A DNA stretch of 64,000 nucleotides from Desulfurivibrio dismutans (GTDB taxonomy: Bacteria; Desulfobacterota; Desulfobulbia; Desulfobulbales; Desulfurivibrionaceae), in contig NZ_JARGDQ010000004.1 of assembly GCF_029210385.1 (NCBI RefSeq), forward strand, positions 1-64,000, in the 5' to 3' direction. This document shows, one piece after another, positions 1 through 64,000 of this stretch (position 1 is the first letter of the stretch; every line of letters starts with the position of its first letter). Below the pieces are notes generated by a model. It ran no database searches and was not told the origin of the DNA. It saw only the letters and a list, made by a program, of their open reading frames with translations. Both the position numbers and the translations under genes were made by a program.

Positions 1-1
1 T

Positions 2-202
2 TTTCTTTTTTCCCGCGAAGAAACCAGGATGCATGTGCATGTAATTTCCGGCGAAGGAGAGGCCAAGTTCTGGCTGCAACCCGAACTTGTCTTGGCAAAT
101 AGTTGCCGCTACAGCCGACAGCAGTTGAAAGAGATCGAAACGATAATCGAGGGTCATTACCATGAGCTTATCAGCGCTTGGCAACGCCACTTTGGAGGTT
201 GA
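2..202 (+). CDS. DUF4160 family protein, 3' part only
   Basis: The open frame enters from the left edge, so the start is missing. The visible 66 residues match the DUF4160 pattern: a FLFSREE start, an MHVHV motif, EAKFWL, then a basic helix ending WQRHFGG. DUF4160 proteins are usually 80-90 residues and are typically encoded directly before a DUF2442 protein, as here. The two genes overlap by 41 nt. The pair is often found among TA-like modules, but its biochemical role is not established. A short remnant of the same junction occurs near 12.35 kb. Confidence 0.75.
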   Translation, partial: FLFSREETRMHVHVISGEGEAKFWLQPELVLANSCRYSRQQLKEIETIIEGHYHELISAWQRHFGG

Positions 203-428
203 GGTCACCAACATCTCCAGTCATGGGGTCTGGCTCCTGGCCCATGGCAAGGAGTTATTCATGGCGTACGACGACTTTCCCTGGTTCAAAAACCAGCCGG
301 TCAGCGCCATTTTGCATGTGGAGGAGCAGGCCCCCGGTCATTTCCACTGGCCTGAGATTGATGTAGACCTCACGGAAGAAATGATCGAACATCCCGAACG
401 GTTTCCCAATCGGGCTAACGTCGTATAG
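162..428 (+). CDS. DUF2442 family protein
   Basis: This 88-residue protein has the DUF2442 signature: a VEVTNISSHGVWL strand, a conserved F-x-x-FPWF segment around residues 33-43, and a C-terminal HWPEIDVDLT stretch. It starts inside the upstream DUF4160 gene, which suggests translational coupling. Family members are small proteins paired with DUF4160 and are suspected TA or regulatory partners; no activity can be read from the sequence. The following sequence contains only a decayed addiction-gene fragment. Confidence 0.8.
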   Translation: MSLSALGNATLEVEVTNISSHGVWLLAHGKELFMAYDDFPWFKNQPVSAILHVEEQAPGHFHWPEIDVDLTEEMIEHPERFPNRANVV

Positions 429-445
429 CGAATGGTCGAATTCGC

Positions 446-535
446 CTCAGTTCTGGCATGCGGACGTTCTCAGGGCCCGGGAAGAACGTATTGCCGCTGG
501 CACCCCGTTTTTTAGATGTCGCGGCCGCTAAACAA
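446..535 (+). pseudogene. Fragment of a PF09720-type addiction antitoxin
   Basis: The translation WHADVLRAREERIAAGT is nearly identical to the middle of the intact antitoxin at 2382-2573 (WHADVLKAREARIAAGT), and the nucleotide match continues through the following TTTTTTAGATGTCGCGG stretch. There is no upstream start. A one-base deletion in the CCG-T-run shifts the frame, so it ends RCRGR-stop. This is the 3' half of a second, degraded copy, and it abuts the ribosome-binding site of the next gene. Confidence 0.7.
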
Positions 536-548
536 AAGGAGGCCATCG

Positions 549-1643
549 ATGCAAATCGACTTCCATCACGGCACGGTTTACGTCATTGCCCGTTATGCCG
601 GGTTCGGGCATCGGGAGGCGGCGGTTGTTGCTTACTGTTCGCAGTATGTGGATGACGCCACCAACAGCGGCATCATCCACTTTACCAACGGGGCCATGTA
701 TCAGCGGACCAGTTCGGCCCATAAAACCCTGGACTACCGCAATTTCAGAAAACTGGCCAACCGCCATGTCTGGATTCCCTTTCACTTCCTGCCGGGCAAC
801 GGCGGCCGGCGGGCCGGGGAAAACCCCGATGGCACCTTCATCGACAAGCTCATCTGCCGGCCGGACAGCCCGGTGGCCCACGATATGCTCAGGGAGTGCA
901 TCCGGCAGCGGGACAACCTGCACGGGCTGCACCGCCTGGGGATCGCCATGCACGTTTACGCCGATACCTGGTCCCACCAGGGCTTTGCCGGCGTCAGCCA
1001 CCAAGTCAACAACATCGCGGCCCTTGACCGGCAGGGCAAGCCGGACCACGAACTGCAAGGGCGGCTGAAGCGCTTCTTTGGCAACATCTTCAACGACGCG
1101 ACTAGCAGCTTCGTGGGCGGCACCCTGCCGCTGGGGCACGGCGCGGCGCTGAGTCATCCCGACCGGCCCTACCTCAAGTGGAGCTACCGCGACCACCAGG
1201 GCCAACTCGTCAAGCGAGACAACCCGGCGCAGTTCAGCGCCGCCGCCCACGCCATGTGCAAGGCCATGCAACGGTTCCGGATCGGCGACGCCGATGCCCG
1301 GACCCCGGGCCTGCCCAACGAGGCCCGGGACAAAATCAACCACCTGCTGCAAACCCTGACGGCCCCCGACGGCGACAGCCGGCACCGGCAATGGCTGGCC
1401 CGGATCAAAGACGGCTACTTCGATTTCCCACCGGTAACCCTGGAATACCGGCCAAAGGGGGTGAAATCATGGAAATACGAAGCCTTGCAGACCCGCAAAG
1501 CAACAGACCGGCAAAAAGATCGCTTTCCCTACCACCCCTCTTTCCTGGGCAGCGACTGGAAACTCTTCCATGACGCCCTGCTCGCCCACCGCTACACGGT
1601 AATCCGCAAAATCCTCCCACGCTACGGCATCTGCACGGCCTGA
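549..1643 (+). CDS. DUF6765 family protein
   Basis: This 364-residue protein begins MQIDFHHGTVYVIAR. I chose the ATG at 549 because AAAGGAGG lies just upstream and family members begin with this motif. The conserved features QYVDDATNSG, SSAHK, WIPFHFLPG and HVYADTWSHQGF are visible. The His/Asp-rich HxxxDTWSH helix resembles metal-binding helices of zinc phospholipase C-like folds, but an enzymatic role is only inference. It appears cytosolic, with no signal peptide. It stands alone between TA fragments. A longer frame to 516 exists but lacks an RBS. Confidence 0.72.
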   Translation: MQIDFHHGTVYVIARYAGFGHREAAVVAYCSQYVDDATNSGIIHFTNGAMYQRTSSAHKTLDYRNFRKLANRHVWIPFHFLPGNGGRRAGENPDGTFIDKLICRPDSPVAHDMLRECIRQRDNLHGLHRLGIAMHVYADTWSHQGFAGVSHQVNNIAALDRQGKPDHELQGRLKRFFGNIFNDATSSFVGGTLPLGHGAALSHPDRPYLKWSYRDHQGQLVKRDNPAQFSAAAHAMCKAMQRFRIGDADARTPGLPNEARDKINHLLQTLTAPDGDSRHRQWLARIKDGYFDFPPVTLEYRPKGVKSWKYEALQTRKATDRQKDRFPYHPSFLGSDWKLFHDALLAHRYTVIRKILPRYGICTA

Positions 1644-1792
1644 TCCGGGTCGACAATCAGCAACTTGCAAAGAGAGCGCGCCGATGCCACCGACGCTAGC
1701 AAGGGGCAGCATAATGCGGTAAGATCAATCGAAGAGACAATCGCGGTACATTTTCAGGAGAATAACCATGCAATTTGCCGTGGAGAAAGATG

Positions 1793-2083
1793 ATGAGACA
1801 AAGGGAAATCATAAAAATCCTGCACGACTATAAGCAGGAACAGGCAAAACAGTACGGCATCCTCGCCATCGGTGTTTTCGGGTCCGTCGCCCGTGGTGAA
1901 GCGGCGGACGACAGCGATGTGGATGTGGTGGTCCGGGTTGCCAAGCCCGATCTTTTCCTCCTGGCCGGCCTCAAGTACGAGCTGGAAGAGCGATTGCACC
2001 GGCCCGTTGACATCGTTGCCTACCGGGAGAACATGAACCGATTCCTCAAAAAGAAAATCGACGGGGAGGCGATATATGCCTGA
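1793..2083 (+). CDS. MNT-type nucleotidyltransferase (antitoxin)
   Basis: This 96-residue minimal nucleotidyltransferase carries the catalytic signature GSVARGEAADDSDVDVVV (GSxxRG then DxD). In the MNT/HEPN TA family the MNT protein is the antitoxin and modifies or neutralises a HEPN RNase encoded directly downstream. Here the next gene starts inside this one (ATG 2076) but is broken, so the antitoxin is now an orphan. ATG 1790 and 1793 are both possible; GGAG at 1782-1785 is better spaced for 1793. Confidence 0.85.
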   Translation: MRQREIIKILHDYKQEQAKQYGILAIGVFGSVARGEAADDSDVDVVVRVAKPDLFLLAGLKYELEERLHRPVDIVAYRENMNRFLKKKIDGEAIYA

Positions 2084-2218
2084 CCAGGAACTCGTCTTGG
2101 AAGTTTTACGGTCATAAGCGCCGAAGCGGTTTATTACACCTGTCAGGACAAAATCCCGCAACTCCTGGCAACAATCAAAAAAATACACGCGGAGTTGGGT
2201 GAAAAATCTGGAGAATAA
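2076..2218 (+). pseudogene. HEPN (DUF86-like) toxin with internal deletion
   Basis: An ATG overlapping the MNT stop opens MPDQELVLEVLRS and then hits TAA after 13 codons. In another frame, 2120-2218 encodes AVYYTCQDKIPQLLATIKKIHAELGEK, which looks like the C-terminal helix of DUF86/HEPN toxins. The typical protein is 110-140 residues, so about 70-80 central residues, including the RxxxxH catalytic motif, are missing. I call this a deleted toxin; family assignment rests on position and the two short ends. Confidence 0.5.
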
Positions 2219-2221
2219 TAG

Positions 2222-2413
2222 ATGGGATTGCTAACGACTTGGACTAAGGCAACTTCTGCCTCCGATGTACCTGTCCACGACTGGCAGAAAAAAGAACTGG
2301 ATCTTCGCAAGGCCAATTTTATGAGCAACCCGGATTCGGGGCGATCATGGAGCGAGGTAAAAACCAGAATAAGGATGTCGCATGAGCGTCACCAAAAAAC
2401 TGGAAGCACTTGA
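2222..2413 (+). CDS. Small addiction-module-like ORF, N-terminus probably lost
   Basis: This is a 63-codon frame preceded by CTGGAGAA. Residues 19-51 (DWQKKELDLRKANF, then GRSWSEVKTRI) fit the C-terminal half of the PF09720 'putative addiction module component' family, where a Trp-rich helix is followed by GxSWxEVKxRI. The first 17 residues do not fit the family, so the N-terminal half has probably been replaced or deleted. It overlaps the next gene by 32 nt. It could be a remnant rather than an expressed gene. Confidence 0.42.
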   Translation: MGLLTTWTKATSASDVPVHDWQKKELDLRKANFMSNPDSGRSWSEVKTRIRMSHERHQKTGST

Positions 2414-2573
2414 GGAAATCTGGGCGAACTTGGCCCGCAACCCGGAGGATGTATCGTCTCCGTCCTGGCATGCCGATGTTCTCAAGGCCCGGGAAGCCCG
2501 TATTGCCGCCGGCACATCCCGCTTTTTAGAAGTCGCGGACGCCAAACAAGCGGTGCGGGACAGGCTAAACTAA
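2382..2573 (+). CDS. PF09720 addiction module protein
   Basis: This 63-residue protein is full length for the unstable-antitoxin family PF09720: an N-terminal helix MSVTKKLEALEEIW, then PSWHADVLKAREARIAAG and a final DAKQAVRDRL helix. Members are usually followed by a RelE/ParE-fold toxin. None is present here; the next frame is a truncated antitoxin of another type. It is therefore likely an orphan antitoxin in a decaying array. A degraded copy lies at 446-535. Confidence 0.7.
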   Translation: MSVTKKLEALEEIWANLARNPEDVSSPSWHADVLKAREARIAAGTSRFLEVADAKQAVRDRLN

Positions 2574-2593
2574 GAGTCTTCAGGAGATATTCC

Positions 2594-2767
2594 ATGGCAA
2601 CAAAGAAGACTAGAAGCAGAGCGTTGGAGGAAATGCACGAGACCGCCAGAGGCCTGCACAAAGCCGGAGTCATCACCAAACGCCGGATGCAGGAATACGA
2701 CGCCCTGTGCAACCTTGAAAATACGGCAATGAAGAAGCCACCGAAGTCGTCACCCGTTTTGGCGTAA
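2594..2767 (+). pseudogene. Truncated XRE/HigA-type antitoxin lacking its HTH
   Basis: This 57-residue frame follows CAGGAGATATTCC. Its SRALEEMHETARGLHKAG and KRRMQEYDALC segments match the N-terminal extension of HTH antitoxins encoded with RelE/HigB toxins. The usual proline hinge and helix-turn-helix (about 60 further residues) are absent and the tail is unrelated (KKPPKSSPVLA). Its last 18 nt overlap the end of the convergent rloB gene, so the truncation point coincides with the edge of the RloAB operon. Confidence 0.55.
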
Positions 2768-3418
2768 ATTTCGCAGATAATCGACCAGTTCATCCATTTG
2801 GGTGGAAGGGTGGTCGGTGCCGTTGGTCTGGTTGTATTCCCGTAACTGGCTGGCGTTTTTCATTGCCTTGGGCAGGTGGGGTTCGAGTTGGCGAAAAACA
2901 TTGTGCTGCCCCTTGTCGTACTTGGGCAGGTGCTTGCGTCGTAAGGCGGTGATCACTTCGGCGCAGATTGACGAATCAGGGCCGCCTGACCCGAATTGCC
3001 GGGTGGTGTATGTGAAGTGGAGCAGGAGCCAGATTTCGAAGCAGGGCACCGACGTGATCGCCTGCAAGCTTCTTTTTTTGCTCAACCGGGTCTGCCGTAT
3101 TTTGTCCAGGGTTGCCTGGTATGAGGTGTGGCGATCCTGGTCGAAAACGCAGTATATCCGGTCGTAGTCCTGATCTTCCCGGCTCCTGCTGATGGCATAC
3201 TCCGCAACATTTTGGGGGTCGGAACCGCGTCCGATGACATCGATGTTGGCTGTGTTCAGCTTATAAAAGTCGATCAATTCCTGCAGGTAGTGCGGCTCGG
3301 TTTTGCTGCCTTCGCAAACAATGAGCACCCGATCGTAAGGAGCGCGCCGGGCTCGGCTTCGGCTCAACGAAGCGGCCTTGCGTTCTTTTCTTTTGTGAAA
3401 AAGATCGTCGCTGCCCAT
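2750..3418 (-). CDS. rloB: RloB-like TOPRIM-fold protein
   Basis: This 222-residue RloB-family protein is the second gene of a two-gene operon. The N-terminal basic region (RSRARRAPYDR) is followed by VLIVCEGSKTEPHYL, whose Glu36 is the TOPRIM-like acidic residue, and by YCVFDQDRH with a DxD pair at 93/95. CFEIWLLLHF is another family hallmark. In the AbiL abortive-infection system and RloAB loci, this protein is the presumed nuclease or effector partner of an AAA15-type ATPase. The ATG overlaps the upstream stop (TGATG), implying coupled translation. Confidence 0.8.
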   Translation of the reverse strand: MGSDDLFHKRKERKAASLSRSRARRAPYDRVLIVCEGSKTEPHYLQELIDFYKLNTANIDVIGRGSDPQNVAEYAISRSREDQDYDRIYCVFDQDRHTSYQATLDKIRQTRLSKKRSLQAITSVPCFEIWLLLHFTYTTRQFGSGGPDSSICAEVITALRRKHLPKYDKGQHNVFRQLEPHLPKAMKNASQLREYNQTNGTDHPSTQMDELVDYLRNLRQNG

Positions 3419-4671
3419 CAGGCCACCTTACGCAAATAGGGCAGGGCGCCGTAGCGGCCTTGGAGGTAGTTTTTCTCCAGCGCCTCCTTTTTGCGGGGGC
3501 TGAAGTCGGACAGGGGATAAAGGCGGGTGGCGTTTTCCAGGTTCTTTTCCACGAACCAGATCTGGTCGCGGCGCATTATCTCCTGGTCGAGCAGGTTGGT
3601 GTCGTGGGTGGAGAAGATCACCTGTCCGTTTTTATGGTTGGTCTGGCTGCTGTGCAGGAGGCTGAGCAGGAAGCGGACCATTTTGGGGTGGAGGCTGTTG
3701 TTCAGCTCATCGACCAGCAAAATGCGTCCATTGGTCAGGATGTCCAGCCATGGCCCGGCATAGGCGAAGAGCTTGCGGGTGCCGTCGGACTCCTCTTCCA
3801 GGGGCAGGGGCACCATGGACTCGCTGCCGGCCACCGGGTGCAGGAATAGCGGTCGTACCATTTCCTTGCCGACGATCTTCTTTTTTAAACTGTCCGGCAA
3901 ATCAGCGGGTAGTTCATCTTCGGCCAGGGTCTTTTTCTCCAGGCGGATATCCTGGATGCTCAGGTCGGCGGCGTTCAGGAAATCGATGATTTGGCGGCAG
4001 CCATCCTCGTCCCCGCACTGTTGGATGGTAAAGCCGGGGTCCAGCAGGGCACCGGGTTCGATGATCGCCAGGTTTCTGAACCACTGGAAGACGGGTTTCA
4101 GTTGCTCGCTGTTAAGTTGAATGGCGGTGGAGAGGAACAGGGCGTTGTCGCGGGTGGCCTCCTGCCAGAGTTTTTTTCGGCCGCCTAATTTGCTGCCGAA
4201 ATGCCATTCTTCCCGGCCGGTTTCAGCGTCGCGGAGGCGTTCAAACCAGCGTTGGGCCCGGCCTTCCGGATAGGCGAGCAGCCATTCCGCCTTTACCTGG
4301 TCCGAGGTTGCGGCAAATCCGTACTGGTAGCGGACACCGTCCTGCACAAAAATAACTTCAAACTCGGAGGGCCGGTCTTTGCCTTCTGGATGAAACAGAA
4401 AAGGGCGCACCCCGATGGTTTCCCCTTCCTGTTTCTCCTTGGCGGATTCAAGGACCAAGCGACGCATAAAGGCCAGGGCCCTGATCAGGTTGCTTTTTCC
4501 TCCCGCGTTGGGGCCGTAAACCACAGCGGAACGCAGCAGGTCGGGAAGGCCGGCGACCCCGGAAGCAAAAACATTGCTTTCCCGCAGCTCCGGCCCGGCG
4601 TCGGCGGTCATCTTCAGGGTCTGGGTTTCCCAGAAAGAACGATAGTTGGCAACACTGAATTCAATAAGCAT
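3418..4671 (-). CDS. rloA: RloA/AbiL-type AAA ATPase
   Basis: This 417-residue ATP-binding protein has an SMC/Rad50-like head. Walker A is GPNAGGKS (residues 53-60), Walker B is ILLVDELNNSLHP (Asp about 321, Glu 322), and a switch His follows in FSTHD (about 356). The first nine residues MLIEFSVAN are typical of the AAA15/OLD-like group. It is the sensor or motor partner of the coupled rloB gene. Together they form a compact phage-defence operon of the AbiL/RloAB type, a role known from the family and not demonstrated here. The 148-bp upstream gap is AT-rich and likely holds the promoter. Confidence 0.8.
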   Translation of the reverse strand: MLIEFSVANYRSFWETQTLKMTADAGPELRESNVFASGVAGLPDLLRSAVVYGPNAGGKSNLIRALAFMRRLVLESAKEKQEGETIGVRPFLFHPEGKDRPSEFEVIFVQDGVRYQYGFAATSDQVKAEWLLAYPEGRAQRWFERLRDAETGREEWHFGSKLGGRKKLWQEATRDNALFLSTAIQLNSEQLKPVFQWFRNLAIIEPGALLDPGFTIQQCGDEDGCRQIIDFLNAADLSIQDIRLEKKTLAEDELPADLPDSLKKKIVGKEMVRPLFLHPVAGSESMVPLPLEEESDGTRKLFAYAGPWLDILTNGRILLVDELNNSLHPKMVRFLLSLLHSSQTNHKNGQVIFSTHDTNLLDQEIMRRDQIWFVEKNLENATRLYPLSDFSPRKKEALEKNYLQGRYGALPYLRKVA

Positions 4672-4819
4672 AACGCCCCCGATTGGTTGCTAGTTGTAGT
4701 CTGAAGGCAATTATTGCACAAAAAGAGCAAAAAATGCACTTTAATTTTAACAAGGGCGAAGATTTGTGGAACTGAACCCCTCCGACTGGCTCGGCCCGTT
4801 CTGTACGGCCGACAACGTC

Positions 4820-5215
4820 TTACCAGATGGTTTGCAGGTGCGGGTAGTTGAGGATTTTATCGTCGCGGGTAACGAGGGGGAGGGCCATGGTCATGGCCGT
4901 GGCCACGATGATGCGGTCGGCCGGGTCGGGATGAAAATCGCCGGGAAGATCCACCGAACGCAGGGCGATGATGTTGTCCACCGGGGCAAAATGAACAAAG
5001 GGAAGTCCTTCCGTCTTGCCGATCCAGTCCCGATGATCAATGGCCAGCTCAAGGCGACCACGAGCCACCAGCAGGGCGATCTCCCAGCTTGAGATAGAGG
5101 AAATGATGATCCCTTCGTCCCGTACGCCGTCACTGATGGCCCGCGCGGCGGCAGGCGACAGTTTTTCCGGGTTGCTGAGCCACCACAGCCAGACATGGGT
5201 GTCCAGCACAATCAC
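4820..5215 (-). CDS. PIN-domain toxin (VapC-like)
   Basis: This 131-residue PIN-domain protein has the expected acidic residues: Asp5 in VLDTHVWLWW, Glu in SSISSWEIALL, and Asp residues in DPADRIIVATA. Family members are Mg-dependent RNases neutralised by a cognate antitoxin. The ATG overlaps the stop of the upstream antitoxin by 4 nt, the usual antitoxin-toxin order. It is complete and without obvious lesions. The HVWLWW signature places it in the subgroup paired with Phd/YefM-like antitoxins. Confidence 0.9.
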   Translation of the reverse strand: MIVLDTHVWLWWLSNPEKLSPAAARAISDGVRDEGIIISSISSWEIALLVARGRLELAIDHRDWIGKTEGLPFVHFAPVDNIIALRSVDLPGDFHPDPADRIIVATAMTMALPLVTRDDKILNYPHLQTIW

Positions 5216-5445
5216 TTAAGAGCCTCCCAGTCGTTTTCGCCGACCGGCTCCAGCGGTTGCTCGTAGCACCGCACCGTGTTACGAAGCTCCCGCAACACGG
5301 CCGACGGTTGCTCCCGGTAGGGAATGATCTTCAATACCGGCTTGTTGTGATCGGTGATAATCAGCTCCTGGCCGTCTTCCTGAATTCGGCGGAAGTGTTC
5401 TAACGCCCTGGGCTTAAAACGAGATTTCGAGATGGTTTGCGACAT
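5212..5445 (-). CDS. Phd/YefM-type antitoxin
   Basis: This 77-residue antitoxin has a Phd/YefM N-terminal fold: ISKSRFKPRALEHFRRI, then GQELIITDHNKPVLKIIPY, the conserved GxELxITDxGxPVxxI strand. The acidic C-terminus (PVGENDWEALK) would wrap the toxin. It is encoded first in the operon and overlaps the PIN toxin by ATGA. A TGACCA/TGGTCA dyad 30-50 bp upstream may be its own operator, since Phd-type antitoxins commonly autoregulate. Confidence 0.85.
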   Translation of the reverse strand: MSQTISKSRFKPRALEHFRRIQEDGQELIITDHNKPVLKIIPYREQPSAVLRELRNTVRCYEQPLEPVGENDWEALK

Positions 5446-5475
5446 GACCTGCTCCCGGCGAAATAATTTAATTTA

Positions 5476-5495
5476 TGACCACTTTAGCATGGTCA
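5476..5495. promoter_or_regulatory. Candidate antitoxin operator (TGACCA-N8-TGGTCA)
   Basis: A perfect 6-bp inverted repeat with an 8-nt spacer lies in the AT-rich stretch directly upstream of the Phd-type antitoxin start at 5445. Position and symmetry fit an autoregulatory operator for the antitoxin-toxin complex. No experimental or comparative support is available. Confidence 0.35.
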
Positions 5496-5545
5496 CAAAA
5501 CGGCGTCAAAAGAAAGGCGGCCCTCGTCCTAAAAAAAGCTGGCGG

Positions 5546-5986
5546 CTATGTTTGGATGAGTTGGCTGGCAATTCCCAGGGTTTGAGCGGCCTGGTGCATG
5601 GTGCGGTCGCAGGTGACCAGTTGGGCCCGGTCGGTGTGGCAGCAGGCAAGGTGCAGGGCGTCCAGGGTTCTGAGGGGGGTGGTGCGGGCGGTAAGCCATT
5701 TTTCCGCTTGCCGATAATGCCTGGTGGCCAGTGGCCGCACTCTAAAAAGTCCGGCCTCGAGATCGGCGGCGATGGCGTTTGTCAGCAGGGCGGCTTGGGA
5801 TTCATCAAGTTCTTCCATGCGGACCCAGCGGGCAATGGCAGAGGACAGTTCCACTTTGGTCAGGTCGCTGATCAACACCGGCGGCCGTAATTGGCGCAGT
5901 AAAACCAGGATTGCCGCCGTGGCCGGTTCCGTTCGATAATAGGGGAGCAGGGCGCTGGTGTCGAAATAGCGATTAACCGCGTTCAT
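5546..5986 (-). CDS. PIN-domain toxin (second VapC-like)
   Basis: This 146-residue PIN protein begins MNAVNRYFDTSALLPYY (catalytic Asp in FDTSAL). It has SDLTKVELSSAI with the conserved Glu, and RTLDALHLACC followed by LVTCDRTM with the remaining acidic residues. I chose the ATG at 5986 because the longer frame would read through the antitoxin gene in another frame; the overlap with the antitoxin is then 14 nt. It is complete and of typical length. Confidence 0.88.
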   Translation of the reverse strand: MNAVNRYFDTSALLPYYRTEPATAAILVLLRQLRPPVLISDLTKVELSSAIARWVRMEELDESQAALLTNAIAADLEAGLFRVRPLATRHYRQAEKWLTARTTPLRTLDALHLACCHTDRAQLVTCDRTMHQAAQTLGIASQLIQT

Positions 5987-6215
5987 CCCGCATCTCCCGC
6001 AGCATGGCGGCACTGCTTTGCCTTTGCGGCGGCAATTGGGCCCGCAGTTCGGTGTGCTCGGGAAATCGCGCCAATCCGCCGCCGGGCTGTTCAACCTGCA
6101 GCAGGCGAGCGACGGGTTTACCCCGCCTGACGATCACGATTTCCTCGCCGCCGGCCACTGCATCCAGTAAGCGGCTGATATCGCGGCGGGCCTCTCTGAC
6201 GTTGACTTTTTGCAT
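5973..6215 (-). CDS. Phd-type antitoxin of the second PIN module
   Basis: This 80-residue antitoxin has the classic start VNVREARRDISRLLDAV, then GEEIVIVRRGKPVARLL, the Phd/VapB DNA-binding and dimer strand. The acidic/arginine tail AAMLREMRDERG contacts the toxin in homologues. It precedes and overlaps the PIN gene. Two direct GGTACACA repeats sit 30-55 bp upstream. This module and the one at 4820-5445 are adjacent but unrelated in sequence, so they probably arrived separately. Confidence 0.87.
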   Translation of the reverse strand: MQKVNVREARRDISRLLDAVAGGEEIVIVRRGKPVARLLQVEQPGGGLARFPEHTELRAQLPPQRQSSAAMLREMRDERG

Positions 6216-6246
6216 TTTTCTTTCCCCTGATGTTTATCGGGCAACA

Positions 6247-6268
6247 GGTACACAAAATAGGGTACACA
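6247..6268. promoter_or_regulatory. Direct repeat GGTACACA x2 upstream of antitoxin
   Basis: GGTACACA occurs at 6247-6254 and 6261-6268, 14 bp apart, upstream of the antitoxin start (6215, minus strand). The spacing and location suggest binding sites for the antitoxin dimer or promoter elements. This is inference only. Confidence 0.3.
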
Positions 6269-6377
6269 TGGCCGGTACGGCTGTCAACCGATAAGCGGCC
6301 CTCGTTGATTCCGGTGCCCTGACGATCTGGCAAAGAACTGACCGGTATTAAGCTCCACAGGCGCCGTCCGATTTTAT

Positions 6378-6412
6378 CTTGCATTTTAAAAGTCGGCCTT
6401 TTAAAATGCAAG
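6378..6412. repeat. Perfect 14-bp inverted repeat over an ATPase start
   Basis: CTTGCATTTTAAAA (6378-6391) and TTTTAAAATGCAAG (6399-6412) are exact reverse complements separated by GTCGGCC. The right arm contains an in-frame ATG (6406) of the downstream ATPase, and a further ATG (6415) sits just after it. As DNA this could be an operator; as RNA it would sequester the start codon. Confidence 0.85.
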
Positions 6413-7656
6413 GTATGAAGAGCCGAGCCTGCGCCAAATTACTCCATGAACTGCTGTCTTTATTTCCGTGTGTGGCCTTGGTTGGGGTACGCCAATGCGG
6501 CAAGACTACCCTGCTTGGGCAACTGCCGCCGCCCTGGCAGCTGTTCGACCTTGAAAAGACCAATGATTTCGAGGCGATCTCACGAGATCCCGATCTGTTT
6601 CTCCGTCTGCATCCAAACCGGGTCGCCATTGACGAGGCGCAACTCTTGCCGCCGCTGTTCAACAGCCTGCGGGTCGCCATCGACGCCGACCGGAGTCGCG
6701 CCGGGCGCTTCCTCATCACCGGCTCCAGCTCTCCGGATCTGCTTGGCGCCATCTCGGAAAGTCTTGCCGGCCGGGTGGCCATCCTGGAGCTTGCGCCGTT
6801 TTCTTTTGCCGAGGTGCAGCAGCCCGAGCCGGGTGCCGGCATCGCCCCGCTCATTGCCGATCCCGAATCCACCGCCCACTCGTACCTTTCTCTTTTTTTA
6901 CCGAAAGACTCTCTCCGGCTCCAGCATGATTACTGGTTTGGCGGCGGCTATCCGGAGCCATGGCTCAAGCATAGCCCACGATTCAGCAAGCTCTGGATGG
7001 AGAACTACATCCAGACTTACCTCAACCGCGATATTCAGCGGCTTTTCCCCGGCCTGAACCGCCAGAAGTTCCTCCTTTTTTTGCAGATGCTTGGCAGTTG
7101 CTCCGGCACGATCATCAACTATTCCGATGTGGCCAGAGCGCTCGGTGTTTCTCAGCCGACCGCCAGGGACTACTTCCAGATCGCGCACGGTACCTTCATC
7201 TGGCGGCACATCCCGGCTTTCGCCGCAAATACGGCCAAGCGGCTGGTGAAACATCCCAAGGGCTACCTGCGGGACAGCGGCCTGCTCCATTTCCTGCTCC
7301 ACCTCCGCGACTCCCGGGATCTGCTGGCCCACCCCGCCATGGGCCGTTCCTGGGAAGGGATGGTCATCGAAGAGATTCTGCGCGGCCTGAACTCCTTGGG
7401 GCTTTCCTTCGATTATTTCCATTACCGCACCAGTGGCGGGGCCGAGGTTGACCTGGTATTGCAAGGCGAATTCGGGCTGATTCCCATCGAAATCAAGTAC
7501 GGCCAACGGGTGGGCGGCCACGATCTGCGCGGGATTCGCGACTTTATCAAACAGCATGGCTGTCGTTATGGCCTGGTCATCAACAACGACGAGCGGGTGC
7601 GCCTCTACGACGACACCCTGGTGGGGATTCCCTTTGGGTGTCGTTTGGGGGTATGA
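6406..7656 (+). CDS. AAA_14/DUF4143 ATPase
   Basis: This protein of about 416 residues has an N-terminal P-loop domain: Walker A GVRQCGKT (27-34) and Walker B RVAIDEAQLL (about 72-81), with sensor GRFLITGSSSPDLL. A C-terminal DUF4143 region (SYSDVARALGVSQPTARDYF-like winged helix, then EIKYGQR, a PD-(D/E)xK-like strand) follows. The family is abundant in accessory regions and often travels with TA genes; its cellular role is unknown. Possible starts are TTG 6379, ATG 6406 and ATG 6415, all within or beside the palindrome, and none has a good RBS. The gene is otherwise intact. Confidence 0.85.
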   Translation: MQGMKSRACAKLLHELLSLFPCVALVGVRQCGKTTLLGQLPPPWQLFDLEKTNDFEAISRDPDLFLRLHPNRVAIDEAQLLPPLFNSLRVAIDADRSRAGRFLITGSSSPDLLGAISESLAGRVAILELAPFSFAEVQQPEPGAGIAPLIADPESTAHSYLSLFLPKDSLRLQHDYWFGGGYPEPWLKHSPRFSKLWMENYIQTYLNRDIQRLFPGLNRQKFLLFLQMLGSCSGTIINYSDVARALGVSQPTARDYFQIAHGTFIWRHIPAFAANTAKRLVKHPKGYLRDSGLLHFLLHLRDSRDLLAHPAMGRSWEGMVIEEILRGLNSLGLSFDYFHYRTSGGAEVDLVLQGEFGLIPIEIKYGQRVGGHDLRGIRDFIKQHGCRYGLVINNDERVRLYDDTLVGIPFGCRLGV

Positions 7657-7754
7657 GGCGGGCCGACGGAGCAGGAGCTGACAAACAGCTTAGGCCGCTG
7701 ACTGCGGGTGGACGATATTTTCGGCCGGCTGTCAACTTACAAGGAGGCAAGAAC

Positions 7755-8177
7755 ATGGGCAAGCAAACCACCACTACCCTGGAGATCAACTGCCGGGGCC
7801 GGGGGCTGTTCGAGTTTACCGACCGGGTGCGGTCCTTTGTAGCCGAAAGCGACATCGGCCAGGGGTTGTTGACCCTGTTTTGCCGCCACACCTCGGCTTC
7901 CCTGCTGATCCAGGAAAACGCCGACCCCGATGTCTGCCACGACCTGGAGTCCTTTTTCGCGGCCCTGTCGCCGGACGGCCAACCCGGCTGGCGCCACCGC
8001 AGCGAAGGCCCGGACGACATGTCGGCCCATATCCGCGGCGCCCTGACCCAGACCTCGTTGAGTATTCCGGTGCTCGACGGCCGCCCGGCCCTGGGCACCT
8101 GGCAGGGCATCTACCTGTGGGAACACCGCACCAGTCCCCACCGCCGCCAGGTGGTCCTGCACCTGCTGGGCGAATAA
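7755..8177 (+). CDS. yjbQ: YjbQ/UPF0047 family protein
   Basis: This 140-residue protein is complete for the UPF0047 family. It shows the LTLFCRHTSASLLIQENADPDV-type core and the terminal GTWQGIYLWEHR signature, with conserved His residues forming the putative active site. E. coli YjbQ has weak thiamin-phosphate synthase activity, and the family role remains uncertain. AAGGAGG at 7741-7747 fixes the ATG at 7755. It is followed after 4 nt by the pseudouridine synthase, so the two genes are probably co-transcribed. Confidence 0.9.
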   Translation: MGKQTTTTLEINCRGRGLFEFTDRVRSFVAESDIGQGLLTLFCRHTSASLLIQENADPDVCHDLESFFAALSPDGQPGWRHRSEGPDDMSAHIRGALTQTSLSIPVLDGRPALGTWQGIYLWEHRTSPHRRQVVLHLLGE

Positions 8178-8181
8178 TTTC

Positions 8182-9171
8182 ATGACTGGTATAGGGATGA
8201 CGAACCGTATTGTGAAGCCGATCGGGCCGGAAAGAGTTTGTGCGGTGCGGATCGAGGCCGGCCGGGCCGGGGGAACGGTGCTGGATTTTGTCGCCGGGCG
8301 GTTTACCTATCTGACTCGGGAGCAGTGGCAGGGGGAACTGGCCGCCGGACGCCTGCGGGTAAACGGCGAGCCGGTGGCCCCGGAGCAAGTTCTTGCCGCC
8401 GCCGACCGGGTTTCCTACCAGGGAGCGGAGTTGGCGGAGCCGCCGGTGGCCTCGGACTTCAGCGTGGTTTATGAGGATGATGATCTGCTGGTGGTGAACA
8501 AACCGGCCCCCTTGCCCTGTCATCCCGGCGGGCGTTATTTCCGCCATACCCTTTGGTGGCTGCTGCGGGAGAGGGGAGGGCTGGACCAGCCCCATTTGGT
8601 CAACCGGCTGGATCGGGAAACCTCCGGCCTGCTGGTGGTGGCCAAAAACCGGGCGGCGGCCCGGGACTGCGCCCGGCAATGGCAGGAGCAGCAGGTTGAG
8701 AAAAAATACCTGGTCCTGGTGGAGGGCGAGTTCCCCCCCGACGAACAGGCGGCCACCGGCTTCCTGGCCCCGGACCCGAACAGCCGGATTCGCAAGAAAA
8801 GCCGGTTTTTCCCCCAGGGCCAGCCGGTTCCCGCCGGGGCCGTGCCATGCGCCACCCATTTCCGGCGTCTCGCCTTTCAGCTAGGCATCAGCCTGCTGGA
8901 GGCCCGGCCACTGACCGGGCGTTGCCACCAGATTCGCGCCACCCTTTGCAGTCTGGGCTCTCCGGTGGTGGGCGACAAAATCTACGGCCCGGATGAAGAG
9001 TTATTCCTCCGCTTCCTGGCCGACCACCTGACCCCCGCCGACCACCACCAATTGCGACTGCCCCGCCAGGCCCTGCACAGTGCCGGCCTGAAAATGCGCC
9101 ATCCTGCCGATCAGCGCCCCCTGGAGTTTTCCTGCCCGCTACCCCCGCAAATGGCTGCACTGTTCCCGTAG
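8182..9171 (+). CDS. RluA-family pseudouridine synthase
   Basis: This 329-residue RluA-type enzyme would isomerise uridine in rRNA or tRNA. It has an S4-like N-terminal region (about residues 30-75), VVYEDDDLLVVNKPAPLPCHPGG and the catalytic HLVNRLDRETSGLL, whose Asp is the nucleophile. LEARPLTGRCHQIRA is another family motif. The starts at 8182 and 8197 are both possible. A 95-bp near-copy of its 3' end (QALHSAGLKMRHPAD region) occurs at 25187-25283. Confidence 0.9.
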   Translation: MTGIGMTNRIVKPIGPERVCAVRIEAGRAGGTVLDFVAGRFTYLTREQWQGELAAGRLRVNGEPVAPEQVLAAADRVSYQGAELAEPPVASDFSVVYEDDDLLVVNKPAPLPCHPGGRYFRHTLWWLLRERGGLDQPHLVNRLDRETSGLLVVAKNRAAARDCARQWQEQQVEKKYLVLVEGEFPPDEQAATGFLAPDPNSRIRKKSRFFPQGQPVPAGAVPCATHFRRLAFQLGISLLEARPLTGRCHQIRATLCSLGSPVVGDKIYGPDEELFLRFLADHLTPADHHQLRLPRQALHSAGLKMRHPADQRPLEFSCPLPPQMAALFP

Positions 9172-9213
9172 CCATCCCGGCCGGTGCCAGAAACAAAAAC
9201 AATCGCGTTCAGC

Positions 9214-9393
9214 TCAATTTTCGCCGGGTGTTCGGTTGGGTGTTTGGTCTTGCATCAGGGCGGCTACCTCGGCCATGCGCCGGCCAAGGTTTCTGGCGGT
9301 GGCAATACCCATGGTGTCGCCCTGGTAGCCATCGGGATGGTTGGCCCAGCCGGTTCCGCCGAAATGATCGCCATCGCCGATAATCCTGCAATC
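9214..9393 (-). pseudogene. C-terminal fragment of a flavodoxin-like oxidoreductase
   Basis: On the minus strand an open frame encodes RIIGDGDHFGGTGWANHPDG, then YQGDTMGIATARNLGRRMAEV, and stops at 9214. This resembles the C-terminal tail of flavodoxin/NAD(P)H-dependent FMN reductase family proteins, where a Gly-rich loop precedes an ARxLGRRxAE helix. An in-frame stop lies shortly upstream and there is no start or RBS, so only the tail of a former gene is left. Family assignment is tentative. Confidence 0.4.
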
Positions 9394-9472
9394 TAAGTGA
9401 TTATAAAACTGAGGTCAAGATTGGGCGTCCACCATTTGCGGCTGCCCGGTCTGACCCTTTCGCCCGTCGGGC

Positions 9473-9838
9473 TTATGAAAGCAGGTCTCGTTTCTTTTCC
9501 TCAAATTCCTCCTTGTCAATTTCTCCGCGGGCGTAGCGGGACTTCAGAATTTCCAGGGACGGCGGCTGTGAAGACGAAGATCCGGACGACGCGGAGCGGG
9601 TCTGGATCAGCAGCCATTTGATCAGCAGGATCAGGCCGAAGATAACCAGGGCCCAGAAGATCAGCACGAGGATCACCCCCAGCCACCCCATGCCCCCCAT
9701 GCCTCCCATCATGCCAAACCCCATGGGTGATTCCCGGTATGGTCCCCACTGGGCCAGGGCCTTCCCGGCTACCAGAAGGAAGGCGGTACCAATGATAATC
9801 ACGACTGACCAGTATGTTGCGATGGTTCTCTTCTTCAT
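9473..9838 (-). CDS. SHOCT-domain membrane protein
   Basis: This 121-residue protein begins MKKRTIATYW, chosen because GGAGG lies just upstream; the longer frame to 9877 lacks an RBS. There are two hydrophobic segments (about residues 8-28 and 48-72) separated by a Met/Gly-rich linker (MGFGMMGGMGGMG). A C-terminal SHOCT motif follows: LEILKSRYARGEIDKEEFEEKKRDL. SHOCT helices are thought to mediate oligomerisation or binding. It is divergent from the sigma-factor gene. Confidence 0.8.
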   Translation of the reverse strand: MKKRTIATYWSVVIIIGTAFLLVAGKALAQWGPYRESPMGFGMMGGMGGMGWLGVILVLIFWALVIFGLILLIKWLLIQTRSASSGSSSSQPPSLEILKSRYARGEIDKEEFEEKKRDLLS

Positions 9839-10010
9839 GTTTCGTTCCTCCGTGGTTGTTTTTGCCGTTTCCCGCAAGGGTGTTTCGGGAAAACATGCAT
9901 CAGTTACATCGTGGCAGGCTCAAGGGGTGCTGTAAAGCAGTTTTCAACCCTTGACCTGGGTCAAGGCTTACCCTTCTCTTCACGGTTAAAATCATTTTCG
10001 CTTTTCTTTT

Positions 10011-10044
10011 TTGCCGCTTGTTTTTGTCACAAAAACGGCGGCAA
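10011..10044. promoter_or_regulatory. Near-perfect hairpin between divergent genes
   Basis: TTGCCGC (10011-10017) pairs with GCGGCAA (10038-10044), and the inner GTTTTTG/CAAAAAC (10020-10026/10030-10036) pairs across a TCA loop. It lies in the 5' region of the short sigma-factor gene and upstream of the SHOCT gene. It may be an operator or a leader structure; there is no T-run on the plus strand. Confidence 0.5.
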
Positions 10045-10082
10045 TAGCGTCTAATGGTTGAGAAGGAGGAATGTGGTCGGCA

Positions 10083-10487
10083 ATGAGTCTTGAGGATCGT
10101 AGTGATGAAGAGTTGATGGCGGCCTATGCCGTCGGCGATCTGGATGCCTTTGCCGTGCTGTATGCCAGACACCGGGGGAGAATTCTGGGTTATCTGTTCA
10201 GCCGGTTGGCGGGTAGGGACGAATCCGAAGAGGTCTTCCAGAAAGTTTTTGCCCGGTTGCATGGGGTGCGGCAAAAATATCGGGTCGGCACCCCCTTCCT
10301 GCCCTGGGTGTTTGTGCTGGTGCGCAATGTGCTGATCGACCACGTGCGCGAGGCGCAGCGGCGCCGACGGCGGTTGGTGTATTCGGAAGAGGCGGTAATG
10401 GGGGCCGCAGTCCCGGAGACGGTGGCGGGGGGCGGCTGGCTGCGGCGGACTTTTGGCCGCTTCCGGCCGGTCCTGGGCCAGGCCTGA
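10083..10487 (+). CDS. ECF-like sigma factor with region 2 only
   Basis: The first 100 residues form a recognisable sigma-70 region 2: LMAAYAVGDLDAFAVLYARHRGRILGYLFSRL, then ESEEVFQKVFARLH and PFLPWVFVLVRNVLIDHVRE. After this the protein ends within about 35 residues (GGGWLRRTFGRFRPVLGQA). The helix-turn-helix region 4 needed for -35 recognition is absent. AAGGAGG (10063-10069) serves ATG 10083 with a long spacer; ATG 10071 is also in frame. It could be a truncated gene or a sigma-like regulator. Confidence 0.7.
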   Translation: MSLEDRSDEELMAAYAVGDLDAFAVLYARHRGRILGYLFSRLAGRDESEEVFQKVFARLHGVRQKYRVGTPFLPWVFVLVRNVLIDHVREAQRRRRRLVYSEEAVMGAAVPETVAGGGWLRRTFGRFRPVLGQA

Positions 10488-10508
10488 CCCATTGCCCCCA
10501 AAAAAGGC

Positions 10509-10548
10509 GGCGCCGGTCAGTATGCAAAGGGAAACTGACCGGCGCCGC
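10509..10548 (-). terminator. Rho-independent terminator for the DUF6448 gene
   Basis: A perfect 14-bp stem, CGGCGCCGGTCAGT with ACTGACCGGCGCCG, encloses a 12-nt loop. Read on the minus strand it is followed by a T-run (A7 at 10500-10506 on plus), so it terminates the gene ending at 10574. It also sits after the convergent sigma-factor gene. Confidence 0.85.
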
Positions 10549-10573
10549 TCTGGTTAATTGCCGCCAGCTGTGG

Positions 10574-11164
10574 TTAATGGGCGTGATCGCCGCTGATAAC
10601 GCCCACGATTCCTTCCACGAAATGGACATACTGCACATAAGCCTCGACAAATTCCCGCCCGGCTTCCGGACTTCGCCCCGCCGACTTTTTCTTGGCCAGG
10701 GCCCGGCTGAAACGTTCCCGCATTTCCCGGCCCACATGGTCGGCCACGTGAGTAGCCAGTTCATCCACCGAACCCTCGGCCAGGGCCGCATCCGCCCGGG
10801 CGATGGGACCGGGAATGGTGCCGGCCGCTTTGATGCCGGTGTAGGGGGCGCCTTCACTGGCCCGATGTAGTCTTACCAGGGTCTCCAGAAAATAATTGTC
10901 GGCCACCTCCCGGGCCTCCTCTCCCAGCTCTCGAACCTGCATGGTTTTGGCAAAGGTTTGGTGAATCTGTTCCTCATGCTCCGGTAGCACCCATTTCAGC
11001 AGGGGCTGCGGATCGCCGGCGGCCATGGCCTGACGGGCTTCGACAACCACCGGGCCGTCCAGGGCGTCACAGTGGGCGGTGGCGGTGTGCGGCGCCAGCA
11101 GAGTAACGGCCAGCAACAGGGCCGAGATCATTTTTTGCCAATGGGTGATTTTTCCTGACATCAT
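10574..11164 (-). CDS. DUF6448 family exported protein
   Basis: This 196-residue protein has an N-terminal signal peptide (hydrophobic ISALLLAVTLLAPHTATA). The mature part begins HCDALDGPVVVEARQAM, characteristic of DUF6448 proteins. Helical segments follow, with histidines in LVRLHRASEGAPYTG, HVADHVGREM and the C-terminal SGDHAH. A periplasmic location is likely; the function is not known. GGAGG upstream supports the ATG at 11164 or 11161. Confidence 0.75.
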   Translation of the reverse strand: MMSGKITHWQKMISALLLAVTLLAPHTATAHCDALDGPVVVEARQAMAAGDPQPLLKWVLPEHEEQIHQTFAKTMQVRELGEEAREVADNYFLETLVRLHRASEGAPYTGIKAAGTIPGPIARADAALAEGSVDELATHVADHVGREMRERFSRALAKKKSAGRSPEAGREFVEAYVQYVHFVEGIVGVISGDHAH

Positions 11165-11295
11165 CTTTTTCCTCCAGGTTTTAATTTGTTCAGCAAACGC
11201 ATTCCAGATTTGATAACCTGTAAAACGTTCACGCTTGGGTGGTCCGGTGGACCCGATAATTCCAGGGACTCATAAAGTCACAACGCCGCCACCGG

Positions 11296-11361
11296 CAGTT
11301 TTGTGACAACCGGCGAAAAAAAATCAACCGGCTTTGTTCGGTTGTCCCTGGGGCCGGCTCA
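11296..11361. repeat. Dispersed 66-bp repeat, copy 1
   Basis: The segment CAGTTTTGTGACAACCGGCG through GGTTGTCCCTGGGGCCGGCT recurs at 25301-25367 with few differences. It contains a GACAACC/GGTTGTC dyad (11305-11311/11340-11346). Both copies lie 35-60 bp upstream of a protein start (EamA here, DUF1566 there), so it may carry a promoter or regulatory site as well as being a small mobile repeat. Confidence 0.75.
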
Positions 11362-11396
11362 TCAGCGGTTTATTATACCGGGAGAGGGTTTACGGA

Positions 11397-12350
11397 ATGG
11401 CAAGGAGTTCGCCTGCCCCGTCGGGGTTGATTTCATCAGACAAAATGGTGGGTCTGAGTACCACTTTCGTGGTGCTGGCGGCGCTATGCTGGGGGTTGTC
11501 AGGCGGGATCGGCGGTATTCTCACCGGCCAGGGCTGGGACCCGGTGGTGGTGTCGCTCTACCGGGGCGCGATCGGGTTTTTGTTCGTTCTCGTCTGGCTG
11601 GCCTTGCGCCCGCGCGGCAGCGGCCTGGCAAATCGCCGGTTATGGTTCTGGTCGGTGATCGCCGGGGTGGGGGTTGCCGGCAACTTCGCCTTTTATTTTG
11701 TAAGTATTGCGGAGGGCAGTGTCGCGGTTGCCGCGACCCTGATGTACTGCGCCCCGGTGTTCGTCTACCTCGTCTCCTTCACTCTCAAGCTCGAGAGGCC
11801 CACGCTGTTCAAGTGGGCCGCCATCGCGCTGGTAATGCTTGGGGTGGTGCTGCTGACCGGTATTTACGAGATTGGAGCGGGGGAGGTCACGCCGCTTGCC
11901 GCCGGTGCCGGGTTGCTTTCCGGTCTGTCCTACGCGGTATTCATTTTCGGCTTCAAGTATGCGGCCCCCCACGGTAGCCCCCAGGCGATTCTGGTGATAG
12001 CGTTCGCGGTCCTTGCCGCCATCCTCGTCGGGCTGGCCGATGCCGATCAGACCGCGGCCGTGCTGCAAACGTCAAGTTGGCCACTGTTCGTGGCATTGGG
12101 GGTGGTTGGCGCCGGTTTGTCGTTCATTCTCTACATCGTCGGTTTGAAGCATACCGCCCCGGCAGTGGCGTCTGTGGTGGCGATGGTCGAGCCGGTCACC
12201 GCATCGCTGTTTGGCGTGGTGGTCTTAAATGAAAGCCTGGCCGCCTTGCAGATTTTTGGCATGGGACTGATTTTGGTCACGGTTACCGCGCTGAGCGTAA
12301 ATTCGAGCGCTAAAAGCAAGGCTCTTGCGCCCCGGCCAAGTGTTGAGTAG
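11397..12350 (+). CDS. EamA/DMT-family transporter
   Basis: This 317-residue protein has ten predicted hydrophobic segments in two EamA halves (about residues 20-150 and 165-300), with the family motifs ALCWGLSG near the start and AMVEPVTASLFGVVVLNE near the end. It would export a small metabolite or amino acid across the inner membrane; the substrate cannot be read. ATG 11397 is favoured by GGAGAGG at 11381-11387; ATG 11445 is possible. The last three bases overlap a remnant of a DUF4160/DUF2442 junction. Confidence 0.88.
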   Translation: MARSSPAPSGLISSDKMVGLSTTFVVLAALCWGLSGGIGGILTGQGWDPVVVSLYRGAIGFLFVLVWLALRPRGSGLANRRLWFWSVIAGVGVAGNFAFYFVSIAEGSVAVAATLMYCAPVFVYLVSFTLKLERPTLFKWAAIALVMLGVVLLTGIYEIGAGEVTPLAAGAGLLSGLSYAVFIFGFKYAAPHGSPQAILVIAFAVLAAILVGLADADQTAAVLQTSSWPLFVALGVVGAGLSFILYIVGLKHTAPAVASVVAMVEPVTASLFGVVVLNESLAALQIFGMGLILVTVTALSVNSSAKSKALAPRPSVE

Positions 12351-12395
12351 CGTTTGGCAACGCCGCTTTGGCGGTTGAGGTCACAAATAATTGCA
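12349..12395 (+). pseudogene. Remnant of a DUF4160/DUF2442 junction
   Basis: AGCGTTTGGCAACGCCGCTT and the following GGCGGTTGAGGTCACA match the overlap of the DUF4160 and DUF2442 genes at 173-209. The frames encode WQRRFGG-stop (DUF4160 end) and GNAALAVEVTN (DUF2442 start). Only about 40 bp remain, squeezed between eamA and the next RBS. Confidence 0.7.
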
Positions 12396-12420
12396 GTCAC
12401 CGATTACCAGGAGGTGTGCC

Positions 12421-12573
12421 ATGCAACTTACCAGCCCTGCCTTTGCCCATGAGGCCCTGATTCCGGCCCGTTATACCTGCCGAATTGAAGTTGATCAGCG
12501 GCGGAAGCCCGATTCCCTGATGACAATCTGCTCCGGTTGCACCACTGAACAACCCACAGGCAAGGAGAGATGA
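12421..12573 (+). pseudogene. N-terminal fragment of a YbhB/YbcL (PEBP-like) gene
   Basis: After AGGAGGTGTGCC the frame opens MQLTSPAFAHEALIPARYTC, the diagnostic start of YbhB/YbcL Raf-kinase-inhibitor-like proteins, which normally run to 150-180 residues. Similarity stops after residue 20 (no DG-x-D-x-SPPL), and the remaining 30 residues are unrelated. It ends 1 nt before the dehydrogenase ATG, so the fragment may still be translated as a leader for that gene. Confidence 0.6.
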
Positions 12574-12574
12574 A

Positions 12575-13981
12575 ATGCAGAAAAAAGTGGATGTAGTCAT
12601 CATCGGGGCGGGCAGCGCCGGTCTCTCGGCGGTGAGTGAAGTCAAAAAAAAGACCGACAACTTTGTCCTGATCAACCAGGGCCACTACGGCACCAGTTGC
12701 GCTCGGATCGCCTGCATGCCCACCAAGGCTCTGGTCGAGGCGGCCAGAGCCTGTCGGGTACGGCATTTGCTCAAGGAAATGGGGGTGGGTGGCACACACG
12801 GGTTGACCATCGACCGCCGGAAGATATTCGAACATGTCCGCCGGTTGCGGGATGGTTTTACCAACGGCATGATCGAGTCCACCGAAAAACTGGGCGACAG
12901 GAATATCACCGGCCGCGCCAGCTTCATCGATCCTGAAACCATTGAGGTTGAGGGCCGTACCATCAAAACCTCCCGGACCATCATCGCCACCGGCTCAAGC
13001 TCGATCGTGCCCTCTGCCTGGCAGGAACTCGGTGACCGGATCATTACCAGCGAGGAAATTTTCGAACTTACCGACTTGCCAGACACCATGGCGGTTATCG
13101 GCCTGGGGCCGACCGGCCTGGAAATGGCCCAGGCCTTGGCGCGGCTGGGGGTCCGGGTGATTGGGGTTGAACAGGGGGAGACCATCGGCGGCCTTTCCGA
13201 TCCCGAGGTTTCCGCCGCCATGGTGGAGATCCTGCGCCGTGAAATGACGATCCTTACCGGGGTGACGGCGGAATTGGCGGCGGCGGCAGGATTGGAAATC
13301 ACCATCGGAAATGAAAAGCTGCCGGTAGCAAAAGCGCTGATTGCCATGGGCCGACGGCCGAATCTTCAGCACCTGGGGTTGGAAAATCTGGGCCTGAAAA
13401 TCGATGACCGCGGCCGGATCCCCTGCGATCCTGCCACCATGCAGGTAGCGAACCTGCCGGTTTTCATCGCCGGCGATGCCGACAGCAACCGGCCGCTGCT
13501 CCACGAAGCCATCGATGAAGGCCGCATCGCCGGCTACAATTCGGTCCGTAAACAGACGGAATGCTTTCAACGGCGAATTCCGCTGGCCATCACCTTTTCC
13601 GAACCCGATATCGTCAGTGTCGGCCGGCGTTATGAACAGCTCGGAGCGCATGAAGAATTGGTGGTCGGCAGCCATGATTTTGCCGGTCAGTCTCGAGCCC
13701 GCATGAATAACAGCGACCAAGGGAGTATTCGCATTTATGGCCGCCGGACGGACGGTTTGATACTGGGGGCGGAAATGGCGATCCCGGCTGGCGAGCATGT
13801 CGGCCATCTGTTTGCCTTTGCCATCCAGAAAAAGGCCACGGTTGCCGATTTGCTCCGGATGCCATTTTACCACCCCGTAATTGAGGAGGGGGTGCAGAGT
13901 GCCCTCCGGGATTTGCATAACCAGACCAACCAGGCCGGGGTCTCGGGAATTGAACTGCTGCTCTGTCATAGCTCGAAATAA
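12575..13981 (+). CDS. Dihydrolipoamide dehydrogenase-like flavoprotein
   Basis: This 468-residue class I pyridine nucleotide-disulfide oxidoreductase has an FAD-binding VVIIGAGSAGLSA (8-20), a redox disulfide CARIAC (CxxxxC, about 44-49), an NAD site VIGLGPTGLEMA, a second FAD motif VFIAGDAD, and the C-terminal dimer segment FYHPVIEEGVQSALRDL with the catalytic His-x-Pro/Glu region. No other 2-oxoacid dehydrogenase subunit is nearby. It may be a lipoamide dehydrogenase or a related disulfide/mercuric-type reductase. Confidence 0.85.
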   Translation: MQKKVDVVIIGAGSAGLSAVSEVKKKTDNFVLINQGHYGTSCARIACMPTKALVEAARACRVRHLLKEMGVGGTHGLTIDRRKIFEHVRRLRDGFTNGMIESTEKLGDRNITGRASFIDPETIEVEGRTIKTSRTIIATGSSSIVPSAWQELGDRIITSEEIFELTDLPDTMAVIGLGPTGLEMAQALARLGVRVIGVEQGETIGGLSDPEVSAAMVEILRREMTILTGVTAELAAAAGLEITIGNEKLPVAKALIAMGRRPNLQHLGLENLGLKIDDRGRIPCDPATMQVANLPVFIAGDADSNRPLLHEAIDEGRIAGYNSVRKQTECFQRRIPLAITFSEPDIVSVGRRYEQLGAHEELVVGSHDFAGQSRARMNNSDQGSIRIYGRRTDGLILGAEMAIPAGEHVGHLFAFAIQKKATVADLLRMPFYHPVIEEGVQSALRDLHNQTNQAGVSGIELLLCHSSK

Positions 13982-14017
13982 GCGATTACTTATCACTTTA
14001 TCGCTATCACTTTCCTG

Positions 14018-15451
14018 TCACCTACCGGGCAACAACCCCCGGGAATCATTCGAGCCAGGGGAAGATAACTCCGCGCGAAATCTCGGCAAAGCCTCAGGAT
14101 AATTATCACGGATAAACTCGATCATTTCCTCTCGAACCTGGCAGCGCAAATCCCATGCGGAACCTGCATCCGCCGCACTGACCAGGATTCGCAGTTGAAG
14201 TGTCCGCTCCAATGCATCGGTGACCTGAAGGACCTTGACCTTCTTATCCCACTTTGGAGCATGCTCCAGAATCCGATCCATTGCCCCGCGCATCTCCGAA
14301 ATCGGCACCGTGTAATCCACGTGCAGGAAGACCGATCCAAGGATGTCGGCTGAGGTTCGTGTCCAGTTCTGAAACGGCTGTGTAATGAAATAATCGATTG
14401 GCAGAACCAGACGGCGCAGGTCCCAGATGCGGACGACAACGTAAGTGAGCGTGATCTCCTCGATCCTTCCCCACTCGTTCTCGACGATGACGACGTCGTC
14501 CAGGCGAATCGGCTGCGTGATCGCGATCTGGAAGCCTGCCAATAACGTACCGAGACTCCTCTGAGCAGCGAACCCAATGATAATACCTGCAATACCGGCG
14601 GAAGCCAGAATGCTCGTACCAAAGCGACGCAACGGCTCGAAAACCATCAGGATCGACGCCAACGCAAAGATACTGATGGCCACCAGAGCAACCTTCTTCA
14701 GCACGGTCACCTGAGTGTGCAGTTTTCGGGCCTGCAGGTTGTCGGCCACATCCACCGGGAAACCTGCGAGTATCCCCTCTTCCAGCGCACGCACAACTTG
14801 GAAAAGAATCGCGGAGATAAAAACGACAAACAGCACACTCAGACCCGTCCGGAAATGGATGACCGCCTCTGCAGTGATCGGGAAGAGCGGCAGACCTACA
14901 ATGATCGCGACAAGTGGCAAAATGAGTCGCAGCGTTCGGCCCACGAGCGGTGACAGGATCATGTCCCATCTGCTGCCGGTCTCGTTCGCCTTCTGGCGCA
15001 GAACAACGTCGAGCGCATCGATCATCCGAAAAAGGAACCAGACGAGGATCACAAAAAATCCGACGTCCCTGACCCAATCGATAACAACGAGGACCAACGG
15101 GGTTTCCTCCAGCTCACGCAAAGTGAGCAGCAGGACGGTGAACGCGAGGTACAAGCCGTAAACCCAGACGAGCACAGCCAACGGAGCAAGCGCTGCGCCC
15201 AGAAACAAATCAAACCACTTTCGGGCGTCCCGTTCATGTTGAGGTTCAGCAGAAACTTCGACCGCGTCTCGTCGTAGTTTCATTCGAATGACCCAGTGAA
15301 CCCCCAGGTGAATCAACTGGGCCGCCATCGTGATAGACAGAAAGGCAAGTAGATTCCACCACGTGACCGCGGCAAACACTTCTTGTCCGAGCCAAGGGAT
15401 CCGCGCCTCCCAGCTTTCCTTCGCCTGAAGAAAAAAAGAAATGAGCATCAT
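14018..15451 (-). CDS. MscS-family mechanosensitive channel
   Basis: This protein of about 477 residues has roughly five N-terminal hydrophobic segments. The MscS pore helix and beta domain follow (GIAGIIIGFAAQRSLGTLLAG, then DDVVIVENEWGRIEEITLTYV and WDLRRLVLPIDYF) and then the C-terminal alpha/beta domain. It would open under membrane tension and release solutes on osmotic downshift. ATG 15451/15448 is favoured; a GTG at 15466 is in frame. The 5' end abuts a decayed copy of the glgX start. Codon usage looks less GC-biased than its neighbours. Confidence 0.85.
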   Translation of the reverse strand: MMLISFFLQAKESWEARIPWLGQEVFAAVTWWNLLAFLSITMAAQLIHLGVHWVIRMKLRRDAVEVSAEPQHERDARKWFDLFLGAALAPLAVLVWVYGLYLAFTVLLLTLRELEETPLVLVVIDWVRDVGFFVILVWFLFRMIDALDVVLRQKANETGSRWDMILSPLVGRTLRLILPLVAIIVGLPLFPITAEAVIHFRTGLSVLFVVFISAILFQVVRALEEGILAGFPVDVADNLQARKLHTQVTVLKKVALVAISIFALASILMVFEPLRRFGTSILASAGIAGIIIGFAAQRSLGTLLAGFQIAITQPIRLDDVVIVENEWGRIEEITLTYVVVRIWDLRRLVLPIDYFITQPFQNWTRTSADILGSVFLHVDYTVPISEMRGAMDRILEHAPKWDKKVKVLQVTDALERTLQLRILVSAADAGSAWDLRCQVREEMIEFIRDNYPEALPRFRAELSSPGSNDSRGLLPGR

Positions 15452-15452
15452 T

Positions 15453-15580
15453 TCACCGCCTGACACAACACTGCCCGGGACGGATATTAAGACCGCTCAT
15501 AACGTGCCTCCAATGAGTTGCAGGGGAAATTACCGGGGCGCCTGATAATGGCGACACCGGTTTATTAACTCCATCATTGT
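15453..15580 (-). pseudogene. Remnant of a second glgX 5' end and leader
   Basis: From the minus-strand ATG at 15500 the frame reads MSGLNIRPGQ and then stops at 15453. The intact glgX at 19760 starts MSSLKVWPGK, and RPGQ-PYPLGAT is the usual GlgX start. The next 80 bp upstream (AACGTGCCTC... TACCGGGGCG... GGCGACACCGG) are clearly homologous to the glgX leader at 19758-19860. The rest of this glgX copy has been replaced by the mscS gene. Confidence 0.7.
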
Positions 15581-15885
15581 TGAAGAGGCCCGGAAATGTC
15601 AACGCTGTTTTCTGTTGTCTTCCGCAGTCATTATTCAATTCCGGTCTTTTACTTTACAGATTTGTGAACACAATTTCTGTGCCGTTTCCGGAATAATGAA
15701 CTGCAGCAGTACGGATTACCGAGCACAGTCATTCAGTACCATCTTCTTTCGTCGGCAAATTATTGATATACCAAGTGTTTTTGTTTGGCACATCATGGCA
15801 CATATCGTGCAGCATAAACCTTGGCCAGAAGGTAAAGCGGTGCGGGATAGAGTATCAAAAAATAAAAACATCTTGGAGATATCTT
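15581..15885 (+). promoter_or_regulatory. sodC upstream region with sigma-54-like promoter
   Basis: This AT-rich region has no credible gene. TGGCACATATCGTGCA at 15796-15811 preserves the GG-N10-GC spacing of a sigma-54 (-24/-12) promoter and most of the consensus (TGGCAC-N5-TTGCA with one T to G change). It is 75 nt upstream of the sodC ATG. GGAG at 15875-15878 is the sodC RBS. Confidence 0.4.
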
Positions 15886-16437
15886 ATGAAGATGAAAAAA
15901 ACTCTGATCACAGTGGCTGCAGTGGGTATCGTAGCAGTGGGTATCGTAGCAGCGGGTTCAGCTACCGCCGGCGGGCACACTGCAACGGCGCAATTCATGA
16001 ATACGAAAGGTGAAGCAATCGGTAAGGCCGAGTTGACTCAAAGTCCCCATGGGACATTGATCCGTCTTGAGCTGCGTGGTTTGGCCGATAGCTCCGGGTT
16101 TCATGCCATCCACATCCACGCCGTCGGTGACTGCAGCGACCACGACGATGGGTTCCAGGCATCCGGCGGGCACATCAATCCGGAGGGCAAGAAACACGGA
16201 CTGATGAACTCGGAGGGGCCGGATCCGGGGGACTTTCCCAATATCTACGCCGATGCCAAAGGCGATGTGAACTATGAGCTCTTTACAACGCTGGCCAGCC
16301 TCGACGGTTCTGTGGGGGCGCGAATCCTCGGCGAGGACGGTGCGGCGCTGGTGATCCACCAAAACCCGGACGATCACAAGACGCAACCCATCGGAGGAGC
16401 TGGCTCCCGGATCGCGTGCGGGGTGATCAACCGTTAG
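15886..16437 (+). CDS. sodC: Periplasmic Cu/Zn superoxide dismutase
   Basis: This 183-residue protein has an N-terminal signal peptide (KTLITVAAVGIVAVGIVAAGSATA). Cu ligands are in GFHAIHIHAVGDC and GGHINPEGKKHG, with a further His in ALVIHQNPDDH. Zn ligands come from the HINPEGKKH loop and Asp in NIYAD. GSRIACGVI supplies the active-site Arg and the disulfide Cys. It would detoxify superoxide in the periplasm. The ATG at 15886 is preceded by TTGGAG; an upstream extension is not supported. A terminator follows at 16512. Confidence 0.93.
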   Translation: MKMKKTLITVAAVGIVAVGIVAAGSATAGGHTATAQFMNTKGEAIGKAELTQSPHGTLIRLELRGLADSSGFHAIHIHAVGDCSDHDDGFQASGGHINPEGKKHGLMNSEGPDPGDFPNIYADAKGDVNYELFTTLASLDGSVGARILGEDGAALVIHQNPDDHKTQPIGGAGSRIACGVINR

Positions 16438-16511
16438 TGAAGTGAGGTCGAGCTGACCCGTCCCCCGAGGAGCTTGGGCCCCGGGGCGTTGAGCATTGTC
16501 GCAACACTCAT

Positions 16512-16535
16512 AGCCATACTCTTTTATGGCTTTTT
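16512..16535 (+). terminator. Rho-independent terminator after sodC
   Basis: AGCCATA (16512-16518) and TATGGCT (16525-16531) form a perfect 7-bp stem with a 6-nt loop, followed by TTTT. It lies 75 bp after the sodC stop. Confidence 0.75.
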
Positions 16536-16587
16536 CTCCGATCTTCTGTTTGTGTGAGGCTGCAAAAGCCCGCTAGGGAGCTCTTGA

Positions 16588-17607
16588 TTGCAACGAGATA
16601 TCATAATCACCCTGATCGCGGCCCTCCTCACCCTGTCGCCGCAAGCCTCACTGGCCACAGCGGAGCCGGCCCGCCCGGTGGCGCAGGCCGCTGAACAGTT
16701 CGGCGAGTTGGAGCGCACCCACGGCCTGGTCGTCGCTATTGAGGGTGAGATCGTCTTCGAGCATGCGTTCGCGGGCCCGGCCGTGGACGAACCCGTGAAT
16801 GTCAAATCCCTGGCGAAGATATTCCTCGCCGCCCTGGTGGGCGCCGCCATCGAGCGCGGCGTGGTCGCGGGGGCGGATCAGCCCGTGGTCGAGCTGTTGG
16901 GCGAACGGGTCCCGGCAGAGGCGCCGGCAGGGATCGATCGCGTCACCATCGGCCACCTGCTATCGATGCAGGCCGGCCTCGAACCCACCTCGGGCTCAAA
17001 CTACGGAACCTGGGTCGCGAGCGATGACTGGATCGCCGATGCCCTCGGCCGCCCGTTTATCGACGAGCCGGGCGGTCACATGCTCTATTCCACGGGTAAT
17101 AGTCATATCCTCTCGGGGGCTCTCACCGAGGCCACCGAAACCAGCACGCTGGCGCTCGCTCGCGCCTGGCTCGGCAATCCTCTGAACATTAGTATCCCAG
17201 ACTGGCCGACCGATCCACAGGGTATTCATTTCGGCGGCAACAATATGCGCCTTTCACCCCACGCCCTGATCCGGCTCGGCGAACTCTACCGCAACGATGG
17301 TGTCGTGGACGGCCGGCGGGTCCTCCCGGAGGGTTGGGTTGAGACAAGCTGGGCTCCCCGTGGGCAGTCGCAATATCACGACGATTACTATGGTTACGGC
17401 TGGTTTGTCGGTGAGCTTGCCGGCGAGCGCGTGTACTACGGCTGGGGTTTCGGCGGCCAGGTGCTCTATGTCGTTCCGTCACTGGCGCTTACGGTCGCTC
17501 TGACCTCGGACCCTACCCCCCCGAGTCCGCGCAGCGCGTACCTTGCCCGCATCCACGAGGTCATGGCCGAGTATCTGATCCCCGCCGTGCGCGAAGCCGC
17601 GCCCTGA
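16588..17607 (+). CDS. Exported serine hydrolase, beta-lactamase family
   Basis: This 339-residue protein starts with TTG at 16588, with GGGAG upstream. A signal peptide (IITLIAALLTLSPQASLATA) is followed by a class C beta-lactamase/DD-peptidase fold: SLAK (SxxK nucleophile motif in NVKSLAKIF), YSTGN (Tyr-Ser-x-Asn-like motif) and GWGFGGQ near the C-terminus in place of K-T-G or H-x-G. It is likely a periplasmic esterase or peptidase; substrate unknown. It is convergent with glgX. Confidence 0.82.
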   Translation: MQRDIIITLIAALLTLSPQASLATAEPARPVAQAAEQFGELERTHGLVVAIEGEIVFEHAFAGPAVDEPVNVKSLAKIFLAALVGAAIERGVVAGADQPVVELLGERVPAEAPAGIDRVTIGHLLSMQAGLEPTSGSNYGTWVASDDWIADALGRPFIDEPGGHMLYSTGNSHILSGALTEATETSTLALARAWLGNPLNISIPDWPTDPQGIHFGGNNMRLSPHALIRLGELYRNDGVVDGRRVLPEGWVETSWAPRGQSQYHDDYYGYGWFVGELAGERVYYGWGFGGQVLYVVPSLALTVALTSDPTPPSPRSAYLARIHEVMAEYLIPAVREAAP

Positions 17608-17651
17608 ATGCCGCGGCAGCTGGTGGTTCCGTGGGCCACGCGGGGACGGGA

Positions 17652-19760
<2,109 letters not shown>

Positions 19761-19863
19761 AACGTGCCTTCGATGGATTGCAGAGAAAGTTACCGGGGCG
19801 CCTTATTCTTATCATGGCGTCATGGCATCATGGCGACACCGATTCATCACCTCCATAATTGCC

Positions 19864-20361
19864 TCAGTACTCTTCCAGGTGAGGCCACTCCGCGTCTTCC
19901 AGCCAGTTGCCCGGTTCCGGCCGGGAAACAAACTCCAGGAGGGTTTCCATGACCCGCAGGTGGTTGGCCTCTTCCCGGGCCAGCCGGGAGAGGATCTGCT
20001 GTTCATGCTGGTCGGTGGCCTGGGCGGCTTTTTCCCGGTAGAATTTTTCGCTGTCCGCCTCGATGGTGCAGGCTTTCCGGAAGCTGTTGCTGGCGGCGGT
20101 GGTGTCGATGAACAACTCATTTTTCTCATCCCGCATGGCGCTGAAGACATTTTTGACATTGCTCAGGATCGGGGTGTCTGCCAACTGAGGATTGCTCTCT
20201 TTCCGGCTCAGTTTTTCTACCACCTCGTAATGCTTGACCTCTTCGTCGGCCAGCATGGTGAAGATCCGGGTCAGACCTTCGACTTTGCTTTCCAGGGCCA
20301 ACTGGCGGTAGTAATTTTCTCCATCCTTTTCCATCTTCATGGCGAACTGATAGATATCCAT
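19864..20361 (-). CDS. Ferritin-like/rubrerythrin-type protein
   Basis: This 165-residue four-helix protein begins MDIYQFAMKMEKDGENYYRQLA. Carboxylate/His pairs include EKDGENYY, DEEVKHYE, EADSEKFY and EEANHLRV, arranged as two ExxY/ExxH pairs of a diiron ferritin-like site. The C-terminal rubredoxin domain of true rubrerythrin is absent. It probably reduces peroxide or stores or oxidises iron in the cytoplasm. ATG 20361 is preferred because the longer frame lacks family similarity. It is the promoter-distal member of a redox gene cluster. Confidence 0.85.
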   Translation of the reverse strand: MDIYQFAMKMEKDGENYYRQLALESKVEGLTRIFTMLADEEVKHYEVVEKLSRKESNPQLADTPILSNVKNVFSAMRDEKNELFIDTTAASNSFRKACTIEADSEKFYREKAAQATDQHEQQILSRLAREEANHLRVMETLLEFVSRPEPGNWLEDAEWPHLEEY

Positions 20362-20519
20362 AGGTACGGCTCCATGTTTTTTGCGGCGGACCCGGGTTTT
20401 CCTGGTCCGGCTGGGTGAAATTATTGCACAAGGTGATCGGTTCCGGTGGTCGGCGGCGCTGCACAACAAGACCGCGTGGCCGACCAACACCTACGGTCAG
20501 GCGGCAACCCCGGTTGTAC

Positions 20520-20876
20520 TCATGATGGCGCTTCCATCACGTAATGGCGGCCATCCGTACTTATGAAGTGGAACCCTTCCATTTTGGGCAAACCTGCTAT
20601 TTTCCATGCTTTTTCCGGGTTAATGAATTCGTCGCTGACACAATTACGGGGTTGGTGGATATTTTTGCACACGTAGTTGAGGATCGGGAAGGCATTGAAC
20701 TTCTGGTAATATGACCGCAAGAACCGGATCACTTCCAGCATTGCTTCGTCCAGTTGGTCCATGCCTTCCCGGGTGGCCACGGCCTGGGCGACATCTTCGT
20801 TCCAGTCTGCAAGGTTAACCAGGTAGCCCTGGTCATCAATTTCGACGCTGCCGCCTGCATAAGTGAGTTGTGGCAT
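20520..20876 (-). CDS. DsrC/TusE-family protein without the redox cysteines
   Basis: This 118-residue protein has clear DsrC/TusE features: EIDDQGYLVNLADWNEDVAQA, a central VIRFLRSYY helix and a C-terminal AWKIAGLPK. In sulfur-transfer DsrC proteins the last motif is ACKIAGLPKPTGCV, with two cysteines. Here the first is Trp91, the terminal Cys-containing arm is replaced by EGFHFISTDGRHYVM, and the only cysteines are Cys70 and Cys79. It therefore cannot form the usual DsrC trisulfide. AAGGAGAA supports the ATG at 20876. It sits next to OFOR genes. Confidence 0.88.
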   Translation of the reverse strand: MPQLTYAGGSVEIDDQGYLVNLADWNEDVAQAVATREGMDQLDEAMLEVIRFLRSYYQKFNAFPILNYVCKNIHQPRNCVSDEFINPEKAWKIAGLPKMEGFHFISTDGRHYVMEAPS

Positions 20877-20977
20877 TGGTGTTCTCCTTGTTAAGTTAGG
20901 GTTGCCGGTCACGGTATTTGGGGTCGATATCGACCGGATTCTCCCGGAAAAATCAGGGCCTGGGTCGGTCGTGGTAG

Positions 20978-21832
20978 CTAGGCATACCGCTGCATCAACT
21001 GTTGCAGTTCCTGCCGGGGAACCTCCTGGCGGGCCAGGGGGCCCTTGCTGAGGGTTGCGAACTGTTCTTCAAAAAGCGGCCTTTCCGTTTGGTAGATGAT
21101 GCCCAGCGGAATCCGTTCCCCGAATTCCAGAGCGACCTTAAGGGCCTGCTCCCGGTCGGTGGGGTCATGCTCCTCGGGCAGTTCATGGCAATGCTCCTGG
21201 TACCATTGATAGGTGTTGAGTTTATTGAATGAGACGCAGGGCTGCATAATATCGACCAGGGCCGTGCCCTTATGCTTGATGGCCGCGGCGATTAGGCCGC
21301 TGAGCTGCTCCAGCTTGCCGGCATAACCCCGGGCCACAAAGGAGGCCCCCATGGTCACCGCCACCGCCACCGGGTTGAAGGGCGAGGCAAAGGCGCCGTG
21401 GGGTTGGGTTTTGGTTACCATGCCCTGCTGGGAGGTCGGGCTGGCCTGGCCTTTGGTCAGCCCGTAAACCCGGTTGTCGTGGGCCAGGATGGTCAGATCA
21501 AGATTGCGGCGCAGGGCGGCGAGAAAATGGTGGTTGCCCCCCTCGCCGTACAGGCAGCCGTCGCCGCTTTCGGCGATCACCGTCAGTTCCGGGTTTGCCA
21601 GCCGGGCCCCGATGGCGGCCGGCAAACTGCGGCCGTGCAGGCCGTTGAAGACGTTGGCCCGCAGATAATGGGGCGCCTTGGCCGCCTGGCCGATGCCCGC
21701 GACCATCAGGACCTGGTGGGGCGCCAGCTCGCAGGCCACCAGGGCCTGCTTAAGGGCGTTGAGGATGCCGAAGTTGCCGCAGCCGGGGCACCAGGCGGTT
21801 TCGTATTTGCCGTAGTCTGCGATGGTTGTCAT
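20978..21832 (-). CDS. 2-oxoacid:ferredoxin oxidoreductase beta subunit
   Basis: This 284-residue TPP-binding subunit starts with the Cys-containing TAWCPGCGNFGIL and carries the thiamine pyrophosphate signature GDGCLYGEGGNHH, ending about 30 residues later in ILAHDN. With the alpha subunit it would oxidatively decarboxylate a 2-oxoacid to acyl-CoA and reduce ferredoxin, or run in reverse. The start overlaps the alpha stop by ATGA. The sequence resembles KorB/IorB-like subunits; the substrate is not determined. There is no separate 4Fe-4S delta subunit nearby. Confidence 0.92.
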   Translation of the reverse strand: MTTIADYGKYETAWCPGCGNFGILNALKQALVACELAPHQVLMVAGIGQAAKAPHYLRANVFNGLHGRSLPAAIGARLANPELTVIAESGDGCLYGEGGNHHFLAALRRNLDLTILAHDNRVYGLTKGQASPTSQQGMVTKTQPHGAFASPFNPVAVAVTMGASFVARGYAGKLEQLSGLIAAAIKHKGTALVDIMQPCVSFNKLNTYQWYQEHCHELPEEHDPTDREQALKVALEFGERIPLGIIYQTERPLFEEQFATLSKGPLARQEVPRQELQQLMQRYA

Positions 21833-23544
21833 CTGTCACCTGTTTCAGCTCGTTGAGTTTCCAAGCGTTCCAGCAGAAAGTCGGCCGTAAAGGGCAGGCC
21901 GTCGTAGCGGTTGATCAGCTCGGCGATGGTAAAGCCGGTTTCGCGGCGAATGAGCCGGGCAAACTGGCCGGTGGCGTTACCCTCCACGCCAACAACCCGG
22001 TCGGCCTTTTGCAGCAGGTCCAGGAACTGTTCCGGCAGCAGGGGCCACACCTGGGAAAAGTGCAGGGTGCCCACCTTGAGCCCGCGATCCCGCAGGATGG
22101 CGGCGGCTTCGCGCACCGGCCCCAGGCTGGAACCCCAGCAGACCAGGAGCAGGGCGTCTTGGTCCCCTTCCAGGGTGGGGGCGGTAACTTCCTCTTTGAG
22201 CAGTTCGAGTTTCTGCAGCCGCTTTTTCACCATGGCCGTGCGCAGCCCATAGTCCTCGCTGAGATGGCCATCTTCGTCGTGCTCGTCGCTGTCGGCCACC
22301 ACCAGATGCTCCGACAGGCCCGGCAGCAGCCGCGGGGAGAGGCCATCGGGGGTGAGACGGTAGCGCCGGTAGGGGGTTGCCACCTTTTCGGGGTCGTCGC
22401 CGGGCCGGACCGGGGTGATGCCGTTCAGCTCAAAAGGCGTTACCGGCCGCGCCGAATCGGCCAGAAACTGATCGGTAAGCAGGAAGACCGGCGACTGGGA
22501 GCGTTCGGTCAGGGCCAGCGCCCGGGCGGTAAGGGTAAAGCACTCCTCGATGCTGCCCGGTGCCAGGATCGCCCGGGGGAATTCGCCGTGGCCGGCATGA
22601 AGAACAAACTCCAGGTCCCCCTGCTCGGTGCGGGTGGGCATGCCGGTGGCCGGTCCCGGCCGTTGGGCCACCACCGTCAGGACCGGCGTTTCGGTCATCG
22701 CCGCCAGACTGATTCCTTCGGCCATCAGGGCGAAACCGCCGCCGGAGGTGGCCACCATGGCCGGCGCTCCGGCAAAGGCCGCGCCGATGGCCATGTTGAT
22801 GGCGGCAATCTCGTCTTCGGCCTGCTCGATTACGCAGCCCATGGTCTCGGCATGGGTGATTAACTCCAGGACGACGGAGGTGCTCGGGGTCATGGGGTAA
22901 AAAGCACAGAACTTGAGGCCGCCGGCTAAAGCACCCAGGGCGATGGCCTGATTGCCGTTGAGCAGCAGTCGTTTTTGGGTGCTGTCGGCGGTGGCGGTGG
23001 CATCGGCCAGAACAAAATCGTGCTCCGGAAGGTGGGCCTTGGCCCATTCCCGGCTTTTTTTCATGATCTCCTGGTTTTCCTCCAGCAGTTCCGGCTTTTT
23101 TTGGCCCAGCGTCGCTTCCACCGCCTGGTAGAGCTGTTGCTCTTGCAGCCCCAGTACCTGACCGAGCAGGGCCAGGGCGGCGGTGTTCCAGAGTTTCTCC
23201 GGCCCCAGTTCGCCAAATGGGACCGCAATGGCCCCCGGCAGTTCGGGGGCAAACGCGGCATCGGCGATAATCAGGGCCCGTTTGGTCAGTTGCGGCCGGT
23301 GCAGTTCCACGGTTTCGGCGTTGAGCGCCACCAGGATGTCGATGCTCTCCCGGGGGGCGGCAAAGGGCCCGGCGCCCACCCGCATGGCAAAGGTGTTGTG
23401 CCCCCCGCGGACCCGTGAATGATAGGTCTGGCTGGCAAAAATCTCCCGGCCTGCGCGGACCAGCGCCTTGCCCAGCAGCTGGCCGATGGTCACCAGGCCC
23501 TGGCCGGCTTCGCCACCAATGAGAATCTGGATGTCTTGCTGCAT
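21829..23544 (-). CDS. 2-oxoacid:ferredoxin oxidoreductase alpha subunit, gamma-alpha fusion
   Basis: This 571-residue fusion has a gamma domain at residues 1-185 (IGGEAGQGLVTIGQLLGKAL, then HSRVRGGHN) and an alpha domain at about 200-571 (GNQAIALGALAGGLKFCAFYPMTP, EQAEDEIAAINMAIGAAFAG, SGGGFALM). This architecture is typical of KorA-type enzymes in anaerobes. It lies directly upstream of, and overlaps, the beta subunit gene. The complex is cytosolic and ferredoxin-linked. Two small conserved-looking proteins are encoded upstream in the same direction. Confidence 0.93.
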   Translation of the reverse strand: MQQDIQILIGGEAGQGLVTIGQLLGKALVRAGREIFASQTYHSRVRGGHNTFAMRVGAGPFAAPRESIDILVALNAETVELHRPQLTKRALIIADAAFAPELPGAIAVPFGELGPEKLWNTAALALLGQVLGLQEQQLYQAVEATLGQKKPELLEENQEIMKKSREWAKAHLPEHDFVLADATATADSTQKRLLLNGNQAIALGALAGGLKFCAFYPMTPSTSVVLELITHAETMGCVIEQAEDEIAAINMAIGAAFAGAPAMVATSGGGFALMAEGISLAAMTETPVLTVVAQRPGPATGMPTRTEQGDLEFVLHAGHGEFPRAILAPGSIEECFTLTARALALTERSQSPVFLLTDQFLADSARPVTPFELNGITPVRPGDDPEKVATPYRRYRLTPDGLSPRLLPGLSEHLVVADSDEHDEDGHLSEDYGLRTAMVKKRLQKLELLKEEVTAPTLEGDQDALLLVCWGSSLGPVREAAAILRDRGLKVGTLHFSQVWPLLPEQFLDLLQKADRVVGVEGNATGQFARLIRRETGFTIAELINRYDGLPFTADFLLERLETQRAETGDR

Positions 23545-23561
23545 CTTCCAGGCCCCCGGCG

Positions 23562-23858
23562 CTATTTTTTAACCGCTTTGTACTGACTGTAAAGATCGTG
23601 GATACGACGGCGCAGGTTACTGATCCTCTTGGAATCCTCGTCGGTAAGCCAGCGCGGTTCGCTGATTGAAAAGACCAGTTTGGCCATTTCATCGAGGGTT
23701 TCTTCGGCGGTGGCACACCACTCGTCGGTGCAGACCTGGGGCTCTCCCTGCGCGTCTTGAATGTCCTGGGCCACCAGTTCGATTGATTTTTCAAGATTGT
23801 CCAAAAAATCCCGATGGGCGCGCAACATACACTCCTGCATTTCAACTTGACGCTTCAT
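23562..23858 (-). CDS. Small helical protein upstream of OFOR
   Basis: This 98-residue protein of unrecognised family begins MKRQVEMQECMLRAHRDFLDNLEKS. It is predicted to be largely alpha-helical and acidic, with three cysteines (Cys10, and Cys43 and Cys48 in VCTDEWCATAEE). It is only 17 nt upstream of the OFOR alpha gene, and AGGAGGTG precedes its start, so it is very likely part of the same operon. No enzymatic motif is visible. It could be a structural or electron-transfer accessory to the oxidoreductase. Confidence 0.65.
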   Translation of the reverse strand: MKRQVEMQECMLRAHRDFLDNLEKSIELVAQDIQDAQGEPQVCTDEWCATAEETLDEMAKLVFSISEPRWLTDEDSKRISNLRRRIHDLYSQYKAVKK

Positions 23859-23927
23859 GACACACCTCCTGGTTTGGTTGGTTCGTTATGGTTTCCGTGG
23901 CGGCCGCGGTCAGCCTCGGGGAAGGCA

Positions 23928-24185
23928 TCATGCTGTCCGCATGTCCTCGATGTTCTTTTTGAGTTGAGCGATCTGCAGCCCCAGCGACACGCACTGCTTG
24001 CCAGCCATGCACTGGTCGGCCTCGGGCTCTTCCAGGAAGGTTTTAAGCTCGAGATCATTCTTCTTGAGATCCACCGCCCAGGCCTTGTTGTTGTCGTCGT
24101 AATCAACCGTCAGGTCGATGCCGCAGGCCCCGATATCCGGAAAAACTTCATGGATTTTGGCGCACAACTCTTCTTTGGTTGTCAT
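23928..24185 (-). CDS. Small acidic Cys-containing protein
   Basis: This 85-residue protein of unrecognised family reads MTTKEELCAKIHEVFPDIGACGIDL, then a strand-rich VDYDDNNKAWAVDLKKN, then EADQCMAGKQCVSLGLQIAQLKKNI. Four cysteines (8, 21, 59, 64) could bind a metal or form disulfides. It is the first gene of the cluster running to the ferritin gene, and its promoter must lie in the 24186-24593 gap. The composition is protein-like and the start is preceded by GAGGAAAG. Confidence 0.62.
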   Translation of the reverse strand: MTTKEELCAKIHEVFPDIGACGIDLTVDYDDNNKAWAVDLKKNDLELKTFLEEPEADQCMAGKQCVSLGLQIAQLKKNIEDMRTA

Positions 24186-24593
24186 CTTCTTTCCTCAAAG
24201 GGTTGAATTGATAATTTGCAAGGCTGCCATCCGTTACTGCTTGTGTATCAAGCCTAGGGAAATGAATCTTGGATGTCAACGGGTTGGGTGTCGACGGAGT
24301 GGTCACCGCAAGGAATGTGCCAATGGTTTATTCATCTGAATATCCAGCCGAATTAAGATGAAAAAAACCGTTCAGAGAGTTTTGTTTATGAAAAAAAATA
24401 AGATAAAAAGATGTCCCGGTTCCCGGAAACTGGACTCGTGTAGTTCTAAAATCTGAACGAATGGGTGTGGAGGGCACAGGAAAAGGGACTTGGCCGGGGC
24501 GGGTTTTGAGCGGCTTGGGATTCGCCCGGAAAAAGAGTACACTTGGCTGATGTGGCAATCGGCGAAAACCCAATCCAACAAGGAGGAGTAAAC
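24186..24593. other. 408-bp divergent intergenic region
   Basis: This region lies between the minus-strand redox cluster and the plus-strand DJ-1 gene. It is AT-rich around 24330-24420 (A-runs, ATAAGATAAAAAG) and should hold both promoters. A 22-codon frame at 24389 has no RBS or similarity. Nothing else recognisable was seen apart from the AAGGAGGAG RBS at its right end. Confidence 0.5.
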
Positions 24594-25112
24594 ATGGCCG
24601 CGCAAGGAAAGAAAATTTTGCTTATGGTGGAAGAACTCTACAACGACCGGGAGTTCTGGTATCCCTATTACCGCCTGTTGGAAGAAGGCTGCCAGGTGCT
24701 GGTGGTCAGCCCCATGGCCGGCAAGCTGTACAAAGGCGGGGCGGGGATTGTGGCCAAGTCCGATCTGGCGGCGGAGGAGGTCAATCCCGCCGACTATGAC
24801 GGCTTAGTCATTCCCGGCGGCTACGCCCCCGACCATATGCGGCGGCATCCTGCCATGGTCAAGCTGGTCCGGGAAATGGCGCAAGGCGACAAGATGGTGG
24901 CGGCCATCTGCCATGCCGGCTGGATGCTGGCCTCGGCCGGGGTGCTCAAGGGCCGGCGGGTCACCGGCTTTTTCGCCATTAAAGACGACCTGGTCAACGC
25001 CGGGGCCGACTACGTCGACCAAGAAGTGGTGGTGGACGGCAAGCTTGTCACCAGCCGCACCCCCGACGACCTGCCCGCCTTTTTAAAGGCCATAATCGCC
25101 GCTTTGGCCTGA
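24594..25112 (+). CDS. DJ-1/PfpI family protein
   Basis: This 172-residue protein has a PfpI/DJ-1 fold: KKILLMVEELYNDREFWYPYYRL at the start, YDGLVIPGGYAPDHMRR and the nucleophile elbow AAICHAGWML with Cys106. PfpI-type members are proposed glyoxalases/deglycases or proteases. The N-terminal E-x-x-Y/F-x-x-P-Y segment matches the 'type 1 glutamine amidotransferase' subgroup. AAGGAGGAG before the ATG is a strong RBS. It appears monocistronic. Confidence 0.88.
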   Translation: MAAQGKKILLMVEELYNDREFWYPYYRLLEEGCQVLVVSPMAGKLYKGGAGIVAKSDLAAEEVNPADYDGLVIPGGYAPDHMRRHPAMVKLVREMAQGDKMVAAICHAGWMLASAGVLKGRRVTGFFAIKDDLVNAGADYVDQEVVVDGKLVTSRTPDDLPAFLKAIIAALA

Positions 25113-25186
25113 GCGCAGCAAGCGGTGACCAACCATTGGCGACATATTGTCCCGGGTGAGAACTTCCGGCTGCTGACCATCGCCGC

Positions 25187-25283
25187 CGGTTGCGGCTGCC
25201 CCGCCAGGCCCTGCACAGTGCCGGCCTGAAAGTGCGCCACCCCGCCGACCACCGTTCCCTGGAGTTTTACTGCCCGCTACCGC
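25187..25283 (+). pseudogene. Duplicated 3' end of an RluA-type gene
   Basis: About 95 bp match the last coding part of the pseudouridine synthase at 9050-9145 (LPRQALHSAGLKxRHPADxRxLEFxCPLP). The frame has no start and runs on into unrelated sequence. It is immediately followed by copy 2 of the 66-bp repeat, so both pieces were probably brought together by recombination. Confidence 0.75.
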
Positions 25284-25300
25284 TTTTCAGGTTTAATAAG

Positions 25301-25367
25301 CAGTTTTGTGACAACCGGCGAAAAAATACAACCGGCTTTGTTTGGTTGTCCCCGGGGTTGGCTCAGG
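25301..25367. repeat. Dispersed 66-bp repeat, copy 2
   Basis: This segment is homologous to 11296-11361, with the same GACAACC/GGTTGTC dyad (25310-25316/25344-25350) and CCGGGG-TTGGCTC 3' end. It lies 55 bp upstream of the DUF1566 gene, so it could supply that gene's promoter. Confidence 0.75.
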
Positions 25368-25422
25368 GTAGGCTGTTTGTTTGGGTTCGTTTTCGCACCG
25401 CTTGGAAAACAAAGGAATAAAT

Positions 25423-26460
25423 ATGGATAAGGTTGATGTTGAGCTGGGTGGCAGCCATCTGCCGCCGGCCACCGGCCAAGACCATTGTTTTGATGGCCGG
25501 GGCCGGGAGATCCCCTGTTCGGGCAGTGGCCAGGATGGCGAGATGCGCTACGGAAGGGTCTGGCCGGAGCCGCGTTTTGCGGTCGTCGGCGAGGTGGTGC
25601 GGGATCTGCTTACTGGTCTGAGTTGGACCAAAAACGCCAATCTTCATGATTTCCCCGGCAGCTGGCCGGAAGCCCTGGAACTGGCGGCGGCCATGAATGC
25701 CGAAAAGGCCTTCGGCTTTGACGACTGGCGGCTGCCCAACCGCCGCGAACTGTTGAGCCTGCTCAGCTACCAGGCGAAAAAACCGGCCCTGCCGGCCGGG
25801 CATCCCTTCGACAACGTCTTTCTCGGCTGGTACTGGACGTCCACCAGTGCCGCCATCAATCCCGCCTATGCCTGGTATATTCACCTGGAGGGAGCCAGGA
25901 TGTTCTATGGTCGCAAGGACCAGGACTACCTGTTCTGGCCGGTGCGAGGGCGCAACGAGTTGTTGGCCGCCACCGGCCAGGAGGCCTGTTACGATCAGGT
26001 GGGTCGGCCCATGGAGTGCCGTGGCAGTGGCCAGGACGGTGAGTTTCGGTACGGCCGGTTGTCCCCCGTGCCCCGTTTTGCGGTTAATGCAGGCACGGTT
26101 ATGGATCGCCATACCGGCCTGTTATGGCTGGCTGATGCCGATTACTTTCAAAAACCAATGCCCTGGCAGGAAGCCCTGGACGCGATAGCCCGCCTGAACC
26201 AGGCCGGTTTGGCCGGCCGCCGGGACTGGCGCCTGCCGCCGGTCAACGCCCTGGAGTCGCTGGTGGACTGCAGTAGCCACAGTCCGGCCTTGCCGGCTGG
26301 GCATCCATTCGTGAATCTGAGGGAAGTTTACTGGTCCGCCACCACCAGCTTTTTTGAAACCGACTGGGCCTGGGCCCTTTATCTGCATAAAGGAGCCTTG
26401 GGGGTCGGTTACAAGCCGGACACCAGCTTCGCCGTCTGGCCGGTGTGCCTGCCGGGGTGA
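25423..26460 (+). CDS. Tandem DUF1566 (Lcl-type) protein
   Basis: This 345-residue protein consists of two DUF1566 repeats, at about residues 10-175 and 180-345. Each shows RFAV...DxxTGLxW, WQEALxxxxxLN or its variant, DWRLPxxxELxSLxD/Y, ALPAGHPF, a YWSxT/YWTST box and a final FxVWPV. Such proteins are often surface or exported, but no signal peptide is seen here. Function unknown. ATG 25423 is preceded by AAAGGA. Confidence 0.85.
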   Translation: MDKVDVELGGSHLPPATGQDHCFDGRGREIPCSGSGQDGEMRYGRVWPEPRFAVVGEVVRDLLTGLSWTKNANLHDFPGSWPEALELAAAMNAEKAFGFDDWRLPNRRELLSLLSYQAKKPALPAGHPFDNVFLGWYWTSTSAAINPAYAWYIHLEGARMFYGRKDQDYLFWPVRGRNELLAATGQEACYDQVGRPMECRGSGQDGEFRYGRLSPVPRFAVNAGTVMDRHTGLLWLADADYFQKPMPWQEALDAIARLNQAGLAGRRDWRLPPVNALESLVDCSSHSPALPAGHPFVNLREVYWSATTSFFETDWAWALYLHKGALGVGYKPDTSFAVWPVCLPG

Positions 26461-26504
26461 ACGGTCTGCAGTTTGGGCGTGGCCCGGGGGCAGCGGGCGG
26501 GAAA

Positions 26505-26630
26505 TCATTGCTGGTAGCGGCTCAGCAGTACCTCCTGGAGGATCCAGGGTGACGTCAGGCAACTGCAGCCGTGGCCGCTCTCGCTGATCAGTGAGCAGAA
26601 GGCGACAAATTCCTGCATCAGGCCGGTCAT
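26505..26630 (-). CDS. Hypothetical 41-residue ORF
   Basis: This is a short minus-strand frame, MTGLMQEFVAFCSLISESGH then GCSCLTSPWILQEVLLSRYQQ. The composition is protein-like and the frame continues upstream for a dozen codons (YYYKNKT) before a stop, so it may be the tail of a lost gene. There is no clear RBS and no family recognised. It is otherwise the only candidate in the 230-bp gap after the DUF1566 gene. Confidence 0.3.
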   Translation of the reverse strand: MTGLMQEFVAFCSLISESGHGCSCLTSPWILQEVLLSRYQQ

Positions 26631-26690
26631 CGTTTTGTTCTTGTAGTAGTACTGTATTGATAGGTTTTAACTTAAAGCAGGAATGGAAAA

Positions 26691-27140
26691 ATGAAAATGT
26701 TCAATGGTTTAATGTTTGCCGGGCTGTCCGCCGCTTTGTTGTTGGGCTGCAGTGGTGGCAGCGGTTCGAGCAGCGATAAGCAGGGGACGCTTTCCCTCGG
26801 CGTGACCGATGCGCCGGTGGCCGAGGCTACAAATGTTTGGGTCCGGTTCAGCGGGGTGGAACTGTAGAGCAGCAGCCATGGCAGGCAAACTTTTGATTTC
26901 AGCGATGACCCCAGGCAGATCGATCTGCTGGCCCTGCAAGGCGGTGGCTCGGAGCTGCTGCTAGAGGAAGTAAGTCTGCCCGCCGGTCGCTACCAATGGG
27001 TGCGCCTGATGGTGGATACCGTTCCCGGGGAGCTTGATTCATACCTGGAAACCGCCACCGGCCAGCATGAACTGAGCATTCCCAGCGGGGATCAGGCCGG
27101 CCTGAAACTGGTGCAGGGTTTTGTGGTGCCGGCCGAATAG
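26691..27140 (+). pseudogene. DUF4382 lipoprotein broken by an in-frame TAG and truncated
   Basis: The frame opens with a lipoprotein signal (LSAALLLGCSGGSG, lipobox LLGC), then GTLSLGVTDAPVAEATNVWVRFSGVEL, the start of DUF4382. A TAG at 26865-26867 interrupts it where homologues have Lys or similar. The same frame continues perfectly (FDFSDDPRQIDLLALQGG, LPAGRYQWVRLMVD, IPSGDQAGLKLVQGFVVPA) to a second TAG at 27138, before the usual DFDL segment. It is therefore both interrupted and short. A strong terminator follows. Confidence 0.75.
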
Positions 27141-27189
27141 TCACCGATTCCGCCGGTTGACGAAGCGACGGGGATAGTTCACCATTTTT

Positions 27190-27226
27190 AGCCGGGCCCG
27201 GCTGGCAGTTTGGGCCCGGCTTTTTT
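27190..27226 (+). terminator. Rho-independent terminator
   Basis: AGCCGGGCCC (27190-27199) and GGGCCCGGCT (27212-27221) make a perfect 10-bp GC-rich stem with a 12-nt loop, followed by a T6 run. It lies 50 bp after the DUF4382 reading frame. Confidence 0.9.
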
Positions 27227-27396
27227 GTTTACGGGGCGGTGGCACAATGTGTCAGGAATGATGTGCAGGTTAATATGTATTGACAAGTCGAGAACTATCG
27301 ATTTATTAATATAATGTGAAATTTGGCAACCGTGAACAAGCAACTCCGATTTTAGGAGGCTTACTGGTCCGACAAAGTACGGCAAAGGTGCTGGCA

Positions 27397-28690
27397 ATGA
27401 AGAAAAGTTTTCTGGCAGCCGGGTTGATGGTCTTTACATTGTCCTTTTTGCCGCCGATGGCGGGCCGTCTGTTGGCCGCCGATTGCCGGGCCATCGGCCA
27501 TCAAATTGAAAGTGAGACCAACCTGTTAAAGCGCCAGACCCTGGCCCGGCATGGGGTGGCCGTCTGTCCAGACGATCCGGTAATCAATTTTCACCACGCT
27601 TATTCCCTGGAGCGTTTTCGCGATTACCGGGAAGCTCTCAAGCACTATCAGCAGGCGGCTAGACTGGATCCGGAGTATGCCGCCAGCTATTTCGGCATGG
27701 GCGACATGTACCTGCAGCTTGGCCGGGCGGAAGATGCGGTCAAGGCTTATGAGTTTGGTCTGAATTTGGCGCCGGACGCCAGGCGGGCACAAAGATCACT
27801 GGAGCAAGCCCGGGCCAGGCTGGAGGGTCAGGCGACAGAGCGCCGGGAGGATGTCGCTTCTTTTGCCAGTCTGTTGGGGCTTGAACCGGAGGAGGAAGCG
27901 GTTGCGGAGCCCGCCCCACCGGTGGCCGAGTTGGTTCAACCGCGGCAAGCTGAGCCGGAAGTGGCTTCTCATATGCTGATTTATGCCGCCGGTACCGGGG
28001 GGCTCGATTGTCGGTGATGTCTCCCAGAAGGTGGTGGCAGGTGATGACGGCCGCCCGGTTGTCGCCGAGCCGGAGGTCGGCTATCAGTTCGTCGCCTGGA
28101 GTGACGGGCGCACCGACAACCACCGGGTTGACAGCGAAGTGAACGGCGATGTTACCGTCACTGCCGGCTTTGCGCCGCTGGTTTACACCGTCTCGGCCCT
28201 GGCCGGCTCCCACGGCATCATTGAAGGCCCTACGTCGCGTCCGGTGACCCACGGTCAAGAGACAAATTTTGTAGTTAAACCCGACGAGGGGTATATGGTC
28301 GACGTGGAAGAAAGCTGCGGTGGGCACTTTGACGGTGAGTTATACCGCACCGGCCCGGTTACCGCCGACTGCACGGTAAACTTTACCTTTGCCGCCATCC
28401 CGGCCGTGCCGGATGAAGTGTTTGATTCTCTGGCCGATGGGCCGGAAGGTGAGCCGGTGGCGCCGGTAGACGCCGCAGTGGTAACCACCGTGGCGGCACC
28501 GCTCATGGAACCGTCGATGGCGGTTGGCGAAAATGAAAATATGGTTGAAGGCGAGCGTCTGGGCGATACCTGGTGGCGGGTGCGGGGCATCGATGCGGAA
28601 GGGGTAGCGGTCGAGCCGACCGCTGTCGAACAGAAACAAAAGCCGGGTGAGCGTCTTGGTGATACCTGGATCCGGCCATCGTCAAATTGA
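27397..28690 (+). pseudogene. TPR / InlB-type repeat exported protein with a frameshift
   Basis: The N-terminal half (27397-28017) has a signal peptide (FLAAGLMVFTLSFLPPMAGRLLAA) and TPRs around residues 50-145 (YREALKHYQQAARLDPEYA, then LGRAEDAVKAYEFGLNLAPD). A Gly/Glu-rich linker follows. The C-terminal half, in the +1 frame, continues a divergent InlB B-repeat: SIVGDVSQKVVAGDDG, GYQFVAWSDGRTDN, then VTVTAGFAP. The switch is at a G6 run (27997-28002): one G fewer restores GTGGSIVGD. It could be a real indel, a sequencing error, phase variation or programmed slippage. Confidence 0.7.
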
Positions 28691-28726
28691 CAGCCGTCGG
28701 CCGTTGAGGGCGGTGAATCGGCCCGC

Positions 28727-29548
28727 CTAACGGGCCAGGCGCAGGCCGATGACGAAGAAGCGGTAGTCGATGTCGTTCCAGTCGCGGTAGGTGGTGCGGG
28801 CGTTGAGGGCGTTGAAGTTCCAGGAGCCGCCCCGCATTACCCGGCGGCGGGCCTCTCGATCGCCGGGCTCTACGCTGAGCCGGGGGGAGGAGTCGGCCGG
28901 AGCACCTTCGTAATTGGGGTGCCAGACATCTTCGCACCATTCCCAGACGTTGCCGCTCATGTCGTGCAGGCCCAGGCCGTTGGGTAGCTTGCGGCCCACC
29001 GGTTGTGGCCGGCCTTGGCTGTTGGCGCTGAACCAGGCGTATTCGGTCAGCGTTTTTTCGTCACTGCCGCCGGCCCATTTGTGCTCTTTGCCGCCGGCAC
29101 GGGCGGCGTATTCCCATTCCGCCTCACTGGGCAGGCGGTAGTTTTCCCCACCGGCGCGGTTGAGACGGGCGATGAATTCCTGGGCGTCGTTCCAACTGAC
29201 ATTGACCACCGGTTTATGGTCGCCAACAAAGATCTCGCCGGAAACTGCCGCCGGGTTGTCTCCCATCACCGCCTGCCACTGGGCTTGGGTGACGGGGTAG
29301 CGGGCCAGCTGAAAAGCCGCCACCTGTACCAGGTGGACCGGCTGTTCATCACGCCCGCCGTCGTCCCAGATATTGCCCATCCGAAAACTGCCCGCCGGCA
29401 CCAAAACAAGCTCCGTGCCGGTCTTCGGGTCGACCCAGAGGCCGGTGTCCGTCGCGCCGGTTAATTCCTGCTCGGGCAGAGCTTCACCGCAGAACATGCA
29501 AAATCGTGATTCAACCGGGACAGACTGCTTGCAATTCGGGCAATTCAA
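28727..29548 (-). CDS. Zinc-ribbon/SUMF1-domain protein
   Basis: This 273-residue protein has an N-terminal double-zinc-ribbon motif (CPNCKQSV then RFCMFCGEAL, two CxxC) followed by a formylglycine-generating-enzyme-like domain: LVLVPAGSFRMG, YPVTQAQWQAVMG, PVVNVSWNDAQEFIARLN, YRLPSEAEWEYAARAG, NGLGLHDMSGNVWEWCEDVW and RGGSWN. The FGE copper-site cysteines are not apparent, so it is more likely a structural or binding SUMF1 homologue than a sulfatase activator. It is convergent with the TPR gene. Confidence 0.85.
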   Translation of the reverse strand: MNCPNCKQSVPVESRFCMFCGEALPEQELTGATDTGLWVDPKTGTELVLVPAGSFRMGNIWDDGGRDEQPVHLVQVAAFQLARYPVTQAQWQAVMGDNPAAVSGEIFVGDHKPVVNVSWNDAQEFIARLNRAGGENYRLPSEAEWEYAARAGGKEHKWAGGSDEKTLTEYAWFSANSQGRPQPVGRKLPNGLGLHDMSGNVWEWCEDVWHPNYEGAPADSSPRLSVEPGDREARRRVMRGGSWNFNALNARTTYRDWNDIDYRFFVIGLRLAR

Positions 29549-29617
29549 TACCGCCTCCTACAAACTTGAAATACGTTTACCAGAGACCAAAGCTGTTACC
29601 GTTTAAAAAACGGGCCG

Positions 29618-29721
29618 CAAACGTTTAGTGGTGCCGCAGATTAGGGCAAGCAGCCAGGAACCGCGTATCAGTACGCAGGCCTGGCTGATCGCCCTAATCT
29701 GCGGTGCAGCTGGACTTTTAC
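29618..29721. repeat. Palindromic element (GTAAACGTTCAGCAG family) at the glnN 3' end
   Basis: On the minus strand the element starts GTAAAAGTCCAGCTGCACCG, then CAGATTAGGGCGATCAGCCAGGC, and after a short centre folds back (AGCCAGG, then GCTTGCCCTAATCTGCGGC). Long arms of about 30 nt can pair. The TAA of its first bases is the glnN stop codon. The inner segment GGGCGATCAGCCAGGC is shared with the copy inside mnhG. Confidence 0.75.
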
Positions 29722-31889
29722 AATTTGAAGAGCAGTTCGCTGTAAGTCGGCACCGGCCACATGTCCGCCGGCATCAGTTCTTCCAATTGGTCGACGTCTT
29801 CGCGCAAGCTGAGCATGGCGGGGATCACCTTGTCGCGGAAGGCGGCGGCCTGTTTGCCCACGTCCTCGATGGCCCGGGCCTTTTGCGCTTCCGTTTCCAG
29901 TTTGTCCACCTTTTTGCCGGTCGCTTCCAGCAGAACGGAGACTTTTTCCAGCAGTTTTTTCTGTACTCCACCGTGTTTACCGGCGGCGCTGGCCGAAGCC
30001 CCCAGTACGCTGATATAGCGGATAACCGTCGGGATGTACTGGCGCCGGGTCATCTGCACCGCCGCCCGGGCCTCGATGTTGAGGTGCTTGGCGTACTGCT
30101 CCGAGTAGATCTCGTAGCGGGAATGCATTTCATCTTTGCTCAACACACTGTATTTGCTGAAGAGCTTGATCGCTTTGGAGCCGATCAGGGTTTTCAGGGC
30201 GTCGGCGGTGTTCTGTACGTTGGGCAGGCCCCGTTTTTTGGCCTCTTGCACCCATTCTTCGGAGTAGTTGTTGCCATTGAAGATTATCCGGCTGTGCTTG
30301 GCCATGGTCTCCTTGATCAGGGCCTGGATCTCTTTATGGACATCTTTGGCTTTTTCCAGCCGCGAGGCGATCTCATCCAGGGCCTCGGCGGCGATGGTGT
30401 TCAGCGCCACGTTATGGCCGGAAATCGACTGGGAAGAACCCACCATGCGGAACTCGAACTTGTTGCCGGTGAAGGCAAAGGGTGAGGTCCGGTTGCGGTC
30501 GGTGTTGTCCTTGGGCAGATCCGGCAGGGAATCGACGCCGATCTTGACGAACTGGCAGCCTTCCGGGGAACAGATCTTTTCGCCCTTGGCCAGTTTTTCC
30601 AGGATATCGGTCAGTTCCTGGCCCAGGAAGATGGAAATGATGGCCGGCGGCGCCTCGTTGGCTCCCAGGCGGTGATCGTTGCCGGAGCTGCCGCAGGTGG
30701 TCCGCATGATGTCGGCGTGTTCGTCCACCGCCTTGATCATGGCGCAGAGGAAGACCAGAAACTGAGCGTTGTCGCCGGGGGTCTGGCCGGGCTCCAGCAG
30801 GTTGATGCCGTCGTCGGTGGCCAGCGACCAGTTGTTGTGCTTGCCGGAACCGTTAACCCCGGCGTAGGGCTTTTCATGCAGCAGGCAGACCATGTTGTGG
30901 CGCAGGGCCACCTTCTGCATGGTCTCCATCACCAGCTGGTTGTGATCGGCGGCGATGTTGGTGGAGGTGAACACCGGCGCCATTTCGTACTGGGCCGGGG
31001 CCACTTCGTTGTGCTTGGTCTTGGAGGTCACTCCCATCTTCCACAACTCGGTGTCCAGATCCTTCATGTAGGCGCTGACCCGGTCCTTGATGGCCCCGAA
31101 GTACTGGTCGTCCAGTTCCTGGCCTTTGGGGGAGGGAGCGCCGAACAGGGTGCGGCCACAGCTTATCATGTCCAGTCGCTTTAAGTAGTACTCCTTTTCC
31201 ACCAAAAAGTACTCCTGTTCGGCCCCCACGGTGGGAATCACCTTGTTGGAGGTGGTGTTGCCCATAGCCCGCAGCACCCGCAGAGCCTGCTTGGAGACGA
31301 CGTTCATGGAGCGCAGCAGCGGGGTTTTCTTGTCCAGAGCCTCACCCTTGTAAGAACAGAAGGCGGTGGGGATGCACAGGGTGACGTTGCCGCCCCCGTC
31401 CTCCTTGAGGAAGGCCGGCGAGGTGCAGTCCCAGGCGGTGTAGCCCCGGGCCTCGAAGGTCACCCGCAGGCCGCCGCTGGGGAAGGATGAGGCGTCCGGT
31501 TCACCCTGAATCAGCTGTTTGCCGGAAAACTCCATGATCACCGAACCGTCCACGGAAGGGGCAATGAAGGAATCATGTTTCTCGGCGGTGGATCCGGTTA
31601 AGGGCTGAAACCAGTGGGTGTAATGGGTAGCTCCCCGCTCAATGGCCCAGTCCTTCATGGCGTTGGCCACTACCGCCGCCACGTCCGGCTGCAGAGAAGC
31701 TCCGGCATTGATGGTGCGCTGCAGGGCCTTGTATGTTTCCTTGGGCAGACGTTCGCGCATTACCTGATCGCTGAACACGTTGGCCCCGAACAGTTCCGGT
31801 ACGGTGGCGTGGTGGTTAGTTTTACGCCGGTGACAGCAGCCGCCGTGCGGCTTGTGGTGCTTGCCGAGCAGGCAGGATGTGGTGGACAT
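29718..31889 (-). CDS. glnN: Glutamine synthetase type III
   Basis: This 723-residue GSIII is full length. It shows the type III signatures [38 protein letters not shown] and [11 protein letters not shown], the [19 protein letters not shown] loop and the ATP-site [16 protein letters not shown]. It would form glutamine from glutamate, ammonia and ATP, the main ammonium-assimilation step. The His-rich region [10 protein letters not shown] near the N-terminus is unusual. It is monocistronic, with a 476-bp upstream region. Its stop lies within a palindromic repeat. Confidence 0.97.
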
Positions 31890-32365
31890 TGCAGGTTCCT
31901 CCTTGGTTTGTAATGGGTGGTGCGCGCTTGCTTGCTGAACCGGCCCCGAACAAATGCAGTTTAGTCGATTTGATTGTTGGTCGACCTCTTATTTTGTTGC
32001 GGGCCGGGCTCAGATTGAACGCGGTTTACAGTCCAGCATGATGAGCAAGAGCTGTGCCAGCAGCAAAAAAAGATGGTCGTTGCGACGATTAATTCGTTGG
32101 TTGTACGTTATTAAAATCTAGTGATAGTGGTTAGCCTATGTTGGTGGTAGCAACGGCATGATACTACAAAAATGTAATCTTGTGCGGGCCGAATCACAAT
32201 TTTGTTGTTTTTTGCCAGCGATCGGCAGCCGTTAAATCATGTCGTAAATTACTGAAAGTACCAGGAGTTGTCAAGCATGCTGCGCTTTTGAGGGAGGCGT
32301 GTTTGGTTTGGATAAGAAAAAAAAACTGGACAAGGCCGCAGGAAAGAGGATAAAATCGGTCCACT
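31890..32365. other. 476-bp divergent intergenic region, glnN / rrf2
   Basis: This region holds the promoters of glnN (leftward) and the Rrf2 regulator (rightward). An AT-rich core with ATAATCTAG-like and TATTAAAATC stretches lies around 32100. CAGGAGTTGTCAAGC at about 32260 precedes the regulator. No reading frame with an RBS, sigma-54 site or riboswitch could be supported. Confidence 0.5.
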
Positions 32366-32758
32366 ATGCAAATTACTCGTGCCACCGATTACGCCATTCG
32401 CTGTGTTTACTGCCTTGCTCGGCATCCAGGTGAGCTGTGGATGATCGACGACATTGCCCGGGAAATGGAGATTCCCAAAAGTTTTCTGGCCAAGATTCTG
32501 CAAAAGCTGGCCCGGGCGAAGCTCGTCGAGTCGCAGCGGGGGGTCCGGGGCGGTTTCCGCCTGGCCCGCCCGCCGCGGGAGATCAGCCTCCATGATGTGA
32601 TGGTGGCCATTGAGGGGCCGGTGGCAATGAACGTTTGCACCATGGAAGGAGGTCGGTGTGACCGGAGCGGTCAATGCCGGGTGCACCCGGTGTGGGTGAC
32701 TGTTCGGCAAGAAGTGGAGGAAATTCTTAAGGCGCGGAATTTTGCTGATTTTTTGTAA
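32366..32758 (+). CDS. Rrf2-family Fe-S transcriptional regulator
   Basis: This 130-residue Rrf2 protein has an N-terminal winged helix (ATDYAIRCVYCLARHPGE, then PKSFLAKILQKLARAKLVES and GVRGGFRLARP). The three cluster-binding cysteines Cys91, Cys98 and Cys104 (C-x6-C-x5-C) have the spacing found in IscR and NsrR. It probably senses oxygen, NO or Fe-S status. Its position directly upstream of, and co-directional with, the cbb3 genes makes it the likely regulator of the oxidase. RBS AGAGGAT. Confidence 0.9.
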   Translation: MQITRATDYAIRCVYCLARHPGELWMIDDIAREMEIPKSFLAKILQKLARAKLVESQRGVRGGFRLARPPREISLHDVMVAIEGPVAMNVCTMEGGRCDRSGQCRVHPVWVTVRQEVEEILKARNFADFL

Positions 32759-32764
32759 ATTTTT

Positions 32765-32807
32765 TTGACCCTTAAACGGGACCGAAAAGGTCTTGGTTAA
32801 GGGTCAA
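32765..32807. promoter_or_regulatory. Perfect 11-bp hairpin before ccoN
   Basis: TTGACCCTTAA (32765-32775) and TTAAGGGTCAA (32797-32807) are exact reverse complements, with an inner GACC-GAAAA-GGTC stem. The T-run lies on the left side, so on the plus strand it is not a classic terminator. It may be an operator for the Rrf2 protein or an attenuator in the ccoN leader. Confidence 0.55.
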
Positions 32808-32921
32808 GCGGCAGAATTTATTAGGGTGCCGTTGCCGGCCTGTGGTATTTTTGGTTTTGTGCTGCCCGGGAAGGAGAGGAAAATTTTCAGGTGAAAACAT
32901 AGGGCAAATAAAGGAGGGAGT

Positions 32922-34325
32922 ATGGAAAGACCTGCGTACAATTACGACATCGTTAAGCACTTTGTCCACTGGAGCATCCTCTGGGGTGCGGTGTCAGTGC
33001 TGGTCGGGGTGGTCATCTCGTTTCAACTGGTGATGCCCCAGTTGAACTTTGGTGAATACCTCAGTTACGGCCGGTTGCGACCGGTGCACACCAATGCCGG
33101 CATCTTCGGCTTTGCCGTGGGCGGTTTTTTCGCCCTGTTCTATTACATGGTCCAGCGCCTTTGTCGGGTGCCGATCTGGAGCAACGGCCTGGCCCGGTTC
33201 CAGCTCTGGCTGTTTAATATCGTCATTGTGCTGTCGGCGGTGACCCTGCTGCTTGGTTTTTCCCAGAGCAAGGAATACCATGAGATGGAGTGGCCCATCG
33301 ATATCCTGATCACCGTGCTCTGGGTGGCCTTTACCATCAACATCCTGATGACCATCTTCAAACGCCGCGAGGCGCAGATGTACATCTCGTTGTGGTTCAT
33401 GATGGCGGCGCTGATCGGGGTGGCGGTGCTGTTTGTGGTCAACGGGCTGTCGGTGCCGGTAACTCTCTTTAAATCCTATTCCGCCTTTGCCGGCACCAAC
33501 GACGCCAACGTGCAGTGGTGGTACGGGCATAACGCGGTGGCCATGGTGCTTACCGTGCCGCCCTTGGCCGTTTTTTACTATTTTCTGCCCAAGTCGACGG
33601 GGGTGCCGATTTACAGCCACCGGCTGGGAATTGTCGCCTTCTGGTCGCTGATCTTCATGTACCTCTGGACCGGGGCCCACCATCTGCTCTGGACCCCGAT
33701 TCCCGACTGGGTGCAGACCCTGGCCATGGCCTTTTCCATCATGCTCATCGCCCCCTCCTGGGGTTCGGTGATCAACGGCTATCTCTCCATGAACGGCCAG
33801 TGGCACCAGATGCGGGATAATTACCTGGTCAAGTTCTTCATTCTGGCCATCACCTTTTACGGCCTGCAGACCCTGCAGGGGCCGCTGCAGGCGGTGCGCA
33901 GTTTCTCCGGTTTTATCCATTACACCGAGTGGGTGCCCGGCCATGTCCACATGGGCACCATGGGCTGGATCACCCTGCTGATCTGCGGCGCCTTTTACTA
34001 CCTGGCGCCGCGCCTGTACGGCCGCGAACTGTACAGTATTCCCCTGGCCAACCTCCATTTTTGGCTGGTTCTCATGGGTCAGTTGATCTACTCGGTCAGC
34101 ATGTGGATTGCCGGGGTGGTGCAGGCCTCCATGTGGCACAGCCTCAATGATGACGGCTCTCTTACCTACACCTTCATGGAGTCGGTGCTGGCCATGTATC
34201 CCTACTGGTGGATTAGAGGCCTGGGCGGGGTGGTTTACCTGCTGGGGATCGGGGTTTTTGTCTACAATATCGCCATGACGGCACGGGGGGCGCAAGCCTC
34301 GCCCGGGGCCGCGGCGCAGGCATAA
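32922..34325 (+). CDS. ccoN: cbb3-type cytochrome c oxidase subunit I (CcoN)
   Basis: This 467-residue haem-copper oxidase core subunit has about 12 membrane segments. HTNAGIFGFAVGG holds the low-spin haem b ligand His. WWYGHNAVAMVLTVPPLAVFYYFLP holds the CuB-ligand His and the Tyr region. TGAHHLLWTPIPDW holds the CuB His pair, and EWVPGHVHMGTMGW holds the haem b3 and b ligands. It reduces oxygen to water with high affinity and pumps protons. RBS AGGAGGGAG. It is the first structural gene of the operon. Confidence 0.97.
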   Translation: MERPAYNYDIVKHFVHWSILWGAVSVLVGVVISFQLVMPQLNFGEYLSYGRLRPVHTNAGIFGFAVGGFFALFYYMVQRLCRVPIWSNGLARFQLWLFNIVIVLSAVTLLLGFSQSKEYHEMEWPIDILITVLWVAFTINILMTIFKRREAQMYISLWFMMAALIGVAVLFVVNGLSVPVTLFKSYSAFAGTNDANVQWWYGHNAVAMVLTVPPLAVFYYFLPKSTGVPIYSHRLGIVAFWSLIFMYLWTGAHHLLWTPIPDWVQTLAMAFSIMLIAPSWGSVINGYLSMNGQWHQMRDNYLVKFFILAITFYGLQTLQGPLQAVRSFSGFIHYTEWVPGHVHMGTMGWITLLICGAFYYLAPRLYGRELYSIPLANLHFWLVLMGQLIYSVSMWIAGVVQASMWHSLNDDGSLTYTFMESVLAMYPYWWIRGLGGVVYLLGIGVFVYNIAMTARGAQASPGAAAQA

Positions 34326-34337
34326 GGGAGGCTGACC

Positions 34338-35204
34338 ATGTGGGAAAGAAATCCGGTAATATTTTTGCTGCTGGCAACGGCGGTGATCATGGTGGGTACC
34401 ATCGTCACCATGGTTTTGCCCTTTGCCTACGTTAACACTGAGCGGGACGCCATCGCCTCGGTGGTTCCCTACAGTGCCCTGGAGTTGGCCGGGCGCGATG
34501 TGTACATTAAGGAAGGTTGCAATAACTGCCACACCCAGACGGTGCGGCCGCTGGTGGCCGAGGTGATCCGTTATGGCGATTATTCCAAGTCCGGCGAGTT
34601 TGTCCATGATCGGCCCCACCTCTGGGGATCGCGCCGCACCGGCCCTGACCTGGCCCGTATCGGTGGCAACTACCCGGATCAGTGGCACTACGATCACATG
34701 CGTGAGCCTGCCGCCATGGCGCCGGGCACCAACATGCCCCCCTACGATTTTCTAGATAATCGCGACGTGGACCCGGAATTGACCCGCCGCAAGATGGAGG
34801 TGTTGGGCTTCCCGTACAGCGATGAAGAGATCCAGGCGCTGGCCGGCAAGACCGACATGGACGCCATGGTCGCTTATCTACAGAAACTGGGCAGTGATAT
34901 CCCCTGGCGGGAGCAGCAGCGGGTGACCCTGGTAGGTGAGCTGGTTAACCCCTTTGCCGGCGATCCGGCGGCTATTGTCGAAGGGCGGGAGCTTTACGAG
35001 CGCAACTGCGCCGCCTGCCACGGCAGCGGCTTGAGCGGTGGATTTGCCGCCGATCTGACGGCCCTGAACTATCCCGAGGAGATCTTTTTTCGGATCATCC
35101 ACGACGGCATCCAGCCCTTGCGCATGCCCGGCTTTGCCACCCTGGGCAATGAGCGGTTGTGGAAAATCGTCAGCTACATGGATAGCGAACAGGTGGCGCC
35201 ATGA
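34338..35204 (+). CDS. ccoO: CcoO with an extra C-terminal cytochrome c domain
   Basis: This 288-residue protein has one N-terminal anchor (residues 7-30) and the CcoO signature YIKEGCNNCHTQTVRP with the haem c site CNNCH (61-65). A second cytochrome c domain is fused at the C-terminus, with CAACH (224-228) and a likely axial Met in LRMPGF (about 263). Normal CcoO has one haem and about 200 residues. The second domain looks like a displaced CcoP haem domain. It overlaps ccoQ by ATGA. Confidence 0.93.
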   Translation: MWERNPVIFLLLATAVIMVGTIVTMVLPFAYVNTERDAIASVVPYSALELAGRDVYIKEGCNNCHTQTVRPLVAEVIRYGDYSKSGEFVHDRPHLWGSRRTGPDLARIGGNYPDQWHYDHMREPAAMAPGTNMPPYDFLDNRDVDPELTRRKMEVLGFPYSDEEIQALAGKTDMDAMVAYLQKLGSDIPWREQQRVTLVGELVNPFAGDPAAIVEGRELYERNCAACHGSGLSGGFAADLTALNYPEEIFFRIIHDGIQPLRMPGFATLGNERLWKIVSYMDSEQVAP

Positions 35205-35359
35205 CTTGGGCCGGAGTGGTCTACCTGCTGATGACCATCGGCATGTTCGCAGTTTTTGCCGCCATTGTGATCTGGACCTTCAGCGGCAAGCGCAAGAAAC
35301 GGCTTGAGGAGCCCAAGGAACGGATGCTGGAACCGGACGATAAGGAGGAAGCACAATGA
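35201..35359 (+). CDS. ccoQ: CcoQ/FixQ-like small subunit
   Basis: This 52-residue protein has a single membrane helix (WAGVVYLLMTIGMFAVFAAIVIWTF) followed by a charged tail GKRKKRLEEPKERMLEPDD, as in CcoQ. It overlaps ccoO at the start and the next gene at the end (both ATGA), so all three are translationally coupled. CcoQ stabilises the cbb3 complex. It is too short for automatic callers but well supported by position. Confidence 0.85.
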   Translation: MTWAGVVYLLMTIGMFAVFAAIVIWTFSGKRKKRLEEPKERMLEPDDKEEAQ

Positions 35360-35568
35360 TGAGTAAGCAAAATTCCGCCTCCCAGGCGGGATCTCACAGT
35401 GATGGAATCAAAGAAGGACACGCCCCTCTCCCGGGTTATTTCAAGCTGCTGTTCGGTGGGTTGGTGGTCTGGGCGGTGCTGTTTATGGGTTATTTTCTGT
35501 TCAGCGGTTGGAGTTCGGCGGAATATTTCGACCGCAAGATGACCGAACACCAGGAAGCCATCCGCTAG
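35356..35568 (+). CDS. CcoP N-terminal membrane anchor only (FixP_N)
   Basis: This 70-residue protein has a soluble, polar N-terminus (about 25 residues) and LPGYFKLLFGGLVVWAVLFMGYFLFSGW, the FixP/CcoP N-terminal helix pattern, ending in DRKMTEHQEA. Standard CcoP continues with two cytochrome c domains (about 300 residues); none are present. With the haem domain fused to CcoO, this looks like the remaining anchor part of a rearranged CcoP. It is coupled to ccoQ. Confidence 0.78.
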   Translation: MMSKQNSASQAGSHSDGIKEGHAPLPGYFKLLFGGLVVWAVLFMGYFLFSGWSSAEYFDRKMTEHQEAIR

Positions 35569-35571
35569 GCG

Positions 35572-36369
35572 ATGATCCGGCCCTGGCGGCGCGCCGTCCA
35601 ATGGCTGGGCGCTCTGCTTTTCTTTAGCCTGCCGTTTTGGCGCTGGCAGGGCGAGAGCCTGCTGCGGCTGGACGTCCCCGCCTGGACCCTGTACCTGCCG
35701 GGCCGGCAGTTGGGGGTCCAGGAGTTTTACCTGGTGGTGCCGGGGCTGCTGGCCCTGATCTTCCTGTTCCTCTTGGTGGCCAGGTTTCTGGGCCGGGTCT
35801 GGTGTGGATGGCTCTGCCCCCAGACCTGGCTCAACAACCTGGTGGAATGGCTGGCCCGGGGGCTGGGGCTGCGGGTTGATCCCTGGCGGCTGAGTGGGGC
35901 CTGGTGGCGCCAAACCGCCCTGCATCTGGTGATGCTGCTGCTGGCCATGTGGGGCGGCGCCACTCTGGTCTGGTACTTTGTGCCGCCGGAGGTTTACTGG
36001 CAGCGGCTGCTGGTCGGCGCGCCCGGCCCCTGGGCCCTGGGCTTTACCCTGGGCCTGGCGTCGCTGATTTATCTTGACGCCCTTTTTGTCCGGCGCCTGG
36101 CTTGCCGGGAATTTTGCCCCTACGGCCGCATTCAGGTCATTCTGCTGGGCAAAGACACTTTAAACCTCGGGCTAACCGCCGATCATGCCCAGCGTTGCCT
36201 GGATTGTCGGGCCTGTGTCCGGGCCTGCCCCATGGGGATTGATATCCGCCGGGGCTACCAGGTGGAATGCATCAACTGCGGCAACTGCCGGGACGCCTGC
36301 CGTCGGGTTATGGCCAAGGCCCAACCTGGCCGGCCGGGACTGATCAACTATCGTTTTGGCGAATTATAA
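35572..36369 (+). CDS. ccoG: CcoG-like polyferredoxin
   Basis: This 265-residue membrane protein has about four or five helices and the CcoG/RdxA cysteine patterns: VWCGWLCPQTWL, LACREFCPYGRIQ, then two 4Fe-4S motifs CLDCRACVRACPMGID and CINCGNCRDACRRV. CcoG is a Cu(II) reductase/assembly factor for cbb3 oxidase. The usual C-terminal immunoglobulin-like domain of about 200 residues is missing, so this is a short form. It follows the CcoP anchor gene by 3 nt. Confidence 0.88.
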   Translation: MIRPWRRAVQWLGALLFFSLPFWRWQGESLLRLDVPAWTLYLPGRQLGVQEFYLVVPGLLALIFLFLLVARFLGRVWCGWLCPQTWLNNLVEWLARGLGLRVDPWRLSGAWWRQTALHLVMLLLAMWGGATLVWYFVPPEVYWQRLLVGAPGPWALGFTLGLASLIYLDALFVRRLACREFCPYGRIQVILLGKDTLNLGLTADHAQRCLDCRACVRACPMGIDIRRGYQVECINCGNCRDACRRVMAKAQPGRPGLINYRFGEL

Positions 36370-36401
36370 ATTTTTGGTAACTATTAAGCTCATTCTGGTA
36401 C

Positions 36402-36510
36402 GTAACTGTTCAGCAGTGCCCCATATTGCGGTAAGCCAAATAGACGTAGCGTACATCAGGTACTCAAGCCGACCTGATCGCCGCAAGATGGGGTGCTGCT
36501 GGACAGTTAC
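36402..36510. repeat. Palindromic element between ccoG and fixH
   Basis: The left arm starts GTAACTGTTCAGCAGTGCCC (36402-36431) and the right arm 36481-36510 ends GCTGGACAGTTAC. They pair at 26 of 30 positions around a 49-nt centre that contains CCTGATCGCC, as in other copies. It is the most diverged full-length member of the GTAAACGTTCAGCAG family, and the only one not directly at a stop codon. Confidence 0.75.
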
Positions 36511-36544
36511 AAATTTTACCCAGTTTTTCTGTGAGGATCCAGTT

Positions 36545-37054
36545 ATGTCGAAGAACATCGCCCCAGCCGTCGATGCCGTGCCGGTTTACCGCTGGCCATT
36601 GCTGCTGGGAGGCCTTTTTCTGGCCTTTCTGCTCTTCAGTTCATGGTCTATCATTCAGGCCGGAGCCCGGGTCAGCCCGGTGGTGGATTCCGATTACTAC
36701 GCCAGTGGCCAGGCCTACCATGCAGATGAACGGGCCTGGCGGGCCGCCGCCGAGGCCGGTTGGCGCCTGTTGCTGGCCAAAGAAGATGAAGTTCTGCAGG
36801 TGCGCTTGGTGGATGGCGACGGCCGGCCGGTGAGCGGGGGGCAAGTCAGCCTGCGTACCTCCCGCCGCACCGCCGGCAATCCCGTGGCCTGGCAACTGGC
36901 GCTGCCGGAAACCGCGCCGGGGATTTACCGGGCCCCGGCGGCGGATTTCCCCACCGACCCGGTGGAAATGGTGCTGTCGGCGGCCACCGCCGAGGCCGAA
37001 TTGCAGCGGCGTTTCCGGGTCAACACCAGTCAGTGGCGGGAGTTGGCGCTCTGA
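36545..37054 (+). CDS. ccoH: FixH/CcoH family protein
   Basis: This 169-residue protein has one N-terminal helix (YRWPLLLGGLFLAFLLFSSWSIIQA) and a periplasmic beta domain with WRAAAEAGWRL and VSGGQVSLRTSRR. FixH/CcoH proteins are needed for assembly of cbb3 oxidase together with the copper ATPase. GAGGATCC precedes the ATG at 36545; the longer frame to 36356 runs through the palindrome and is not supported. It overlaps ccoI by 22 nt. Confidence 0.82.
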   Translation: MSKNIAPAVDAVPVYRWPLLLGGLFLAFLLFSSWSIIQAGARVSPVVDSDYYASGQAYHADERAWRAAAEAGWRLLLAKEDEVLQVRLVDGDGRPVSGGQVSLRTSRRTAGNPVAWQLALPETAPGIYRAPAADFPTDPVEMVLSAATAEAELQRRFRVNTSQWRELAL

Positions 37055-39672
37055 ACGATTTGCGTTGTCACCATTGCCAGGACCCGCTGCCCGCCGACGG
37101 TGGTTTTCGCGGCGAGCGTGATGGAGCCGAATACCGCTTCTGCTGCCGGGGTTGCCTGGGAGCCTGGCTGATCATCACCGGGGCCGGGCTGGAGGATTAT
37201 TACCGTAAGCGCTCCTGGCAGGATGCCGGCGGCATGGCCGAAGTCTTTGCCGTTGAGTACGACGACCAGTTGCTGGCCCGCCATGTCCGAGTCGGCGAGG
37301 AGGGCGACGAGCTGGCCTTCCTGGTGGAAGGAATTCGTTGCGCCACTTGCGTCTGGTTGATCGAAAAGATCGTCGGTCAGTTGGACGGAGTGAGAACGGT
37401 GCGGGCCAATTACGGCAGCCACCGGGTTTTTGTGGTGTATGATCCAACCCGCTTGACTCCGGCCCGGCTGTTTGCCGCCGTGGCCCGCCTGGGCTACCGC
37501 CCTCGGGTGCTGACCCGCGACAACCTGCACCGGGCCGCCGAGGCGGAAAGCCGCGATCTGCTGCTGCGCTTCGGCACCGCCTTTTTTCTCGCCATGCAGC
37601 TCATGGGCTACTCTTTTGCCCTCTATGCCGGCTATTTCCAGGGGATGACCCCGCTGACCCGGGATGTCATGCAGTGGATGGCGGCCCTGGTTACCACCCC
37701 CGTGGTCTTTTATTCCGGCTGGCCCTTTCTGGTCGGCGCCTGGCGCAGTCTGCGCAGCAACCTCCCCAACATGGACCTGCTGGTCGCCATGGGGGTGCTG
37801 GCCGCCTACTTTTACAGTATTTATGCCACCGTGGTGGGGGCCGAGGTCTATTTTGAAACTGCGGCCATGATCGTCACCCTGATCCTGCTGGGCCGGCTCT
37901 TTGAGCATAACGCCCGCCGCCGGGCCGCCTCCGGGGTCGACCGCCTGCTGCACCTGACCCCGGACACCGCCGTGCGCCTGGAGGAGGGGGAGTGGCAAGT
38001 GGTGGTGGACAGCGCCGAGCTGCGGCCCGGTGATATGATCCTGGTGCGTCCCGGCGAGCGCTTCCCGGTGGATGGCAGGATTGTCGATGGTCACTCGGAA
38101 GTGGACGAGGCGGTGGTCAGCGGTGAGTCCCGGCCCCTGGCGCGGGGGCCGGGCGAGGCGGTACTGGGAGGCAGCATCAATTTGACCGGCACCCTGCGGG
38201 TGGAGGTGGCGAAAACCACCGCCGAATCATTTGTCGCCCGCATGGCCATGCTGGTGGAAGAGGCCCAGAGCCGCCAGGCCCCGGTGCAGCGCCTGGCCGA
38301 TCGCCTGGCCGCCGCTTTTGTGCCCCTGGTGCTGAGCTTGAGCCTGGCGGCCCTGCTCTTCTGGCTGTGGCAGGGGCTCGGCCTGGGACCGGCCCTGTTG
38401 ATCGCCATTGCCGTGCTGGTGGTGGCCTGTCCCTGCGCCCTGGGGCTGGCCACCCCCACCGCCGTGCTGGTGGCCGCCGGCCGGGCCGCCGGCCGAGGGA
38501 TTCTTTACCGGGGTGGGGATGTGCTGGAGGAAAGCGCCAAGATCACCCACGTGGCCTTCGATAAAACCGGTACCCTGACCACCGGTAGCCCACGAGTGGT
38601 GGCGGTGCGACCTTATCTCCACGCCGGTACCGACGAAGCGACCGGGGCTGCAAGCCGAGCCGGGGAAGGGCTTGAAAATCGTCTGCTGGCCCTGGCGGCG
38701 GCGGTGGAAAGCGGCTCCACCCATCCCCTGGCCGAGGCTATTGTTACGGAGGCCGAAAGCAGGGGATTGATCTATGAACCGGGGGGGCAAGGGCCGCCGA
38801 CTGCCTCCTGTGATCGCTCACCGGCGGTGGCGTCGGAAAAGACCTCGGAGCAGGTTATCCAGAAACAATCTGGTTTGCCGGCAGTCGGTGCTGTCAGCGA
38901 AATCAGCGCCGTCGCCGGGCGTGGTATGATTGCCGCCGGGTCGGCCGGCAAGGTGGTGGTCGGCAACCGGGATTTTTTGGCCCAGCAGGGCATAGATGTG
39001 CCGCCTCGGGAAGAGTGGACGGCGGACCGGGGCGGCATGTTGAAGGCCGGCGCCAGGCAGGGGCAAAACTCCGCCGCCGGAGAGGCTCTGACCGAAGTGC
39101 ATTTGGCCGAGGCCGGCCAATACGCCGGGGTCATCCTGCTGCAGGATACCTTGCGCCCCGATGCCCCGGCCCTGGTCCGGGAACTGCACGCCCGCGGGCT
39201 GCAGGTGCTGATGCTCAGCGGTGACAATCCCGGGGTGGCGGCCCGGGTGGCTGCCGAGGCCGGGATTGAAAAGGTGTACAGCGCCATTGATCCTGCCGGC
39301 AAGAAGGCGATCATCGAAGAGTTGCAACACGCCGGCGCCCGGGTGCTGATGGTGGGCGACGGGATCAACGACGCCCCGGCCCTGGCCGCCGCCCGGGTGG
39401 GCTGCGCCCTGGCCGGTGGGACTGATATAGCGGTGGGTGCCGCCGGCCTGGTGCTGACCCGTAACCGGCTGGCGGAACTGGCCGGTGCCCTGGCTCTGGC
39501 CCGCCGCACCATGCGGATCATCCGGGAAAATCTTTTCTGGGCCTTTTCTTACAATATGGTAACCTTGCCTTTGGCGGTGGCCGGACTGCTGGCGCCGGTT
39601 TACGCCGCCGCCGCCATGGCCGCCAGCTCGGTGCTGGTGGTGGCCAACTCCTTGCGCCTGGCAAAACGGTAA
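37033..39672 (+). CDS. ccoI: Copper-transporting P1B ATPase CcoI/FixI
   Basis: This protein of about 879 residues has an N-terminal ferredoxin-like metal site (CHHC, then CCRGC) and an HMA-like CATCVWLIE. The membrane part includes the transport motif ACPCALGLATP. The catalytic core has VSGESRPL, FDKTGTLTTG (phosphorylated Asp), GSTHPLAEAIV and GDGINDAPALA, and a final YNMVTLP. It exports copper for CuB insertion into cbb3. The nucleotide domain is about 60 residues longer than usual. The start is uncertain (GTG 37033 or a later codon). Its TAA lies in a palindromic element. Confidence 0.93.
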   Translation: MAGVGALNDLRCHHCQDPLPADGGFRGERDGAEYRFCCRGCLGAWLIITGAGLEDYYRKRSWQDAGGMAEVFAVEYDDQLLARHVRVGEEGDELAFLVEGIRCATCVWLIEKIVGQLDGVRTVRANYGSHRVFVVYDPTRLTPARLFAAVARLGYRPRVLTRDNLHRAAEAESRDLLLRFGTAFFLAMQLMGYSFALYAGYFQGMTPLTRDVMQWMAALVTTPVVFYSGWPFLVGAWRSLRSNLPNMDLLVAMGVLAAYFYSIYATVVGAEVYFETAAMIVTLILLGRLFEHNARRRAASGVDRLLHLTPDTAVRLEEGEWQVVVDSAELRPGDMILVRPGERFPVDGRIVDGHSEVDEAVVSGESRPLARGPGEAVLGGSINLTGTLRVEVAKTTAESFVARMAMLVEEAQSRQAPVQRLADRLAAAFVPLVLSLSLAALLFWLWQGLGLGPALLIAIAVLVVACPCALGLATPTAVLVAAGRAAGRGILYRGGDVLEESAKITHVAFDKTGTLTTGSPRVVAVRPYLHAGTDEATGAASRAGEGLENRLLALAAAVESGSTHPLAEAIVTEAESRGLIYEPGGQGPPTASCDRSPAVASEKTSEQVIQKQSGLPAVGAVSEISAVAGRGMIAAGSAGKVVVGNRDFLAQQGIDVPPREEWTADRGGMLKAGARQGQNSAAGEALTEVHLAEAGQYAGVILLQDTLRPDAPALVRELHARGLQVLMLSGDNPGVAARVAAEAGIEKVYSAIDPAGKKAIIEELQHAGARVLMVGDGINDAPALAAARVGCALAGGTDIAVGAAGLVLTRNRLAELAGALALARRTMRIIRENLFWAFSYNMVTLPLAVAGLLAPVYAAAAMAASSVLVVANSLRLAKR

Positions 39673-39712
39673 TCGTTCAGCAGCAGGATAAGGGGCCTTG
39701 GTGAGCAGTTAC
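39669..39712. repeat. Short palindromic element at the ccoI stop
   Basis: GTAATCGTTCAGCAG (39669-39683) starts on the ccoI stop codon, and the degenerate partner GGTGAGCAGTTAC ends at 39712. It belongs to the GTAAACGTTCAGCAG family but is shortened and imperfect (10 of 15 pairs). Confidence 0.6.
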
Positions 39713-39735
39713 GAAAAACGGTAGGGGACAAGTCG

Positions 39736-39903
39736 ATGCTGGAATCCACTATAGCCTTGATCATCATTTCCCTGGGCCTGGGCCTGGGGGCCTGGCTGGC
39801 CTTTGTCTGGGCGGTGAAAAAGGGCGAGTTTGATGATCCCGAAGGCCCCAAATACCGGATGATGAACGATGACGATGAGCCCCCGCCACCCGCCGGCGGC
39901 TAA
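39736..39903 (+). CDS. ccoS: cbb3 oxidase maturation protein CcoS
   Basis: This 55-residue protein has one membrane helix (STIALIIISLGLGLGAWLAFVWAVKKGEFDD). The AFVWAVKxGQFDD-like motif and the 'P-x-Y-RM' tail are diagnostic of CcoS/FixS. It is required for cofactor insertion into CcoN. The stop overlaps the convergent LysM gene's stop. ATG 39736, with AGGGGAC upstream. Confidence 0.9.
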   Translation: MLESTIALIIISLGLGLGAWLAFVWAVKKGEFDDPEGPKYRMMNDDDEPPPPAGG

Positions 39904-40934
39904 CGGACCTGACCCAGCAGATCACCCGGCCGCACGTGGTTGTTGCTGGCGCTGGTCACCAGGGCGGCGGAGCGTTCCGGGGTGACCAGCAGGATCAGCA
40001 GTTCGGCCCGGCGCCGCAGGCCCTCGCCGCCGTCGGGAGAATGGGCGGAGAAGGTCTGGCCGGGAGCCAGCCCGTGGTTTTCGCCCCGGTCCAGGTAGAC
40101 CACGTTGTCGCTGGCGGCCGTCATCCGGTGGTGTTTGACGGCCACCACGGTGGCGGGAATGGTGTAGGCGTCTTTTTCCAGCAAGCCGGCCGTTACTTCC
40201 GGCTTCGGCGGCACCGGTCCCAGCAGGTCGCCCTGTTTGATTTCGGTAAAGGCCCGTTCAACCACGGCCCGCTGTTTGCCGCCCTCGGCTTTGATGACCT
40301 CAACAATGCCGACGTCCGCCAGCAGGTGGCCGGGGCTTTTCCCCAGGTAACGCTGGGCGGCGACCCGGCCCAGATCGCGATAAATGCCCAGGCGTTGGCC
40401 GGGCTGGGCGCCGGGGGCCTCGATCAGTATCGTCTCTTGGCCGGCGGCGTGGTGCCAGCCTACGGCTGAACCCAGTACCTGGCCGCCGGTGGGCAGATCC
40501 CAGGTGACCATGCCGATACCCCGGTTGTATTGCCGGGCCAGTTCCGCCGCCACGGCGTCCCGGCGTTCATCCACCTCCGGTTCAACTTCCACCACCGGCC
40601 GGGTGGGGGTGGTGACCTGCATCGGTAGAGCTTCACCGGGGCTGACGATGGGTGGTGGTTTGATAACCACTTCTTCTCTGGGTGGTGGTGGCGGGGGCAG
40701 GGGAATCAGCACGAACTGGCCGGGATAAATCCAGTGGGGGTTGGTGAGCTCGGGATTGACTTGCCAGATGTCCAGCCAGCGGCCGGGGTCAGACAGGTAC
40801 TGTTCACTCAGGCTCCAGAGGTTGTCGCCTTCCTGCACCTGGTGACGGATAAACTCTTCGGCGGCTGCCTGCGGTCCCGGGCTGATAAAGGCGACGGAGG
40901 CAATGAGAGCGGCCGTCAGAATAGTTTTTTTCAT
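39900..40934 (-). CDS. Exported LysM-domain protein
   Basis: This protein of about 344 residues has a signal peptide (KKTILTAALIASVAFISPGPQAAA) followed by a LysM domain: HQVQEGDNLWSLSEQYLSDPGRWLDIWQVNPELTNPHWIYPGQ (about residues 29-72). A proline-rich linker (PLPPPPPPREEV) and a C-terminal beta-rich domain of about 220 residues follow. LysM binds peptidoglycan, so a periplasmic, wall-linked role is likely; the C-terminal domain resembles those in FlgT/'LysM peptidoglycan-binding' Deltaproteobacterial proteins but is not assigned. ATG 40934 begins MKKTIL. Confidence 0.85.
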   Translation of the reverse strand: MKKTILTAALIASVAFISPGPQAAAEEFIRHQVQEGDNLWSLSEQYLSDPGRWLDIWQVNPELTNPHWIYPGQFVLIPLPPPPPPREEVVIKPPPIVSPGEALPMQVTTPTRPVVEVEPEVDERRDAVAAELARQYNRGIGMVTWDLPTGGQVLGSAVGWHHAAGQETILIEAPGAQPGQRLGIYRDLGRVAAQRYLGKSPGHLLADVGIVEVIKAEGGKQRAVVERAFTEIKQGDLLGPVPPKPEVTAGLLEKDAYTIPATVVAVKHHRMTAASDNVVYLDRGENHGLAPGQTFSAHSPDGGEGLRRRAELLILLVTPERSAALVTSASNNHVRPGDLLGQVR

Positions 40935-41107
40935 GGTCGACTCCTGGAGTTGATGGCCTGGCAAAGCATCAAAAGTTGCGTTGAATTAATTAGCTGTGTT
41001 TGTTTTTGCCGCCCCTTGGTACAAGGGTGATAAGCTGTGGCCGGGAAACACCTGCCCCTGATTTCGGATACATAATGAAACTTGTCGGCACGGATGTCAA
41101 GTGTCTG

Positions 41108-41120
41108 GTAAACGTTCAGC
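41108..41120. repeat. Solo end of a palindromic element
   Basis: GTAAACGTTCAGC matches exactly the terminus of the palindromic family, without a nearby partner. It lies 50 bp upstream of the SafE-like gene and may be a truncated copy. Confidence 0.45.
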
Positions 41121-41167
41121 CTTGTCGCGGCACCCAAAAAAAGATTTTGCGCCGGGGAGTAAAAAAG

Positions 41168-41905
41168 ATGTTTGGTGGGCTGGAAATTGATCCGCTTTAC
41201 GGTTTGGCCTTGGTAACTGCTCTGCTGGGGTCGGGGCACTGCCTGGGAATGTGCGGCCCATTGGTGGCGGCGCTGTCCCTGAGTTCGCCGGAGTTGCAGC
41301 GAGCCCGGACGGGAGTGGCTTTTCATCTGCTGTACAGCGCCGGTCGGATTGTCACCTATACCGCCATTGGCGCGCTGGTGGGCTGGTTTGGTTCGGCTCT
41401 GGCCTACACCCAGAATCTGGTGATGGTTACTGCGGTGGCCCTGATTTTTTCCGACCTCTTTATTATTGCCGTGGGCCTGGCCACCGCTGGGGCTTTCCGG
41501 CGCCTTAACGTCATGGGGCTTAATTTTCCCGCCCCCACGGCGTTGATCACCGGCCTGGTGAGCAGGCTGGCGGTGCTGCCGCCGGCTCTGCGGGCCTTGC
41601 CGGTGGGGCTGCTGATGGGCTTTTTGCCCTGCGGCTTTCTCTACGCCATGTTTATCGCCGCCGCCCAAAGCGCCGATCCTCTCACCGGGGCGCTGACCAT
41701 GCTGTTCTTCGGCCTGGGATCGGTGCCGGCCTTGTTGCTGTTCGGCAGCACCGCCGCCTGGCTTTCCGGCCGGGCCCGGGGGCGGATGCTGCAGGCCGCC
41801 GGGATCATGGTGGTGCTCATCGGGTTTTACAACCTCTACCGCCACCTGCAGATGTTCGACTGGCTGGTGGCCGGTATTCCCTTCGTGGAGGCGATCTGCC
41901 ATTGA
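41168..41905 (+). CDS. SafE/DsbD-like membrane protein (cbb3-linked)
   Basis: This 245-residue protein has six or seven membrane helices and the GSGHCLGMCGPLVAAL start (H-C-x-x-M-C-G-P) of the sulfite exporter TauE/SafE family fused to DsbD-like transport domains. LPVGLLMGFLPCGFLYAMF is the second conserved motif. Such genes commonly end cbb3 loci and are implicated in copper or reductant handling during oxidase biogenesis, which fits its position here. GGGGAG supports ATG 41168. Confidence 0.85.
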   Translation: MFGGLEIDPLYGLALVTALLGSGHCLGMCGPLVAALSLSSPELQRARTGVAFHLLYSAGRIVTYTAIGALVGWFGSALAYTQNLVMVTAVALIFSDLFIIAVGLATAGAFRRLNVMGLNFPAPTALITGLVSRLAVLPPALRALPVGLLMGFLPCGFLYAMFIAAAQSADPLTGALTMLFFGLGSVPALLLFGSTAAWLSGRARGRMLQAAGIMVVLIGFYNLYRHLQMFDWLVAGIPFVEAICH

Positions 41906-42111
41906 CCAAGGGCCCCATTGGCCTTGCTGTCTCCGTCCGCGCTGGACTTTGACGGATCCCTCGCCACAGAACGACCACCGGTACATAAAACTTGCGTTTA
42001 ATGGTGATTTCTGTTCACCTGAAACGGTTACTGGCCGGTGTTTGCGGCCGGTAACTGATGGAGCAGGTGTTTTTTCTTTTCTTTTTTTCTATTGGCGGGT
42101 GGTCTTTTTTG

Positions 42112-43704
42112 ATGAACAGTACGGTTGACCAGGAAACCGAGAACCTGCCGGAAGAAAGCCGGCTGGTGGAAATCTTCGCTCGGATGCAGATCAAGGGATT
42201 GCCGGCCATGTCCGGCCATGTCCAGGAGCTGATCTCGCTCACCCAGAGCAGCCAGAGTGCCGGCTATGAGCTGGCCCAGGTTATTCTCAAAGACTATTCC
42301 CTGACCAACAAGGTTCTGCAGGTTGTCAATTCGGCTTACTATTCCCTGGGGCGACACGTTAATTCCATTTCCCGGGCGGTTACCATTCTCGGGTTCGACG
42401 CGGTGCGGGAACTGGCCATGGCCATTGCCCTGTTTGAGGATTTTGTCAAAACCGGGCAGGAAAAGGAACTGGTCAGCCGGGTGCTGACTTCTTCCTTTCT
42501 AAGCGCCATGCAAGCCAGGGAAATGGCGGCGGAAAAAGATTTCGGGGTCGCCTCGGAGGAGGCCTTTATCTGTGCCCTGCTGCATAATCTGGGCAAGATC
42601 ATCATCTGTATTTATCTGCCGGAACAGTACCGGCAAATCGAAGATCTACAGGCCCGGGGGCAGGACGAACAGGCGGCGGCCCGCAAAGTACTGGACGGTT
42701 TGACCTTTCATCGGGTGGGGATGGAGGTGGCCGCTTTCTGGAATTTATCGGAAAACGTCATTGCCTCCATGGCGCCCAACCCCGAAGAGCCGAAAAACAA
42801 GCGGGACCAGACCGGTTATCTGCGCAATCTGGCAGCCTTCACCAATCGTTTAACGGAGCAGGTGTGTCAGGGGGCGGACGTCAGCCGGCTGGTCCGGCGT
42901 TATGAACAGGGCCTGCAGGTCAATCCCGAAGAGGCTCTGGCCCGGCTTAACCGCAGCGTCGACAGTTCCGAGGAGGTTTCTGCCGCCATCCGTTTCGGGT
43001 TGAGTAAGCTAAAAATCAGAAACAACCTGCAGCGGGTCGAAGAAGAGTTGCGCCAGCCCGGAAAGGCCCAGAAAAAAAGAAAAAAAGAAGAGACGGCCGG
43101 CAAAAAAGCCCCGCCGGAGGCCGCCGAAGTGGCGGGCCAGGCCGAGGATACTCAGGTGATCGAGATTGCCGCCCCGGTCGCCGATCCTGAAGCACCAAAA
43201 TCGATCAACGATTTTATCCAGGAAATCACCGAAACTCTGATGGGTGATTTCAATATCAACGATTTTTACATTACCCTGTTGGAAGGGTTGTACCGTGGGG
43301 TCGGTTTCGACCGGGTACTGCTGGCCATTATGACGGTGCAGGGGCAAAATCGCCTGTTGTGCGGCCGTTTCGGTTTTGGCGACCTTGATCGCGCCGGTAT
43401 TACCGGATTCCGCTATGATTTGAGCTGGCCGGGGGCGATTCTTCAGGCCATGAAAAACTGTCGGGATCTGGCGGTGCCGCCCGGAGTGCCGGGAGCCTTT
43501 CCGGAACCTTTGCAGCCGCTGGTTAAGGGCCGTACGATCTACCTTTTTCCGGTATGCCTGGATAAAAAACCCATCGGGCTGATTTATCTCGACCGAAAGC
43601 AGGACCAGCCCCGGCTTGATGCCGCCACCCTGCAGACGACCCGGATGTTTCGGGATTTTGCGGTCATGGCCATCCGTAAATTGCAAAAGGCAAGAAAGCG
43701 CTGA
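42112..43704 (+). CDS. HDOD-GAF signalling protein
   Basis: This protein of about 530 residues has an N-terminal HDOD domain (about 20-230): LPAMSGHVQELISL, DYSLTNKVLQVVNSAYYS, SRAVTILGFDAVREL, and CALLHNLGKIIICIYLPEQY. The HD metal-binding dyad is replaced, as in all HDOD proteins. A Lys/Ala-rich linker (KKRKKEETAGKKAPPEAAEVA) leads to a C-terminal GAF-like domain (about 370-525). HDOD proteins link signals to motility or c-di-GMP pathways. The start at MNSTVDQE is inferred. Confidence 0.85.
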   Translation: MNSTVDQETENLPEESRLVEIFARMQIKGLPAMSGHVQELISLTQSSQSAGYELAQVILKDYSLTNKVLQVVNSAYYSLGRHVNSISRAVTILGFDAVRELAMAIALFEDFVKTGQEKELVSRVLTSSFLSAMQAREMAAEKDFGVASEEAFICALLHNLGKIIICIYLPEQYRQIEDLQARGQDEQAAARKVLDGLTFHRVGMEVAAFWNLSENVIASMAPNPEEPKNKRDQTGYLRNLAAFTNRLTEQVCQGADVSRLVRRYEQGLQVNPEEALARLNRSVDSSEEVSAAIRFGLSKLKIRNNLQRVEEELRQPGKAQKKRKKEETAGKKAPPEAAEVAGQAEDTQVIEIAAPVADPEAPKSINDFIQEITETLMGDFNINDFYITLLEGLYRGVGFDRVLLAIMTVQGQNRLLCGRFGFGDLDRAGITGFRYDLSWPGAILQAMKNCRDLAVPPGVPGAFPEPLQPLVKGRTIYLFPVCLDKKPIGLIYLDRKQDQPRLDAATLQTTRMFRDFAVMAIRKLQKARKR

Positions 43705-43789
43705 ACCTGAACGGACTGGCTTCCTCTGTAGGGCCTGCTGTACTGTGACAGGTGGGGAGACCCCTTTAAGGCCGCGCCTGAACAGGATT

Positions 43790-43818
43790 ACCGGCCCCCA
43801 CCTCGGTGCGGGGCCGGT
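43790..43818. terminator. GC-rich hairpin downstream of the HDOD gene
   Basis: ACCGGCCCC (43790-43798) and GGGGCCGGT (43810-43818) form a perfect 9-bp stem with an 11-nt loop. There is no long T-run after it, so it is at best a weak terminator for the HDOD gene, which ends 86 nt upstream. Confidence 0.5.
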
Positions 43819-43936
43819 TACTTTGACCCGCTCTCCGGGCAGGCACGACTGATAGTTGCAGTCATCAGCGGCTTGTGGTTACAATGTTAACGAAAAGACG
43901 GTGCCGGACCACCGGCGGCAAGGGGCATGCGTAAGG

Positions 43937-44299
43937 ATGAGTAAAAGCAGCTACCGGGAAATAAAAGCCTATATTACCAAAGACGGTTCCGAGATCCGGG
44001 AGTTGATGCATCCCGCCGTGCATGGCAACACCAACCAGAGCCTGGCCGAAGCCCGGGTGCCGCCAGGCTCGGCGACCATGGCCCATCGCCATCGGGAGAG
44101 CGAGGAAATTTACCATTTCACCGCCGGTCGGGGCATGATGGGACTGGGGGAGGCCACTTTCCCGGTGGCCGCCGGTGATACCGTGGCCATCCGCCCCGGA
44201 GTGCTGCACTGGCTGGAGAATCCCGATCCGGAACCCCTGGTGGTCCTTTGCGCCTGCAGCCCTGCCTATAGCCACGAGGACACGGAGCTTGCTTTATGA
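43937..44299 (+). CDS. Cupin-domain protein
   Basis: This 120-residue single cupin has motif 1 as AHRHRESEEIYHFTAGRGMMGLG (the G-x5-H-x-H-x3-4-E-x6-G pattern, with His and Glu metal ligands) and motif 2 as VAAGDTVAIRPGVLHWLEN. A small metal-dependent sugar isomerase or dioxygenase, or a sensor, is possible; the substrate is unknown. The ATG at 43937 has GTAAGG just upstream. It overlaps the next gene by ATGA. Confidence 0.88.
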   Translation: MSKSSYREIKAYITKDGSEIRELMHPAVHGNTNQSLAEARVPPGSATMAHRHRESEEIYHFTAGRGMMGLGEATFPVAAGDTVAIRPGVLHWLENPDPEPLVVLCACSPAYSHEDTELAL

Positions 44300-44811
44300 G
44301 TGAGCGGAAAGATAAACTGCTCCAGGAGAGTGTCGAGAAGCGGAGTCCTTCTCTGTATCGCGGTCCCGATCGCCGTGCACCGTACCCGGTGAGCCGGATG
44401 GCGCCGGCCTTTGATCTGGTGGACCTGGCCCGCCAGATCGAAGACGCCGATCGCCTGATCGGCACCAGCGTGGGCGGCAAACTGCAGGTGATTGCCGAGC
44501 AGGTAAAGCAATTGCGCCGGCAGGCCCATGAAATTCTTGATAACGCCCGACGCGATCAGGAACTGCACCGGGCCCGCTGTAATTTTCGCCGCATTCCCGG
44601 GCACACCTACCATCTCTACCGCCGACCCGATGGCGAGACCTATTTTTCCATGCTGGCGCCGGAGGAGTGGCGGGACGGTCCTCCCCATGAATACGCCGGT
44701 TCCTGGCGGCTGGAGGCCGATCAGTCCTGGACACCGGTGGGTGAGGGTGAGGATCAGGGGGAGAGCGAAGAGCAGCAGGCCCTGCTTACCGCCCTGCTGG
44801 AAAAACGGTAA
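44296..44811 (+). CDS. DUF2452 family protein
   Basis: This 171-residue protein shows the DUF2452 pattern: FDLVDLARQIEDADRLIGTSVGGKL, QVIAEQVKQLRRQAHEIL and the aromatic RIPGHTYHLYRRPDGETYFSML-type C-terminal core with APEEW. It is cytosolic and of unknown function. The start overlaps the cupin stop. The TAA stop is formed by the first bases of a palindromic element. Confidence 0.72.
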   Translation: MSERKDKLLQESVEKRSPSLYRGPDRRAPYPVSRMAPAFDLVDLARQIEDADRLIGTSVGGKLQVIAEQVKQLRRQAHEILDNARRDQELHRARCNFRRIPGHTYHLYRRPDGETYFSMLAPEEWRDGPPHEYAGSWRLEADQSWTPVGEGEDQGESEEQQALLTALLEKR

Positions 44812-44854
44812 ACGTTCAGCAGTATCGCAACCTGCGGCACTGCTGAACGTTTAC
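44808..44854. repeat. Short perfect palindromic element after the DUF2452 gene
   Basis: GTAAACGTTCAGCAGT (44808-44823) and ACTGCTGAACGTTTAC (44839-44854) are exact reverse complements (16 bp) around a 15-nt loop. The TAA in the first arm is the stop codon of the upstream gene. This is the cleanest copy of the family terminus. Confidence 0.9.
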
Positions 44855-44915
44855 GGCTTGTTGATGATTTTGTTATTTATAACCGCTTAAATCATTTATC
44901 TTTGGAGGGGACGAG

Positions 44916-45329
44916 ATGCGTAGATTCATGTTGTCTGTTGGGAAACCGTTGTGTCTGGTTTTGTTGTTTTCCTTCGTGCTGCTTGATCTGAGTATTCATT
45001 CCGCACAGGCCGGGATGATCGGTACGGAAACTGTTATCGAGGCCCGGGCGGCCGAGGTCTCCCGTGAGCGGGTGGCGGAATTCCTGGAGCGCGATGATGT
45101 TCGGCGGGCCCTGGTCAGGCAGGGGGTGGCTCCGCTGGAGGCGCAAAAACGGGTGGCGGCCCTGTCTGATGCCGAGGTTAACCAGATTGCCCAGGAACTG
45201 GAGCAGTTGCCCGCCGGGGCAGGCATAGGCAGTATAATCGGGGCGGCGGTGTTTGTCTTTCTGGTGCTGCTGGTAACCGATATTCTTGGTTTTACCGAGG
45301 TTTTTCCTTTTGTCAATCCCGTCAGGTGA
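44916..45329 (+). CDS. PA2779-family protein
   Basis: This 137-residue protein has an N-terminal signal/anchor helix (LCLVLLFSFVLLDLSIHSAQA), a helical middle (RERVAEFLERDDVRRALVRQGVAP, then KRVAALSDAEVNQIAQELEQLPAG) and a C-terminal membrane helix (GIGSIIGAAVFVFLVLLVTDILG). It is named after P. aeruginosa PA2779 and is nearly always encoded before a PA2778-type peptidase, as here, with overlapping frames. Function unknown. RBS GGAGGGG. Confidence 0.85.
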   Translation: MRRFMLSVGKPLCLVLLFSFVLLDLSIHSAQAGMIGTETVIEARAAEVSRERVAEFLERDDVRRALVRQGVAPLEAQKRVAALSDAEVNQIAQELEQLPAGAGIGSIIGAAVFVFLVLLVTDILGFTEVFPFVNPVR

Positions 45330-46293
45330 TGGCTTTTGGCTGCTTGCCGGCCTGCTGTTGGTGCCTTTGCTGTTGTCGCTGACCGGCTGTTCTCCCGCTT
45401 TTCATGAATCCCTACGGGAGCAGGTCGGCTCCGGTCGGGTGACCATTGATTCGGTTCCATTTTATCCCCAGGAAGAATATCAGTGCGGCCCGGCCGCCCT
45501 GGCCATGCTGTTGGCATGGAGCGGCCCGGAAGTATCCCCGGAGGAGCTGGTGCCGCAGGTTTATTCTCCCGCCCGGCAGGGCAGTCTGCAGCCTTCCATT
45601 GTCGCCGCAGCCCGTCGCTATGGCCGGGTGGCTTATCCGGTGAGCGGGCACGATCAACTGCTGACCGAGGTGGCGGCCGGGAATCCGGTGCTGGTACTGA
45701 AAAATCTTGGTCTGGATTGGTTCCCTCGCTGGCACTATGCAGTGGTTATCGGCTATGATCGTGAACAGGAAGTGGTTTATCTGCACTCCGGCAGCCGGCC
45801 GGATAAAGCGGTATCAGCCCGGGTGTTTGCCAACACCTGGCAGCGTGGCGGCGCCTGGGGGCTGCTGGTTTTGCCGCCGGATAAGCTGCCGGTGACGGCG
45901 GCGGAAGAACCATGGCTGGCGGCGGTGCTGGGGCTGGAACGGGCCGAACAGTGGCAGGCCGCCACCGAAGCCTATGAGACGGCCCTGCGGCGCTGGCCGG
46001 ACAGTGTGGTAGCCTGGATGGGGCTGGGCAACAGCCGCTATGCCCTGGCGGATTATCCCGCCGCGATTCCGGCCTTCAGGCAGGCTGTCGCCCTGGCACC
46101 CGATTTTGTCCCGGCCCGCAATAATCTTGCCTTGAGCCTGGCCGCCGCCGGGTATTTTGCGGAAGCACTGGCTCTGATAGGCCGGGCCATCCACCAGGGA
46201 GATGGCTGGCTTGAGCAATTAAGCCAGACCCGGCGGGAAATCCTGACTCTTCAGCAGCGCCATATCGAAGGGGATACTGGTATCAGGGAATAA
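45286..46293 (+). CDS. PA2778-family cysteine peptidase with TPRs
   Basis: This is a lipoprotein-like protein (LLVPLLLSLTGC lipobox) with a C39-like peptidase domain: FYPQEEYQCGPAALAMLLAWSG holds the catalytic Cys and WHYAVVIGYD the catalytic His. C-terminal TPRs follow (WQAATEAYETALRRWPDSV, then PAAIPAFRQAVALAPDFV). It probably acts at the membrane with the PA2779-like protein. Starts at TTG 45286 or TTG 45310 overlap the upstream gene. Substrate unknown. Confidence 0.85.
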   Translation: MVLPRFFLLSIPSGDGFWLLAGLLLVPLLLSLTGCSPAFHESLREQVGSGRVTIDSVPFYPQEEYQCGPAALAMLLAWSGPEVSPEELVPQVYSPARQGSLQPSIVAAARRYGRVAYPVSGHDQLLTEVAAGNPVLVLKNLGLDWFPRWHYAVVIGYDREQEVVYLHSGSRPDKAVSARVFANTWQRGGAWGLLVLPPDKLPVTAAEEPWLAAVLGLERAEQWQAATEAYETALRRWPDSVVAWMGLGNSRYALADYPAAIPAFRQAVALAPDFVPARNNLALSLAAAGYFAEALALIGRAIHQGDGWLEQLSQTRREILTLQQRHIEGDTGIRE

Positions 46294-46401
46294 TGACCAA
46301 GTGACGGGCAAAACGTCGGATGCTGCTCCTCGTTCCGTCGGAGCAGCGGTAAGCACTGGCCGTTGTACCCCTGGAAATTTATATCGGGAGGTAAGCCACG
46401 C

Positions 46402-46902
46402 ATGAATTTTTGGCCGCTGACCATCCTGTTGCTGCTGTTCTGGGTGTTGCTTACCGGTTCCCTGGCCTGGTTCAATTTGTTCCTTGGGTTGCTGCTGTCC
46501 CTAGGGCTGGGTTATTGGGCCGTCCGTTTTCTTTGGGGGCGGACGTCGCCCCTGCCGACTTTTCGTCGCCTTATTGCCCTGCCGGCTTATTTTTTGGTAC
46601 TGCTGGGGCTGATCGTGGTCGCTTCCTGCCAGGTGGCCCGGCTGGTCCTCAACCCCCGCCTGCCGGTGGCGCCGCAGTTTATTCGCTACCGGATGGGGTT
46701 GCGCGGAGAGGCGGCGCGGGTGGCCTTTGCCAACTCCATCAGCCTGACCCCCGGCGCCCATACGGTGGATATGGAGGATGATCTCCTGGTAATCCACTGC
46801 CTGGCCCCGGCCTTTGCCCGCGAGCTGGCCAGCGGTCGGCTGGAGCGGCGGGTGGCGGTGGCCTTTGAGCCGGAAAGCACCTTAAAGCCGGAGAGCGAGT
46901 GA
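46402..46902 (+). CDS. mnhE: Mrp-type antiporter subunit E
   Basis: This 166-residue MnhE/MrpE protein has two or three hydrophobic segments, LASCQVARLVLNPRLP and the conserved VAFANSISLTPGAHTV, then HCLAP. MrpE is a small accessory subunit of the multisubunit Na+(cation)/H+ antiporter. It is the first gene of a ten-gene operon, with GGGAGGT before the ATG at 46402. The overlap with mnhF is ATGA. Confidence 0.9.
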   Translation: MNFWPLTILLLLFWVLLTGSLAWFNLFLGLLLSLGLGYWAVRFLWGRTSPLPTFRRLIALPAYFLVLLGLIVVASCQVARLVLNPRLPVAPQFIRYRMGLRGEAARVAFANSISLTPGAHTVDMEDDLLVIHCLAPAFARELASGRLERRVAVAFEPESTLKPESE

Positions 46903-47195
46903 TGACGGCGTTCTTCTGGGCCCTGGCAATTTTTCTGCTGCTCAATGCCTTTCTTTGCCTGTGGCGGGCCTGGGCCGGTCCCTCGGTGGGGGATCGGCTG
47001 CTGGCGATGAACGTTATCGGCACCAAGACCCTGGTGGTGCTGGTGATCCTGGGGGTGGTGGCCGGCGGCGGGCTTTTCCTTGATGTGGCCCTGATCTACG
47101 GCCTGCTCAACTTCGTCATCACCGTGGCCGCCGGCCGTTTCCTGGAAACCGGGCGCCTGTCGCAAGAAGAAGGCCGATGGGGGGGCGCGCCATGA
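46899..47195 (+). CDS. mnhF: Mrp-type antiporter subunit F
   Basis: This 98-residue MnhF/MrpF protein has three helices. LWRAWAGPSVGDRLLAMNVIGTKTLVVL is the conserved GPSxxDRxxA-type motif and FLDVALIYGLLNFV the second. It is coupled at both ends by ATGA overlaps (mnhE and mnhG). It forms part of the membrane core of the cation/proton antiporter. Confidence 0.92.
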   Translation: MMTAFFWALAIFLLLNAFLCLWRAWAGPSVGDRLLAMNVIGTKTLVVLVILGVVAGGGLFLDVALIYGLLNFVITVAAGRFLETGRLSQEEGRWGGAP

Positions 47196-47725
47196 CCTTC
47201 CTGCCATCCGCCATCACCCCGCTTGCTCTGTTGATTCTCTGCCTGGCCATCTTCGGGGCCGCCTTCTTCCTGGTGGGCACCATCGGGCTGCTGCGGCTGC
47301 CGGATTTTTTCTGCCGGGTGCACGCCGCCACCAAATGCGACACCCTGGGCGCCGGCGCCGTGCTGCTGGCCATGGCGCTGTTCAGCGGCTGGGGTGTCGA
47401 TGCGGCCAAGATCATCGCCTTGCTGCTGCTGGTCCTGATCTACAGCCCCACCTGCGGTCACGCCCTGGCCCGCGCCTCCTACCGTACCGGGGTAAACGTT
47501 CAGCAGTACCGCACCTTCGGGCGATCAGCCAGGCTTGCGTGCAGGGGGCACGCGGCGCCTGGCTGCTTGCCCGAATCTACGGCGCTGATGAACGTTTACA
47601 GCCCGTTAAGTCGGCAGGATGCCGAGATGCCTCGGCCGGAATCGCCGTGTGATACCCTTTGCGGCCCCCACCCCGCAGCCAAGAGGCACGGCCCTGAACA
47701 AGGTTGCGGCAAGGCGAAACCATGA
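47192..47725 (+). CDS. mnhG: Mrp-type antiporter subunit G with a repeat-derived tail
   Basis: Residues 1-100 are a normal MnhG/MrpG (ALLILCLAIFGAAFFLVGTIGLLRLPDFFCRVHAATKCDTLG, then SPTCGHALARAS), with three helices. The next 36 codons (47492-47599) are a palindromic element, and a further 42 codons run to 47725. MrpG proteins are usually 95-125 residues, so about 77 residues are added. The stop overlaps the next ATG, so coupling is preserved. Confidence 0.88.
   Translation: MTFLPSAITPLALLILCLAIFGAAFFLVGTIGLLRLPDFFCRVHAATKCDTLGAGAVLLAMALFSGWGVDAAKIIALLLLVLIYSPTCGHALARASYRTGVNVQQYRTFGRSARLACRGHAAPGCLPESTALMNVYSPLSRQDAEMPRPESPCDTLCGPHPAAKRHGPEQGCGKAKP
47492..47599. repeat. 108-bp palindromic element inside mnhG
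   Basis: The left end GTAAACGTTCAGCAG (47492-47506) pairs with CTGATGAACGTTTAC (47585-47599). The inner GGGCGATCAGCCAGG pairs with CCTGGCTGCTTGCCC. The 108-bp length equals exactly 36 codons, so the host frame is kept. It is the same element as at 29618-29721, in the opposite orientation. Confidence 0.9.
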
Positions 47726-47964
47726 GTGAACTGTTCGATCTGGTGCTGCTGGCTTTGTTGATCACCATCGCGCTGCTGGTGGTGCGGGCGCGGGATCTGC
47801 TGGTGGCCGCCATCATCTTTTCCGGCTACGGTCTGGGGCTGTGTCTGCTCTGGTTGCACCGGGGCGCCCCCGATGTGGCCATGGCCGAGGCGGCGGTGGG
47901 GGCCGGGGTGACCACGGTGCTCTTCCTGGTGGCCATCGGGGTGACGGGAAGGAAGGAGAAATGA
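47722..47964 (+). CDS. DUF4040/MbhD-like subunit
   Basis: This 80-residue protein has two or three helices: LALLITIALLVVRARDLLVAAIIFSGYGLGLCLLWLH, then GAPDVAMAEAAVGAGVTTVLFLVAIG. It matches the DUF4040/MbhD domain that in standard Mrp complexes forms part of the C-terminal region of MrpA; here it is a separate gene, as in Mbh hydrogenases. It is coupled to mnhG and the next gene by overlaps. Confidence 0.88.
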   Translation: MSELFDLVLLALLITIALLVVRARDLLVAAIIFSGYGLGLCLLWLHRGAPDVAMAEAAVGAGVTTVLFLVAIGVTGRKEK

Positions 47965-48701
47965 AAAAGCCCCTGGTGATTGCCCTGCTTATCCTGCTGG
48001 CCCTGGCGCTGCTGGCGGCCATGGCGGAACTGCCGGCGGTGGGCCAGGCCGACGCCCCAGTGCATACCCATGTTTCGGCCCGTTATATTGAGCAGGGCGA
48101 GGCGGAAACCGGAGCCCACAACCTGGTCACCGCGGTACTGCTCAACTACCGGGGCATGGACACCTTCGGCGAGGTGCTGGTGCTCTTCACCGCTTTGTGC
48201 GCCGGCTTTGCCGTGCTGCTGGCCGCCGCCCGGAACGGCAACAAACACTACCGCCAGCCGCCGGCACCGCAAGAATCCGGCGCGGTCCCGGTAATCGCCG
48301 TCAGCCCGGTGGTTTCCTTCGTGGTCAGGCTGCTGGCCCCCTTTATCGCCCTCTTTGCCGCCTACGTGATCCTCAAGGGGCACCTCTCGCCGGGGGGCGG
48401 TTTCCAGGGGGGGATGATCCTGGGGGCACTGTTCATCGCCCTGACCCTGGTGCTGGGCAAGCAATACAGCGCCCGGCTGCTGCCCGTTGCCTGGCGGCCC
48501 TGGCTCTACGCCCTGGCTCCCGCCGCCTTCCTGGTGGTGGGAATGATCGGGCTGCAGCTCACCGGTTATTTCCTCGGCTACCCGCAGGAACCGGCCTGGC
48601 ACGGGGTGCGGGAGGCCATGATGGTGACCCTGGAGATCGCCATCGGGGTGGGCGGGGCGGTGTTGGTGGCCTCGCTCTTCCTGGCCCTGGAGAGTGACTG
48701 A
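47961..48701 (+). CDS. mnhB: MbhE/MnhB fusion subunit
   Basis: This 246-residue protein fuses an N-terminal MbhE-like part (about 1-95: HVSARYIEQGEAETGAHNLVTAVLLNYRGMDTFGEVLVL) to a C-terminal MnhB domain (about 115-245: LLAPFIALFAAYVILKGHLSPGGGFQGGMILGALF). In canonical MrpA these pieces follow the antiporter module; here they are a stand-alone gene, so MrpA is split. GGAAGGAGAA precedes the ATG at 47961. Confidence 0.9.
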   Translation: MKKPLVIALLILLALALLAAMAELPAVGQADAPVHTHVSARYIEQGEAETGAHNLVTAVLLNYRGMDTFGEVLVLFTALCAGFAVLLAAARNGNKHYRQPPAPQESGAVPVIAVSPVVSFVVRLLAPFIALFAAYVILKGHLSPGGGFQGGMILGALFIALTLVLGKQYSARLLPVAWRPWLYALAPAAFLVVGMIGLQLTGYFLGYPQEPAWHGVREAMMVTLEIAIGVGGAVLVASLFLALESD

Positions 48702-49066
48702 TGCTGCCGGAAATGCTCCTGGAACTCAGGCCCAACCTGGACTACGCGGCGGTGGTGGTGCTGTTCTGCATCGGCCTCTATGCGGTGATCGTCAAGAACA
48801 ACCTGATCAAGAAGCTGCTGGGGCTCAATATCATGGAGACCGCCGTTTTTGCCTTCATCGTCACCTCGGGGATGGTGGAGGGGGGAGCGCCGCCGGTCCT
48901 GGGGCCGGGGGTGATGCCGCCGTTGGCCAGCCCCTTGCCCCACGCCCTGATCCTCACCGGCATCGTGGTCGCCCTGGCAACCACCGCCCTGGCCCTGGCC
49001 CTGATCATTCGGATCTACTTGCAGCACGGCACCATCGAGGCCGACCAACTGCGGGAGCTGGACTAG
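48701..49066 (+). CDS. mnhC: Mrp-type antiporter subunit C
   Basis: This 121-residue NuoK/MnhC-like protein has three helices. VVVLFCIGLYAVIVKNNLIKKLLGLNIMETAVFAF is the family core and PLPHALILTGIVVALATTALALALIIRIY the end. It starts on the stop of the upstream gene (TGATG). It corresponds to NuoK of complex I and links the antiporter modules. Confidence 0.92.
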   Translation: MLPEMLLELRPNLDYAAVVVLFCIGLYAVIVKNNLIKKLLGLNIMETAVFAFIVTSGMVEGGAPPVLGPGVMPPLASPLPHALILTGIVVALATTALALALIIRIYLQHGTIEADQLRELD

Positions 49067-50590
49067 ATGGCGGCGGCGTTGACGGTTTCCTGGTCGGCTT
49101 TGGCGGCCTGGCCCCACTGGCTGATCGTGCTGATTCTGCTGCCTCTGGGCGGGGCGGTGCTGACCCCGGCTTTGTACGCCCTGCAACGGCGGCTGGTGCC
49201 CTGGTGGGCGCTGCTGGTGGCCGGCCTGACGGCGCTGACGGTGCTGCCCCTGCTCTGGCGCCTGGCCCACGAAGGCCCCTTCAGCTACCTGCCCGGCGGC
49301 TGGGCCCGGCCCTACGGGGTGGAACTGCGGTTTGACGAATTTGCCGCCTTGCTGGCGGCGGCGGTGGCCCTGCTGGCCCCGCCGGTGCTGCTTTTCTCCC
49401 GCCGATACGCGGCCCGGGCGGTGCCGGCCGGCCGTCTGCCCTTTTACTACACCCTGCTGCTGCTCAACTTGGGTGGCCTGCTGGGGCTGGCGATCACCGC
49501 CGATCTCTTTAACCTCTTTGTCTTCCTGGAGGTGGTCTCCCTGTCCGCCTACGCCCTGGTGGCGGTGGGCGGCCGGCCGGTGGCGGAGCTGGCCGCCTTC
49601 AAGTACCTGCTGATGGGGGCCATCTCCTCGCTGCTGATTCTGCTGGCGGTGGGAATACTATTTGCCCTGACCGGTTCCCTCAACATGGCGGATGTGGCCC
49701 AGCGGTTGCCCGCGCTGGCAACCCCCGCCGCTCTGACCCTGGCTGCCGCCGCCCTGCTGGTGGGCTTTATGCTCAAGGCGGCACTTTTCCCTCTCCACAA
49801 CTGGCTGCCCGAGGCCCACGCCAGCGCCCCGGGGGCGGTCAGCGCGGTGCTCTCCGGGCTGGTGGTCAAAGCGGGGATCATCGGCCTGGTGCGAACCTAC
49901 CAGCTTTTTGCCGGGGTCGAGCTGCTGGATACGGCAAACCTGGGCGCCATCCTGGTCTGGCTGGGCGCCGCCTCGGTGGTGATGGGTTCCTTTTTCGCCG
50001 TCTTTCAGCACGACCTGAAACTGATGCTGGCCTACTCCACCATCACCAATATCGGCTATATCGTCATGGGCTGGGCCCTGGCCTCCCCCCAGGCGATGCT
50101 GGGCGCCTCCCTGCACCTGTTCAACCACGCCCTGATCAAGACCACCCTTTTTCTGGCCGCCGGCGCCTTGATTTATCGCACCGGCCTGCGTACCCTGGAA
50201 GAACTGCGGGGGATCGGGCGGACCATGCCGCTCAATTGCGCCGCCCTGGCCCTGGGCGCCCTGGCCATTGTCGGGGTGCCGCCCACCGCCGGTTTTGTCG
50301 GCAAGTGGTTCATCGCCCTGGGCGCCTTGCAGGCCGGCCGCCCCTTTTTCGCCCTGGTGGTGGTCTTCGGCGCCCTGCTAGCCGCTGTTTATTACGTGCG
50401 GATCATCAACGCCTTCTACTTTCGGGAGCCGGAACAAAAGGCGGTGGTCACCGCCCGCGAAGTGCCCTGGTCCATGCTGGCCCCGGTCCTGCTGCTGGCC
50501 CTGCTCTGCCTGGGCATCGGCCTGCTGGCCCGCCTGCCGGTGGAGTTTCTTGAGCCGGCGGTGGCCCGCCTGCTCGATGGGAGGAGTTAA
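49067..50590 (+). CDS. mnhD: Antiporter-like subunit MrpD, copy 1
   Basis: This 507-residue proton-pumping subunit of the NuoM/MrpD family has about 14 helices: FNLFVFLEVVSLSAYALVA (the key Glu of TM5), FKYLLMGAISSLLILL, FMLKAALFPLHNWLPEAHA-type TM7 Lys and TM8 His loop, FFAVFQHDLKLMLAYSTI and GVPPTAGFVGKWF. It follows mnhC with no gap. It is the best match to a true MrpD. Confidence 0.92.
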   Translation: MAAALTVSWSALAAWPHWLIVLILLPLGGAVLTPALYALQRRLVPWWALLVAGLTALTVLPLLWRLAHEGPFSYLPGGWARPYGVELRFDEFAALLAAAVALLAPPVLLFSRRYAARAVPAGRLPFYYTLLLLNLGGLLGLAITADLFNLFVFLEVVSLSAYALVAVGGRPVAELAAFKYLLMGAISSLLILLAVGILFALTGSLNMADVAQRLPALATPAALTLAAAALLVGFMLKAALFPLHNWLPEAHASAPGAVSAVLSGLVVKAGIIGLVRTYQLFAGVELLDTANLGAILVWLGAASVVMGSFFAVFQHDLKLMLAYSTITNIGYIVMGWALASPQAMLGASLHLFNHALIKTTLFLAAGALIYRTGLRTLEELRGIGRTMPLNCAALALGALAIVGVPPTAGFVGKWFIALGALQAGRPFFALVVVFGALLAAVYYVRIINAFYFREPEQKAVVTAREVPWSMLAPVLLLALLCLGIGLLARLPVEFLEPAVARLLDGRS

Positions 50591-52101
50591 TGGAAATTGT
50601 TGATCCGCGCCCGCTGCTGGCCCTGGGGATTTCCCTGGCCTGCGCCCTGCTGGTCTTTGCCACGGGGCGTCATTACGGTCGGCGGGTGTTGTGGAGCATG
50701 GGGGCGGCCCTGCTCAAGTTCGGGGTGGTGATCTCCCTGTTGCCAGGCGCCATGGCCGGCGAGGTCTACCTTTTTCGCCTGGTGGAGTTTCCCCCCGGGG
50801 TGGGGATCGGCTTCAGGGTGGACCTGATGGGACTTTTCTTTGCCCTGGTTTCTTCCACCCTCTGGATCTTCACCACCATCTACGCCATCGGCTATATGCG
50901 GGGAGAGGCCGACCGGGCCCAGGTGCGTTTTTTCGGTTTTTTCGCCCTCTGTGTGGCCGCCACCGTGGGTATTGCCTTCGCCGAAAACCTGCTGACCCTC
51001 TTTATCTTTTACGAACTGCTCACCGTTTGCACTTATCCCCTGGTGATCCACAAGGAAACCCCGGCGGCGCTCAAGGCCGGCCGCAAATACCTGATTTACA
51101 CCCTGGGCGGCGGCGGGCTGGTGCTGCTGGGCCTGGTGCTGGTGCAGCACGCCGCCGGCACCCTGAGCTTCGGCCAAACCGGGCTGCTTGCCGCCGGGGC
51201 CCATGACGGGCCGTTGGGGGGTGGACCCTTGGGAGGCGGCCAACTGGGGTTGATCTTTGCCGTTCTGGTGTTGGGCTTCGGGGTCAAGGCGGCGGTTATG
51301 CCGCTGCATGGCTGGCTACCCAGCGCCATGGTGGCGCCGACCCCGGTGAGTGCCCTGCTGCACGCGGTGGCGGTGGTCAAGGCCGGGGCCTTCGGGATTC
51401 TGCGGGTTATTTACGATATCTTCGGGCTGGAGCTGCTGGCGCAGTTAAATTTTACCCAGGCGCTGGCCTGGCTGGCGGTGGTTTCCATCATCGGCGGCTC
51501 CCTGCTGGCCTGGCGTCAGGTTAACCTGAAGCGGCGGCTGGCCTATTCCACCGTCAGCCAGGTCTCTTACATCCTGCTGGCCGCCAGCCTGCTCAACCCG
51601 ACGGCCACGGTGGTGGCCATCATGCACCTGGCCAACCAGGGTTTCGCCAAGATCACCATGTTTTTTGTCGCCGGGGCCATCGAGCAGGGCAGCGGCAGGA
51701 CGGAAATCAACCAGCTCGACGGCATCGGCCGGCAGATGCCGTGGAGCCTGGCGGCCTTCACCGTGGCCGCCCTGAGTTTTATCGGGGTGCCGCTGCTGGC
51801 CGGGTTTCTCACCAAGTGGCTGGTGATTCTGGGTGCCCTGGAAGGTGAGGCCTGGTGGTTTGCCGCCGTCATGGTGATAAGCGGTCTGCTCAACGCCGTC
51901 TACTGGCTGCCGGTGGTTTACCGCGCCTATTTCCGGCCCGTCACCGGTGTTGTTGCCGATCCCGGCTGGCTGCTGCGGGGGCCCATTATCGCCTGCGCCG
52001 CCTTTGTGGTACTGCTGGGCACCACCGCCCATTTCCATCTGCTGCCCTTCAGCGTGGCCTCGGAGGCCGCCCGGGTGATTTGGGCGGAGGTGGCTAATTA
52101 A
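50590..52101 (+). CDS. Antiporter-like subunit, copy 2
   Basis: This 503-residue NuoL/M/MrpA-D family protein has FIFYELLTVCTYPLVIHKETPAALKAGRKYL (TM5 Glu region), VLGFGVKAAVMPLHGWLPSAM (TM7 Lys), and VNLKRRLAYSTVSQVSYILL, GVPLLAGFLTKW. The HKETPAALKA signature differs from copy 1 and is typical of stand-alone 'MrpD-like' subunits in Desulfobacterota. It overlaps the previous stop by one base. Confidence 0.9.
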   Translation: MEIVDPRPLLALGISLACALLVFATGRHYGRRVLWSMGAALLKFGVVISLLPGAMAGEVYLFRLVEFPPGVGIGFRVDLMGLFFALVSSTLWIFTTIYAIGYMRGEADRAQVRFFGFFALCVAATVGIAFAENLLTLFIFYELLTVCTYPLVIHKETPAALKAGRKYLIYTLGGGGLVLLGLVLVQHAAGTLSFGQTGLLAAGAHDGPLGGGPLGGGQLGLIFAVLVLGFGVKAAVMPLHGWLPSAMVAPTPVSALLHAVAVVKAGAFGILRVIYDIFGLELLAQLNFTQALAWLAVVSIIGGSLLAWRQVNLKRRLAYSTVSQVSYILLAASLLNPTATVVAIMHLANQGFAKITMFFVAGAIEQGSGRTEINQLDGIGRQMPWSLAAFTVAALSFIGVPLLAGFLTKWLVILGALEGEAWWFAAVMVISGLLNAVYWLPVVYRAYFRPVTGVVADPGWLLRGPIIACAAFVVLLGTTAHFHLLPFSVASEAARVIWAEVAN

Positions 52102-52168
52102 GGCGGTAACGGCGCCACTTTTTGCGGTGCTGACAACCGAGAGCAAAGTTGCGGGAAACTGGTAGATA

Positions 52169-53596
52169 ATGACTCAACCGCAGAACATACCAAAAATTCC
52201 GGCGGCGGGTTACGAGTTGCCCCTGATGCTGCTGACCGGGCTGATCATAGCGGGTTGTTGGGCCCTGATCCCCGGGGCGCTGGCCGGGCGGGCGCCGGAG
52301 TTCAGTCTGCTGCAACTGGCGCCGGGGGCCTGGCTGCTGCTGCGCATCGATCCTCTGGGGGTGCTCTTTACCGCCACCATCACCCCCCTGTGGCTGCTGG
52401 CCCTGATCTACTCCCGGGGCTATATCGGGACGGCCCACCGGGATCGCTACTACCTGGTGCTGATGCTCTCCCTGCCCCTGGCCCTGGGGGTGGCTTGGGC
52501 CGGCAACCTGTTGACCCTGCTGGTTTTTTATGAACTGCTGTCGGTGTTGTCCTACCTGCTGGTGGTCCATGAGGAGACCCCCACGGCCAAGGCTGCCGCC
52601 GCCAAGTATATTGTTTATGTCCTGGTGGGGGGCAGTTGCATCCTGCTGGGGGTGGTGCTGGTCTTTTATCTGGTGGGCGGCCAGACCTTTGCCGCCGAGC
52701 CCATGCTGCACGCCGGCTTGGGATGGGGTTACCTGACGGCGATCTTTGTTACCCTGCTGGCCGGTTTTGGGGTCAAGGCCGCCCTGGTGCCGTTGCACGG
52801 CTGGGTGCCGGACGCCCACCCGGCGGCCCCGGCGCCCTTTTCCGCCCTGCTCTCCGGAGTTCTGGTGGCCACCGGTGCTTTCGGGATTATCCGGGTAACT
52901 CACCAGGTCTTCGGGGTGGAACTGCTGCGGGAACTTGGTTTCATGCACTGGGTCTCGCCATTGGCCGCCATCGGGGTGCTGGCCGCTGCCGTGGCCGCCG
53001 CCCGCCAGGATGATCTCAAGCGGCGGCTGGCCTATTCCACCATCAGCCAGCTAGGTTACATCACCCTGGCCATCTCCCTGCTGGGCCAGGAACTGCTGGT
53101 GGGCGCCCTGTTGCATATCAGCAACCATGCGATGATGAAGGCCACCCTCTTTTTCTGCGCCGGGCTGCTGCTGCGCCGGGCCGGGGTGCGCCGGGTCAGT
53201 GAAATGGCCGGGCTGGCCCGCCGGTTGCCCTGGACCATGGCGGCCTTTACCCTGGCCGCCCTGGGGATGATTGGGGTGCCGCCGCTGGCGGGCTTTATCA
53301 GCAAGTGGGTGCTGGGCATGGGCACCCTGGCGACTGGGCAGCCGCTTTACCTGCTGGTCTTCATGGGCGGCTCGCTGCTGGCGGCCGCCTACCTGCTGCC
53401 GGTGGTGTATATCGCTTATTTCCGCGAGCCGGTAGAGGAGGAATGGAAAAATAAAGCAATCACCGAACGGGGCGCCGGCTGGATGCTGATCCCCACCCTG
53501 CTGGCGGCGGCGGCTACCGTCATATTGGGAGTGGCGGCCACCGCCCCCGGCCTCCCCCTGTCCCTGGCCCGGGTGGCGGTATCTCCTTTCTGGTAG
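52169..53596 (+). CDS. Antiporter-like subunit, copy 3
   Basis: This 475-residue paralogue is closest to copy 2: LLVFYELLSVLSYLLVVHEETPTAKAAAAKYI, GFGVKAALVPLHGWVPDAHPAAPAPFSALLSG, DDLKRRLAYSTISQLGYITL, GVPPLAGFISKW. About 13-14 helices. There is a 68-bp gap before it with no terminator and a weak RBS. Tandem duplication of a proton-channel subunit is likely. Confidence 0.9.
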   Translation: MTQPQNIPKIPAAGYELPLMLLTGLIIAGCWALIPGALAGRAPEFSLLQLAPGAWLLLRIDPLGVLFTATITPLWLLALIYSRGYIGTAHRDRYYLVLMLSLPLALGVAWAGNLLTLLVFYELLSVLSYLLVVHEETPTAKAAAAKYIVYVLVGGSCILLGVVLVFYLVGGQTFAAEPMLHAGLGWGYLTAIFVTLLAGFGVKAALVPLHGWVPDAHPAAPAPFSALLSGVLVATGAFGIIRVTHQVFGVELLRELGFMHWVSPLAAIGVLAAAVAAARQDDLKRRLAYSTISQLGYITLAISLLGQELLVGALLHISNHAMMKATLFFCAGLLLRRAGVRRVSEMAGLARRLPWTMAAFTLAALGMIGVPPLAGFISKWVLGMGTLATGQPLYLLVFMGGSLLAAAYLLPVVYIAYFREPVEEEWKNKAITERGAGWMLIPTLLAAAATVILGVAATAPGLPLSLARVAVSPFW

Positions 53597-53693
53597 GGAT
53601 ACGACATCAAAGTCGTGTGGCGCCTGGACGGGGGCCTTACGGCCTCCACCCCGTGGCCAAGGTCAAAAACTGTATAATTGAGTGTAATTGGTA

Positions 53694-56099
53694 ATGACGG
53701 AAGGAACTGCACATATTTTGCCGGGTTTGCTGGTGGCCGGGCCCTGGCTGGCGGCTTTGCTGGTATGGTTGGGGCGGCGCCGGTGGCCGGGGTGGCGGGA
53801 TGCCCTGGTGTTGACCGCCACCGGCCTGGTGCTGCTGGGGGTCGGGGGGCTGGTGCCACTAATGGCGGCCGAGGGGCGGCTTTACTGTTCCCTGCCGGTT
53901 ATGGTTTCCCGTCTGGAACTGACGGTGGATGCCTTTTCCCTGCTGCTGGCCCTGGTCAGTTCCCTGCTTTGGTTCGCTGTTTCCCTTTATTCCCTGGGCT
54001 ATTTGCGGGATGATCCGGCGGCCGACCGCTACCAGGTCACCAGCCTGGTGCTGCTGGGGAGCATGCTGGGGGTGCTGTTTGCCGGCAACCTGCTGACCCT
54101 TTATCTCTTTTTTGAAACCCTGGGGCTGGTGGCCTTTCTGTTCATTGTTCACCAGGGCAGCGGACCGGCGCGGTGGGCCGCCGTCAAGTATCTTTGTTTT
54201 ACCCTGCTGGGCGGCTTTGTGCTGCTGGGCGGGATTTTTCTGCTCCAGGCCCAGGGCGGCGGCTGGCCGGTGGTGGGGCCGGCGGCCGGGGAGATAACGC
54301 CGCCGCTTTACTGGGCGGCGGGTTTGCTGCTCCTGGGCTTTGGGGTCAAGGCCGGCATGGCGCCGGTACATTTCTGGTTGCCCGATGCCCATTCGGCGGC
54401 TCCGGCCCCGGCCAGTGCGCTGCTTTCCGGGGTGCTGATCAAGGCCGGGGCCTACGGTATTTTCCGCCTGGTTACCACCTTTGCCGGCGGCGGGGCGGGT
54501 GAGCCGTTGGTGGCCATGCCGGGCCTCTACCTGGGCACGGCGGTGCTGGGCCTGGGGCTGCTGACCATGCTGCTGGGGGCCGGGCTGGCCCTGCTGCAGA
54601 GCCATGTCAAGCGGCTGTTGGCCTGCTCCAGCATCAGCCAGATGGGGCTGCTGCTCGCCGGTTTCGGCGCCGCCGGGGTGCTGGCCGGCGACGGGGCGGT
54701 GGCGGCGGCCGGGGGGCTGCTGCACATCATCAACCACGCCCTGTTCAAGGCGCTGCTCTTCCTCGGGGTGGGGGTGGTGGTCTGGCGCACCGAGGAAGCG
54801 GAGTTGAGCCGCCTGGGCGGCCTGGCCCGCCGCATGCCGCTGACCTTCGCCATGACCCTGGTGGCGGCGGCGGGGCTGGCCGGGTTGCCGCCGGGCAACG
54901 GCTATGTCAGCAAATCCCTGGTACAGCAGGCGTTAAAACAGCTGCCGTCCCTGCCCGGCCCGCTGAGCGGGGAGTTGGCGGCGGCGGCGGTGGGCCTGGC
55001 CTCGATTTTCACCGTGGCCTACAGCGTCAAGCTGCTGTTCGGGGTTTTCCTGGCCCGACCGGGGGTGGCCGGGGGCTTGGGCCGTCGGGAAGAGGGTGGG
55101 GCGGTTGTCGGGCCTCAACGGCGGTTTGGGCGGACTGCCCCTTTGGCGGGCGAAAAACTGGAGGCCCCGCCGGCCATGCTGCTGGCCATGGCGGTGCCGA
55201 CGGCGGGTATTTTAATTTTGGGAATCAGGCCGCACTGGCTGCTGGAGGGCCTCATGGGCCGGGGCCTGATGGAACTGGGGATGGCGCCGGCCGGATTAAG
55301 GGCTTTCCTGGATGATTATTTTCTGGGGGCCGCCAGCCTGCAAACGTTGTTGCTGACCCTGCTGGCGGGGCTGCTGCTGTTTGGCCTGGCCCGGTGGCTG
55401 CTGCCCGGTCACCGGTCGCCGTCGGCCACCCACGTGACCGCCCCCGGCAGCGGGCTGGGCCGCCGGCTGACGGAACTGCTGCTGCCCGCCGCGACCCCGA
55501 TCACCGCGCCCGACGCCGATGCTGCTGGAACTTCTTCGGCTTCGCCCAGGCCGGCGGCCGGTGAAACGTTGGGGGCAACGGCTGGGGAAAAGTCTGGAGC
55601 ACGTGGGTTGGTAGACGAAGCAAGTGCTTGGGGAAGGTCTGGAGAAAAGCTCGCCCCCGGCTGGCAAGGACGGCTTTGGACCCGGCTTGGTGACTGGTGG
55701 TGGTGCGACTGGGGAAGATGGGCGGACCGGATGCGTGAACAGCCCTGGCTTGGCCGCCTGGCGGTCCTTGCTGACCCGGCGGTGCAGGTGCTGTTGGTGT
55801 TCGATCGATTCTGGCGATGGCTGGGGCCTTTTTTTCGGCCCCATCGCCGCTTCCGGGAGCCATTGGTGCGCATATCGGCATCAACCTGGCCGCAAACCCT
55901 GGCCGCCCGGCGGCAACAACTGGAAAGTTGTTTGATCGGGCAACGGCAAATGGTGGCCACCATCACCCGTCTGCCGTCGGAAAAGTTGCCGGCCGGCGAC
56001 ATGCGGCGCCTGATTCAGCGTTACAGCCGCGATCTCAGCATCAACACGGCGGTGATTTTTCTGCTGCTGCTGGCCCTGTTTATCGCCTTCCGGACCTGA
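53694..56099 (+). CDS. Antiporter-like subunit, copy 4, with long C-terminal extension
   Basis: This protein of about 801 residues has a typical antiporter module at residues 1-500 (TLYLFFETLGLVAFLFIVHQGSG, FGVKAGMAPVHFWLPDAHSAAPAPASALLSG, GLPPGNGYVSKSL). Two more helices (about 540-575) precede a low-complexity Ala/Gly/Ser linker with repeated SGARG/AGEK units (about 600-660). A final domain with WxRLGDWWWCDWGRW and a C-terminal helix follows. The tail is not part of known MrpA/D proteins. The 92-bp gap upstream lacks a terminator. Confidence 0.87.
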   Translation: MTEGTAHILPGLLVAGPWLAALLVWLGRRRWPGWRDALVLTATGLVLLGVGGLVPLMAAEGRLYCSLPVMVSRLELTVDAFSLLLALVSSLLWFAVSLYSLGYLRDDPAADRYQVTSLVLLGSMLGVLFAGNLLTLYLFFETLGLVAFLFIVHQGSGPARWAAVKYLCFTLLGGFVLLGGIFLLQAQGGGWPVVGPAAGEITPPLYWAAGLLLLGFGVKAGMAPVHFWLPDAHSAAPAPASALLSGVLIKAGAYGIFRLVTTFAGGGAGEPLVAMPGLYLGTAVLGLGLLTMLLGAGLALLQSHVKRLLACSSISQMGLLLAGFGAAGVLAGDGAVAAAGGLLHIINHALFKALLFLGVGVVVWRTEEAELSRLGGLARRMPLTFAMTLVAAAGLAGLPPGNGYVSKSLVQQALKQLPSLPGPLSGELAAAAVGLASIFTVAYSVKLLFGVFLARPGVAGGLGRREEGGAVVGPQRRFGRTAPLAGEKLEAPPAMLLAMAVPTAGILILGIRPHWLLEGLMGRGLMELGMAPAGLRAFLDDYFLGAASLQTLLLTLLAGLLLFGLARWLLPGHRSPSATHVTAPGSGLGRRLTELLLPAATPITAPDADAAGTSSASPRPAAGETLGATAGEKSGARGLVDEASAWGRSGEKLAPGWQGRLWTRLGDWWWCDWGRWADRMREQPWLGRLAVLADPAVQVLLVFDRFWRWLGPFFRPHRRFREPLVRISASTWPQTLAARRQQLESCLIGQRQMVATITRLPSEKLPAGDMRRLIQRYSRDLSINTAVIFLLLLALFIAFRT

Positions 56100-56180
56100 C
56101 CGCCCGTTTCTGCTGCTGCCGGGTTTTGCGGCCCCCACTCCGGTTTGGCCGATGATCTCCGGTTGCCGTTGTCCCGCCCC

Positions 56181-57647
56181 TTACTTGAACGGATCCCAGC
56201 GGGCGGTCAGCTTTTCGTAGCCGGCGGGGAAGTGCTGGCGGAAGAGCTTGTAGTAGTGAAGCTCCTTGGGGGAGTTGAGCTTGATGCCGGTTTCGGTGCG
56301 GGGGGTGTCCCTGAAATCGATGTCGCTGACGTACTTGGCGGTGAGTTCGTCCATCAGGTCGTCCACTCCGGTGCCGCCGGCAAAACGCAGCTTGGTGCGG
56401 TTGGCGATCTCTTTGGGCAGCATGCCCCGGAAGGCCTCGCGCAGGATCCACTTCTCGATGTCAATCCCCCGCGCCTCGTCGTGATAAAATTTGAGGTCCA
56501 TGGGGATCTTGCGGCTGAAGGCCACCACTTCCGGGTCCAGGAAGGGGGTGCGGTAGCTGACCGAGTTGGCCAGCCAGGCCCGGTCCAGGCGCCGGAGGGC
56601 GGTGTTGTAGGCGATCTGCACCAGTTTGTCGGCCACCTCCTCCCGCTGCTCGGCGGACTCCACCTCTTTGAGTTCGGCAAAATACCCGCCGAACAGTTCG
56701 TCGGCTCCTTCGCCCACCAGGATGGCATTGGTAAACACGGTGGTCAGCTTGGAGGTGTAGATGTTGGCGGTGGTGCCGGAAACGCAGTCCTCGTCGAAGC
56801 TCTCCAGGTGATAGACGGCCTTGCTCAGGATACTGTCGATATCATGGTCGGTGATCTGGTAGATGTGGTGTTCGAGATCGAGAAATTCAGCCATCAGCTC
56901 GGCGAATTTAAGATCCTTGCTGGGATAGCGTTTGATGGTGGTACTGAACAGCTTGATGCCGGGGTCAATCTCCTTGGCGATGGCGGCGATGATGGAGCTG
57001 TCCAGGCCGCCGCTGAGCGACACTCCCTGGACGGCGCCGTCGGCCATCATTTTGCGGGTGGCCTTGATCATCAACTCCCGCAGGATCTCCGCCGCCTCGG
57101 CAGGGGTGGAGAAATCCGGGGTAGGGAAGGTGTGGGCGGGGAAGGGCTGCAGTCCTTCCTGGGAGGAATAAAAGTGCCCCGGCGGCAGCTCTTCCACTTG
57201 GTCGGTCCAGGCCAGCAGGGCCTTGGCTTCGGAGGCGAAATAAAGCCGGTTGCCCCGCGCCCGGTAGATCAGGGGGTGGGAGCCCACGGCGTCGCGGGCC
57301 AGGATGGTCTCGCCCCTGTCGACGATGGCGCAGGCAAAGCTGCCGTCGATGGCGGCCAGGCCTTCCCGGCCCTCCCGCAGGTAGACCTCACGGATGAACT
57401 CGGCGTTGGTCCTGGCCGGTCCGATGTCCTGGTAAACCTCGCCGTCCAGCAGCACCACCGGTTCTTCCTTGCCGGCCATGGCCGCCGTGCAGCGCGGTGA
57501 AATATCCAGTTCGCAGCAGGCCAGGCCGCCGTCATCGATCTGTCTGGTGATGGTCTTGTTCGGCCCGCGATGGGTCAGCTTCCCGATCATCTCCAGCAAC
57601 TGCTCCTTGCTGACCTTTTCCCCCGTTACTCCTGCAATTCCACTCAT
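56181..57647 (-). CDS. Asparagine synthetase homologue with Ser2
   Basis: This 488-residue protein has a class II glutamine amidotransferase-like N-terminal domain (1-190) and an asparagine synthase C-terminal domain. The ATP-pyrophosphatase loop SLSGGLDSS, the GEGADELFGGY motif and FLDPEVVAFSRKIP are intact. The N-terminus is MSGIAGVTG, so the nucleophilic Cys normally at position 2 (MCGI) is Ser. GGAGGAG before the ATG at 57647 confirms this start. It is probably ammonia-dependent or acts on another substrate. It is convergent with the antiporter operon. Confidence 0.9.
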   Translation of the reverse strand: MSGIAGVTGEKVSKEQLLEMIGKLTHRGPNKTITRQIDDGGLACCELDISPRCTAAMAGKEEPVVLLDGEVYQDIGPARTNAEFIREVYLREGREGLAAIDGSFACAIVDRGETILARDAVGSHPLIYRARGNRLYFASEAKALLAWTDQVEELPPGHFYSSQEGLQPFPAHTFPTPDFSTPAEAAEILRELMIKATRKMMADGAVQGVSLSGGLDSSIIAAIAKEIDPGIKLFSTTIKRYPSKDLKFAELMAEFLDLEHHIYQITDHDIDSILSKAVYHLESFDEDCVSGTTANIYTSKLTTVFTNAILVGEGADELFGGYFAELKEVESAEQREEVADKLVQIAYNTALRRLDRAWLANSVSYRTPFLDPEVVAFSRKIPMDLKFYHDEARGIDIEKWILREAFRGMLPKEIANRTKLRFAGGTGVDDLMDELTAKYVSDIDFRDTPRTETGIKLNSPKELHYYKLFRQHFPAGYEKLTARWDPFK

Positions 57648-57737
57648 CAAACTCCTCCTTTGGCTTGGTCCGGCAACCGCTCGACGGGTTGCTTGCTAAC
57701 TGTGCTTAACCTGGTTTATTGGAGCAGGATAACATAA

Positions 57738-59567
57738 TCAGCCATAATTGACATCCGCCGACTCTGCGGTTCCGTATTCAGTTTTTTCGCCGATTTGCAA
57801 CTCAAGTAATTCACTTTCGTAGTCGAAGTTGAAGAAGATGGTCCGGCGGGTCAGGGGGAGGTTGGCGAGTTTTTCTTCTTTGGCCGGTCTTTCGATTATG
57901 ATTTCATCGTCGGTTCTTTTGAGCCGCAGTTGATCTTCCCAACAGTCAATGGTGAGCAGGCCTCCCTCCTTACATTCTTCCAGTTCAAGCTTGACTATGA
58001 GGGGCGGAGTCAATTTCTCCAGCCTGGCGGCAAATTGGCGCTGTTCTTCCTGGCGCTGCTTCTTTTCCGTGAGGAACCGGATCATCGGCAACACATTTTC
58101 CACGCCCAGATCATAGAGAGTGGTGGTGATTTTCAGGCGCAGGTCGTGCTCTTCTTCTTCCGAACAGTGCATGTATTCCTGCTCCAACCGGGACATGGCG
58201 TCCAAAGAGTGACGAACGATGTGGGTGGCGGGCAGTTGGTGGTCGGCGACTTTTTCTTGGAGGTGGCCCATCAGGATCCGGTTGAACTGTTCATCAAGCT
58301 GTTTTATCTGCTGGCGGGTGGCGGCCAGATTGGCCAACAGGGAGCGGCGGTGCTGGAAAAGGTTGCGACCGGAAAATTCACAGCTGTCCGGTCCACAACC
58401 GGCTGTACGCAGGGTGTCGTTGCCCAAAAGCAGCCGGTTTTTGCCGGAAAGCAGGATTTTGTGACCGGTGAAGCGGTGACGGACGTGCAGCCGGGCGTTC
58501 ATCATGATGGCGGTTAAGCGGCCATTGCCGAGGACAATGACCGGGGCATACAAAGAACCTTTCTGGATTGAACGATTGATAATTATGGGGCCGGAGGTCG
58601 CCACCATGTACTTGTCGTCGGCCTGATTGACCATTTCCGCCACGATCTCGGCGCCGTAAACCTTGCCCTGGACCATTTCCGCTACTTTAATCAGGCCGGC
58701 GGTTTTAGTTTCAAAGGCGCTGGGGATGGTACGAAATTCGGCGATATCCAAATCAAGGGCCTGCTCTCGGTCGCTTTTTCCACGGGCTTTAACATGGCCA
58801 CCGGCCCGGAAGCCCACTTCGTCTACGCGCAGGTCACGCTCCACAGCGATGTAGCGCAGATTGTCTTCGCCGTCGTAACGGGTTCTTACCATGCCGTTGA
58901 GGGCCGAGAAGAGTTTGATTCTGTCGCTGCCGTTTTCGCGTTTTTTTATACCATTGCCTAATTCAATGGCATAGGGGATGGCCGTGCGGGGCTTGATAAT
59001 GGTGCCGCGAACGTCGATTCCTGGCTCACCGTTAATCCTGCTGTTGTCGATAACGGCCAGCAATTCGCCCTGGGTGGTTTGGGCGAACTCGCCGGTGGTG
59101 TAGTGATCTATGTGTTGAGCCTGCCGTCTGGCCCGCCGGGCAGCAGCATAACGTCCTTTTTCGCGTAAAAAACCGGGGCTCCCGTCTTTAGGTGGATGGC
59201 CGCTCACTTTAAGACGGCTTCTGGTACGACTCAGATCAAAGGTAGCCATGCGCTTGTGCGGGCCCGGATCATTGGTCACAGCAAAAGAGATTCGGGTATG
59301 GGGATCCACTTCCCCGCGCTTGATTTTTTCCAGCAGGGCTTTGATGATTTGCTCCATTTCGTGGAGGATGTTGGCATCGCCGAGGGGGATTTCCTCCAGT
59401 CGGCGCAGCCTTAATTTTTGCATTACTTCCCGCAGGGAACGCATCAGCAGGTCACGCAGGAGCAAAGAGCCGCTGGGAGCGGTGCTGATTTTCGTCCGGT
59501 GTTTTTGATACAGGTCTGCCGGGGATGGCATATTGACGGTAATCTGGAAGAGGTGGCGGGTGGCCAT
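57738..59567 (-). CDS. FapA-like (DUF342) protein
   Basis: This 609-residue protein has an N-terminal helical region of about 140 residues. It is followed by the DUF342 signature GEPGIDVRGTIIKP, then LNGMVRTRYDG, DLRVDEVGFRAGGHVKARG, YMVATSGPIIINRSIQKGSLYAPVIVLGNG and further strands of a right-handed beta-helix, and a C-terminal coiled coil (LAATRQQIKQLDEQF). DUF342/FapA proteins occur with flagellar or pilus genes and may bind polar partners. Function unknown here. The internal CGPDSCEFSG (CxxxxC) is unusual. Confidence 0.6.
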   Translation of the reverse strand: MATRHLFQITVNMPSPADLYQKHRTKISTAPSGSLLLRDLLMRSLREVMQKLRLRRLEEIPLGDANILHEMEQIIKALLEKIKRGEVDPHTRISFAVTNDPGPHKRMATFDLSRTRSRLKVSGHPPKDGSPGFLREKGRYAAARRARRQAQHIDHYTTGEFAQTTQGELLAVIDNSRINGEPGIDVRGTIIKPRTAIPYAIELGNGIKKRENGSDRIKLFSALNGMVRTRYDGEDNLRYIAVERDLRVDEVGFRAGGHVKARGKSDREQALDLDIAEFRTIPSAFETKTAGLIKVAEMVQGKVYGAEIVAEMVNQADDKYMVATSGPIIINRSIQKGSLYAPVIVLGNGRLTAIMMNARLHVRHRFTGHKILLSGKNRLLLGNDTLRTAGCGPDSCEFSGRNLFQHRRSLLANLAATRQQIKQLDEQFNRILMGHLQEKVADHQLPATHIVRHSLDAMSRLEQEYMHCSEEEEHDLRLKITTTLYDLGVENVLPMIRFLTEKKQRQEEQRQFAARLEKLTPPLIVKLELEECKEGGLLTIDCWEDQLRLKRTDDEIIIERPAKEEKLANLPLTRRTIFFNFDYESELLELQIGEKTEYGTAESADVNYG

Positions 59568-59685
59568 ACATCTTTTCCCTGTTTGAAGGAGTTGCCGTTT
59601 TTGGGGAAAGTGGTGGGAAGTGGAAGCTTCCCGGGTCGCGATGCAGGCTGGTGCAATCTTGCGATCCTAAATAAGATGAATCCGC

Positions 59686-59827
59686 AAAAAGTCCGTCCAT
59701 GGACTTTTTTCTCCCCGGAAAGCGAAAACGAGGTTTCCGCTTTCCTTACAAATCAATAGTTTACACAGCAAGCTACTGATTTGCGCGCCCATCCATGGGC
59801 GCGATGATGACTTCTTGCGAAGTCATC
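59686..59827. repeat. Array of five adjacent hairpins
   Basis: Five stem-loops in 142 bp: AAAAAGTCC/GGACTTTTT (59686-59709), GGAAAGCGAAAAC/GTTTCCGCTTTCC (59717-59745, one mismatch), CAAATCAATAG/CTACTGATTTG (59749-59783, one mismatch), CGCGCCCAT/ATGGGCGCG (59784-59803) and GATGACTTC/GAAGTCATC (59806-59827). The stems are 9-13 bp, mostly perfect, and the loops are 2-21 nt. It fills the non-coding gap upstream of the FapA-like gene. It could be a composite repeat, an RNA or a nucleoprotein site. Confidence 0.8.
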
Positions 59828-59953
59828 AAATAAAGCTTGTGTCGATGAGGTATACAACGAAGGGAGGAGAGGGTCAAATTTTATTGTTTTTTTTGTGGCG
59901 GGCAAGAAGGCTACGCCACCGGTAAGCGCTGGAGGGTATAGTTTAGCGGCAGG

Positions 59954-60145
59954 TCACATCGCAGTTGGCTGGCAGATATTTTCTTCCTGGTTGGCCACCC
60001 GGCCGCATTTTTAGCATAGAAACCGGGGGCTGCCGACCAGCCCCCGGTACTCCTCCGGCGATTTAACCGGCAAACCGTCTTTGACCAGTTTGCACAGACT
60101 TTTACCCGCCGGTTTTCTATCTTTCTTTTTGCTGCTGTTGCCCAT
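59954..60145 (-). pseudogene. Small zinc-finger-like protein with an in-frame TAA
   Basis: The minus-strand frame from ATG 60145 reads MGNSSKKKDRKPAGKSLCKL, then VKDGLPVKSPEEYRGLVGSPRFLC, TAA, then KCGRVANQEENICQPTAM and a final TGA. Apart from the stop (60011-60013) this is a neat 63-residue protein with a CxxCG metal-binding motif and a C-terminal Cys, so TAA replaces one residue in C-x-K-C. It ends just before the hairpin array. Confidence 0.55.
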
Positions 60146-60155
60146 AACCTTGTCT

Positions 60156-61361
60156 TTATGCGGTGGTCTCTTCGGAGACGCTGCGTTGTACCTCGGCGCT
60201 GATGCCGACCTTGCCGTAATTGCTGGCCCCGCATTCGTTTTTGCCCAGATCCATGATGTCGGCCTCTTCCGGGCTGACCTTCAGCCAACCGCCGTTGACC
60301 CGCCGGATATCGGCGTAAACTCCGGGCTGGGGGCGCATGTTCTCCTGGATAAACTCGGCGAATTTCTTTTCGTTGGGCAGCCGAAAGGCGGTGACCTGGC
60401 GGCGCAGCTCGCCCAGCCGGCCCCGGATCAGCAGTTCATGGTCGGCTTCATCCCAGGAGGTGTAGTGGCCGGGCAGGACCACGGTTTCATCGGCCAGGTG
60501 GCGCAGGCGCAGCATCAGGGTCAGGTAAAGCTCCCGGGCCCAGGCCTCCCATTTGCCGCCCAGGTCCGGACGGCCGGAGGTGTTGATGAAGGCGGTGTCG
60601 CCGCTGAGCAGGTATTTGCCGTCCAACAGGTAACAGGTGCTGCCCATGGTGTGGCCGGGGGTGTGCAGGGCCCGCACCTCCAGCCCGTTCGTCGTGAAAG
60701 GGAACACCTGGTCGTGACTTACCTCCTGGAAGGGAAAATCGGCCCCGTCGAAATCCAGTTTGTTAACCAGCATAGTGCAGCCGGTTTCCTGGACCAGGGC
60801 CGGGCCACCGGAGATATAGTCGGCCTGGCGGTGGGTTTCAAAAGTGCGGGTGATTTTGGCGCCGTGGGAGGCGGCGAGTTCGATGTAGGCCTGAATATTG
60901 CGGGCCGGGTCAAAAACCATGGCCTCGCCTCCAGCGATCAGCAGATAGCTGCAGGAAGCCTTACCCGGCCGGTTGTGCTGGTAAAGGAGATAGGGGGATT
61001 CCGGCGGGGTAACCAGCCGCGGCGCCAGCAGGTTGCCCCAGCCCACGATGCCCTGCTGCAGGTAACCCACATCGGTAAAACCGTTTTCACAAAGCAGGTC
61101 GGCGACATATTTGGCGGAGCCTTCCTTGGCGCAGACGATGCGGATTTTCTCCCCGGCCGGGATTTTTGCCAGGCTGTCCTGGACATCCTCCATGAAATGG
61201 AAATAGGGAATATTGATGTAGGGGAAGAAGTTGGGACCTTCCACGCTCCAATTGGCAAAATCCTTTTCGTTACGCACATCAAGCAGGACAATGTCCGGCC
61301 CCTGGCAGATCTGTTCGAAAAGTTCCCCGGCGGTGTAGATAAACGGTGCAGCAGTGCCCAT
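60156..61361 (-). CDS. Rhodanese / metallo-beta-lactamase persulfide enzyme
   Basis: This protein of about 401 residues has a rhodanese domain at the N-terminus (DIVLLDVRNEKDFANW, catalytic Cys in RIVCAKEGSAKY) and a beta-lactamase-fold hydrolase at the C-terminus, similar to ETHE1-type persulfide dioxygenases. The TPGHTMGS and SGDTAFI motifs supply His and Asp of a mononuclear iron site; the first motif is ETHRQADY instead of THxHADH. It probably handles persulfides or thiosulfate. ATG 61361 has GGAGG at 7 nt. Confidence 0.85.
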   Translation of the reverse strand: MGTAAPFIYTAGELFEQICQGPDIVLLDVRNEKDFANWSVEGPNFFPYINIPYFHFMEDVQDSLAKIPAGEKIRIVCAKEGSAKYVADLLCENGFTDVGYLQQGIVGWGNLLAPRLVTPPESPYLLYQHNRPGKASCSYLLIAGGEAMVFDPARNIQAYIELAASHGAKITRTFETHRQADYISGGPALVQETGCTMLVNKLDFDGADFPFQEVSHDQVFPFTTNGLEVRALHTPGHTMGSTCYLLDGKYLLSGDTAFINTSGRPDLGGKWEAWARELYLTLMLRLRHLADETVVLPGHYTSWDEADHELLIRGRLGELRRQVTAFRLPNEKKFAEFIQENMRPQPGVYADIRRVNGGWLKVSPEEADIMDLGKNECGASNYGKVGISAEVQRSVSEETTA

Positions 61362-61499
61362 GGCGTCCTCCAGATTAAAAAAGTCTTTTTTAGTAAACTC
61401 TACTAAGTTAACCTGGCTGCCGTATTTTGACAATAATTATTTCTCAAAATGCCATGGTGCCGGAGAACACCGTTTGGGGCACCGCCGGGGAATGAGCGT

Positions 61500-62093
61500 T
61501 CAACCCAGGTTGGCGTTGACAAAATCCCAGTTGACCAAGTGCTCCAGGAAGGTGGCGATGTAATCAGGGCGGCGATTTTGGTAATCCAGGTAGTAAGCAT
61601 GCTCCCAGACGTCCATGGTGAGCAGTGGCTTCATCCCCTGGGTCAGCGGGTTTTCGGCGTTGGGGGTTTTGGTCACCTTGAGTTTGCCGTCGGCCAGCAC
61701 CAGCCAGGCCCAACCGCTGCCGAACTGGGTGGCCCCGGCATTTTTGAATTCTTCGACAAACTTATCGAAACCGCCCAGGTCCTGGCTGATCAGTTCGGCG
61801 ATTTTGCCGGTGGCCGGGCCGCCACCACCGGGCTTAAGGCATTGCCAGTAAAAGGAGTGGTTCCACACCTGGGCCACATTGTTGAAGATGCCGGCACGGC
61901 TGGCATCACCGGCGGTTTGGCCCATGATCTCCTCCATGGTTCGGTCCTTCAGCTCGCTGTCGGCCAGCAGTTTGTTGCCGTTGTCCACGTAAGCGCGGTG
62001 GTGCTTACCGTGATGAAATTCCAGGGTGCGGGCACTGAGGTGGGGTTCCAAGGCGTTTAAGGCGTAAGGCAGGTCAGGCAGAAGCAAGCTCAT
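61500..62093 (-). CDS. sodB: Fe/Mn superoxide dismutase
   Basis: This 197-residue SodA/SodB-family enzyme has metal ligands His (EFHHGKHHRAYV), His (WNHSFYW), and Asp/His (DVWEHAYYLDY). QFGSGWAWLVL is characteristic; the Gln-containing AQVWNHSFYW and GGGGPATGKIAE features favour the iron type. It is cytosolic. GGAGG before ATG 62093 fixes the start. It is the second SOD gene in the window (sodC is at 15.9 kb). Confidence 0.95.
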   Translation of the reverse strand: MSLLLPDLPYALNALEPHLSARTLEFHHGKHHRAYVDNGNKLLADSELKDRTMEEIMGQTAGDASRAGIFNNVAQVWNHSFYWQCLKPGGGGPATGKIAELISQDLGGFDKFVEEFKNAGATQFGSGWAWLVLADGKLKVTKTPNAENPLTQGMKPLLTMDVWEHAYYLDYQNRRPDYIATFLEHLVNWDFVNANLG

Positions 62094-62343
62094 GGTCGTT
62101 CCTCCAGGTAAGTGGTTGGCCCAGGCGGTAGCATGGGTGAAAGGTGAGGTTGTTGAGGATGTAAAAAGCATAGCAGGCTGGAAAGGTATGTCAAGCTTGG
62201 GCCGGGACATTACTTTTGCTGGCCGGCGCGATGTGATAGAGTGGGGGACGCCGGTCAAAAAAGAAATGCCCCCGAGGCGGGCCGACGGGAATGGCGGGCG
62301 GGGTCCACCGGCGGGGGTGGCCAACCTGATGCGGGAGCGAAGC

Positions 62344-62919
62344 ATGAAAATCATCGGCAAGTACTTTCTCCATGGCCTGCTTTTTTTGGTGCCGGTACTG
62401 GTAACCCTGTATGTATTGTACCTGGTGTTTACCAGTATTGACGGAATCTTTCCCTTCACCGTGCCGGGGGCCGGCTTTATGCTGACCATCGGCTTGATCC
62501 TGGCCGTGGGTTTTGTCACCTCCAACCTGCTGGGGCGGGGGCTGGTACAACTGGTGGATCGGCTGTTTGCCCGTCTGCCGCTGGTGGCCCTGCTCTATAC
62601 CTCCATAAAGGATTTGGTCAACGCCTTTGTCGGCGACAAGAAAAGCTTCAATCGGCCGGTGGAGGTGTTTCTGGATGCTGATGGTCAAATTCGGGTGCTG
62701 GGCTTCATTACCCGTGAGGATTTGGCCGGTTTCGGTCTGGTGGACAGTTGTGCCGTCTATCTGCCGCAGTCCTACAATTTTGCCGGCAACCTGATCATTG
62801 TCCCCCGGCAGCGGGTGCGGCCGCTGGCTGCGGACCCGGCTGAAGTAATGAAGCTCATCGTTTCCGGCGGGGTTTCGTCGAAGCCAACTGACATGGGCCG
62901 ATTTAAGGAGACCGACTGA
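62344..62919 (+). CDS. DUF502 membrane protein
   Basis: This 191-residue DUF502 protein has two N-terminal helices (LLFLVPVLVTLYVLYLVF and FMLTIGLILAVGFVTSNLLG), LVDRLFARLPLVALLYTSIKDLVNAFVGDKKSF and the beta domain VLGFITRED, then CAVYLPQSYNFAGNLIIVPRQ. This is the classic family pattern. Function unknown. ATG 62344 has GGGAGCG upstream; a much longer frame back to 62092 overlaps the sodB leader and is not supported. Confidence 0.88.
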   Translation: MKIIGKYFLHGLLFLVPVLVTLYVLYLVFTSIDGIFPFTVPGAGFMLTIGLILAVGFVTSNLLGRGLVQLVDRLFARLPLVALLYTSIKDLVNAFVGDKKSFNRPVEVFLDADGQIRVLGFITREDLAGFGLVDSCAVYLPQSYNFAGNLIIVPRQRVRPLAADPAEVMKLIVSGGVSSKPTDMGRFKETD

Positions 62920-62995
62920 AAGCTGTCGGCGTCGCAAAAAAATGCGCCACCGACCGGATGCGCTCTGTAGCTGCTTGTTTTCGTGTTACCGACCA

Positions 62996-63014
62996 ACCCG
63001 CTTGGCGGGTTTTT
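62996..63014 (+). terminator. Rho-independent terminator before aat
   Basis: ACCCGC (62996-63001) and GCGGGT (63005-63010) pair across a TTG loop and are followed by TTTT. It lies 77 nt after the DUF502 stop and just upstream of the aat start, so transcription from DUF502 would largely end here. Confidence 0.7.
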
Positions 63015-63031
63015 GCGAGGTTATCAAAGTT

Positions 63032-63730
63032 ATGCCGGTTTATCAGCTTGATCCCGACCTGGTGCTGTTCCCGCCTCCGCAGCTGGCCCGTTATGACGGC
63101 CTGTTGGCGGTGGGGGGTGATCTTTCCCCGCAGCGTTTGCTGCTGGCCTACCGGATGGGGATTTTTCCCTGGTACGCCCCGGATGAGCCCATCCTATGGT
63201 GGGCGCCGGACCCCCGCCTGGTGCTGTTCCCCGAGGAGTTTCACTGCAGCCGGCGGCTGGCCAGGATATTGCGCCAGGGACGTTTTACTTTCAGCGTTAA
63301 CCGGGATTTTGCCGCGGTTATCCGGAATTGCGCCGCAATTCACCGGCCCGGCCAGGAAGGCAGCTGGTTGGGAGAAGAGATGATCGCCGCCTACTCTCGG
63401 CTCCATGAACTGGGCTACGCCCATTCGGTGGAGTGCCGGCGGGACGGCGCCTTGGTGGGCGGTATTTACGGCCTGGGCATGGGACGGGTCTTTTTCGGCG
63501 AATCGATGTTTTCCCGGGAGCCCAATGCCTCTAAGGCGGCCCTGGCTCACCTGGTTGTGGCCATGCAGGCGTCCGGCGGCAGCATGATCGATTGTCAGGT
63601 CAGTAGCGATCATATGCGGCGCCTGGGCGCCCGTCTGCTCCCTGGGCGCGTCTTTTATCAGCGGCTGGCCCTGGATATATCCGATGACGAACTGGTGGCC
63701 CCTCGGCAACCTGCCGCTCTTTTACTTTGA
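63032..63730 (+). CDS. aat: Leucyl/phenylalanyl-tRNA-protein transferase
   Basis: This 232-residue Aat protein would transfer Leu or Phe from tRNA to N-terminal basic residues of proteins in the N-end-rule pathway. It has LLAVGGDLSPQRLLLAYRMGIFPWY, ILWWAPDPRLVLFPEEFH, GSWLGEEMIAAYSRLHELGYAHSVE, GGIYGLGMGRVFFGESMFS and the final DCQVSSDHMRRLGAR. It is full length. ATG 63032 is supported by GAGG at 63016-63020; the longer frame contains the terminator. Confidence 0.95.
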   Translation: MPVYQLDPDLVLFPPPQLARYDGLLAVGGDLSPQRLLLAYRMGIFPWYAPDEPILWWAPDPRLVLFPEEFHCSRRLARILRQGRFTFSVNRDFAAVIRNCAAIHRPGQEGSWLGEEMIAAYSRLHELGYAHSVECRRDGALVGGIYGLGMGRVFFGESMFSREPNASKAALAHLVVAMQASGGSMIDCQVSSDHMRRLGARLLPGRVFYQRLALDISDDELVAPRQPAALLL

Positions 63731-63824
63731 CAAGCCGATTTTTACTAAGTAAAAGCCTGGCTCGCCAGCATAGTGATGTTGAAGAACCACATCGTTGAAC
63801 CTTCCCGAAGGAGCGATTACCCCC

Positions 63825-64000
63825 ATGAGCAACTATATCGTCCTGGTTAAACAGGTGCCGGATGTGGCCCGGATCACCGACAATGCCTTTGATCCGGAAA
63901 CCGGCAACCTGATCCGGTCCCGGCTGGCCAGTGTGATCAACGAACTGGACGCCCAGGCCCTGGCCTTTGCCTGGCGGATGAAGGAGATCTCCGGTGATAC
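63825..64000 (+). CDS. etfB: Electron-transfer flavoprotein beta subunit, 5' part
   Basis: The ATG at 63825, with AAGGAG at 63808-63813, opens MSNYIVLVKQVPDVARITDN and LDAQALAFAWRMKE, the characteristic start of EtfB/FixA. It runs off the right edge after 58 codons. etfA and a dehydrogenase partner are expected just beyond the window. It would shuttle electrons from acyl-CoA or other dehydrogenases to quinone or bifurcating complexes. Confidence 0.88.
   Translation, partial: MSNYIVLVKQVPDVARITDNAFDPETGNLIRSRLASVINELDAQALAFAWRMKEISGD

Follow-up and report, generated by a model that had tools for sequence, protein, structure and literature searches.

The five adjacent hairpins in the window (a 64,000-nucleotide stretch of a Desulfurivibrio dismutans contig) very probably make up one copy of a 153-bp non-autonomous MITE, moved by a transposase encoded elsewhere (Table 1). 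This reading draws on the dispersed copies of the unit, its terminal repeats, the 6-bp duplications that flank it, a congener locus without it, and a family of related ends spread through the order. The element has the features by which MITEs are recognized: it is shorter than ~500 bp, contains no gene (153 bp is too short for a transposase), has terminal inverted repeats and a duplication of fixed length, occurs in many dispersed copies, is missing from the corresponding site in a congener, and shares its ends with an autonomous element, found in another genome. A composite mobile repeat, one of several options raised in a preliminary description of this DNA, was thus the right one, given ~37 dispersed copies bounded by terminal inverted repeats and 6-bp duplications.

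Table 1. The hairpin element and its parts, in window coordinates.
Feature	Position	Strand	Length	Remarks
MITE, five-hairpin element, whole unit	59675..59827	+	153 bp	18-copy alignment and 6-bp duplication
Left target-site duplication, AAATAA	59669..59674	.	6 bp	perfect match to 59828-59833
Right target-site duplication, AAATAA	59828..59833	.	6 bp	perfect match to left duplication
Left terminal inverted repeat, GATGAATCCGCAAAAAGTC	59675..59693	+		15/19 identical to left end of 1887-bp IS; recurs genome-wide
Right terminal inverted repeat, GATGACTTCGCAAGAAGTC	59809..59827	-		16/19 identical to left end of 1887-bp IS
Hairpin 1 (59686-59694/59701-59709)	59686..59709	.	9 bp	100%; stem AAAAAGTCC/GGACTTTTT
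Hairpin 2 (59717-59729/59733-59745)	59717..59745	.	13 bp	92%
Hairpin 3 (59749-59762/59770-59783)	59749..59783	.	14 bp	86%
Hairpin 4 (59784-59792/59795-59803)	59784..59803	.	9 bp	100%
Hairpin 5 (59805-59814/59819-59828)	59805..59828	.	10 bp	100%; right tip of element
Direct repeat a, CCGTCCATGG	59693..59702	+	10 bp	
Direct repeat b, CCATCCATGG	59789..59798	+	10 bp	

The array had been described beforehand as five adjacent near-perfect hairpins, and all five inverted repeats were indeed found, between 59686 and 59828. Folding of positions 59670-59850 gave z = -7.14 on the plus strand and -7.96 on the minus strand, with all five stems present on either strand, and 0 of 200 dinucleotide-preserving shuffles folded as well, which bears out the earlier judgement that the cluster is far from chance. 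The suggestion that hairpin 1 serves as a bidirectional terminator is weak: its T-run lies within the stem, and a terminator scan called none of the five hairpins. In the copy alignment, the stem of hairpin 1 is longer in most other copies (GCAAAAAGTCC/GGACTTTTTGC), and hairpin 4 is enlarged in five copies (L019, L020, L021, L022 and L023) by a G-rich, GGGGACGCGGGGGGCGCG-like insert that marks a divergent lineage of the element.

Aligning the copies together with their flanks delimits a sharp unit that starts with GATGA and ends with TCATC. The extent first proposed, 59686-59827, is slightly off at the ends of the unit, which the 6-bp target duplication sets at 59675-59827. Of 31 copies, 13 have a perfect flanking duplication and 11 more have one that matches at 5/6 positions (24/31 at 5/6 or better), while a control pairing flanks from different copies gave 0.9% perfect 6-bp matches. 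Length 6 alone stands out, with lengths of 4, 5, 7 and 8 yielding 0-2 perfect duplications each. No recognizable target duplication was seen at L019, L021, L023 and L026, as is expected for old or altered copies. The terminal inverted repeats are imperfect and ~19 bp long, and the complement of the right one matched the genome 57 times (reversed control, 0). The outer hairpins overlap these repeats, and all five hairpins belong to the element.

The genome of the window (G000; 2.84 Mb in 33 contigs) holds ~17 full or near-full copies, 75-96% identical, and ~20 further short or partial ones, scattered over many contigs and on both strands. The search of the genome and its relatives that had been proposed at the outset returned the ~37 copies and one full copy (L045), at another locus, in the complete genome of a congener (G002). 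At the locus orthologous to that of the window copy, G002 has the flanking genes in the same order and lacks the element; its spacer is too diverged for the single-copy target to be read letter by letter. Near full length, the five-hairpin form was found only in these two of the 258 genomes searched from the order. Two contigs of the window's genome break within a copy, C30 at its end (L024) and C32 at its start (L025), with the left half of the element on one and the right half on the other; their outer 6-mers mismatch, so a join of C30 to C32 is not supported.

Short copies may derive from full ones by recombination or slippage between the 10-bp direct repeats (CCRTCCATGG), which would remove the inner hairpins and leave a 57-bp form. 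The predicted 57-bp product of a deletion between repeats a and b is 2 substitutions from a real short copy (L013), and its length and junction recur in several short copies; others, of 46-47 bp, consist of hardly more than both ends. Six-bp duplications flank the short copies too, which is not proof that short forms move, since a deletion after insertion keeps the duplication.

Judged by sequence, the ends of the window element belong to a large family, comprising GATGGNNTCGYAAAAAGTC and its variants. The core GATGGNNTCGYAAAAA is present in 22 of the 27 Desulfurivibrionaceae genomes, and the longer end GATGGNNTCGYAAAAAGTC in 126 of the 258 genomes of the order, a single genome holding as many as 94 exact matches; the reversed pattern gave 0 matches in the same 258. 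Scanning 84,980 species genomes yielded at least 117 stretches with family ends; nearly all of the matches listed belong to Desulfobacterota, and a few bear the label Nitrospirae or Aminicenantes. When facing ends in the fetched loci and viral contigs were paired, 67 elements measuring 81-220 bp proved to have a 6-bp duplication matching at 5/6 or better (49 perfect), two of them being one locus read twice with overlap, or duplicated contigs. The 49 perfect duplications yield the consensus AANNTT, its four defined positions being matched by 46, 36, 36 and 46 of 49, and the 67 elements have a median fold z of -6.1, in part since their ends pair together. Genomes of the genus also carry a second, distinct MITE subfamily of ~100 bp (GATGGCCTCGCAAAAACCCG ... 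CGACGCCGAC; L080, L081, L074, L091, L073 and others), likewise with 6-bp duplications such as AATTTT. A related element of ~125-130 bp on contig C4 of the window's genome (L055, near 23214-23232; ends GATGATGTCGCAAAAA / GTCGGCGTCGCAAAAA, duplication AATTAT) links the five-hairpin and ~100-bp subfamilies. Ten viral (IMG/VR) contigs (L210-L219) contain the exact terminal repeat, and two of them, L213 and L214, carry the same 171-bp element with a 5/6 duplication.

In a complete genome of the same order (G089), ends of the family type recur 1887 bp apart. Eight copies of this insertion sequence (IS) were extracted, with ends identical in all; five are flanked by 6-bp duplications (AATTTT, AAATAT, AAAATT, ATGATT and ATACTT), two by 7-bp duplications (ATTTATT and AATTGAT) and one (L222) by none. 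The IS has a single open reading frame of 584 amino acids with the domains DUF772, DDE_Tnp_1 and DDE_Tnp_1_6. The best NCBIfam match of this transposase is IS1182, at 158.7 bits; this falls under the 270-bit cut-off, and the IS is therefore named IS1182-like rather than IS1182. It is either a distant relative of IS1182 or a member of a neighbouring group, possibly the ISDol1 group of ISNCY. Like the window family, it has a terminal repeat of the GATGNNNTCGYAAAAAGTC type and an AT-rich duplication of 6-7 bp, but it encodes one DDE transposase gene, whereas the 153-bp window element is gene-free.

End sequence and duplication length together make the 1887-bp IS the probable parent type of the window element, although the window ends agree with it at no more than 15-16 of 19 positions; an IS with ends GATGANGTCGCAAAAAGTC would be the likely immediate parent. 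Mobilization would have been the work of an IS1182-like DDE transposase resembling the G089 enzyme, acting in trans on the ~19-bp terminal repeats and inserting the element into AT-rich, AANNTT-like 6-bp targets, which would be duplicated in the process. We infer that the window's genome later lost this transposase, which is absent or undetected there today. A search for DUF772 transposases (PF05598) found none in G000-G003 and 19 in the control, G089; a protein search of the bacterial family with the 584-amino-acid transposase, run without a positive control, returned nothing. Several candidates were set aside. The DUF772 transposases of G004, G007, G013 and G218 lack matching ends. A possible autonomous copy on contig C30 (L028), with inverted ends 1.2 kb apart, proved to be two separate remnants around a gene that we take, by eye, to be CobT-like. 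The unpaired ends in the fetched loci have only non-transposase genes beside them and are solo or truncated ends.

There is modest support, from comparison of copies, for maintenance of stem pairing. Across 18 copies, 94.3% of the cells in the stems pair (shuffles, 93.4%), and 9 pairs changed on both sides, 3 of them in hairpin 2 and 3 in hairpin 3; shuffles gave 2.6 +/- 1.2 such pairs, and sliding the partners no more than 5. Every two-sided change is confined to a single copy, one example being an A-U pair of hairpin 2 that reads U-A in L045. The proposed check of pairing at homologous loci came out in favour of conservation, but it compared transposed copies rather than orthologues. Templated repair inside the hairpin can also correct palindromes, so kept pairing is not proof of RNA function.

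Kept pairing would suit hairpins that arose with a MITE and now work for the host as terminators, insulators or 3'-end mRNA stabilizers, an explanation that we consider improbable. Its other support is positional. In a longest-ORF picture drawn without a gene caller, copies are mostly intergenic, in tandem, divergent and convergent gaps, and more than a third have a gene stop codon within ~20 bp of the element edge. Some of these stops come from the element itself: each end, read inward and joined to a target T, gives TGATGA, at which an incoming reading frame can stop at once, though any use of this stop is speculation. Against a host function, the terminator scan passed over all five hairpins, and other copies lie close to start codons or between divergent genes. 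Since MITEs as a class are found mainly in intergenic DNA (PMC10969869), the 3'-end positions need no host function.

Much less credible is a dedicated structured noncoding RNA, or a cis-regulatory RNA belonging to the FapA-domain gene next to it (57738-59567, minus strand), 108 bp upstream of whose start the window copy lies. The fold (z of about -7 to -8) and the excess of two-sided changes over shuffles speak for it, but Rfam gave no credible match at gathering or permissive thresholds, the copies sit in unrelated contexts, target duplications bound most of them, and the orthologous G002 locus has no element. The structured RNA first suggested thus found neither an Rfam match nor a fixed genomic context. 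On the other side of the window copy, a small gene of ~63 codons (59951-60145, minus strand), with CxxC-like cysteines and conserved in G002, looks broken in the window because of an in-frame TAA at 60011-60013, where G002 has an arginine codon.

REP/BIME-type palindromes mobilized by a RAYT (Y1 tyrosine) transposase, or a derivative of IS200/IS605, would likewise be palindromic at the ends, multicopy and mostly intergenic; such transposases use single-stranded DNA and leave the target unduplicated, so the duplications of exactly 6 bp contradict them. The existence of a DDE IS whose ends are of this kind also speaks against them, and we regard this origin as extremely unlikely. Hairpin arrays are also found at replication origins and site-specific recombination sites (dif, attC, phage att), but both of these early options are contradicted by the ~37 dispersed copies and their 6-bp duplications, and with no match in phage and plasmid collections they retain almost no probability.

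As a MITE, the window element is of an ordinary kind. No prior description of its subfamily or superfamily was found in the open-access literature that was searched, by end sequence and for MITEs linked to IS1182 or to sulfate reducers. Chunjie of Geobacter uraniireducens, a multicopy, mostly intergenic MITE with size variants and partial copies (PMC10969869), resembles the window element in copy number, position and formerly deltaproteobacterial host, as compared from the review's description, but measures 178-235 bp rather than 153 bp. In QMITE2 of Coxiella burnetii, also a MITE, the transcript has a strong predicted fold and some copies are truncated and REP-like (PMC10969869); QMITE2 differs in its duplications (7-9 bp), terminal repeats (23-29 bp) and lineage. 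Multicopy palindromic intergenic sequences of Geobacter metallireducens and G. bemidjiensis, read partly as regulatory sites in two papers (PMC2700814, PMC2996986), are likewise unexplained families in formerly deltaproteobacterial hosts, a likeness of description rather than of compared alignments.

A bolder and tentative proposal, which we think unlikely to hold in full, is that GATGGNNTCGYAAAAAGTC with a 6-bp AANNTT target defines a Desulfobacterota-wide MITE superfamily mobilized for the most part by IS1182-like transposases that are rare and are gained and lost among genomes, and that in the lineage of the window the element has acquired a five-hairpin body whose pairing is under selection, for example because blocking transcription through the insert makes insertions harmless. 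What had been an unexplained hairpin cluster is now a defined mobile element with exact ends, a target and a probable parent, and the matched ends of IS and MITE allow a direct test of trans-mobilization by an IS1182-like enzyme. Repeats of this sort can disrupt assemblies and pass for RNAs or regulatory sites, and the family ties together many unannotated intergenic repeats of the Desulfobacterota, present in about half of the order's sampled genomes.
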